Assembly (NCBI GenBank): GCA_944386905.1
Contig: CALXCW010000005.1
Coordinates: 1-34,011, forward strand
Reading direction: 5' to 3'
Origin: an uncultured Oscillospiraceae bacterium
GTDB taxonomy: Bacteria > Bacillota > Clostridia > Oscillospirales > Oscillospiraceae
Length of the DNA: 34,011 bases
Shown here: piece by piece, positions 1 to 34,011 of the stretch
How positions within the stretch are numbered: the first letter of the stretch is position 1
How the letters are laid out: the number at the start of each line of letters is the position of its first letter
The notes under the pieces: generated by a model
Databases searched by the model: none
What the model was told of the DNA's origin: nothing
Seen by the model: only the letters and a program-made list of their open reading frames with translations
Made by a program: the position numbers and the translations under genes

Positions 1-97
1 ACCCCTGCTTTCATGCAATGAAAGCAGGGGTCCTTTGAAAACCTGAGATCCCTTCAAAAAGTGGAGGGATCTCGACCGCCGACAAAATCGGCGGTCG
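1..97. repeat. Three consecutive hairpins at the left edge
   Basis: Three perfect inverted repeats follow one another downstream of the minus-strand gene that ends at 120. The first has 14-bp arms at 1-14 and 18-31 and may extend left of the window. The second has 9-bp arms at 45-53 and 65-73. The third has 10-bp arms at 73-82 and 88-97. None has a long T-tract on the minus strand, so none is a textbook intrinsic terminator, but together they probably end or protect the transcript of the operon from 6866. The arrangement resembles the hairpin chain at 19163-19395, although the sequences differ. Confidence 0.7.
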
Positions 98-119
98 CCT
101 TCCCATTCGCGCGGCTTGT

Positions 120-1394
120 TCAACCGGCCATGATGTTCAGAATCACCCGGTCGGTCTCCCGCATGCCCTCGGAGGCCAGCACGCCCACATGGCGCACCGT
201 CTCGGCGACGTCCTCCCCCACGATTCCATCGCCCGGTAAAAATGCCCGCTGATGCTCCGCCATCCGGCAGGCCAGCAGTCCGGCCTCTACCGCCGCGGCA
301 ATCTTTGCCGCGCAGGAGGACTTGGCGCCGTCGCAGATGGTGCCCGAGAGCATCGCCACGGCATTGCTCAGCGTCCGGGCCACGCCCTTGGCATCGGCGC
401 CCAGGAGATAGGCCACGCCTGCTCCGGCGCCCGCCCCGGCACTGATAGCGCCGCAGTAAGCCGAGAGCCGTCCAATTCCCGTTTTTTGATACACCGTGAT
501 GAGATCCGAAACTGCCAATGCGCGGTACATCTTCTCTTCCCCCACGCCCAGGTGGCGGCTATAATAGATTACCGGCACCGACGCCGTGATGCCCTGGTTG
601 CCGGAGCCGGAGAGAATCACCACCGGCATCTCACAGCCGCTCATGCGCGCATCGCTGCCAGCGGCTGCATAGGCCCGGGCCACCACGGCCACATCGCCTT
701 CATGCTGCTCCAAAAGCGTCTTGCCCACTTGGGCGCCCCAAGCCCCACGGATTCCCTCGCGGGCGATGGCGCTGTTGCACTTGACCTGGGGCGCGAGCAC
801 CTCGCGCAGTTTCTCGATATCCACAGTATCGGCAAAGCGCACGATGTCCTCCACATTGAGCACGCTCTTGTCCTGGAGATTTTCCTCTGCCGCTGCCACA
901 ATGGGCTGATCCAGCAATACCTGGTCGTCCACGGAAAGGTGCACCACATTGGTGTGGCTGTTGGTGATGCGCACCCGGGCCCGGTGGCCCTGGGCTTCAC
1001 CGGTGACGGCAATGTCCAAAAGGCAGGGCGAATCCACACAGGTGATGGACATGGGCAAATCCGCCACCGCGACGGCAATGGCCTCCTTCTGCTGGGGTGT
1101 GACGGTGGAGATCACCTGCAGTTCCCGGCTGGGGTCTCCCGCCACCAGTCCTGCCGCCACGGCCGCGGGGATCCCCCGCAGGCCGTTGGTGTTGGGCACC
1201 ACCACGCTCTTGACGTTCTTGAGAATGTTGCCGCTGACCGCCACATCCACCTTTTCCGGCATCCGACCCAGCAGCGTGCGCATCTTCGCCGCGCAGTAGG
1301 CAATGGCGATGGGCTCTGTACAGCCGGTGGCGGGGATCAGTTCTTCTTTTAAGATGGCCAGATAGGCCGCTTCGATGGACTTATTCTCTTGCAA
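120..1394 (-). CDS. UPF0597 / CyuA-type L-cysteine desulfidase (serine dehydratase alpha-like)
   Basis: The product belongs to the UPF0597 family, which includes E. coli YhaM/CyuA and archaeal L-cysteine desulfidase. Those enzymes use a [4Fe-4S] cluster to turn L-cysteine into pyruvate, ammonia and sulfide in the cytoplasm. Visible family marks are PATGCTEP near the N-terminus, SGSGNQG in the middle, and Cys residues in AYCGAISAG and TICDGAKSSC near the C-terminus. The Cys of CTEP plus the three C-terminal ones are the expected cluster ligands. I chose a TTG start at 1394 because AGGAGG lies 9 bases upstream, giving 424 residues, close to the family norm. GTG at 1403 touches the Shine-Dalgarno directly and is less likely. 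The open frame continues upstream to 1583, but only inside the preceding permease gene. It is the last gene of the BMP-transporter operon, 14 bases after the permease stop. L-serine could be the substrate instead of L-cysteine. Confidence 0.82.
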   Translation of the reverse strand: MQENKSIEAAYLAILKEELIPATGCTEPIAIAYCAAKMRTLLGRMPEKVDVAVSGNILKNVKSVVVPNTNGLRGIPAAVAAGLVAGDPSRELQVISTVTPQQKEAIAVAVADLPMSITCVDSPCLLDIAVTGEAQGHRARVRITNSHTNVVHLSVDDQVLLDQPIVAAAEENLQDKSVLNVEDIVRFADTVDIEKLREVLAPQVKCNSAIAREGIRGAWGAQVGKTLLEQHEGDVAVVARAYAAAGSDARMSGCEMPVVILSGSGNQGITASVPVIYYSRHLGVGEEKMYRALAVSDLITVYQKTGIGRLSAYCGAISAGAGAGAGVAYLLGADAKGVARTLSNAVAMLSGTICDGAKSSCAAKIAAAVEAGLLACRMAEHQRAFLPGDGIVGEDVAETVRHVGVLASEGMRETDRVILNIMAG

Positions 1395-1408
1395 GGTTTC
1401 CACCCTCC

Positions 1409-2359
1409 TCAGGATTTGCGCAGGGACGACTCCTGACGGGTGCTGCGGATCTTCTGCGAGATCACCGAGATCGCCAGGATCAGGATGGTGGCCACATAGG
1501 GGATCATGGTGACAAACTGGTTGGGGATTCCGTAGGGCGTCAGACGGTTGGCCACGGAGTTGCTGAAGCCGAAGAGCAGACACCCCAGAGCGGCCCAGAT
1601 GGGATTGGCGGCGCCGAACTGCATGGCGGCCATGCCCATATAACCGCGGCCGCCGCTCATGTTCTCAATGAACATGCACGAATAGCCCAGCGACAGATGG
1701 GCGCCGGCAAGACCGGCGAAGGCGCCGGAGAGCAGCAGCGCCACCAGCTTTTTGCGGTTGACGTCGATGCCGGAGGTATAGGAGGCCATCTCATTGAGGC
1801 CCACTGACCGAAGCTGCAGGCCCCAGACCGACTTATAGAGCATAAACCACAGGAGGATAACCAGCGGAATCACCAGAATCTCGGTGACGGTGTAGCCGCT
1901 GAAAATGCTGCTGAGTACAGGAGAATCTGAGAGGAAAGGCAGGTTGATCCGAGGAATTGGCACCACCTTTTCGCTGACAAAGTTGCCGGATGTCTTGAAG
2001 ATGACCTGGAGCAAAAAGCGGGTACAGGCGGTGCCGATCATGTTAATACACAGGCCCAGCACAAAGATATTGACTTCGTATTTGAGATAGGCCACGGCCA
2101 TGATTGCCGAGATCAGCACACCCAGCAGCACCGAAACCAGCACAGCCAGAAGCCAGCTGCCGGTGAAGTAACTCACCATCACGCCGAAGAAGCAGCCGAA
2201 CATGATGATGCCCTCGGCAGCGATGTTGATAATGTTGACCTGCCGGCTGATGACGGCACACATGCACGCCAAAACGATGGGTACCGAGGCCGCCAGCATG
2301 TCGTGCACCAGGGAATAGGTAAAGATCTTACTCAGCACAAATCCAAGGCTCACATTCAT
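1409..2359 (-). CDS. ABC transporter permease, second subunit (NupQ/YufQ type)
   Basis: This is a 316-residue polytopic inner-membrane protein of the BPD_transp_2 (branched-chain, ribose and nucleoside) permease family. Its hydrophobic stretches are dense through the whole length, and the segment NIINIAAEGIIMFGCFFGV is typical of the nucleoside-type second permease. It would form the translocation channel together with the permease at 2356-3450. Its ATG overlaps the stop of that gene (2356-2359, ATGA type), which implies translational coupling and matched amounts. Close relatives paired with BMP-family binding proteins import purine or pyrimidine nucleosides. The enzymes in this operon make another small nitrogen- or sulfur-containing substrate possible. 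Confidence 0.88.
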   Translation of the reverse strand: MNVSLGFVLSKIFTYSLVHDMLAASVPIVLACMCAVISRQVNIINIAAEGIIMFGCFFGVMVSYFTGSWLLAVLVSVLLGVLISAIMAVAYLKYEVNIFVLGLCINMIGTACTRFLLQVIFKTSGNFVSEKVVPIPRINLPFLSDSPVLSSIFSGYTVTEILVIPLVILLWFMLYKSVWGLQLRSVGLNEMASYTSGIDVNRKKLVALLLSGAFAGLAGAHLSLGYSCMFIENMSGGRGYMGMAAMQFGAANPIWAALGCLLFGFSNSVANRLTPYGIPNQFVTMIPYVATILILAISVISQKIRSTRQESSLRKS

Positions 2360-3450
2360 TTTGCCGAACCTCCTTTCGCCTTAGCCGGGGCACGGGACTG
2401 GAGCTTTCCCTTGAGCCAGTACCAAAGGCGCTTGTAGTCGAAAATACGATCCATGGCGACAAAGAGGATCAGGATGGGCACCACCGTGTCGATCAGCGCG
2501 CTGGGGACGCCGGTATAGTACTCCATGCCGTTGCCGCCGGTTCTTGTAAAGGCGATGAACAGCGCCGAGATAGGCAGCAGCGCCAGGTTGTTCTTCACCA
2601 ACAGGCAGGCGATGATCCCGTTAAAGGCAGAGTTCACCGAAAAGTTCTGAATAAAGTTGCCATACACACCGAGAATCTCGCAGCCGCCGGCCAAGCCGCC
2701 CAGGGCGCCGGAGAGAATTACCGTGCCCAGTATGACCCACTTGGACTTGATGCCCACCGCCTCGCAAAAGCGGGGGTTGTCGGCCACATTGCGGAACTTA
2801 AAGCCGAAGGTGGTACGGTAGGTGAGGAAAAAGACAAATGCATACACCGCAATGGCGATGAAGATGGCCGTACTGGCACGGCTGGGCGCCAGGGGCAGCT
2901 TGGGCAGCATGGCCGAAGCCTGAACATGGGGCGTCTCCGGAGCGGCGCTGTGGGCCGACCAGGGATTGTTCAGCAAAAAGTCCGTCAGGGCAATGGCCAC
3001 GTAGTTGAGCATGATGGTGGTGCAGGCCTCATTGACGTTGAGAAATGCCTTCATGGCGCCGGCGATGGACGCCCAGATGGCTGCGGCCGCCATGCCGCTG
3101 ATGAGACACACCGGGATGATGATGTAGCTGGGCAGATCCGGCAGCAAAAAGCCGGGGGCACAGGAAAACATGGCGCCAATGTAGAGGCAGCCCTCCAGGC
3201 CCAGGTTGAAAAAGCCGATGCGCCGGGTTAAAGAGTAGGCAGAGCCCACGATGAGAATGAGGATAAAGTCCTCAATGGTGGAGCCGAAGTTGAATTTGCC
3301 GACAAAAGCACCGCGGAACATCTGATAAAACGCGTCCAGGGGGTTATAGCCGCAGATGGCGATGATGGCCGCAAATACGGCAAAGGCCACCAGGAACGCG
3401 ATGCAGATGCGGATAATCGGCTCATAGCGTTTTTCTTTGTTTTCAATCAT
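2356..3450 (-). CDS. ABC transporter permease, first subunit (NupP/YufP type)
   Basis: This is a polytopic membrane protein of about 364 residues in the BPD_transp_2 family, the longer of the two permeases, as in BMP-dependent nucleoside importers. A charged N-terminus (MIENKEKRYEP) precedes the first membrane segment, and a conserved region reads NVNEACTTIMLNYVA. I chose ATG at 3450 because GGAGG sits 8 bases upstream and the ATG overlaps the stop of the ATPase gene (3443-3450). The GTG at 3459 lies too close to the Shine-Dalgarno. The C-terminus ends in a Lys/Ala/Gly-rich tail. Confidence 0.88.
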   Translation of the reverse strand: MIENKEKRYEPIIRICIAFLVAFAVFAAIIAICGYNPLDAFYQMFRGAFVGKFNFGSTIEDFILILIVGSAYSLTRRIGFFNLGLEGCLYIGAMFSCAPGFLLPDLPSYIIIPVCLISGMAAAAIWASIAGAMKAFLNVNEACTTIMLNYVAIALTDFLLNNPWSAHSAAPETPHVQASAMLPKLPLAPSRASTAIFIAIAVYAFVFFLTYRTTFGFKFRNVADNPRFCEAVGIKSKWVILGTVILSGALGGLAGGCEILGVYGNFIQNFSVNSAFNGIIACLLVKNNLALLPISALFIAFTRTGGNGMEYYTGVPSALIDTVVPILILFVAMDRIFDYKRLWYWLKGKLQSRAPAKAKGGSAK

Positions 3451-4981
3451 TCTTTCCACCTCCGATCATCAATAGGCCCAGTTCCTCCTCGTTGACGTTG
3501 CCGTCGTTCACCAATTCACCGGTGATGCGGCCTTCATAGAGGACGATGATTCGATCCGACAGGGACAAAATTTCATCCAAATCCGCCGAGATCAGCAGTA
3601 CCGCCACGCCCTCGGCCTTGGCGTCGTTGATCATCTCGCGGATGCCTTCGATGTTGCCGATGTCGATGCCGCGGGTAGGCTGGGCAGCCAGGAGGAATTT
3701 CTTGCCTGAGGCGCCCAGTTCCCGGGCCACCACGATTTTTTGGGCGTTGCCGCCGGAGAGACTGCCGGCCAAGTTTTCCGGGTTTCTAGGGCGGATGTCA
3801 AAGCGCTCCGACCGGGCCCGGGCCTCTTCCATAATCTTTTTGGTGTGGAGAATGCCGAAGCGGGAATAGGGGCGATCTCGAATCTCCGCGGCCAGCATGT
3901 TTTCAGCAAAGGTGTGCTTTTTGTTGAGGCCGCGGTCGTTGCGGTCTTCGGGGATATGGGCAAAGCCCTGGCGGCGGATCTTCAGCGGCGAGCGGTTGGT
4001 GATGTCCACGCCGTCTAGGAATACCTTGCCCCGCTCGATGCGTCTCAGGCCCGCCACGGCTTCGCCCAGCTCGCTCTGGCCGTTGCCGTCCACGCCGGCC
4101 ACGCCCAGCACCTCGCCCTTGCGCACCTGGAAGCTGATTCCGCGAATCTTGGAGAGCTCCCGCTCCGACGGCACGTAGATGTCCCGCACATCCAGCATCA
4201 CCTCGCCCTCCTTGGCGGGGGTGCGCTCCAGGTTGAGGAACACCTCCCGGCCCACCATCAGCGTGGCCAGCTCGGGAATCGATGTCTCAGACTTGTTGAC
4301 CGTGGTGATGTATTTGCTGGCACGCATGACGCTGATGCGGTCGCTGATCTTCATAACCTCTTTGAGCTTATGGGAGATAAAGACGATGGTCTTGCCGTCG
4401 CGGCGCATGATATCCAGGATTTCAAAGAGCTTGTCCGCCTCCTGGGGCGTAAGTACAGCGGTGGGTTCATCCAGAATCAAAATGTCCGCGCCGCGGTAGA
4501 GGGCTTTGATAATCTCCACACGCTGCATCTCGCCCACGGAGATATTCATAACCTTCTTGTCCATCTGCACCGCCATCTGGTAGTTTTCAATGTAGTGACT
4601 GATTTTTTTGCGGGCAGCGTCAAAGTCGATGACCACATTGCGCGATCCCTTTTTGGTGGGTTCGGAGCCGAGAATGATGTTCTCCAGCACCGTCATCTCC
4701 TTGACCAGCATGAACTCCTGGTGTACCATGCCGATCCCGTGGGCGATGGCGTCGTGGGTGGTATAGCGGCCGTCGGTCACCCGCTCCCCGTTGACAATGA
4801 TTTCGCCCTCGTCAATCTCATACATGCCGTACAATATCTTCATCATAGTGGACTTACCGGCGCCATTTTCTCCAATCAGGGAGTGAATCTCTCCCTTGTA
4901 AAGGTCAAATCTGGAGCCATCCACGGCCTTCACAAACGGGAACTGCTTGTGAATGTTATTCATTTCAACGATTTTTTCCAC
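3443..4981 (-). CDS. ABC transporter ATP-binding protein with two nucleotide-binding domains (NupO/YufO type)
   Basis: This is a 512-residue cytoplasmic ATPase with two fused ABC domains, as in ribose- and nucleoside-type importers. The first domain has a full Walker A (GENGAGKS, residues 37-44), a signature ISVGEMQR and a Walker B ending LILDEPTAVL. The second has a divergent Walker A (GVDGNGQS), signature LSGGNAQK and AAQPTRGID, where Gln replaces the usual catalytic Glu. This asymmetry is normal for this transporter class, so it is not a defect. The start is GTG at 4981, with GGAGG about 12 bases upstream. The gene lies between the ATC-hydrolase-like gene and the two permeases and should power the permease pair. 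Confidence 0.92.
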   Translation of the reverse strand: MEKIVEMNNIHKQFPFVKAVDGSRFDLYKGEIHSLIGENGAGKSTMMKILYGMYEIDEGEIIVNGERVTDGRYTTHDAIAHGIGMVHQEFMLVKEMTVLENIILGSEPTKKGSRNVVIDFDAARKKISHYIENYQMAVQMDKKVMNISVGEMQRVEIIKALYRGADILILDEPTAVLTPQEADKLFEILDIMRRDGKTIVFISHKLKEVMKISDRISVMRASKYITTVNKSETSIPELATLMVGREVFLNLERTPAKEGEVMLDVRDIYVPSERELSKIRGISFQVRKGEVLGVAGVDGNGQSELGEAVAGLRRIERGKVFLDGVDITNRSPLKIRRQGFAHIPEDRNDRGLNKKHTFAENMLAAEIRDRPYSRFGILHTKKIMEEARARSERFDIRPRNPENLAGSLSGGNAQKIVVARELGASGKKFLLAAQPTRGIDIGNIEGIREMINDAKAEGVAVLLISADLDEILSLSDRIIVLYEGRITGELVNDGNVNEEELGLLMIGGGKND

Positions 4982-5034
4982 TTGCTTTCCTGACCTCCAT
5001 TCTGTCCGGCGCAGTCCACCTCGCTCCGGGGCGA

Positions 5035-5583
5035 TTATTCGATGGCCAGCTTCCCGCCATTGAGCTTGGTGATCTTCAGGATGCAGCGTTCACAGCCAGG
5101 CTTGGCGCTGGTTTCCAGCCACTCGCCCTTGAGCCCCAGGGCTTCGCACTGGCCGAAGTCGCCGTAGCCGGTAATCTGGCAGAGATAGTCCACCTCGTCG
5201 GGGCTGAGGCCCATCCGCTCCCAGCCGGCCACCAGCGCACATTTGCCGTCCATGTTCACCAGGGCATGCTCCTCGTCGTGCTCGGTGCAGTAGTTGCCGT
5301 CATCCACCGTGGAGCTGACGCCGTTGCCCTTCTCCCAGAGGTAGTCCACCATGGCCATCACGTCGCCCTTTTCCCGGGTGTCAAAATAGGGATTCTTGGC
5401 GCGGTACTGGCCCAGGGCATAGAGCGCCAACTTGCCGTAGTGGTCGAAGAGATCACGGGGCATCACCTTGTAGAAAAAGCCCAGCGTGGCGGCTCGCTCC
5501 ATCAGTGCGTGCTCCAGCATGGTACGTACTTCGTCATAGGTATAGGTATCTTTCTTGTTGAATCGGATCTCTCGCTCAGTCAC
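5035..5583 (-). CDS. Putative L-2-amino-thiazoline-4-carboxylic acid hydrolase family protein
   Basis: This is a 182-residue soluble protein with no signal peptide. Its C-terminal half has the pattern I associate with the ATC-hydrolase family (PF14196 type): GLSPDEVDYLCQITGYGDF, then a Trp/Glu segment and a closing CERCILKI strand. The family name comes from a Pseudomonas enzyme that opens the thiazoline ring of ATC on the way to L-cysteine. Most members are uncharacterised, so the activity here is a guess. The start is GTG at 5583 with AGGAGG 8 bases upstream. The gene sits between the binding-protein gene and the ATPase, which is an unusual place for an enzyme and suggests that it acts on the imported substrate. 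The CyuA-like desulfidase at the end of the same operon would fit cysteine as an intermediate. Confidence 0.55.
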   Translation of the reverse strand: MTEREIRFNKKDTYTYDEVRTMLEHALMERAATLGFFYKVMPRDLFDHYGKLALYALGQYRAKNPYFDTREKGDVMAMVDYLWEKGNGVSSTVDDGNYCTEHDEEHALVNMDGKCALVAGWERMGLSPDEVDYLCQITGYGDFGQCEALGLKGEWLETSAKPGCERCILKITKLNGGKLAIE

Positions 5584-5647
5584 AGTCTATTCCTCCTAAA
5601 ATTTCATCAGTTCCGGGCTTCAGCCCGGCAGATTCGTCTCACAAGGG

Positions 5648-5682
5648 CTGTTGCGGCCACGTGTCTTTTGTGGCCGCAACAG
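5648..5682 (-). promoter_or_regulatory. Stem-loop between the BMP lipoprotein gene and the rest of its operon
   Basis: A perfect 13-bp inverted repeat (arms 5648-5660 and 5670-5682, 9-base loop) lies downstream of the lipoprotein stop and upstream of the next gene's Shine-Dalgarno. No T-tract follows on the minus strand, so it is more likely a 3'-end stabiliser or partial attenuator than a full terminator. Such elements commonly allow more binding protein than membrane components to be made. Confidence 0.65.
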
Positions 5683-5708
5683 TGTTTGTTGGAAATTGCC
5701 TGAAGAAG

Positions 5709-6866
5709 TTATTCGGCAGCTTCGCCGCGAACCACGGGGTTATAGGGGACTTCCAGCTCGCCGTCGATGATCTGCTGACGGATCTCCATAACGGTCTCCT
5801 TGATGTCGGCGGGGAAATCATCGCCCAAGGCCAGCTCAATTTCGGCCATGTCGGTGATGTCCATGGCGCCCATGGAGAGGTTCAGGAGACGGAACTCAGT
5901 GGAGAAGTTACCCTCAATGAAGTCCTTGGCATACTCATAGGTGACGACAGAACCGTCCTTGAGGGCAGTGGTGATGACGGTGCCGGGATAGACGGCGTCC
6001 TGATCGGTGTCGAGGGCAAAGGAGTAGACGCCCTGCTCCTGGCAGGCCTCGTGGGCGCCGACAGCGGCAGCAGAAAGCACGGGGCTGATGCAGTCAGCGC
6101 CCTGAGAGATGAGGGCCTTGGTCATTTCCTTGGCCATCAGAGGATCGCTATAGGTACCCGTCCAGGACTGGAGCACCGTGGCGCCGGGACAGGTATACTC
6201 CACGCCGGCGCAGAAGCCGATGTAGTAGTCATTGTTGATGGGCGCTTCCATGCCGGAGATCCAGCCGACAATCTTCTCTTCGTTAACACCGGGCAGCTCC
6301 GTGCGAGTCGTCCACAGGCCGGCAATGCAGCCCAGCAGGAAGGAAGCTTCGTTGCAGCAGAAGGTGCAGGAGGCCACATTGGGCTGGTCAATGGGAGAGT
6401 CAATGGAAACGTACATGACGTCGGGGTACTGCGGCGCAACCTTCTCCAGAATGGAGCCCATGCTGGAGGCACAGACAATGACCAGGTCATAGTCGTTGGA
6501 GGCGGCAATGAGGTTGGGCTCCCAGTCCGTGGCGCCCTCGGGGGCCTCGAACACCTTGCAAGTCACATTGTCATACTCTTCTTCGATCCGCTGCAGACCA
6601 GCCCAAGTAGTGTCGCCCAGAGCCTTGTCGCCCAGGGTGCCGGTGATGCAGAGGGCAATGGCGATTTCTTCGCCGGTGGTATCTTCCGTTGTGTCGTCGG
6701 TGGTGTCGTCAGTCGTGTCGTCGGTTGCGTCGTTGGTGGTGTCATTGGTCGTGGTGTTCTGCTGGGAATCGTCGGTGGTATTCTGGTTGGTCTGCTGAGA
6801 GCAGCCGGCCAAAATGCCCGCCACCAATGCCAGTACCAGGATCATGCTCAGCAACTTCTTGCTCAT
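5709..6866 (-). CDS. BMP-family substrate-binding lipoprotein
   Basis: This is a 385-residue lipoprotein that captures the substrate outside the membrane for the ABC importer encoded downstream. A signal peptide ends in LAGC, with Cys22 as the lipidated residue. A Thr/Asp/Asn-rich linker of about 45 residues, with repeated DDTT units, follows. The mature domain starts near EEIAIALCITGTLGDKALGD, and the G-LGDK-D-AGLQR pattern and overall fold marks match BMP/PnrA-type proteins. Known members bind purine nucleosides, and others may bind different ligands. ATG at 6866 has AGGAGG 7 bases upstream. It is the first gene of the operon, behind the promoter at 7019-7047 and a candidate operator at 6982-6993. 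Confidence 0.88.
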   Translation of the reverse strand: MSKKLLSMILVLALVAGILAGCSQQTNQNTTDDSQQNTTTNDTTNDATDDTTDDTTDDTTEDTTGEEIAIALCITGTLGDKALGDTTWAGLQRIEEEYDNVTCKVFEAPEGATDWEPNLIAASNDYDLVIVCASSMGSILEKVAPQYPDVMYVSIDSPIDQPNVASCTFCCNEASFLLGCIAGLWTTRTELPGVNEEKIVGWISGMEAPINNDYYIGFCAGVEYTCPGATVLQSWTGTYSDPLMAKEMTKALISQGADCISPVLSAAAVGAHEACQEQGVYSFALDTDQDAVYPGTVITTALKDGSVVTYEYAKDFIEGNFSTEFRLLNLSMGAMDITDMAEIELALGDDFPADIKETVMEIRQQIIDGELEVPYNPVVRGEAAE

Positions 6867-6981
6867 TTCTAGTCCTCCTTGCTTTTTCTTTTTGTATTTT
6901 GTAAACGGTCACAAGACCAGATTTACCGAGTTGAGAAACATTTCCGTATATGGTTCATTGTTCATATTATATGTGGTTAGT

Positions 6982-6993
6982 TTGTCATAACAT
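6982..6993. promoter_or_regulatory. Candidate GntR-type operator, site A
   Basis: TTGTCATAACAT differs by one base from the perfect-arm palindrome at 7153-7164. It lies about 20-30 bases downstream of the predicted transcription start of the BMP-transporter operon, where a bound repressor would block elongation. The binding protein is inferred, not shown. Confidence 0.5.
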
Positions 6994-7018
6994 AATGATG
7001 TAATTTCTTTATGTGTTG

Positions 7019-7047
7019 AATATACCAGGCTCAGCGTCAAAAGTCAA
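7019..7047 (-). promoter_or_regulatory. Sigma-A-type promoter for the BMP-transporter operon
   Basis: On the minus strand TTGACT (7042-7047) is followed after exactly 17 bases by TATATT (7019-7024). Transcription would begin near 7012 and leave a leader of about 145 bases before the ATG at 6866. The leader contains operator site A. I saw no recognisable riboswitch in the leader. Confidence 0.7.
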
Positions 7048-7110
7048 CAACTTTTTATGGATTCTACACCATGATATTTCTGGCTGTGGAGAATCTCATT
7101 GTTTTTCTGG

Positions 7111-7139
7111 TTGATTTTTTGTTTTGTCTGTGCTATATT
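7111..7139 (+). promoter_or_regulatory. Sigma-A-type promoter for the alcohol dehydrogenase gene
   Basis: TTGATT (7111-7116) and TATATT (7134-7139) are separated by 17 bases. Transcription would begin near 7146, directly in front of the palindrome at 7152-7165. The promoter is back to back with the one for the BMP operon. The 336-bp gap between 6866 and 7203 therefore holds two divergent promoters and two related operator-like sites. Confidence 0.65.
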
Positions 7140-7151
7140 ACACAATATAAC

Positions 7152-7165
7152 AATGTCATAACATT
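7152..7165. promoter_or_regulatory. Candidate GntR-type operator, site B
   Basis: AATGTcataACATT is a perfect palindrome with 5-bp arms and a 4-base centre, at about +6 to +19 of the predicted dehydrogenase transcript. Its core ATGTCATAACAT is shared, with one mismatch each, by site A (6982-6993) and site C (9353-9364, read on the minus strand). Confidence 0.55.
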
Positions 7166-7202
7166 ATTTTGTGACAACAGAATAAAACAAGGAGGTAGCA
7201 CG

Positions 7203-8225
7203 ATGAAAACACTGGTCATCGCAAAAGACGGAGCGCTGTCGATCCAAGAGGTCAACCGGCCGCGCTACGGCGCCTATCAGGCCCTGGTGAAAACCATTGC
7301 CTGCGGCATGTGCGGCACCGACGTGAAACTGCTCCACCGCACCTTTAAGGGTTTTCCGGAATCCATGTACCCGGTGATGCTGGGCCATGAGGGTGTGGGG
7401 GAAGTTGTGGAGGTGGGCAGCAAGGTCACCACCTTCCACGTGGGCGACAAGGTACTTTTGCCCTTTGTAGACGCCGATGAGGAGAACCTTCCCGGCCTGG
7501 GCTCGGCCTGGGGCGCACTGAGTGAGTACGCAGTGGTCTGCGACCCCGCTGCCCCTGACGCACCGGACTGCGCTTTCGCCCAGACCATTCTGGACGATGA
7601 CCTGGATCCGGTAGATTCCGTTATGATTATCACCTTCCGGGAAGTGCTCTCCTCCATCCGTTTCTTCGGCATTCAGCCCGAGGACTCGGTGGTGGTCTTT
7701 GGCTGCGGCCCGGTGGGCCTCACCTACATCAAGTTCCTCAGCCTTCTGGGTGTGAAGAACCTCATCGCCTGCGACATCCTCCCCGAAAAATTGGCGCAGG
7801 CCAAGAACTACGGCGCCACCCACCTCATCAACAGCAAGGAGCAGGACGTCCGCGCCGCCGTGCGCAGTCTCTATCCCGACGGCGTCGACTTTGCCTTGGA
7901 TGCCGCAGGCTTCCCCTCCATCGTCAACCAGGCCATGGGCTTGATCCGCGACCGGGGCAGTGTCCTTTGTTACGGTGTGCCGGAGAAGGAGGAAATCACC
8001 ATTGACTTCAGCCCCGCCGACTACAACTGGCGCGTCATCTACCAACAGATGCCCCGCAAGCGTGAAGAAGGCCAGGCTCACGAGCAGGTTCTGGCCTGGA
8101 TGCGCAGCGGCCAGCTGAACATCAAGGACTTCATTTCCGACTATTTCCCCTTTGATCAGGCGGTGGAGGCTTATGACAAGCTGCTCAGCAAGAAAATCCT
8201 TAAGAAAGGCATCATCACCTTCTGA
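7203..8225 (+). CDS. Zinc-dependent medium-chain alcohol/polyol dehydrogenase
   Basis: This is a 340-residue cytoplasmic NAD(P)-dependent dehydrogenase of the MDR superfamily, probably oxidising a secondary alcohol of a polyol or sugar. The catalytic zinc site is visible as Cys37 in CGMCGTD and the pair His62-Glu63 in GHEGVGEV. The Rossmann motif GCGPVGLTYIKFL follows at about residues 163-175. The four-Cys loop that binds structural zinc in classical alcohol dehydrogenases is absent and replaced by an acidic DADEENLPG stretch. I chose ATG at 7203 because AAGGAGG lies directly upstream. The open frame back to 7071 covers the promoter and operator and is not coding. The gene is monocistronic or leads into gntR and is divergent from the BMP operon. 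The substrate cannot be read from the sequence. It could equally be called sorbitol- or threonine-dehydrogenase-like. Confidence 0.88.
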   Translation: MKTLVIAKDGALSIQEVNRPRYGAYQALVKTIACGMCGTDVKLLHRTFKGFPESMYPVMLGHEGVGEVVEVGSKVTTFHVGDKVLLPFVDADEENLPGLGSAWGALSEYAVVCDPAAPDAPDCAFAQTILDDDLDPVDSVMIITFREVLSSIRFFGIQPEDSVVVFGCGPVGLTYIKFLSLLGVKNLIACDILPEKLAQAKNYGATHLINSKEQDVRAAVRSLYPDGVDFALDAAGFPSIVNQAMGLIRDRGSVLCYGVPEKEEITIDFSPADYNWRVIYQQMPRKREEGQAHEQVLAWMRSGQLNIKDFISDYFPFDQAVEAYDKLLSKKILKKGIITF

Positions 8226-8365
8226 TCGGTTCCCCCGGCGGTCAACGGTCGCTCCCTCCCCCGCTTTTCTTTGAGAAAGGCTGCATTTTGTATCGTCTCT
8301 CGCAAATTTTCCTGGAAATCCTATTATTTTTTCGTCGTATTTCTGGCAATTTTGCAGAAAGATCG

Positions 8366-8394
8366 TTGACAGTTACGAACCTTTACCATATAAT
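8366..8394 (+). promoter_or_regulatory. Consensus sigma-A promoter of the GntR regulator gene
   Basis: TTGACA (8366-8371) and TATAAT (8389-8394) match both consensus hexamers exactly, with a 17-base spacer. The predicted start is near 8401, about 80 bases before the ATG at 8480. The promoter would be strong if unrepressed, so repression of the regulator's own gene is likely. Confidence 0.82.
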
Positions 8395-8406
8395 AAATTT
8401 AAAAAT

Positions 8407-8443
8407 TGGCGTAATTTGCCAGGTTGTCGCAATTCTCACAACC
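8407..8443. promoter_or_regulatory. Two palindromes in the gntR leader, possible autoregulatory site
   Basis: Immediately downstream of the promoter lie TGGC-N7-GCCA (8407-8421) and GGTTGT-N10-ACAACC (8422-8427 and 8438-8443). Their sequence differs from the ATGTCATAACAT sites. They may bind a different regulator or form weak RNA structure. Confidence 0.35.
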
Positions 8444-8479
8444 AAATATTCCATCGGGGCAAAAGGGAGGAACGCATTT

Positions 8480-9223
8480 ATGTTGCAGGAGAAATATTTG
8501 AACAAGAGCATCCCGGTTCCACTGTATTTTCAATTGGAGCAGCTGCTTCGTGAGGAGATTGAAAATGGTACCTATCCGGTGGGCAGTATGATTCCCACCG
8601 AAAAAGAGCTCATCGAAATGTTCGATGTCAGCCGAACCACCGTCCGCCAGGCCATCTCCGCCCTGGTACAGGATGGATTGCTCTACCGCTCCAAGAGCAA
8701 GGGCACATTTGTCGCCAAGCCCAAGGTACATCAGCGGTTTATTCACAGCATTCTCTCCTACAACGAGGATGTGGAAAACGACGGCCGCATACCCAGCACC
8801 GTGGTGCTGGATCTCAAGGTGATGCCGCTGCCTCTGGAGCTTACACCGGAAGCCGGCGAGCTGGGCGACACGGTGATCTACCTCTACCGCAAACGCCTGG
8901 TAGACGGCGAACCCTTCGTCCGTGTGGAGACCTATCTGCCCTATGAGCCGTGCAAATTTGTCCTCGAGCACGACTTCTCCAAGGAGTCGCTCTACAATGT
9001 CCTCTCGGAGAAAAAAGAAACCCACATTTCCCGGGTGCTTCGAACCTGCGAGGTCTTTACCGCCACCGTTGAGGACGCCGCCCTGCTGGATATTGAGCGG
9101 GGGCAGCCCATCCACTTCTTCGAGTCCAAGGGCTATAACAGCGCCGGAAGGCTGTTGGAATACTCTCTGGCCCGCTATCGCGGCGACCGCAGTAAATTCT
9201 CCGTGGAGATCTCTCGGGAATAG
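8480..9223 (+). CDS. GntR-family transcriptional regulator with UTRA domain (HutC subfamily)
   Basis: This is a 247-residue regulator. Residues 12-80 form the winged helix-turn-helix, with PLYFQLEQLLREEIENG, IPTEKELIEMFDVSRTTVRQA and the wing GLLYRSKSKGTFV. Residues from about 95 to the end form a UTRA ligand-sensing domain, with a conserved RKRLVDGEPFVRVETYLP stretch and a C-terminal E-ARYRGDRSKFSVE strand. UTRA domains usually bind a sugar phosphate or amino-acid derivative that releases the repressor. ATG at 8480 has GGGAGG 9 bases upstream. A 5' extension of the frame to 8288 runs through the promoter and is not coding. The gene lies between the dehydrogenase and the kinase operon, so it is the best candidate to control the shared operator-like sites. 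Confidence 0.9.
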   Translation: MLQEKYLNKSIPVPLYFQLEQLLREEIENGTYPVGSMIPTEKELIEMFDVSRTTVRQAISALVQDGLLYRSKSKGTFVAKPKVHQRFIHSILSYNEDVENDGRIPSTVVLDLKVMPLPLELTPEAGELGDTVIYLYRKRLVDGEPFVRVETYLPYEPCKFVLEHDFSKESLYNVLSEKKETHISRVLRTCEVFTATVEDAALLDIERGQPIHFFESKGYNSAGRLLEYSLARYRGDRSKFSVEISRE

Positions 9224-9242
9224 CGCCGCGGCATCTTGCTCT

Positions 9243-9280
9243 GCCGCGCACAGTGCCGCAGTAATCCCGCTGTGCGCGGC
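9243..9280 (+). terminator. G+C-rich stem-loop after gntR
   Basis: An 11-bp perfect inverted repeat (9243-9253 and 9270-9280, 16-base loop) begins 20 bases after the gntR stop. It is followed by GGGTTGCCGTT rather than a run of T. It may therefore end the gntR transcript only partly, before the kinase operon. Confidence 0.45.
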
Positions 9281-9352
9281 CCGGCAGGGTTGCCGTTCCT
9301 CCGTCGTTTCCCCCATTTCGTGCCGGTTTTCCGGATTTTTTCTTCCATTATT

Positions 9353-9364
9353 ATGTAATGACAT
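9353..9364. promoter_or_regulatory. Candidate GntR-type operator, site C, upstream of the kinase operon
   Basis: ATGTaatgACAT is a palindrome with 4-bp perfect arms. Read on the minus strand it is ATGTCATTACAT, one base different from site B. It lies 31 bases upstream of the kinase ATG. A weak promoter (TTTTCC at 9327-9332, 16 bases, TATTAT at 9349-9354) would overlap it, but that promoter call is uncertain. Confidence 0.5.
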
Positions 9365-9394
9365 TCTTATATAACAACCACAGGAGGCATTTCT

Positions 9395-10930
9395 ATGAAA
9401 TACATCCTTGCCCACGATCTGGGTACCTCCGGGAACAAGGCCACACTCTTCAGCGAGACCGGAGCGCTGGTCTCCAGCGAGGTGCATCCCTACGGCTGTC
9501 ACTATTTTCACGGCACCTGGGCCGAGCAAGACCCGGAGGACTGGTGGAACGCCATCTGCGTCACCAGTAAAAATCTGCTGGATAAGACCGGCGTTCAGCC
9601 TGCCGAGGTGGCGGCCGTCTCCTTCTCCGGGCAGATGATGGGCTGCCTGTGCGTGGATCGAGCCGGCAACCCCTTACGTCCGTCCATCATCTGGGCCGAT
9701 CAGCGCGCCCAGGCGCAAAGCGAGGCCATCCGCCGGGAGATTGAACCCTGGGACTTCTACGCCATTGCCGGCCACCGCAATACCGCCTCCTACGGCATTC
9801 AAAAGCTCATGTGGGTGCGGGACAACGAGCCGGAGGTCTACGCAAAGACCTACAAAACCCTCAATGCAAAGGACTTCATCGTGCATCGTCTCACCGGCGC
9901 ATTTTTTACCGAGCCCTCCGACGCCACCTCCAATGGCTGCATAGAGCTCAAGACCCTCTCTTGGTCGGAGCGGATCGTGGCTGCAGCGGGGATCGACGGC
10001 GACAAACTCCCGGAGATCGTGCCCTCCACCCACATCGCCGGCACCGTCACCCCCTGGGCGGCGGCCCAAACCGGTCTCAAGGTGGGCACACCGGTGGTCA
10101 TGGGCGGCGGCGACGGCGTATGCGCCAATGTGGGCGCCGGTTCCATCAGTCCCGGCAGAACCTTCAGCTATGTGGGTTCTTCCGCCTGGATCGCCTCCAC
10201 CAGCACCGAGCCGCTGCTGGATGAACAAATGCGCACCGTCACCTGGGCCCACATTGTTCCGGGGCTCTACGCCCCCAACGGCACCATGCAGACGGCAGGC
10301 GGCGCCTACCACTGGCTCAAGGAACAGCTGTGCCCCCTGGAGAGCCAGCTGGCCCGTCTGGAGGGCGACAATGTCTACGACCGGATCAACGCCCAGGTGG
10401 CCAAGAGCCCCATCGGCTCCGGCGGCGTGGTGTTTTTGCCGTATCTTCTGGGCGAGCGCGCCCCCCGGTGGAACCCCCGGGCCACCGCCGCGTGGCTCGG
10501 CATTCAGATGGAGAACACCCGTGCCGACCTCTTCCGCGCCGTGCTGGAGGGCGTCACCATGAACCTCAACGGCATCCTCGATTCGCTGAAAAAATCTCTG
10601 GAAATCCGCGACATTCTGGTCATCGGCGGCGGCGCCAAGGGCGAGGTATGGCGGCAGATGATGGCGGATATCTACGGCGTTCCCATCCGGGTACCGCGAC
10701 TTTTGGAGGAGGCCACCTCTATGGGTGCCGCCGTGACCGGCGGTGTGGGTGTGGGCCTGTTCCGCGACTTCTCCGTCATTGACGACATGATTGAGATTTC
10801 CCACGCGTGCCGCCCGCAGCCCGACCATGTCCGGGCCTACGGCCCGGTGAAGGAACAATTTGAAGCGGCCTACCGTGCCCTGCTTCCCTTCTACGAGGCA
10901 CAGGCCCAAACCAAGGAGGCAAACCTATGA
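9395..10930 (+). CDS. FGGY-family carbohydrate kinase (xylulokinase-like)
   Basis: This is a 511-residue cytoplasmic kinase that transfers phosphate from ATP to a sugar or polyol. The N-terminal phosphate loop reads HDLGTSGNKATLF (residues 7-19). SFSGQMMGCL and IWADQRA match the xylulokinase-like branch, and the C-terminal ATPase domain starts at GGGDGVCANVGAG, with Asp240 as the expected catalytic base. IGGGAKGEVWRQMMADIYG near residue 410 is the adenosine-binding region. Length is normal for the family. ATG at 9395 has AGGAGG upstream. It is the first gene of a six-gene operon and overlaps the aldolase gene by 4 bases. Substrate prediction within FGGY kinases is unreliable without comparison. 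Xylulose, ribulose or a ketose from the dehydrogenase reaction are all possible. Confidence 0.9.
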   Translation: MKYILAHDLGTSGNKATLFSETGALVSSEVHPYGCHYFHGTWAEQDPEDWWNAICVTSKNLLDKTGVQPAEVAAVSFSGQMMGCLCVDRAGNPLRPSIIWADQRAQAQSEAIRREIEPWDFYAIAGHRNTASYGIQKLMWVRDNEPEVYAKTYKTLNAKDFIVHRLTGAFFTEPSDATSNGCIELKTLSWSERIVAAAGIDGDKLPEIVPSTHIAGTVTPWAAAQTGLKVGTPVVMGGGDGVCANVGAGSISPGRTFSYVGSSAWIASTSTEPLLDEQMRTVTWAHIVPGLYAPNGTMQTAGGAYHWLKEQLCPLESQLARLEGDNVYDRINAQVAKSPIGSGGVVFLPYLLGERAPRWNPRATAAWLGIQMENTRADLFRAVLEGVTMNLNGILDSLKKSLEIRDILVIGGGAKGEVWRQMMADIYGVPIRVPRLLEEATSMGAAVTGGVGVGLFRDFSVIDDMIEISHACRPQPDHVRAYGPVKEQFEAAYRALLPFYEAQAQTKEANL

Positions 10931-11574
10931 AAAAAGAGCAAGTTCTTCAAAAGCTGGCCGACTGCGGCCTGGTGGCCGTGGTGCGGGCTAAGGACGCTGA
11001 CGACTGCCTGCGCATCGCCGAAGCCTGTATCCAAGGCGGCTGCGCCGGGATTGAGCTGACCTTCACCACCCCTGACGTGCTGGATGTGCTCAAGCGGATG
11101 TCGAAGGCGTATGAAGGCTCCGGTTTCCTCATCGGTGCGGGCACGGTGATGGATCCCGAGACGGCCCGCGCTGCCATTCTGGCCGGAGCGCAATATGTGG
11201 TGAGCCCTTATTTCAACGCCGAGACCCAGCGGCTTTGTAACCGCTACCGCGTAGCCTGCATGCCCGGGGCCATGTCCATTGCCGAGGTGGTGGCGGCCAT
11301 GGAAGCCGGTGCCGACCTCATCAAGATTTTCCCCGGCGAGCTCTTCGGCCCCAAAATCCTCAAGGCCATCCACGGCCCCATCCCCCAGGCGGAGCTGATG
11401 CCCACCGGCGGCGTCTCGCTGGACAATGTGGAGGCGTGGATTCAGGCCGGTGCCGTGGCAGTGGGCGCCGGCGGCAGCCTTACCGGCGGCGCTAAAACCG
11501 GCCACTACGAACAGATCACCGAGACGGCCAAGCGGTTTGTGGAAAAGATCCAGGCCGCCCGGGCCGGACGCTGA
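10927..11574 (+). CDS. KDPG/KHG-type class I aldolase (Eda-like)
   Basis: This is a 215-residue TIM-barrel aldolase of the 2-keto-3-deoxy-6-phosphogluconate / 4-hydroxy-2-oxoglutarate family. The Schiff-base lysine is Lys133 in DLIKIFPGE, the proton-transfer Glu is Glu43 in GIELTF, and Arg20 (VVRAKD) and CMPGAMS are the expected phosphate- and carboxylate-binding parts. It would cleave a 2-keto-3-deoxy acid or its phosphate into pyruvate plus an aldehyde. Its ATG overlaps the kinase stop (ATGA at 10927-10930), and AAGGAGG lies within the end of the kinase gene. No dehydratase gene such as edd is present in the window. The 2-keto-3-deoxy substrate must therefore be made elsewhere or by another route. 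Confidence 0.9.
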   Translation: MKKEQVLQKLADCGLVAVVRAKDADDCLRIAEACIQGGCAGIELTFTTPDVLDVLKRMSKAYEGSGFLIGAGTVMDPETARAAILAGAQYVVSPYFNAETQRLCNRYRVACMPGAMSIAEVVAAMEAGADLIKIFPGELFGPKILKAIHGPIPQAELMPTGGVSLDNVEAWIQAGAVAVGAGGSLTGGAKTGHYEQITETAKRFVEKIQAARAGR

Positions 11575-11579
11575 GCGCC

Positions 11580-12569
11580 GTGGAAAAGCTGCCCTGGGTG
11601 CGCACCGTGCAGGGGGACGTCCCGGCCGCGTCCCTGGGCCACACCCAATGCCATGAGCACATCTATCTGCGCAAAGGCCCCTCTTACGACGTAAACCCGG
11701 CGCTGTGTATGGACGACTTCTCCCGCTCCCTCCAGGAGCTCTCGGACTACCGTGCCGCCGGCGGCGGTGCCATCGTGGATGCCCAGCCTGGGGACTTTGG
11801 CCGGGATGCCGCCGTACTCCAGGCCCTTTCCGCCCGGAGCGGCGTGGCCATCGTGGCGGTGACAGGCTTCCACAAGCTGTGCTTCCTGGAGCCGCAGTCG
11901 TCCCTGCCCACCCTGACCGTGCCGGCCCTCACAGCGCGCTTTATCGGGGAGATCACCCAGGGGATGACCTCCCCCGACGGCCGCCTTCTGCCCGCCCGGG
12001 CCGGGATGGTCAAGGCAGCGCTCACCGAGGGAGGTCTGGAGGATCCGGCCTATCGCCCCCTTTGGGAGGCCGCTGCCCGAACTGCCGTTGCCACCGGCGC
12101 GCCGCTGATGGTGCACACAGATCCGGGCAGCGACCCGCTGGGCCTGATGACATTTCTAACGGCACGGGGTGTTGCGCCGGAACGGGTGCTGCTGTGCCAT
12201 CTCGACCGCACCGTACCTGACACGGCCACGCATCTGGCCCTTTTGCGCCAGGGCGCTTACTTGTGCTATGACACCATTCACCGTCTCAAATACCACTCCG
12301 ACGCCGAGGAGCTGTCCCGGATCGCCGGCATCTGTCGGGCAGGCTTTTCCCACCGGCTGGTGCTCAGCCTGGACACCACCAACGAGCGCCTCAGGGCCTA
12401 CCGTGCTGCGGACATGGGTCTTAACTACCTGCTCACCGACTTTCTGCCCATGCTCCGCCGGGCAGGGGTGGAGCATGGGCAGATCCGCGCCATGTGCCGC
12501 AGCAATGCCGCCCACCTACTTTCCTTTCGCATATCCCCCTCAGCGGGAGAACAGGAGAATCAGACATGA
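11580..12569 (+). CDS. Phosphotriesterase-family metal-dependent hydrolase, probable (phospho)sugar lactonase
   Basis: This is a 329-residue amidohydrolase-fold enzyme of the phosphotriesterase (PTE) family. The binuclear metal site is complete: His25-x-His27 in HTQCHEHIYL, the carbamylated Lys145 in MVKAALTEGG, His179 in LMVHTDPG, His207 in LLCHLDRT and Asp265 in LSLDTT. PTE relatives from Proteus and Mycoplasma are known to hydrolyse phosphorylated pentono-lactones. A lactonase role fits this kinase/aldolase operon better than organophosphate hydrolysis. The start is GTG at 11580, only 5 bases after the aldolase stop. The Shine-Dalgarno is poor, so translation probably depends on coupling. 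The N-terminus cannot be much shorter because the HxH motif comes at residue 25. Confidence 0.82.
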   Translation: MEKLPWVRTVQGDVPAASLGHTQCHEHIYLRKGPSYDVNPALCMDDFSRSLQELSDYRAAGGGAIVDAQPGDFGRDAAVLQALSARSGVAIVAVTGFHKLCFLEPQSSLPTLTVPALTARFIGEITQGMTSPDGRLLPARAGMVKAALTEGGLEDPAYRPLWEAAARTAVATGAPLMVHTDPGSDPLGLMTFLTARGVAPERVLLCHLDRTVPDTATHLALLRQGAYLCYDTIHRLKYHSDAEELSRIAGICRAGFSHRLVLSLDTTNERLRAYRAADMGLNYLLTDFLPMLRRAGVEHGQIRAMCRSNAAHLLSFRISPSAGEQENQT

Positions 12570-13516
12570 AACTTGAAAAAGCCACACAGCCCACCATGTA
12601 TTTCATCGGCGTCACCACCGCCAGCTCTTCCATCATGCGGGTGTTCCCCGCCTGGGCCAAGGCACTGGGCCTGGAGGACGCCGTCATCCGGGGCATTGAT
12701 TTGGAAATCCACGCCCCGGCCGAGCGCTACCGTGAGGTGGTGCAGTTTATCAAGGACGACCCGCTCTCCCTGGGCGCCCTGGTCACCACCCACAAGATCG
12801 ACCTCTATCATGCCGCCCGGGATCTCTTTGACGAGCTGGATCCCTTTGCCCGGCAGTTTGGCGAGCTCTCCTCCATCTCCAAGCGGGATGGCCAACTGTG
12901 GGGCCACGCCAAGGATCCCATCACCTGCGGCATGGCCATGGAGGAATTTATCCCCGAGGGCTACTGGCGCGAGCATCCCCAGGCGGGTGTGTTCATCATG
13001 GGCGCCGGCGGCAGTGCCATCTCCATGTGCTCCTACTTTATGCGCAATGCCGGCCACGGCAACGACCCGGCCAGCATCGTCATCGCCAACCGCAGCCAGC
13101 CACGGCTCACCGAGATTGAGCGGATCTGCTCCGAGATGAATTTCGCCTCCATCCCCACCGCTTTCCATCTGACCCCCGAACCCGGCCAGAACGACGCCGT
13201 CCTGGCCACCATGGGCCCCGGCTCTCTGGTCATCAACGCCACAGGCCTTGGCAAGGATCGCCCCGGTTCTCCTCTCACCGACGCGGCCCTCTTCCCCCAG
13301 GGGGGTATGGTATGGGAGCTCAATTACCGCGGTGACCGCCTCTTCCAGCGCCAGGCCGAATCCCAGGCTGAGGCCAGAGGCCTCCGCGTCCACGACGGCT
13401 GGATGTACTTCATCTATGGCTGGACACAGGTCATCGCTGAGGTCTTTCACACAGAAATCCTGGGTCAGCGGCTGCGGGAAATGGACAACATCGCCGCGGC
13501 ATTCAACCAACGCTAA
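12566..13516 (+). CDS. Shikimate/quinate dehydrogenase-like oxidoreductase
   Basis: This is a 316-residue protein with the two-domain layout of AroE-type dehydrogenases. In the N-terminal half, ALVTTHKIDLY carries Lys77 in the place of the catalytic Lys of AroE (NVT-P-K), and GHAKDPITCG supplies an Asp in the place of the substrate-binding Asp. The dinucleotide site is GAGGSAISM (residues 146-154), followed by IVIANRSQPR and VINATGLG. The N-terminus (TTASSSIMRVFPAWAKALG) departs from true AroE, and the location is a catabolic operon. It more likely oxidises or reduces a ring-like or polyol substrate than shikimate. ATG at 12566 overlaps the preceding stop, with an AGGAG-like site upstream. 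It could use NAD or NADP. Confidence 0.78.
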   Translation: MKLEKATQPTMYFIGVTTASSSIMRVFPAWAKALGLEDAVIRGIDLEIHAPAERYREVVQFIKDDPLSLGALVTTHKIDLYHAARDLFDELDPFARQFGELSSISKRDGQLWGHAKDPITCGMAMEEFIPEGYWREHPQAGVFIMGAGGSAISMCSYFMRNAGHGNDPASIVIANRSQPRLTEIERICSEMNFASIPTAFHLTPEPGQNDAVLATMGPGSLVINATGLGKDRPGSPLTDAALFPQGGMVWELNYRGDRLFQRQAESQAEARGLRVHDGWMYFIYGWTQVIAEVFHTEILGQRLREMDNIAAAFNQR

Positions 13517-13531
13517 AGGAGGAAGGCAACA

Positions 13532-14140
13532 ATGGCAAGTTTTAACGCCTCCAGCAACGCGCTGGACTTTCTGCGGGGCTGTGTTGTGGATTTCGACCCC
13601 GAAACCGGCCTCTCGAAAACTGCGCAGACGGGCAAGCGCCGTCTCAGCCAGATGAAGGGCATGTTTCAAGACGAGGCTGCCCGGGAGGAGCTGAGCCGTC
13701 ACGGCGATCCTGTGGTCTATGAATTTCACAGCCTGCCTCTGCCGGAGACTCCCGGCGACCTGGCTTTCGGCTGCTCGATCCTCAACCCGGGCAAGGTAGG
13801 GGACGAATACTTCTTCACCAAGGGACACTTCCACACCATTCTCGACACCGGCGAGGTCTACTACTGTCTCAAAGGCCATGGCTATATGCTCCTGGAGGAT
13901 CCGCAGGGCGACTGGTCGGCGCAGGAGCTCTCTCCCGGCAAGGCAGTCTATGTGCCCAAGCGCTATGCCCACCGGAGCATCAATGTGAGCGCTACGGAGC
14001 AGCTCATCACCTTCTTCGTGTTCCGGGCCGATGCAGGCCACGACTACGGCACCATCGAAACCAAGGGCTACCGCAAGCTCCTGGTGGAGAAAAACGGCAT
14101 TCCCACCATTGTGGACAATCCCAACTGGAAGCGGGGGTGA
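13532..14140 (+). CDS. Cupin-type phosphoglucose isomerase family protein
   Basis: This is a 202-residue protein of the cupin glucose-6-phosphate isomerase family (PF06560 type) first known from archaea. The metal site is visible: His99 and His101 in TKGHFHTI, Glu108 in GEVYYCL and His147 in KRYAHRSIN. YVPKRYAHRSINVS is the typical second cupin motif. It interconverts an aldose phosphate and a ketose phosphate in the cytoplasm. Its place in this operon suggests a pathway-specific sugar phosphate rather than glycolysis. AAAGGAGG lies directly upstream of ATG at 13532, 15 bases after the previous stop. Confidence 0.85.
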   Translation: MASFNASSNALDFLRGCVVDFDPETGLSKTAQTGKRRLSQMKGMFQDEAAREELSRHGDPVVYEFHSLPLPETPGDLAFGCSILNPGKVGDEYFFTKGHFHTILDTGEVYYCLKGHGYMLLEDPQGDWSAQELSPGKAVYVPKRYAHRSINVSATEQLITFFVFRADAGHDYGTIETKGYRKLLVEKNGIPTIVDNPNWKRG

Positions 14141-14144
14141 AGCC

Positions 14145-15098
14145 ATGAAAGTCTTTGTGAGTTCCACTTCCTTTTTTCAGCCGCAGAATGCAGCCGCCCA
14201 AAAGCTGCTGCACCAATATTTCGACCAGGTGGTCACCAACGACCTGGGGGTACCCCTGAAAGGGGAACAGATCCTCCAGCGGCTCCAGGGCTGCGACGCC
14301 TACATCGCCGGCGTGGACTACATCACTGCCGACGTCATCGAGGCCATGCCCGCAAGCGTGCGCGTGATCTCCCGCTACGGCGTGGGCGTGGATCGGGTGG
14401 ATCTGGCGGCGGCAAAGCGCCGCGGTATTCCGGTGACCAACACACCCGGAGCCAATTCCACCGCCGTATGCGAGCTGGCGTTTGCGCTGATGCTGGCCGC
14501 CGCCCGCAACCTGCCCCAACTCCACCAGGCCGTCACCGACGGCGCATGGCCCCGGAGTGAGGGCGTGGAACTGGCCGGCAAGACGCTGGGCATTGTGGGG
14601 CTGGGCGCCATCGGCAAACGCCTGGCTCTACGTGCCAAGGCTTTTGAGATGCAGGTTTTGGCCTATGACCCCTATTTCGACACTGCCTTTGCCGCAGCCA
14701 ATGACGTCACTGCCGCCGACCTGGATACCCTCTTTACCCAATCTGACGTAATATCGCTCCATGTTCCCCTCAACGACGCCACCCGCCATATGGTGGACAA
14801 AACGCGTATCGCCGCCATGCGTGACGGCGCCATTCTCATCAACACCGCCCGGGGCGGCCTCATTGACGAGGCTGCCGCCGCCCAGGCCATTCTCTCCGGG
14901 AAGCTGGGCGGCTTGGGGCTGGATGCCTTTGAGCAGGAACCTCTGAAGGACTCCCCTCTCAAGGGCTTGCCCCGGGTGATCTTCACCCCCCACACCGGCG
15001 CCCATACCCGGGAGGCCGTGGCTCAGATGGGTCTGATGTCGGTGAAGAACGCCATCGCCATTCTCTCCGGAGAGCCCTGTGCTTGCCAGGTGCTCTGA
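14145..15098 (+). CDS. D-2-hydroxyacid dehydrogenase (phosphoglycerate dehydrogenase-like)
   Basis: This is a 317-residue NAD-dependent dehydrogenase of the D-isomer-specific 2-hydroxyacid family. The Rossmann motif is GLGAIG (residues 152-157). The catalytic residues are Arg236 (NTARGGLID), Glu265 (AFEQEP) and His283 (TPHTGAHT). There is no C-terminal ACT domain, so it is not a full-length regulated SerA. It may reduce a 2-keto acid from the aldolase step or oxidise a sugar acid. I chose ATG at 14145, 4 bases after the isomerase stop with a GGGGGTGA site. The open frame extending upstream to 14031 overlaps the isomerase. It is the last gene of the operon and is followed by a terminator-like hairpin. 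Confidence 0.87.
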   Translation: MKVFVSSTSFFQPQNAAAQKLLHQYFDQVVTNDLGVPLKGEQILQRLQGCDAYIAGVDYITADVIEAMPASVRVISRYGVGVDRVDLAAAKRRGIPVTNTPGANSTAVCELAFALMLAAARNLPQLHQAVTDGAWPRSEGVELAGKTLGIVGLGAIGKRLALRAKAFEMQVLAYDPYFDTAFAAANDVTAADLDTLFTQSDVISLHVPLNDATRHMVDKTRIAAMRDGAILINTARGGLIDEAAAAQAILSGKLGGLGLDAFEQEPLKDSPLKGLPRVIFTPHTGAHTREAVAQMGLMSVKNAIAILSGEPCACQVL

Positions 15099-15108
15099 TT
15101 CCTCTCCA

Positions 15109-15132
15109 GCCCGCCGGCCAACTCCGGCGGGC
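15109..15132 (+). terminator. Terminator-like hairpin after the kinase operon
   Basis: GCCCGCCGG and CCGGCGGGC form a 9-bp perfect stem (15109-15117 and 15124-15132) with a 6-base loop, 10 bases after the last stop. Only a short CTTTCCCC follows, so termination strength is uncertain. Confidence 0.6.
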
Positions 15133-15167
15133 ACAGCTTTCCCCTGATACAGCAGCCGGCAAACGCA

Positions 15168-15201
15168 GCAATGCCCGGAAGCATCTGCTTCCGGGCATTG
15201 C
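15168..15201 (-). terminator. Long palindrome between convergent operons
   Basis: Two arms of 16 bases (15168-15183 and 15186-15201) are perfectly complementary, with about 14 bp pairable around a realistic loop. It lies between convergent genes ending at 15098 and 15244 and probably serves the minus-strand operon. On that strand the sequence after the stem is TGCGTTTGCC, a weak T-tract. Confidence 0.55.
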
Positions 15202-15243
15202 CGTGCTAAGAGAGGTTTGGATGGGAAGAAGGAAAAAACGGGA

Positions 15244-16341
15244 TTACCAGCGAATATCGTTGGGGCCGGGAGTCATGGGCCAGGGTTTGGACTTCCAGCC
15301 GTTGATGGTGGTGCCGGTCTGGAGCATGGAGATGGCATTCTCCGAGAGAATGTCGTGCTCGATAAAGCTCTCCGGCGGCGTGGACAGTGCCGAAAGCCGT
15401 GCTTCGTCCTCGGCGGGAAGCTCGAAGTCCAGCACGTGGAGGTTGGACTCCAGCTGCTCAAGCGTACGGGCGCCCAGCAGCGGCACGGAGCCGGCGGGAC
15501 GGGCCTTCACCCAGGCGATGGCCACGGTGGCGGGGGTGGTGTCGTACTTCTTGGCAATGGCAATGAGCTCATCGATGATCTCAAACTGCTTCTCGGTGAT
15601 GACCTGGCCCTTATAGCGGGTGGCCAGACGGCCGCCGGGGACGTTGCCGCCGTTTTCGCGGGTGTACTTGCCGGAGAAGAGGCCCTTCTTCAGAGGCGAC
15701 CAGGTGACAATACCGATGCCCATTTCCTTGGCCATGGGGATCATCTCGGATTCCACGGTACGCTCACCCAGGTTATACTCCATCTCATAGGCCGTCAGGG
15801 GCGCCCAGTGGTTCTCCCGGGCAATCATCTGGGCCTTGCAGGTCACCCAGGCCGGGGTGTCGGAGAAGGCAATGTAGCGCACCTTGCCGGACTGCACCAG
15901 GTAGTTGAGGGCATACATTGTCTCCTCCACCGGGGTGTGGGGATCCCAGTGATGGACGTAGTAGAGGTCAATGTAGTCGGTCTGCAGCCGGCGAAGAGAC
16001 TCATCACAGGCGTTCATCAGCGACTTGAAGTTGGTGCCGCCGCCGTTGGGGTCGCCGGAATACATGTTGCCGAACCCCTTGGTGGCGATGACCATGCGGT
16101 CGCGCTTGAACTTGTTCTTGCCGAAATAGTTGCCGAGGATCACCTCGGAGTGGCCGTTGGTATAGCAGTTGGCGGTATCGAGGAAGTTGCCGCCCAGCTC
16201 CATATACCGCTCGAGCACCTTGATGGACTCATCCTCTTCGGCGCCCCAGCCCCAGTCGGTGCCGAAGGTCATGGTGCCCAGGCAGTAGGGGCTCACCCGC
16301 AGGCCGGAGTGGCCCAGGGTTACGTAATCAGTTAATTTCAT
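15244..16341 (-). CDS. Aldo/keto reductase
   Basis: This is a 365-residue NAD(P)H-dependent TIM-barrel oxidoreductase. The catalytic tetrad is visible as Asp (FLDTANCY), Tyr (CYTNGHSE), Lys (VIATKG) and His (YYVHHWD). SPLKKGLFSGKYT and the C-terminal LLGARTLEQLESN are typical of the bacterial AKR branch that includes YajO/YccK-type proteins. GGAGG lies 8 bases upstream of ATG at 16341. It is the last gene of the RbsD-like operon, 25 bases after the second reductase. Reduction of a sugar aldehyde or ketone is likely, but the substrate is unknown. Confidence 0.88.
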   Translation of the reverse strand: MKLTDYVTLGHSGLRVSPYCLGTMTFGTDWGWGAEEDESIKVLERYMELGGNFLDTANCYTNGHSEVILGNYFGKNKFKRDRMVIATKGFGNMYSGDPNGGGTNFKSLMNACDESLRRLQTDYIDLYYVHHWDPHTPVEETMYALNYLVQSGKVRYIAFSDTPAWVTCKAQMIARENHWAPLTAYEMEYNLGERTVESEMIPMAKEMGIGIVTWSPLKKGLFSGKYTRENGGNVPGGRLATRYKGQVITEKQFEIIDELIAIAKKYDTTPATVAIAWVKARPAGSVPLLGARTLEQLESNLHVLDFELPAEDEARLSALSTPPESFIEHDILSENAISMLQTGTTINGWKSKPWPMTPGPNDIRW

Positions 16342-16366
16342 GGTATGTTCCTCCTGTGGATCGCGC

Positions 16367-17290
16367 TTAGAACGATGCTGCGTTGAGCTTGGCCACCTCT
16401 TCCGCCGTCAGGGAGAAGGAGAGGGCTTCCACGTTGGCCTGCGCCTGCTTGGGCGACTTGGCGCCCACCAGAGCGATGGACACATAAGGGCTGGACAGCG
16501 CCCAGTTGATGGCCACGCTGGGCATGGACACGCCTCGGGCTTCGGCCACCTCGCGCACAGCGGCAATGAGCTTCTCGGACTTGGGCCAGTTCTCTTCCTT
16601 AAATTCGGTGTAGAACATGGGCCGGCGGTCGGTGGTGCCGATGGTACGCGGGCCGGTATATTTACCTGAAAGGAGACCGCCAATCAGGGTGCCATAGGCC
16701 ATCACCGCGAGGTTGTTCGCCTTGGAGACGGGAAGAATGTCCCGCTCAATGCCGCGCTTGGTGAGGGAGTATTGCAGCTGGATGCTCACAGCGCCGGCGT
16801 CGGCCGCGTCCAGAGCCTCGGTAACCGTGTGGTTGCACACGCCCCAGGCCCGGATCTTGCCTTCCTTCACAAACTGGTTCATGGTGTCGTAGGCCACAGC
16901 CATGGAACTGTTCTTGTCGGGATAATGGATCTGATAGAGATCAATGTAATCGGTCTTGAGCCGCCGAAGGCTCTCCTCCAGCTGGATACGCATGCTCACC
17001 GGCGTCAGGAGCTTATAGGAGCCGCCGGGATACTTCAAGCAGCCGCATTTTGTGGCCAGAACAACCTTGTCGCGGATCCCCTCCATGGCCTTGCCCAGCA
17101 CCTCTTCGGAGTTGCCGTAGTTGGGGGCGGTATCCACCAGATTGATGCCGCAGTCCACCGCAGCATGGAGCGTATCGATGGCGCTCTGGAGCTCCACCTC
17201 GCCGTAGAAATCGCTTCCAAGGCCCCACGTACCCAGAGCCAAACGGGAAACCATCTGATCGGTTTTACCGAGTTTGATCATATTCATCAT
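16367..17290 (-). CDS. Second aldo/keto reductase
   Basis: This is a 307-residue aldo/keto reductase of a different subgroup from its neighbour. The tetrad is Asp (LVDTAPNYG), Tyr (APNYGNSEEVLG), Lys (VLATKCG) and His (LYQIHYPD). AYGTLIGGLLSGKYTG and LVGAKSPKQAQANVEAL form the cofactor-binding part. GGAGGT lies 5 bases before ATG 17290 and 8 bases before ATG 17287, so either is possible, while GTG 17302 is too close to the Shine-Dalgarno. Two reductases of different type side by side suggest successive or stereochemically different steps on the same compound. Confidence 0.87.
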   Translation of the reverse strand: MMNMIKLGKTDQMVSRLALGTWGLGSDFYGEVELQSAIDTLHAAVDCGINLVDTAPNYGNSEEVLGKAMEGIRDKVVLATKCGCLKYPGGSYKLLTPVSMRIQLEESLRRLKTDYIDLYQIHYPDKNSSMAVAYDTMNQFVKEGKIRAWGVCNHTVTEALDAADAGAVSIQLQYSLTKRGIERDILPVSKANNLAVMAYGTLIGGLLSGKYTGPRTIGTTDRRPMFYTEFKEENWPKSEKLIAAVREVAEARGVSMPSVAINWALSSPYVSIALVGAKSPKQAQANVEALSFSLTAEEVAKLNAASF

Positions 17291-17346
17291 TACTACCTCC
17301 ACAGTATCATTTCGCGTGACGGCGCCGCTTGGGAACGCTTATCCCT

Positions 17347-18465
17347 TCAGCGAGCCGCTTTTCTCTCCATGCCCAGGACATTGGCCATCATAATACCGTC
17401 ATAGACCATCTGAGGATTTACCGCAAAGGGCTCCACGTCCCAGTAGGAGTGCATCGAAGCCTCGGCCACCTTGCGGATATCCGCCTCGCTGGCATTGGGA
17501 ATCTTGAGGTCTTCAAAGGTGGTAGGCAGGCCTACCTTTTCAAAGAAGTCATAGAGCTCGTCCAGCTCTTCGCGGGGCGCGCCTTCCACAATCAGCTGTA
17601 CCAGGATGCCGAAGGCCACCACTTCGCCGTGGAGCAGCCGCGCGCAGGGCTCCAGCACCGTAATACCCTCAGCGATGGAGTGGGCGCCGGCACAGGACGC
17701 ATTCTGCACGCCCAGGCCCGAAAGGAGGGTATTGGCCTCGATGACGTCCTCCACATCCTTGGTGCAGAGGCCCTTTTCCGCGGCCAGCTTGGCCTGAACG
17801 CCCTTTTTCAGCACCGTCTCATGGCAGGCCCGGGCTATGGCCATCACCGCAATGGTGGCTCGGTAGCCGCTGTTGACATAGTTGGGAGAAGCGGACAATT
17901 CGTTGGCGCGGCACTCAATATAGGTAGACAGTGCGTCTCCCATACCCGCCACCAAGAAACGAATCGGCGCCTTCGCCAGAATGTCCGTGTCCAGAAGCAC
18001 CAGGTCGGGGTTCTTTCTGTAGTGCCGTGCACCGATGTGCTCGCCCTCGGCGGTGTAGATCACGGAAAGGCCCATGGCCGGTGCGTCGGTGGACGCCGTA
18101 GTGGGCACAATAACCGTAGCGGCGTGATAGTTATCGGCCACAGCCTTGGCCGTGTCCATGGTCTTGCCGCCGCCAATGCCCACCACCACGTCGGGGGTGA
18201 GCGCCTTGGCCACGTCGGTGCAGCGGAGAATCTCCTCCGCCGTACACTGACCACCGAACTGTTCATAGACCGCCTGGGTGTCGCTCCCGGCATACAGCGC
18301 TTCGAATTTTTCCCGCAGACTCTTGTAGAAGAACACGTCAATCAGGAAAAAGACGCGTTTTCCATAGACTTCCGTGTGCTTTCTGATGTTTTCCAGTTCA
18401 AATCGGCCCTGGATATACCGGCTCGGAGAACCCCAGGCTCTCGTCGTGCATTCTGTCATCGACAT
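17347..18465 (-). CDS. Iron-containing alcohol dehydrogenase family, glycerol dehydrogenase (GldA)-like
   Basis: This is a 372-residue metal-dependent dehydrogenase. VVGIGGGKTMDTAKAVA (about residues 94-110) binds the NAD pyrophosphate, and PTTASTDAPAMGLSVIY is the GldA-type substrate loop. The metal ligands are Asp177 (AGMGDALST), His262 (AGAHSIAEG) and His279 (LLHGEVVAFG). Relatives oxidise glycerol, 1,2-diols or related polyols and act mostly on vicinal diols. ATG at 18465 has GGGAGGT upstream. It is the second gene of the operon, 35 bases after the RbsD-like gene. With the MDR dehydrogenase at 7203 and the two AKRs, this makes four candidate polyol or carbonyl oxidoreductases in the locus. 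Confidence 0.88.
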   Translation of the reverse strand: MSMTECTTRAWGSPSRYIQGRFELENIRKHTEVYGKRVFFLIDVFFYKSLREKFEALYAGSDTQAVYEQFGGQCTAEEILRCTDVAKALTPDVVVGIGGGKTMDTAKAVADNYHAATVIVPTTASTDAPAMGLSVIYTAEGEHIGARHYRKNPDLVLLDTDILAKAPIRFLVAGMGDALSTYIECRANELSASPNYVNSGYRATIAVMAIARACHETVLKKGVQAKLAAEKGLCTKDVEDVIEANTLLSGLGVQNASCAGAHSIAEGITVLEPCARLLHGEVVAFGILVQLIVEGAPREELDELYDFFEKVGLPTTFEDLKIPNASEADIRKVAEASMHSYWDVEPFAVNPQMVYDGIMMANVLGMERKAAR

Positions 18466-18500
18466 TGGTTTACCTCCCAGCTCAAAACGTCAACGTGAAA

Positions 18501-18911
18501 TTATTTTGAGGACTCCCGCGCGACGCCCGCCACAAAGACCAGGTTGGCGCCATCCTGGTTGTCACCGGTGCGGATGACGGCCTTAGAATCGGCGATAGCC
18601 GCCTTGAAGTCGGCCACGGTAACCAGCTCCACCGTCACGCCCGGGAAAGAGTCGAGCACCTTCTGATAGAATTCGGGGTTGAGCTTCGGCACGAAATCCA
18701 TCATCAGGATCTTGTCAAAGGCCCAATACTCACCGATGGTCTGGGCCACGTCCAGCACCATGGGATCTCCCCGCCGCCAGCCGAGATCGATGATCTCTTT
18801 GGCCTTGTCGCCGCCGGACATGCCAAAGTCCAGAATGGAAACCTTGTCATAATGACGGCAGCTGGAGATGACACGGTTGATGTCTGCGTGAATGATTTTC
18901 CCTTTGTACAT
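18501..18911 (-). CDS. RbsD/FucU-family protein (sugar pyranase/mutarotase-like)
   Basis: This is a 136-residue protein clearly related to RbsD/FucU, enzymes that interconvert pyranose and furanose or alpha and beta anomers of ribose or fucose. The N-terminal HADINRVIS, His20 (CRHYDK) and Asp28 (ILDFG) fit the family, as does the C-terminal AVIRTGDNQDGANLVFVAGV. Two family residues look changed. The His before the EFK segment (HEEFK in RbsD) reads VADFK here, and the Tyr of the PYAN motif is replaced (QDGAN). It is therefore divergent and may use another sugar or bind without catalysis. GAGGTG lies 8 bases before ATG at 18911. It is the first gene of a four-gene operon, behind the promoter at 18990-19018. 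Confidence 0.78.
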   Translation of the reverse strand: MYKGKIIHADINRVISSCRHYDKVSILDFGMSGGDKAKEIIDLGWRRGDPMVLDVAQTIGEYWAFDKILMMDFVPKLNPEFYQKVLDSFPGVTVELVTVADFKAAIADSKAVIRTGDNQDGANLVFVAGVARESSK

Positions 18912-18987
18912 GCTCTACACCTCGTTTTAATTTTGACCCAGCGGCCGCGATCTGACCGGCGAGCTCGCTTTGTCATATTTTGTATCA

Positions 18988-18999
18988 TTATGATAACAT
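18988..18999. promoter_or_regulatory. Weak fourth operator-like site
   Basis: TTATGATAACAT matches site B (ATGTCATAACAT) at 9 of 12 positions and keeps the ATAACAT half. It overlaps the -10 box of the RbsD-like operon. The match is weak and would need support from related genomes. Confidence 0.3.
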
Positions 19000-19018
19000 A
19001 TCAACTTAATTACGTCAA
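18990..19018 (-). promoter_or_regulatory. Sigma-A-type promoter of the RbsD/GldA/AKR operon
   Basis: On the minus strand TTGACG (19013-19018) is followed after 17 bases by TATCAT (18990-18995). The start of transcription would be near 18983, about 70 bases before the ATG at 18911. Confidence 0.6.
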
Positions 19019-19162
19019 TATGTATTTGTTGTATTTTCACGAAAACTGCCGCGCCCCAGCAGGCGGATTGCTTCATCCCGCGCAAATTCTGGTCGCCCCA
19101 TTCGATCTATTGAAGGCTTCGACCGGAGAAGTCCGTCTTTGACCCCATCCGCAGACATAGAA

Positions 19163-19395
19163 AAACGGCGAATTTCCATGGAAGAAATTCGCCGTTTGAG
19201 ACTGTCAAAAAACCTCGCTACCAGTGCCCGTGACAGAGCAGCGGGGAATGTGTGCAAGGGGTTAAGACCCCTTGCACGTTCAAAAAGGGATGGATTTTTC
19301 AACTTTTCGAAGTTGAAAAATCCTGAGGCAGCGTGGCGAAAAGACTTTTTCGACACGCTGAAACGGCGAATTTCCATGGAAGAAATTCGCCGTTT
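19163..19395. repeat. Chain of five palindromes bounded by two identical 35-bp hairpins
   Basis: Two identical 35-bp inverted repeats (14-bp arms, 7-base loop) lie at 19163-19197 and 19361-19395. Between them are a 10-bp stem (19252-19261 with 19268-19277), a 14-bp stem capped by TTCG (19292-19305 with 19310-19323) and an imperfect 13-bp stem (19329-19341 with 19348-19360 region, one mismatch). A short pair at 19202-19207 and 19231-19236 encloses the start. No protein gene fits here. Frames that cross it on either strand are spurious. The block separates the RbsD operon promoter from the end of the amino-acid transporter operon and may terminate the latter. It looks like a non-coding interspersed repeat rather than a simple terminator. 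Confidence 0.8.
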
Positions 19396-19432
19396 TGTGT
19401 CCTATTCGCGATTGATTTCTTTTCCCTGCGAT

Positions 19433-20218
19433 CTAAGAAGCGGAGTAGTGGGCCAGGAAGTGGCGCGTGCGCTCTTCTCTGGGGTGTTCGATGACCTGAT
19501 GGGCAGGGCCGCGCTCGACGATGACACCGCCGTCCATAAAGATGATCTCATCGGCCACATCCCGGGCAAAGGCCATCTCATGGGTGACGATAATCATGGT
19601 CATGTGCTGCTCCGCCAGGGCCCGGATAACCTTGAGCACCTCGCCGGTGAGCTCAGGATCCAGCGCCGAGGTGGGCTCGTCGAAGCAGAGGATATCCGGC
19701 TTGAGGGCCAGGGCTCTGGCAATGGCCACCCGCTGCTGCTGACCGCCGGAGAGCTGATCAGGATAGTTGCCCATGCGGTCTTTCAAGCCCACCTGGGCGA
19801 GGAGGTTTTCGGCATTGGCACGGATCTCAGCGAAGATCTCCTTTTTCCGCTGCTTGTAGTCCGGCCGCTCCCTGGCCAAAAGCTGGCTGGCCAGCATCAC
19901 ATTCTCCAAAGCCGTATACTGGGGGAAAAGGTTGAAATTCTGAAACACCAGGCCAAACCGCAGCCGCTTTTTCCGCACCTCTCTGTCGGAGGTTTTGGTT
20001 TTGACGCCGCCGTCCAGCAGCAGCTGGCCGTCTACGTGGATGGTACCGCTGTCGGGACTCTCCAGGAAGTTGAGGCACCGCAAAAGGGTGGTCTTTCCCG
20101 AGCCGGAGGAGCCGATGATGGCCAGAGACTGGCCCTTCTCCAGGGAGAAGTTGATGTCCTTGAGCACCTCGGTCTCCCCGAAGTGCTTTTCCAGATGGGA
20201 TACTTCCAGCATTGCCAT
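19433..20218 (-). CDS. Polar amino-acid ABC transporter, ATP-binding protein (GlnQ type)
   Basis: This is a 261-residue cytoplasmic ATPase. Walker A is GSSGSGKT, the Q-loop is GLVFQNFNLFPQYTALENV, the signature is LSGGQQQRVAIARAL, Walker B is LCFDEPTSALDPE and the switch His is in IIVTHEM. These are classic marks of the GlnQ/HisP polar amino-acid importers. GGAGGGG precedes ATG at 20218, 12 bases after the permease stop. It is the last gene of a three-gene operon. The precise amino acid cannot be told from the ATPase. Confidence 0.93.
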   Translation of the reverse strand: MAMLEVSHLEKHFGETEVLKDINFSLEKGQSLAIIGSSGSGKTTLLRCLNFLESPDSGTIHVDGQLLLDGGVKTKTSDREVRKKRLRFGLVFQNFNLFPQYTALENVMLASQLLARERPDYKQRKKEIFAEIRANAENLLAQVGLKDRMGNYPDQLSGGQQQRVAIARALALKPDILCFDEPTSALDPELTGEVLKVIRALAEQHMTMIIVTHEMAFARDVADEIIFMDGGVIVERGPAHQVIEHPREERTRHFLAHYSAS

Positions 20219-20230
20219 GTTTTCCCCTCC

Positions 20231-20881
20231 TCACACGCGGTAATAGCTGAGCTTCTTTTCCACCCAGCCGAAGAAGATGGTCAAAACACCGTTGAAGGCC
20301 AGGTAATACACGCCGGTGAAAAACAGCGGCCAGACCAGACCCTTTTTCATAAACCGGTCGCCGGCCCAGATCACTTCCGTCAAGGCGATGATATTGGCCA
20401 GGGAGGTATCCTTGACCAGGGTGATGATCTCGTTGGACATGGGCGGCACGATTCGCCGCACCAGCTGCATCAGCTTGACCTTGAAGAAAATCTGTCCCTT
20501 GGTCATGCCCAGCACCAGGCCGGCCTCGGTCTGGCCGCGGGGAATGGACTCGATGCCGCCGCGGTAGATCTCAGAGAAATAGCAGGCATAATTGATGATA
20601 AAGGCTGCGGCCGCCGCCCAAAAGCGGCCGTTTTGAAAGCCCCAGATATTGTGCCCCAGCTTACCGGGGACATAGAAAATAATCATCAGCTGCAGCAGCA
20701 GCGGAGAGCCCCGGAAGATCCACACCAGCACCCGACACACGCCCTTGAGGGGTGTGAACTTGCTCATGGAGCCGAAGGAAATCACGAGTCCCAGAGGCAG
20801 CGCCCCCAGGAGCGTGACGCCAAAAAGCGCCAGCGTCACAAGAAAGCCTTCGTTGAGCGAAGCAAATACAGTTCCAAACAT
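20231..20881 (-). CDS. Polar amino-acid ABC transporter permease
   Basis: This is a 216-residue membrane protein of the His/Glu/Gln/Arg permease family with about five membrane segments. SMSKFTPLKGVCRVLVWIFRGSP and the EAA-type loop GGIESIPRGQTEAGLVLGMTKGQIF are visible. I chose ATG at 20881 because GGAGG lies 7-8 bases upstream. The frame continuing to 20968 covers the intergenic hairpin. It works with the ATPase at 19433 and the binding protein at 20996, probably as a homodimer. Confidence 0.9.
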   Translation of the reverse strand: MFGTVFASLNEGFLVTLALFGVTLLGALPLGLVISFGSMSKFTPLKGVCRVLVWIFRGSPLLLQLMIIFYVPGKLGHNIWGFQNGRFWAAAAAFIINYACYFSEIYRGGIESIPRGQTEAGLVLGMTKGQIFFKVKLMQLVRRIVPPMSNEIITLVKDTSLANIIALTEVIWAGDRFMKKGLVWPLFFTGVYYLAFNGVLTIFFGWVEKKLSYYRV

Positions 20882-20951
20882 GTCGATTCCTCCAGAAGTG
20901 GGTGTGGTACGATAATGGGGCGGTGGGCCCCGCCAGGGGACTGGGCGGTGC

Positions 20952-20982
20952 AAAAGAGCCAGGGACACGCGCCCTGGCTCTT
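20952..20982 (-). terminator. Stem-loop with T-tract between binding-protein and permease genes
   Basis: Two 11-bp arms (20954-20964 and 20972-20982, 7-base loop) form a strong stem, followed on the minus strand by TTTTG. It begins 14 bases after the binding-protein stop. It probably terminates a large part of transcription, leaving more binding protein than permease and ATPase. Confidence 0.7.
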
Positions 20983-20995
20983 GACAGACAGGCTA

Positions 20996-21907
20996 TTACT
21001 GCTCGACCACGGATTCCTGCACGCCGTAGGTTTCGGCACAGGCCATCATGGAGCCGTCGGCATAGGACGCGGCGAAGAATTCATTGAGCGCCGCCACCAG
21101 GTCGGAGCCCTTGCGGAAGCCCACGCCGTACTCTTCGGTGGTGAGCTCCACGGTGTAGACCAGATCGGCATTGTTGGTGCCCTCGCCGATCATGGCGCCG
21201 GCCATCAGCAGATCGATGATGCAGGCGTCGGAGGTGCCCGCAGAGACTTCCATCAGCGCGTCGGCCTGGGTGTCCACGGCGATGTAGTTGTAGCCCTGCG
21301 CCTCCGCGGCGGCTTCACCGGCAGAGCCGGACTCCACAGCAAAGTTCAGATCCTTGCAGTCCTCCGCGGTGGCGTACTGCTCCGCCACGTCGGCCTTGAC
21401 CACTACCACCTGGGCGTTGTTGCAGTAGGCGTTGGAGCAGTCCATGGTGGCCAGAACTTCCTCGGTGAGGGTCATGCCGTTCCAGACACAGTCGATGTTC
21501 TTGCCATCCAGCTCCATGCTCTTGGTGTCCCAGTTGATCTCCACAAATTGAGCCTCCACGCCCAGACTCTCGGCAAAGGCCTTGGCCATGTCGGCGTCAA
21601 AGCCGATCCATTCGCCGTCCTCCATATAGTCCATGGGGGCAAAGTCGGTGATGCCCACAACCAGCGTGCCCTTCCCCTGGACATAGGCCTTGTCGGACTC
21701 GGCAGCGGTGGTATCGTCGGTGGTGTCATCCGTGGTGTCGTCGGTGGCGTCATCCACGGCATCGTCGGTGGCGTCGTCGGTCGTGTCGGCGTCATCGGTC
21801 GTGTTCTGGGTCTGGTCGTCGGTCTGATCTGCGGCGGTGTCGGCGGCGCAGGCCATCAGAGAAAAGACCAGCAGGACGCTGAGCAGCAGCGCAAGAAATT
21901 TTTTCAT
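20996..21907 (-). CDS. Polar amino-acid ABC transporter substrate-binding lipoprotein
   Basis: This is a 303-residue lipoprotein of the SBP_bac_3 family. The signal peptide ends in SLMAC, with Cys20 as the lipidation site. A linker of some 45 residues made of Thr/Asp/Ala repeats follows, then the binding domain with VVGITDFAPMDYMEDGEWIGFDADMAKAFA, the usual start of the first lobe. AESGSAGEAAA-type and CIIDLLMAGAM segments match the second lobe. AGGAGG lies 7 bases before ATG at 21907. It is the first gene of the importer operon. An acidic or neutral polar amino acid is likely, but not decided by the sequence. Confidence 0.9.
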   Translation of the reverse strand: MKKFLALLLSVLLVFSLMACAADTAADQTDDQTQNTTDDADTTDDATDDAVDDATDDTTDDTTDDTTAAESDKAYVQGKGTLVVGITDFAPMDYMEDGEWIGFDADMAKAFAESLGVEAQFVEINWDTKSMELDGKNIDCVWNGMTLTEEVLATMDCSNAYCNNAQVVVVKADVAEQYATAEDCKDLNFAVESGSAGEAAAEAQGYNYIAVDTQADALMEVSAGTSDACIIDLLMAGAMIGEGTNNADLVYTVELTTEEYGVGFRKGSDLVAALNEFFAASYADGSMMACAETYGVQESVVEQ

Positions 21908-21959
21908 TTCATATCCTCCTTTGGTTGCTCGCATTTCGCTAGCACGGTGGTATTTTAGC

Positions 21960-21988
21960 ACGTTAAAGGACTGGTGTAAATGGGTCAA
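21960..21988 (-). promoter_or_regulatory. Possible promoter of the amino-acid transporter operon
   Basis: On the minus strand TTGACC (21983-21988) and TAACGT (21960-21965) are 17 bases apart. The -10 box is a poor match, so the call is tentative. The gap 21908-22051 holds nothing else apart from a short AT-rich palindrome at 22017-22036. Confidence 0.35.
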
Positions 21989-22051
21989 ACATCCAAACAT
22001 CGCGTAAAAAACTCGTGCAAAATTGGCAATTTTGCCAGTATCAAAGGGTGC

Positions 22052-22079
22052 AAAAAAGCGGCCCCGAAGGGCCGCTTTT
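22052..22079 (-). terminator. Intrinsic terminator of the foldase/lipid-kinase operon
   Basis: On the minus strand GCGGCCC-TTCG-GGGCCGC, flanked by AAAA and TTTTTT, follows the lipid-kinase stop immediately. Arms are 22054-22064 and 22069-22079. The stable TTCG loop, G+C-rich stem and T-run make this the clearest intrinsic terminator in the window. Confidence 0.92.
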
Positions 22080-22974
22080 AGGAGGCTGGGACAATGATTT
22101 CCACGGCGCGGCAGCGATTGGTGATGTCCACCTCTTCGTAGGCGCCGCCAAACTCGCCGTCCACCGTCCATTTGACGGCTCGGGGAAAGGCAAAGCGCAC
22201 ATGGCCGGTCTGAAACGTATAGAAGAACTTCGGGTCAAACTCCCGCTTGACCAAAAGCGTGCCCAAAGCGTTGAGGTCGGCCAGGGTCTTGATATTCTTG
22301 GCTACGATGACTTCCGAGAGGCCGTCGTTGAGCTTAACGCCAAAATCCTGCCGAGCCCGGAAGCCTCCCACACTGGTGGTGGAGCAAACCAGCCCCAAAA
22401 GCACCTCTTCCTCGATGACCTTTCCCTCCACCTCCATGCGCATCTGAATGGGGCGGATCTCCCCCAGGCTCTTGACGCCGTTGAGGAGGTAGGCCAGGCG
22501 GCCTAAGATCCGTTTATCCTGCTGGGGAGTCTGGTAGGATACATCCGTAAAGGCGCCAAAGCCCGCCACGTAGGTAAACCATCTCTCCGCGCCCAGCGCG
22601 CCGATGTCGATGGCGAAAGGCTCGCCCCCCACCACCGTCCTGGCCGCCTCCACCGGGTCGCGGCTGAGGCCCAGCGTAGCAGCCACGTCGTTGACGGTGC
22701 CGCCGGGGATATAGCCCAGGAGCGGTCGCCGGGAGAGCTGCATCAATCCCGAGACGGCCTCATTGAGGGTGCCGTCGCCACCGGCACAAGTCACGATGTC
22801 ATATTCCCCGGCGTGTTCGCGGAGAAAGGCCGTGAGATCGCCGGGGCCCTGGGTGGCATGGACGGTGACGTCAAAGTCCGCCGCGGTGAACACCGACAGC
22901 ACATCCATCAGCTTGTTTCTCAGCTCCAGCTGTCCCGCCTTGGGATTGACAAAAAAGAGCATCTTGCGCCGCAA
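22078..22974 (-). CDS. Diacylglycerol/sphingosine-kinase family lipid kinase (YegS/DgkB type)
   Basis: This is a 298-residue soluble or membrane-associated kinase. VNPKAGQ opens the catalytic domain, CAGGDGTLNEAVSG (about residues 63-76) is the nucleotide-binding motif, and IPGGTVNDVAATLG (about 89-102) corresponds to the PxGTxND-A motif. Such enzymes phosphorylate diacylglycerol or related lipids, often recycling lipid released by cell-envelope synthesis. The start is uncertain. TTG at 22974 gives the full length with a weak GGTG site. ATG at 22962 would remove four residues and has no good Shine-Dalgarno. It is the last gene of an operon with two extracytoplasmic foldase-like proteins, 29 bases after the previous stop. 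Confidence 0.87.
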   Translation of the reverse strand: MRRKMLFFVNPKAGQLELRNKLMDVLSVFTAADFDVTVHATQGPGDLTAFLREHAGEYDIVTCAGGDGTLNEAVSGLMQLSRRPLLGYIPGGTVNDVAATLGLSRDPVEAARTVVGGEPFAIDIGALGAERWFTYVAGFGAFTDVSYQTPQQDKRILGRLAYLLNGVKSLGEIRPIQMRMEVEGKVIEEEVLLGLVCSTTSVGGFRARQDFGVKLNDGLSEVIVAKNIKTLADLNALGTLLVKREFDPKFFYTFQTGHVRFAFPRAVKWTVDGEFGGAYEEVDITNRCRAVEIIVPAS

Positions 22975-23003
22975 TTTTCACCACTTCCCCCCGTCAAAAC
23001 CCG

Positions 23004-24716
23004 TCAATCCTGCGGTTCTTCGCTGGTATCACCGGCGGTTTCCGTGCCGGTATTCGTCTCATCAGGGGTTTCCGTGCCGGTATTCGTCCCGTCGGCGCTC
23101 TCCGTCTCGCCGCTCTCCTCCGACTCCGCGGAAGGCACGGTGGGAGCTGTGCGGTCGAGGAGGGCAAAGAGCTCCGGCGAGGAGGCCATGGGATAACCCT
23201 GGGCAAGCTCGGTGAGCGTCTCGGTGAAGCGCTCGCTGCGCATCAGCTCCTCCACGGCCAGCTTCCAATAGATGTCCTCCCCCTCTCCGGAGAAGTACAT
23301 GATGTGATAGCCGTAGGAGGTCTTGACGATCTCGCTGTCGCCCACGGCGCGGCCGTCGGCAAAGCACCAGTCGTTGAATTCCGTGACCATCTGGCCGGGA
23401 TAGACATCCTCGTAGAGGCCGCCGGTGGTTTGTGAGCCGGGATCCTGGGTGTATTCCGTGGCCAGAGCGGCGAAGCTCTCCTCGGTGGCCTCGCCGGCCT
23501 TCCATTCGTCGTAGATCCGCTGCGCCTCGGCCTCGGCCGCCGCCCAGCTTTCCTCACTCTCGGTGTCCTCGGGCGAGATGAGAATGTGGCGGACATCAAT
23601 GACATTCTTGTCCACCTTTTGCAGCCCGTAGCTCGACTGGAGCGACTCGGCATTGGCGTCGTAGTAGTCCGAGAGCTCCGCGTCGGTAAAGGTCATGCTG
23701 TTGATCAGGGAGTTGGCATAGCCCGAAGCAATCTGGTTGACCTCTAGGAAGGTGCGGTAGCTCTCCAGTGTGGCGGCAGCGCCGAAGAAGTCGTCAAGAT
23801 AGCGCTCGGCATCGTCGTAGCCGTTCTGCACGGCGACGGCGTTGAGATCATCGGCCAGGGAATCCAGAGAGGCCTGCATATCCTCATCCAGGGTATAGCC
23901 CGCAGCCATGGCCTCGTCATAGAGGGCCGCCGTCTGCTGGAAGGCCTGCAGAGAGGCATCAATGAAGAACTTCTGCCAGGTGTCGGCGCCGTTTAAGTCC
24001 AGCTGCTCGTCCAGGGGCTTGGTGGTATCCATAAGATACATCAGATAGGAGCCGTAGTTGGTATAGAATGAATAATACTGCTGGTCATAGTAATACAGCA
24101 GCTCCCGGTTGGTGAGCTCCAGGCTGCCCGCGGTGGCCACCACCGTATCCATGGCCTTTTCCACATCCTCCGCCGGGATGGTGACTGTCTCACCGTCGGC
24201 GTTGAGATAGGTAAAGACCTGCTCTCCGGTGGCTTCGTCGGTTGCAAAGTGGGCGGAGTAGGAGCGGTAGCCATAGGCGTTGTTGTGCAGCAGCGGATTG
24301 GCAGCCGCCTCCTCGGCGGTAATCTGGGTAGTGGCATCGCTCTCAGACGCATCGGAGGGGGTGTCGGCAGTGGTATCCTGGGTATCGCTCTGGGCGGCAT
24401 CGTTTTGGGCGCGGTTGCGATCCCAGGCGCTCTTGCCAACCACCGCGGCCACAGCCAGCACCGCCACCAACACCAGGGCTACCACGGCGCCGCGGCCGCC
24501 CTTCTTGGGCGTGGGGGACTCCGGGGTGGTCTCGGGCATGACAGGAGCGGCTTCAGAGGCTTCGGGGGCTTCCGGGGCGGCTTCCACCGTCTCAGGGGCG
24601 GCTTCCGGGGCTTCGGCCGAGGTCTCGGCGGCCGGCGCCTCCCAGGGCGCGCCGCAGGTGGGGCAGACCTGGGCCTCGTCGTCCATGGCCCCTTGACAGT
24701 TGTGACAGATCTTCAT
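23004..24716 (-). CDS. Membrane-anchored PrsA/SurA-like peptidyl-prolyl isomerase with N-terminal zinc ribbon
   Basis: This is a protein of about 570 residues. The N-terminus is a small zinc ribbon (MKICHNCQG, CPTCG; Cys4, 7, 18, 21). An Ala/Glu/Pro-rich linker, a single membrane segment near residues 78-96 (VVALVLVAVLAVAAVVG) and a Thr/Asp-rich linker follow. Next come a helical SurA-type chaperone region and a parvulin rotamase domain around residues 368-475, with DVRHILIS, FAALATEYTQDPGS, GGLYEDVYPGQM and SYGYHIMYF. The C-terminus is a Thr/Glu/Gly-rich tail with a repeated TNTGTET unit. The likely role is folding of exported proteins, with the ribbon on the cytoplasmic side. ATG at 24716 comes 4 bases after the previous stop. 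GTG at 24728, overlapping it, is the alternative. Confidence 0.88.
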   Translation of the reverse strand: MKICHNCQGAMDDEAQVCPTCGAPWEAPAAETSAEAPEAAPETVEAAPEAPEASEAAPVMPETTPESPTPKKGGRGAVVALVLVAVLAVAAVVGKSAWDRNRAQNDAAQSDTQDTTADTPSDASESDATTQITAEEAAANPLLHNNAYGYRSYSAHFATDEATGEQVFTYLNADGETVTIPAEDVEKAMDTVVATAGSLELTNRELLYYYDQQYYSFYTNYGSYLMYLMDTTKPLDEQLDLNGADTWQKFFIDASLQAFQQTAALYDEAMAAGYTLDEDMQASLDSLADDLNAVAVQNGYDDAERYLDDFFGAAATLESYRTFLEVNQIASGYANSLINSMTFTDAELSDYYDANAESLQSSYGLQKVDKNVIDVRHILISPEDTESEESWAAAEAEAQRIYDEWKAGEATEESFAALATEYTQDPGSQTTGGLYEDVYPGQMVTEFNDWCFADGRAVGDSEIVKTSYGYHIMYFSGEGEDIYWKLAVEELMRSERFTETLTELAQGYPMASSPELFALLDRTAPTVPSAESEESGETESADGTNTGTETPDETNTGTETAGDTSEEPQD

Positions 24717-24720
24717 GGTT

Positions 24721-25827
24721 TCACTCACTTTCTTGTTCTTCGCCGGTCACACCGGCCATATCATACAATCCCTCCGGGGCTGTCAGGCGCACTTTGTTGT
24801 AATTGACCTGACAGGGGTATGCCTCGCAGAGGGACAGGTATTGATTTTGATACGTCTCGTGGCGCACATCGTCCTCGGCCAGGAGATACCAATAGGTCTC
24901 CTCTCCTGCGGCCACATAGTAGCAGATGGCGGCGGTGCCGTCATCCTCTTCCACCACGGCGTGATCTTCCGGCCTGCGATCCTCGTCCAGGAACCAGGCC
25001 AGGGCTGCCTCGCCCACATCGGCCGGCGTTACAGGCTCCAACTCTCCGGTCGTACCCTGGTGGGCCGCGCTCAGATTGTCCAGCAGCTCCCGCGTGGCGC
25101 CGCCAGCGAGGAAGTCGCCATAGACGCTCTGGGCCTCGGCGCTGTTGTCAAAGGGGAGGTATACGCCCTTTGGCAGGGGCGGATCGTCCCGGCTGACGCC
25201 GTAGTTTTCCAGATATTCCCCGGCGTGGCCCTCGTAATAATCGAGAATCTCTTCCTCGGTGGGCGCAATGGTCTCAAAGAGCCGGTCTGCGTAGGCCGAA
25301 GCCAGATATGACCACGTCAAATATGTCCGGAAGCTGGCTTCCTCCGCGCCTGCGCCGTAGGAGGCCCGGAGATAGCCGTCAAGATCCTCATAGCCGCCTT
25401 CGGTCGCGGCGGTGCGGAAGTTCTCCACCACCGTCTCCAGCTCCTGCTGCATGTCCTCGGGCAGCGTGAAATCCGCCGCCTGGGCGGCAAAGACCATGGC
25501 AAGGGTCTCCTGAATGGTGGCCAGGGTCTCCTCCAGCAGATAGTCCTGCCAGGACTGGCTTTCGCTGTAGGCCTGCTGTGAAAGGGGCTTGGAGAAGTCC
25601 ACCACGCCCTCGAGATAGTCGCCGTAGGCCCCGGCAAAATAGAAGTATTCGCTCCAATAAAAATAAGCCAGCTGGGTGTTGTCCAGGGTCAGATCACCGC
25701 AGCGCACCACGTCGTCGCTCAGGCCCTGTCGGCTGGCCGCAAAAATCCCCAGGGCCGTAAGGGCCAGGAAGGCCACGACCAGGCCGGCCGAAAGCCACCG
25801 CAGGGGCTTGTGAGAGGACTGTTCCAA
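24721..25827 (-). CDS. Membrane-anchored SurA/PrsA-like protein lacking a recognisable rotamase domain
   Basis: This is a 368-residue protein with one N-terminal membrane segment (about residues 12-32) and an extracytoplasmic helical region. That region resembles the chaperone part of its downstream neighbour: both have a Tyr-rich YYxxxY-type stretch, then LxEQ/SQQ, W-Q-(Y/F)-L and an EExI-DYY segment. In place of the parvulin domain is a shorter, poorly matching segment (PKGVYLPFDNSAEAQSVYGDFLAGG). It is probably a paralogue that arose by duplication and kept only chaperone activity. The start is TTG at 25827, with AAGGAG 7 bases upstream. It is the first gene of the operon, behind the promoter at 25857-25885. 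Confidence 0.72.
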   Translation of the reverse strand: MEQSSHKPLRWLSAGLVVAFLALTALGIFAASRQGLSDDVVRCGDLTLDNTQLAYFYWSEYFYFAGAYGDYLEGVVDFSKPLSQQAYSESQSWQDYLLEETLATIQETLAMVFAAQAADFTLPEDMQQELETVVENFRTAATEGGYEDLDGYLRASYGAGAEEASFRTYLTWSYLASAYADRLFETIAPTEEEILDYYEGHAGEYLENYGVSRDDPPLPKGVYLPFDNSAEAQSVYGDFLAGGATRELLDNLSAAHQGTTGELEPVTPADVGEAALAWFLDEDRRPEDHAVVEEDDGTAAICYYVAAGEETYWYLLAEDDVRHETYQNQYLSLCEAYPCQVNYNKVRLTAPEGLYDMAGVTGEEQESE

Positions 25828-25856
25828 AAGACCGCTCCTTTCCGCTCAGTCGTTTC

Positions 25857-25885
25857 AGTCTATCACAGGGGCGGCCGTTTTTCAA
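25857..25885 (-). promoter_or_regulatory. Sigma-A-type promoter of the foldase/lipid-kinase operon
   Basis: On the minus strand TTGAAA (25880-25885) and TAGACT (25857-25862) are separated by 17 bases. The start would be near 25850, about 23 bases before the TTG start codon. Confidence 0.6.
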
Positions 25886-25923
25886 TCGAATTGCCTTGAA
25901 CAAATTGTGAATTTGCAGCCGGA

Positions 25924-27411
25924 TTACGACTTATGGTACAGCCGCTGGCTCTCATAGACCGGCTCGTAGGTCACGTGGGCGCCCAGCTTCTTAAACACGT
26001 TCTCATCCACCGATGAGAGGATCACCGTGGAGTGCACCTCCGCGCCCCGGAGGCTGCTGAGGGCCTCCATGGCCAGCTCTGCCGTGGGGTTGGTAACGGC
26101 GCACATGGAAAGGGCAATGAGCATTTCGTCGGTGTGCAGCCGGGGATTGCGGTTGCCCAGGTGGGCCACCTTCAGATGCTGGATCGGCGCAAGCACCGTG
26201 GGAGAAATGAGATCCACCTGGTCGGCAATCCCGGCCAGATGCTTCAGCGCATTGAGCAGCGCCGCACAGGAGGCGCCCATCAGCGCCGAAGTCTTGCCGG
26301 TGATGATGCTGCCGTCGGTGAGCTCAATGGCCATGGCCGGTTCGCCGGTGCGCTCGGCCACAGCCCGCGCCGCGGGCACGGTGCGCCGCCGCTCCGGCGT
26401 GAGATCCAGCGACTGCATCAAAACCTCCATCTTGTGGATCTGGCTCGGGGCGGCCAGGCCCTTCTTCACGGCGCTGGTTGTGGCAAAGTACCGCCGGATA
26501 ATCTCCTGGCGGGAGGCCTCGCGGCAGACCTCGTCGTCCACGATGGCATAGCCCGCCATGTTGACGCCCATGTCCGTGGGGCTCTTATAGGGACAATGAC
26601 CGTAGATCTTGCGGAACATTGCCTCCAAAACCGGGAAGATCTCGATGTCGCGGTTGTAGTTCACGGTGGTCTCGCCGTAGGCCTCCAGATGGAAGGGATC
26701 GATCATATTCACGTCGTCCAGATCCACGGTAGCTGCCTCATAGGCCAAATTCACCGGATGCTTGAGAGGCAGATTCCACACCGGGAAGGTCTCGTACTTG
26801 GCATAGCCCGCCCGGATGCCCCGGCGGTGCTCCTGGTAAAGCTGGCTGAGGCACGTGGCCATCTTTCCCGAGCCGGGGCCGGGGGCCGTGATGACCACAA
26901 TGGGGCGGGAGGTCTCGATATACTCATTCTTGCCGAAGCCCTCGTCGGAGACGATGAGGGGGATATTGGAGGGATACTCGTCGATGGGATAGTGGCGGTA
27001 GACCCGCACGCCCATGTCCTCCAGCTTGTGCTGGAAAGCCTCGGCGGCGTGCTGGCCGCGGAAGCGGGTCATCACCACGCTGCCCACATACAGCCCGAAC
27101 TCCCGGAAGGCGTCGATCAGGCGCATCACATCCAGGTCATAGGTGATGCCCAGGTCGCCCCGCCGCTTATTTTTCTCGATGTCGTCTGCGGAGATGCACA
27201 CCACCAGCTCCGCCTGGTCGCGGAGCTTGAGAAGCATGCGCATCTTGCTGTCGGGCTGGAACCCCGGCAGCACCCGCGCGGCATGGTAATCGTCAAAGAG
27301 CTTGCCGCCGAATTCCAGATAGAGCTTGCCGCCGAACTGCTCCACGCGGCTGAGGATCCGCTCGGTCTGTAGGCTCAGATATTTTTCATTGTCGAACCCG
27401 ATCTGCTGCAC
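25924..27411 (-). CDS. DUF1846 family protein
   Basis: This is a 495-residue cytoplasmic protein of the DUF1846 family (PF08903 type), common in Firmicutes and without an established function. The N-terminus MQQIGFDNEKYLSLQTERI and the GGKLYLEFGGKLFDDYHAARVLPGF segment are family hallmarks. ITAPGPGSGKMATCLSQLYQE resembles a P-loop, so nucleotide binding is plausible. DLGITYDLDVMRLIDAFRE and the NMAGYAIVDDEVCREASRQEI helix are also well conserved. The start is GTG at 27411, with GGAG 8 bases upstream. The gene is monocistronic, divergent from the topoisomerase pair and preceded by a good promoter. A clear terminator was not seen. Confidence 0.9.
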   Translation of the reverse strand: MQQIGFDNEKYLSLQTERILSRVEQFGGKLYLEFGGKLFDDYHAARVLPGFQPDSKMRMLLKLRDQAELVVCISADDIEKNKRRGDLGITYDLDVMRLIDAFREFGLYVGSVVMTRFRGQHAAEAFQHKLEDMGVRVYRHYPIDEYPSNIPLIVSDEGFGKNEYIETSRPIVVITAPGPGSGKMATCLSQLYQEHRRGIRAGYAKYETFPVWNLPLKHPVNLAYEAATVDLDDVNMIDPFHLEAYGETTVNYNRDIEIFPVLEAMFRKIYGHCPYKSPTDMGVNMAGYAIVDDEVCREASRQEIIRRYFATTSAVKKGLAAPSQIHKMEVLMQSLDLTPERRRTVPAARAVAERTGEPAMAIELTDGSIITGKTSALMGASCAALLNALKHLAGIADQVDLISPTVLAPIQHLKVAHLGNRNPRLHTDEMLIALSMCAVTNPTAELAMEALSSLRGAEVHSTVILSSVDENVFKKLGAHVTYEPVYESQRLYHKS

Positions 27412-27449
27412 ATTGATCGCTCCAATCTGCTAAAAATATTCCAATGTAA

Positions 27450-27478
27450 AATATAGCCGTTTTTGTTCCAGAATGCAA
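27450..27478 (-). promoter_or_regulatory. Sigma-A-type promoter of the DUF1846 gene
   Basis: On the minus strand TTGCAT (27473-27478) and TATATT (27450-27455) are 17 bases apart. It lies back to back with the promoter of the topoisomerase genes. Confidence 0.65.
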
Positions 27479-27500
27479 CCTCTGGTTTTCTCCCCCGCGT

Positions 27501-27529
27501 TTGACAAGGGCAAACTTTTTGGCTATACT
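27501..27529 (+). promoter_or_regulatory. Sigma-A-type promoter of the topoisomerase genes
   Basis: TTGACA (27501-27506) and TATACT (27524-27529) have a 17-base spacer and match the consensus at 11 of 12 positions. The start would be near 27536, about 44 bases before the ATG. Confidence 0.8.
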
Positions 27530-27579
27530 TAAAATGTATGACTATGAGCATCTGTAAACACCGAGCTGAGAGGAACTTT

Positions 27580-29562
27580 ATGACGAAAAAACAAACCTAT
27601 GGAAACGACTCCATCGCCTCGCTCAAGGGCGCCGATCGGGTGCGCAAGCGCCCCGCCGTGATCTTCGGCTCCGACGGCCTGGAGGGCTGCGAGCATGCCG
27701 TTTTTGAAATTCTCTCCAACGCCATTGACGAGGCCCGGGAGGGCCACGGCGATACCATCACCGTCACCGCTTATCTCGACCACTCCATCGAGGTGGAGGA
27801 CTTCGGCCGGGGCTGCCCCGTGGACTGGAACGAGGCCGAAGGCCGCTACAACTGGGAGCTGGTCTTTTGTGAGCTCTACGCCGGCGGCAAGTATCAGAAC
27901 AACGCCGGCGGCGACTATGAATACTCCCTGGGCCTCAACGGTCTGGGCGCCTGCGCCACGCAGTATGCCTCGCGGTATTTCGACGCCACCATCCGCCGCG
28001 ACGGCCTGCGCTACGACCTCCATTTTGAGCGCGGCGAGCTGGTGGGTGAGATGAAAAAATCCCCCGCCGACCGAAAAAAAACTGGCTCCACCTTCCGCTG
28101 GCTTCCCGACCTGGATGTTTTTACCGACATCGCCATCCCCACAGAGTTCTTTGAGGACGTCCTCAAACGCCAGGCCGTGGTCAACGCCGGCGTGACCTTC
28201 CGTTTCCGCCGGGAAATTGCCCCGGGAAAGCTGGAGACAAAGGATTTTCTCTACGAACGGGGCATTTTGGACTATGTCGCCGAGCTCACCGAAGCCGGAG
28301 CCATGACCATCCCGCAGTATTGGGAGGCAGAGCGCAAAGGGCGCGACCGAGAGGATAAGCCCGAATACAAGGTGAAGCTCTCGGCGGCACTGTGCTTTTC
28401 CAATCAGGTCAGCTGCATCGAATATTACCACAACTCCTCCTGGCTGGAGCACGGCGGCGCGCCGGAGAAGGCTGTGAAGAACGCCTTTGTCTACGCCATC
28501 GACGCCTACCTGAAGGCCAACAACAAATATACCAAATCCGAAAGCAAGATCACCTTCCAGGATGTTGCCGACTGCCTGGTGCTGGTGACCAACTGTTTCT
28601 CCACCCAGACCTCTTACGAAAACCAGACGAAAAAGGCCATCACCAACAAGTTTGTCCAAGAGGCCATGACCGAATTCTTCCGCGCCCGGCTGCAGGTCTA
28701 CTTCATCGAAAACGCCGCCGAGGCCGCGAGAATTGCCGAACAGGTGCTCTTAAACAAGCGCAGCCGCGAGACCGCGGAAAAGACCCGTCTCAACATCAAA
28801 AAGAAGCTCTCGGGCACCATTGACCTCTCTAACCGCGTTCAAAAGTTCGTGGATTGCCGGAGTAAAGACGTATCCAGGCGGGAAATTTATATTGTGGAGG
28901 GCGACAGCGCCTTGGGCTCGGTGAAACTCAGCCGGGACGCGGAGTTCCAGGGCATCATGCCCATCCGGGGCAAGATCTTGAACTGCCTCAAGGCCGACTA
29001 TGACCGGATCTTCAAGTCCGACATCATCACCGATCTCATCAAGGTTTTGGGCTGCGGCGTGGAGGTGCAGGGCAAAAAAGCCAAGGATTTGAGCGCCTTC
29101 GACCTGAGCAGCTTCCGTTGGAACAAGGTGGTCATCTGCACCGATGCCGACGTGGACGGTTTTCAGATCCGCACCCTGGTTTTGACCATGCTCTACCGCC
29201 TGACGCCGACGCTCATCGAAAAGGGCTATGTCTATATCGCCGAGTCGCCCCTCTATGAAATCAACACCAAGGATAAGACGTATTTCGCCTACTCCGACAG
29301 TGAAAAGGCCGAGATTTTGAAGAACCTAGAGGGCAAAAAGGTGACCATCGCCCGCTCCAAGGGCCTGGGCGAGAACGAGCCGGAAATGATGTGGCTGACC
29401 ACCATGAACCCTGAGACAAGGCGGCTCATCAAGGTCATGCCCGAGGATGCGGCCAGGACGGCGGAGGTGTTTGACCTCCTCCTGGGCGACGACTTAACCG
29501 GCCGCAAGGAGCACATCGCCCTCCACGGCCACGAATACCTGGAACTGGCGGATATTTCGTAA
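27580..29562 (+). CDS. Divergent type IIA topoisomerase subunit B (ParE/GyrB-like)
   Basis: This is a 660-residue ATPase subunit of a type IIA topoisomerase. The GHKL ATPase motifs are present but divergent. VFEILSNAIDEA carries the catalytic Glu43, EDFGRGCPVD has the ATP-binding Asp, and SLGLNGLGACA replaces the usual LHGVGAS lid motif. The TOPRIM domain has EGDSALGSVK (about residue 440, usually EGDSAGGSAK), MPIRGKILN and TDADVDGFQIRT (about 520, usually DADVDGSHIRT), so the Mg-binding acids are intact. GLGENEPEMMWLTTMNPETR near the end is typical. I chose ATG at 27580, with AGAGG about 7 bases upstream, over the upstream frame at 27538. It forms an operon with the A subunit. It is more likely topoisomerase IV-like or a second system than the main gyrase. 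Confidence 0.87.
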   Translation: MTKKQTYGNDSIASLKGADRVRKRPAVIFGSDGLEGCEHAVFEILSNAIDEAREGHGDTITVTAYLDHSIEVEDFGRGCPVDWNEAEGRYNWELVFCELYAGGKYQNNAGGDYEYSLGLNGLGACATQYASRYFDATIRRDGLRYDLHFERGELVGEMKKSPADRKKTGSTFRWLPDLDVFTDIAIPTEFFEDVLKRQAVVNAGVTFRFRREIAPGKLETKDFLYERGILDYVAELTEAGAMTIPQYWEAERKGRDREDKPEYKVKLSAALCFSNQVSCIEYYHNSSWLEHGGAPEKAVKNAFVYAIDAYLKANNKYTKSESKITFQDVADCLVLVTNCFSTQTSYENQTKKAITNKFVQEAMTEFFRARLQVYFIENAAEAARIAEQVLLNKRSRETAEKTRLNIKKKLSGTIDLSNRVQKFVDCRSKDVSRREIYIVEGDSALGSVKLSRDAEFQGIMPIRGKILNCLKADYDRIFKSDIITDLIKVLGCGVEVQGKKAKDLSAFDLSSFRWNKVVICTDADVDGFQIRTLVLTMLYRLTPTLIEKGYVYIAESPLYEINTKDKTYFAYSDSEKAEILKNLEGKKVTIARSKGLGENEPEMMWLTTMNPETRRLIKVMPEDAARTAEVFDLLLGDDLTGRKEHIALHGHEYLELADIS

Positions 29563-29648
29563 GGCAGGGCTCCCTGCCGGGGTGCGTTTTGCGGAAGATT
29601 CCCGGGAATCGCGACTGCCCTACGGGCGGCCATGCAGGCCGCCCCTAC
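29563..29648. repeat. Cluster of short palindromes between the two topoisomerase genes
   Basis: The 117-base gap holds GGCAGGG-ct-CCCTGCC (29563-29578) directly after the stop, a perfect 14-bp palindrome (29597-29610), and GGGCGGCC-N5-GGCCGCCC (29624-29644). The last is flanked by direct copies of CCCTAC (29618-29623 and 29643-29648 region). The last unit resembles short G+C-rich palindromic repeats that I associate with gut Clostridia. That resemblance is from memory and was not searched. Confidence 0.65.
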
Positions 29649-29679
29649 ATCCAACATCCCACATTGGAAGGATTCACTT

Positions 29680-31914
29680 ATGCCACGTAAAAAACAAGAA
29701 ACGACCCACAAGCCCGCGCCCGGTCGGGTGGAAGGGCTGCGGGCGGAGATTCTCGAGCAGAATATCACCGACACGCTGGAGCTCAACTACATGCCCTACG
29801 CCATGTCGGTCATCGTCTCCCGGGCCATCCCCGAAATCGACGGCTTCAAGCCCTCCCACCGCAAGCTCCTCTACACCATGTACGACATGGGGCTGCTCAG
29901 CGGCAGCCGCACCAAGTCGGCCAACATCGTCGGCCAGACCATGCGCTTAAATCCCCACGGCGACGCCGCCATTTATGAGACCATGGTGCGTCTCTCCAGG
30001 GGTTACGAGGCGCTGCTGCACCCCTTTATCGACTCCAAGGGCAACTTCGGCAAGGTATACTCCCGGGATATGGCCTACGCCGCCAGCCGCTACACCGAGG
30101 CCAAGCTCGACCCCATCTGCCAGGAGCTCTTTCGCGATATCGATTCCGACACCGTGGATTTCGTGGACAACTATGATTCCACCCGCAAGGAGCCGACCCT
30201 CCTGCCCACCACCTTCCCCAATATCCTGGTGAGCAACAACACCGGCATTGCCGTGGGCATGGCCAGCAATATCTGCGGCTTTAACTTAAAAGAAGTCTGC
30301 GAGACGGCCATCGCCCGGATCCGCCATCCCAAGTGCGATCTCCTGGACACGCTGCCTGCGCCGGACTTTCCCACCGGCGGCGAGATCCTCTACGACGCCA
30401 AGGAAATGGCCGAGATCTACCGCACCGGCCGCGGTTCCTTCCGCATTCGGGCCAAATGGCGCTATCTCAAAGAGGGCAACCTCATTGAGATCTACGAAAT
30501 TCCCTACACCACCTCCACCGAAGCCATTCTGGACAAGGTGGCCGAGCTCACCAAAGCCGGCAAGATCCGGGAAATCGCCGACATGCGCGATGAGACCGAT
30601 CTCTCGGGCCTCAAGCTCACCATTGACTTAAAGCGCGGCGTGGATCCCGAGAAGCTCATGGCGCGCCTTCTGCGCCTGACGCCCCTCCAGGACAGCTTTC
30701 CGTGCAACTTCAACCTCCTGGTGGCCGGGAGTCCCCGGGTGCTGGGCGTGGGGGAGATTCTCGAGGAGTGGACGGCCTGGCGGGCCGGGTGCGTCAAACG
30801 CCGGGTCTATTTCCAGCTTCAGAAAAAGCGCCAGCGGCTGCACCTTTTAAAGGGTCTGAAAAAGATCCTTTTGGACATCGACCTGGCCATCAAACTCATC
30901 CGGGAAACCGAATCCGACGCCGAGGTCATTCCCAACCTGATGATCGGCTTTGGCATCGACGAAGCCCAGGCGGAATTTGTGGCGGAGATCAAGCTCCGGA
31001 ACATCAACAAGGAATATATCTTAAAGCGCATTGCCGACACCGAGGCGCTGGCCGGTGAAATCGCCGAGCTGGAGGAGATCCTGGCTTCGGACAAAAAAAT
31101 CCGGGATATCATCGTCAAGGAACTGCAGACGGTGGCCGCCAAATACGGTCAGCCCCGGCGCACCTCCCTGGTGCACGCCGCCGAGGCCGAGGAGTGCGAG
31201 CCCGCGGAGGATGTCCCCGACTATCCGGTGACCGTGTTCGTCTCCCGGGAGGGCTACTTCAAAAAAATCACCGCCCAGAGCCTGCGCATGAGCGGCGAAC
31301 AAAAGTTTAAAGAGGGCGACAGCCTGGCCTTCTCCCAGGAGGCCACCAACCGGGCGGAAATGCTGGTGTTCACCGACCGCTGCCAGGTCTACAAGACCCG
31401 CCTTGCCGAGTTCGACGATACCAAGGCCTCGGTGCTGGGCGACTTCCTCCCGGCCAAGCTGGGCATGGACGAGGGCGAAGGCGTCCTCGCGGTGCTGCTC
31501 CCCGGGGACTACCGCGGCAGCGTCCTCTTCGTCTTTGAAAACGGCAAGGCCGCCCGGGTAGAGCTCTCCGCCTACGCCACCAAGTCCAACCGGCGCAAGC
31601 TCACCGGCGCCTACTCCGACAAGAGCCCGGTGAAGGGCGTCTTTCTCCTCCAGGACGGCGAGGCGGAGATGGTGCTCTACAGCTCCGACGGCCGGGCGCT
31701 GATCTTCTCCACCGCCCAGCTTTCCGTAAAGGCCACCCGCGCCACCCAGGGCGTGGCGGTGATGACCCTGCGCAAGGGCAAACTCCTGGAGCAAGCCATG
31801 CCCCTCCCCCAGAGCACCATCCAAAATCCGGCGCGCTACCGCGCCCGCTCTCTGCCTGCCGCCGGCGCCATCCTTCGTCCCGAGGACGCCCTGGAACCTC
31901 AGCTGACGCTGTGA
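29680..31914 (+). CDS. Divergent type IIA topoisomerase subunit A (ParC/GyrA-like)
   Basis: This is a 744-residue DNA-cleaving subunit. The N-terminal YAMSVIVSRAIPEIDGFKPSHRKLLYTMYDMGL, NPHGDAAIYETMVRLS and NTGIAVGMASNI are the core family motifs. The catalytic pair is Arg137-Tyr138 in AASRYTEAKL. At the quinolone-interaction sites the usual Ser and Asp (E. coli GyrA 83 and 87) are Ala96 and Glu100. A long helical coiled-coil region lies around residues 385-510. The C-terminal part is about 235 residues long and lacks a recognisable QRRGGKG gyrase box (NRRKLTGAYSDKSPVKG is at best degenerate), which argues against supercoiling gyrase activity. AAGGA lies 8 bases before ATG at 29680. Confidence 0.88.
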   Translation: MPRKKQETTHKPAPGRVEGLRAEILEQNITDTLELNYMPYAMSVIVSRAIPEIDGFKPSHRKLLYTMYDMGLLSGSRTKSANIVGQTMRLNPHGDAAIYETMVRLSRGYEALLHPFIDSKGNFGKVYSRDMAYAASRYTEAKLDPICQELFRDIDSDTVDFVDNYDSTRKEPTLLPTTFPNILVSNNTGIAVGMASNICGFNLKEVCETAIARIRHPKCDLLDTLPAPDFPTGGEILYDAKEMAEIYRTGRGSFRIRAKWRYLKEGNLIEIYEIPYTTSTEAILDKVAELTKAGKIREIADMRDETDLSGLKLTIDLKRGVDPEKLMARLLRLTPLQDSFPCNFNLLVAGSPRVLGVGEILEEWTAWRAGCVKRRVYFQLQKKRQRLHLLKGLKKILLDIDLAIKLIRETESDAEVIPNLMIGFGIDEAQAEFVAEIKLRNINKEYILKRIADTEALAGEIAELEEILASDKKIRDIIVKELQTVAAKYGQPRRTSLVHAAEAEECEPAEDVPDYPVTVFVSREGYFKKITAQSLRMSGEQKFKEGDSLAFSQEATNRAEMLVFTDRCQVYKTRLAEFDDTKASVLGDFLPAKLGMDEGEGVLAVLLPGDYRGSVLFVFENGKAARVELSAYATKSNRRKLTGAYSDKSPVKGVFLLQDGEAEMVLYSSDGRALIFSTAQLSVKATRATQGVAVMTLRKGKLLEQAMPLPQSTIQNPARYRARSLPAAGAILRPEDALEPQLTL

Positions 31915-32007
31915 GGGGAAAGCAGTGCACCATGCACGCTTTCAAAGCGCCTCCGGCCTGCCCGCGTATCACAACCTTTGGATTCTCCCGAGACTTTGAG
32001 GTGACTT

Positions 32008-32877
32008 ATGAACCGTATTGCGATCTTGCGCCAGGTCAAAAACGGATGTTTAATTCTCTTTGGCTGCGCCGTCTTTGCCCTGGGCTTCGACCTCTTCCTC
32101 CAGCCCAACCAGATCAACGTGGGCGGTGTGTCCGGTATCGGCCAGCTGCTCACCCATTTGACTGGCTTCGGCTCGGTGCCCCTTTGGTCGCTTCTCATCA
32201 ACGTGCCGATCTTTCTCGCCGGGCTCAAGGGCGTGGGCCGGAAGTTTTTCCTGGGTTCTCTGGCAGGGATGCTCTTGTCCAACCTATTTTTGGCCCTGTT
32301 TGAGCGCCTCCCCGTCCCCACGGTGGATCCTCTCCTGGCTACCCTCTACGGCGGACTGCTGACCGGTCTCGGCATCGGCCTGGTATTCATCGCCGGCGCC
32401 TCCACCGGCGGCGTGGATATCGTCGCCCGGCTTCTCCGGCCGAAATTTGCCAACTTCCCCATCGGCCGGATCATGCTGCTCATTGATATTGTCACCGTCT
32501 CCCTCACCGGCGTGGTCTTTGGCGATGTCAACAAAGCCCTCTACTCCGCCGTTACCCTGTATGTCTGCTCGGTGGTGCTTGACGGCGTAGTCTACGGCCT
32601 GGATTATTCCGCCGTGGCTTTGGTGATCTCCGACCACTACGAGGCCATCAGCCGGGAGATCAGCCAGCGGCTCGACCGGGGCATCACCATTCTCAGCGGT
32701 CAGGGTTACTACTCCGGCCAGGACAAGCGGGTGATCCTCTGCGCCATCAAAAAGCGCCAGGTGGCTGAGCTCAAAGAGCTGGCCATGGCCATCGATCCCA
32801 ATGCCTTTATCATTCTCCAAGAGGCCCACCAGGTGCTGGGCGACGGCTTTAAGCGCTACCATAAAAACGACCTGTAA
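32008..32877 (+). CDS. YitT-family membrane protein (DUF161/DUF2179)
   Basis: This is a 289-residue membrane protein with five or so hydrophobic segments. The YitT hallmark LFLQPNQINVGGVSGIG is in the first third, and FIAGASTGGVDIVARLL begins the second half. A soluble C-terminal DUF2179 domain of some 80 residues follows (YSAVALVISDHYEAISREISQRLDRGITIL, then LCAIKKRQVAELKELAMAIDPNAFIILQE). Transport is suspected for the family, but the substrate is unknown. GAGGTGA lies directly upstream of ATG at 32008. It follows the topoisomerase A gene by 93 bases and may be cotranscribed. Confidence 0.9.
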   Translation: MNRIAILRQVKNGCLILFGCAVFALGFDLFLQPNQINVGGVSGIGQLLTHLTGFGSVPLWSLLINVPIFLAGLKGVGRKFFLGSLAGMLLSNLFLALFERLPVPTVDPLLATLYGGLLTGLGIGLVFIAGASTGGVDIVARLLRPKFANFPIGRIMLLIDIVTVSLTGVVFGDVNKALYSAVTLYVCSVVLDGVVYGLDYSAVALVISDHYEAISREISQRLDRGITILSGQGYYSGQDKRVILCAIKKRQVAELKELAMAIDPNAFIILQEAHQVLGDGFKRYHKNDL

Positions 32878-32890
32878 AGGAGGCTTTTCC

Positions 32891-34011
32891 ATGCGGCTGA
32901 TGCTTCTATGCCTCGCCCTCGTGCTGCTCAGCGGCTGCGCCGCCTGGAAGCAAAACGACTATCTCTCCCTCACCCCCCACACCACCGCCGCCTCCCAGGC
33001 AGCCCTGCCCGATGCCGTCACCGCCGAGAACTACCTGGGGCTCAAAAACGCCATCCTGGGCTTTGTCCGCGAAGGCCAGACCAACGGCACCATTCACGTC
33101 ACCAACTACGATGGCGATGTGGAAGCCGACCTCAGCGAAGCCGCTTATGAGGTTTGTAAACTCGATCCCCTGGGCGCCTATGCCGTGGACTACATGACCC
33201 ACGACTGCGCGCGGATCGTCTCCTACTATGAAATCCATATCTCCATCACCTTCCGCCGCACCGCCCAGGAGATCGCCGCCATCCAGTCCGTTTCCTCCCT
33301 GGCCCAGTTCCACACGCTGCTCACCGAGGCGATCGACCAATCTCAAAGCCGCCTCACCGTGCGCATGAGCAGCTACTTGGAGCCGGACATTCCGGCGCTG
33401 GTGGAGCGTTACTGTGCCGACAACCCCGGCACGGTCATGGAGACGCCTACCCTCACCATCTCCACCTATCCGGAGACCGGCTCAGTGCAGATTTGGGAGA
33501 TTGATTTCGGCTATACGGAGACACCTGAGACCTTGGCAGAGATGGCCGAGGCCGTGGGTGAGAGCGTGGATGCCGCCGCCGAGTACATCCGCTACCGCGA
33601 CACCGACCGGGGCAAGGCACAGCTGTTGTTCACCTACCTGATGGAGCGCTTCACCTACACCGCCGCCGAGACGGCTACGCCGGTCTATGACGCGCTGTGC
33701 TCCGGCGTGGCCACCCCCCAGGGATTGGCCGGAGCTTGGCAGCTGATCTGCGACCAGGCCGGCGTCACCTGCTACACCGTGGAGGGCCTTCGGGACGGCG
33801 CGGCCTACACCTGGAACATTCTCAGTGCCGACGGCTATTATCGCCACGCCGACCTCTACCGCTGCGTGCTGAAGCTGGGCACGCTGACCCTTTGGGACGA
33901 CCAGGATATGGACAACTACTATTGGAATCAGGAGGACTACCCCGCCTGTGAGCCGGAGCCGGAGCCGCCGGCGACAACGGTGGAGCCGGAACCGGATCCG
34001 CAGCCGGAGCC
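32891..34011 (+). CDS. Lipoprotein with degenerate transglutaminase-like domain, truncated by the window edge
   Basis: The frame is open from ATG at 32891 to the last base (373 codons). AAAGGAGG lies upstream, 13 bases after the yitT stop. A lipoprotein signal ends at LLSGC (Cys16). A long region of unknown fold follows, then about residues 255-330 resemble a transglutaminase-like core: ATPQGLAGAWQLICDQAGVTCYTVEG followed by YTWNILSADGYYRHADLYRC. In active members the first part reads GVCxGYA and the second HAWN. Here the Cys and His positions appear to be Ala and Tyr, leaving only the Asp of HAD. It is therefore probably a non-catalytic, perhaps binding, domain. The visible C-terminus becomes Pro/Glu-rich (EPEPEPPATT), as in a spacer. 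Its role is unknown. Confidence 0.75.
   Translation, partial: MRLMLLCLALVLLSGCAAWKQNDYLSLTPHTTAASQAALPDAVTAENYLGLKNAILGFVREGQTNGTIHVTNYDGDVEADLSEAAYEVCKLDPLGAYAVDYMTHDCARIVSYYEIHISITFRRTAQEIAAIQSVSSLAQFHTLLTEAIDQSQSRLTVRMSSYLEPDIPALVERYCADNPGTVMETPTLTISTYPETGSVQIWEIDFGYTETPETLAEMAEAVGESVDAAAEYIRYRDTDRGKAQLLFTYLMERFTYTAAETATPVYDALCSGVATPQGLAGAWQLICDQAGVTCYTVEGLRDGAAYTWNILSADGYYRHADLYRCVLKLGTLTLWDDQDMDNYYWNQEDYPACEPEPEPPATTVEPEPDPQPE

Follow-up and report, generated by a model that had tools for sequence, protein, structure and literature searches.

The window analysed here, a stretch of 34,011 nucleotides from an uncultured Oscillospiraceae bacterium, contains a block of 233 nt (19163-19395) in which one palindrome follows another, and the question raised by this locus is of what such a block consists and how it came to lie behind an operon for amino-acid transport. 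A sequence-only reading had described it as a chain of stem-loops, one of them capped by TTCG, between two identical 35-bp hairpins, and this description is borne out by more formal means. A sequence repeat search finds two exact 35-nt copies at the borders of the block (19163-19197 and 19361-19395), each being a 14-bp inverted repeat with a 7-nt centre. Between them lie a 14-bp hairpin with a TTCG cap (19292-19323) and, as read from the sequence, further hairpins at 19252-19277 and 19329-19360 and a weak one at 19213-19246. The folding energy of the block is -113.8 kcal/mol as compared to -62.9 ± 4.5 kcal/mol for 200 dinucleotide shuffles (z = -11.2), none of which was as stable.

The block is composed of two things, namely a 163-bp MITE on the forward strand (19198-19360), which is a non-autonomous relative of an IS1182-family IS and carries no transposase gene, and the duplicated target hairpins that flank it. 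The identical 35-bp hairpins are target DNA and lie outside the repeat; they represent the intrinsic-terminator hairpin of an amino-acid ABC-transporter operon, duplicated whole. It is very probable that the MITE was moved in trans by an IS1182-family transposase and that its palindromic target was duplicated in its entirety via its structure.

Searching the own genome with the block yielded 10 full or near-full copies of the MITE and six contig-end pieces. In nine of the 10 copies the match is confined to about positions 32-202 of the 233-nt block and thus to the core, leaving out the hairpins; the tenth copy is that of the window. The terminal hairpins are therefore not part of the repeat. 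The sequence-only reading was thus right in proposing an interspersed repeat that is more than a terminator, but it is the core and not the 35-bp unit that is repeated; this unit, taken then as a building block, is instead a duplicated, terminator-like target hairpin that differs from site to site. The core was found in eight of the 60 genomes searched, the own genome included, and is abundant in the genus: a 14-base MITE end occurs 13 times in the own genome (G000) and 48, 29, 68, 8, 1 and 0 times in G005, G006, G007, G002, G004 and G012, respectively, with zero matches for its reversed control in the same genomes. Several contigs of the own genome end inside the core, and contig pairs with a common hairpin can be recognised by eye (C136/C22, C37/C74 and C109/C60), a pattern that breaks of the assembly at the repeat would produce. 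The MITE family appears to be undescribed in the literature searched. A second type of small element with the same ends (AGACTGTCAAAAAA...) and another interior also occurs beside hairpins (L054, L059, L061, L063, L067), and at about positions 558-615 of L060 (G005:C4) a short palindrome from the right end of the IS (CAGACTGTCGAGAAACC...GGTTTCTCGACAGTCTG) lies between two hairpins. Among viral contigs, one carries the right-end palindrome of the MITE, and no canonical copy was seen around it.

Both ends of the MITE resemble those of IS1182-type elements by eye, albeit in exchanged order. The left end (19198-19214, forward strand), which reads GAGACTGTCAAAAAACC here and CAGACTGTCGAGAAACC in sister copies, is related to the right end of the IS (IRR; CAGACCGTCGAGAAACC in IS copy L096). 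The right end (19329-19360, forward strand), itself palindromic, is related to the left end of the IS (IRL), its reverse complement CAGCGTGTCGAAAAAGTC being identical at 16 of 18 positions to the first 18 nt of the IRL CAGACTGTCGAAAAAGTCCAGC of the same copy. Judged from these sequences, the ends would fit an internally deleted or end-captured derivative of the IS.

A putative parent is present in the own genome as well. In contig C29 of G000 a terminator-like hairpin is directly followed by TAGACTGTCGAAAAAGTCCAGC and an open frame that matches the IS1182 transposase model NF033551 (E = 2.7e-68; 231 bits at a cut-off of 270, the gene being cut by the contig end) and also Pfam DUF772 and DDE_Tnp_1, so that an IS1182 transposase gene is co-resident with the MITE. 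A profile search of the own genome for DDE_Tnp_1_6 (PF13751) returned none, the transposase gene of C29 being cut at the contig end. The IS is assembled there in its 5' part only, and complete copies are found in relatives. Mobilisation in trans had already been suggested from the palindromes themselves, and given this gene and the IS1182-type ends we infer that the IS1182 transposase of the own genome would be the enzyme moving the MITE. A scan of genome contigs yielded relatives at 52 loci, mostly in Oscillospiraceae and other Clostridia, and among viral contigs there was one transposase locus, for the IS copy of which no empty site was found. The start of the transposase is carried by L077 (G006:C286) and L114 (DVGD01000067.1). 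At the left end of the IS (e.g., in L096 and L056) a hairpin with a T-run precedes a TATAAT-like transposase promoter and might shield it from transcription that enters from the target gene.

The abundance of palindromes inside the MITE could also mean that it is a selected structured site in RNA or DNA, such as a 3' UTR structure or a nucleoid site, which is mobile only incidentally. Besides the four internal hairpins as such, the central palindrome GGATTTTTCAACTT-TTCG-AAGTTGAAAAATCC (19292-19323, forward strand, and its equivalents) speaks for this possibility, since a copy-by-copy count found a near-perfect stem of 12-17 bp in 48 of 49 copies with widely different arms. An RNAalifold run on 30 of the 49 copies missed this palindrome because MAFFT misaligned its arms, and revealed three pairs changed on both sides, with both-sided changes in the helix of the internal hairpin GTGCAAGGGG/CCCCTTGCAC (19252-19277, forward strand). 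However, an Rfam search of positions 18800-19800 gave no match to E = 1, which lends no support to the RNA-structure or nucleoid-site role considered in the sequence-only reading, and the insertion sites are unrelated to each other. In addition, palindromes can also persist through template-switch repair, which could maintain those of the MITE; either selection on structure or palindrome repair may account for the retention of the central one. Taken together, a selected structured site is an improbable explanation of the element.

That the MITE inserted into a hairpin and duplicated it is evident from the flanks of its other copies. In the own genome the hairpins differ between sites and are each repeated across the MITE, the exact shared strings amounting to 27 nt (C29), 34 nt (C145), 27 nt (C106) and 24 nt (C11). 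For a systematic count, with 19198-19360 as the boundaries of the element, left and right ends were paired in the window and in 143 loci from the own genome and relatives; of 82 pairings, 73 had flanks of at least 45 nt on both sides, and 62 were left after removal of duplicates, these being the copies around the search matches and not every copy in the genus. Whole-hairpin duplication was found in 33 of the 62 distinct copies. Among the remaining 29, one has a long imperfect duplication, five are flanked by hairpins that differ from each other, 15 have a hairpin on a single side and eight have none; by eye, several of the 29 have duplications of 3-8 bp, and in L204, counted among the 15 one-sided copies, the whole hairpin is duplicated but has diverged. 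Of the 62 copies, 42 have a hairpin foot no more than 6 nt from the left end and 50 have one equally close to the right end, as compared to 217 of 1903 control positions (p = 4e-24 and p = 3e-34, respectively, Fisher's exact test). With these target duplications, and being short, multi-copy, without a transposase gene and equipped with IS1182-type ends, the element has the attributes of a MITE. The duplicated hairpins are unrelated in sequence, and the targets extend beyond terminators to several REP-like palindromes (L197, L196). Palindromes of this type (GTAGGGGCGG...CCGCCCCTAC) occur in the genus at L173, L174, L196, L197 and L207, some of them serving as targets. Copies whose ends lie at the feet of two different hairpins include L005, L068, L215 and L216. 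One-sided hairpins are situated at the IS-left-like end in 10 copies vs. two or three at the other end, and no polarity is claimed from this tally, which was made by eye after turning L219 (binomial p = 0.04 or 0.09).

Whole-hairpin duplication is also found at autonomous elements. Scanning 88 loci for both ends at a distance of 1350-1750 bp gave 30 distinct full IS copies, of which 18 show whole-hairpin duplication, 22-34 nt in length, and nine have hairpins at both ends that are different from each other (L085, L086, L091, L093, L101, L103, L136, L144 and L170); three copies (L119, L143 and L145) were placed outside both classes by the script, the left hairpin of L119 being, by eye, below the cut-off. 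To the 18 duplicating copies the complete genome of Oscillibacter valericigenes contributes its first IS1182 element (L095) and eight copies of a second one, and metagenome assembly is therefore not the cause of the duplications. Another one of the 18 resides on a Sutcliffiella plasmid (L171). At seven further plasmid loci from Bacilli, inspected by eye, whole-hairpin duplication was seen in three, from Listeria (L235, 21 nt), Cytobacillus (L238, 35 nt) and E. faecium (L241, 25 nt); of the other four, three show a hairpin outside the right end, and the fourth (L240) lacks one at the left end and appears to be rearranged. A copy on a Thermocaproicibacter plasmid (L167 with L192) has two different hairpins.

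DDE transposases are usually typed by a fixed length of the target duplication. In contrast, the length is variable here and predicted by the hairpin: in 55 cases (34 MITE rows, 18 IS and three plasmid copies) the length of the duplications, 21-38 nt, correlates with that of the longest left-flank hairpin, the span of which was measured separately (r = 0.96), and in 52 of the 55 neither foot is more than 3 nt away from the edges of the duplication.

The state before insertion can be read from plasmids, which were queried with the two joined flanks and one hairpin. For the E. faecium insertion 32 records match, 28 of them over at least 80% of the query and three in 132/132 positions; for that in Listeria 20 records match, six over at least 80% of the query and five in 129/129 positions. 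Read directly, there is one hairpin in the empty AP026606 and NC_013767 and there are two in the filled L241 and L235 with the IS. For the insertions in Exiguobacterium and Cytobacillus the search returned only those records themselves, and for L240, an E. faecium ISEfa7 copy with no hairpin at its IRL, coverage of the query stayed below 80% in all 238 records that match, giving no empty site, and the right flank of this copy corresponds to IS256 transposase genes carried by other plasmids.

These results bear on a transposition of the IS1272 type, in which the element would swap places with its target stem-loop without duplicating it. Transposase family and kind of target are in common with IS1272 according to the accessible parts of two reports (PMC5678879, PMC4923244), and copies with a one-sided or no hairpin could be products of such a replacement. 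However, the 33 MITE and 18 IS copies counted above have the hairpin on both sides, the two pairs of filled and empty sites go from one hairpin to two, and loss of the stem-loop without duplication is found neither in the block nor in most copies. Replacement is refuted as the main pathway here by the filled and empty pairs and is very unlikely to have formed the block.

In the window, the target was the terminator of a gene for an ABC-transporter ATPase (19433-20218; Pfam ABC_tran, 5.1e-38), which forms an operon on the reverse strand with the genes for a permease (20231-20968; BPD_transp_1, 1.7e-20) and a solute-binding protein (20996-22171; SBP_bac_3, 1.6e-26). The next gene downstream, beyond the insertion and on the same strand, codes for a protein of the RbsD/FucU family (18501-18911; RbsD_FucU, 6.6e-19). 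From the copy of the hairpin adjoining the operon (19361-19395, reverse strand) the T-tail was cut off by the MITE, the tail now reading CAGCGTG. The distal copy (19163-19197) keeps the original T-tail on the reverse strand, where it was called terminator-like with 15 pairs and the tail TTCTATGTCT. Since hairpin and T-tail are retained there, the operon should remain terminated, with the MITE in its 3' UTR, and a retained terminator would render such insertions nearly harmless. Five relatives from the genus have an orthologous ABC operon with readable downstream DNA, and none has the MITE within 500 nt. In all five a hairpin, imperfect in G005, lies within 110 nt of the stop of the operon; as these hairpins differ in sequence from that of the window, they are positional and not sequence-identical empty sites, and a search for the latter in the genus with the left flank returned only the window itself and one 27-nt match. 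Empty sites, to which the sequence-only reading had looked for a decision, are thus available in identical form for the plasmid insertions of Listeria and Enterococcus and only by position for the window.

A local, non-mobile terminator array of the ABC operon, the reading to be favoured had the block been unique and always at orthologous sites, can point to the terminator-like distal hairpin but is hardly credible, as the core is interspersed at unrelated loci and absent from all five orthologous sites. Equally little is to be said for a REP/BIME-type repeat moved by a REP-associated tyrosine (Y1/HUH) transposase, which would likewise be palindromic, intergenic and abundant, with several targets (L197, L196) being REP-like, but which does not agree with IS1182-type ends on both sides and long target duplications.

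As to the mechanism of transposition into hairpins by the IS1182-family transposase, the target would be recognised not by its sequence but by being a palindrome that can fold into a hairpin or cruciform, the two element ends would be joined to the two 5' feet of this structure, one per strand, and repair would then copy the entire hairpin on both sides, whereby the length of the duplication would become that of the hairpin. The feet of a cruciform would be spatial neighbours though 21-38 bp apart along the helix, and the target was presumably extruded when attacked, with the attack at its 5' feet. This suggests that the shape of DNA can set the amount of target DNA which a transposase duplicates. 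For one branch of the IS1182 family, we lean slightly towards the view that target structure, rather than a constant stagger of the enzyme, sets the duplication length, the four-way junction of the extruded cruciform being treated as a short-spaced target, and that a single geometric switch separates attack at the 5' foot, which would duplicate, from attack at the 3' foot, which would delete as in IS1272. With a complete terminator left to the gene, the duplicating branch would then have come upon a niche in which it does hardly any harm.

Copies with one, no, or two different hairpins need another route, such as short-stagger insertion, loss of a copy, recombination between copies or deletion between hairpins. 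Those with two different hairpins may be traces of a deletion or an exchange between hairpin targets, hairpins in common (C60/C109; L068/L063) suggest an exchange between copies, and contigs of draft genomes may be chimeric assemblies. In the complete genome of O. valericigenes a search for reciprocal partners of one two-hairpin IS found none, both hairpins of this copy being unique to up to two mismatches. In genome annotation, a short palindromic core between two identical hairpins is to be seen as an insertion scar.

With prokaryotic MITEs as reviewed in the accessible text of PMC10969869, in which the term IS1182 is absent, the element shares its shortness, the lack of a transposase, inverted ends in common with an IS, an intergenic location and many copies, but it differs in its target duplication, which comprises an entire hairpin and varies in length. 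A palindromic extragenic target is shared with the REP-targeting ISs (PMC1525189), unlike which the entire palindrome is duplicated here and hairpins of unrelated sequence are used.

The closest parallel is IS1272/TnSha1, which, as far as the accessible parts of PMC5678879 and PMC4923244 show, likewise depends on an IS1182-family transposase and targets a stem-loop, often a terminator, without a sequence consensus; there, however, all or part of the stem-loop is removed without duplication, whereas here it is duplicated whole. Attack on a cruciform at the 3' foot was proposed to remove the stem-loop in IS1272, a member of the IS1182 family, and in the portion of that report available the 5'-foot attack duplicating it is drawn only as a hypothetical pathway b (Wan et al. 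2017, PMC5678879, Fig. 13). The data from the window and the MITE copies fit this duplicating pathway, for which they provide natural evidence, and the filled and empty plasmid pairs make structure-guided transposition testable. Whole-hairpin duplications of 21-35 bp are likewise found at ISEfa7 and other IS1182 elements of Bacilli (E. faecium pELF_AA94, Listeria pLIS32 and plasmids of Cytobacillus and Sutcliffiella), the transposases of which have about 43-46% protein identity to that of the own genome. A report from 2025 (PMC12056078), in its accessible part, notes that there is little information on IS1182-type elements and gives duplication, deletion and structure recognition as alternatives among them. 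In the open-licence literature, as far as its texts were accessible, no report of whole-hairpin duplication by an IS1182 element was found, and ISfinder or TnPedia may note it. Within these sources, then, stem-loop targeting by IS1182 elements is already known, and whole-hairpin duplication as the usual outcome was found only as a hypothesis.
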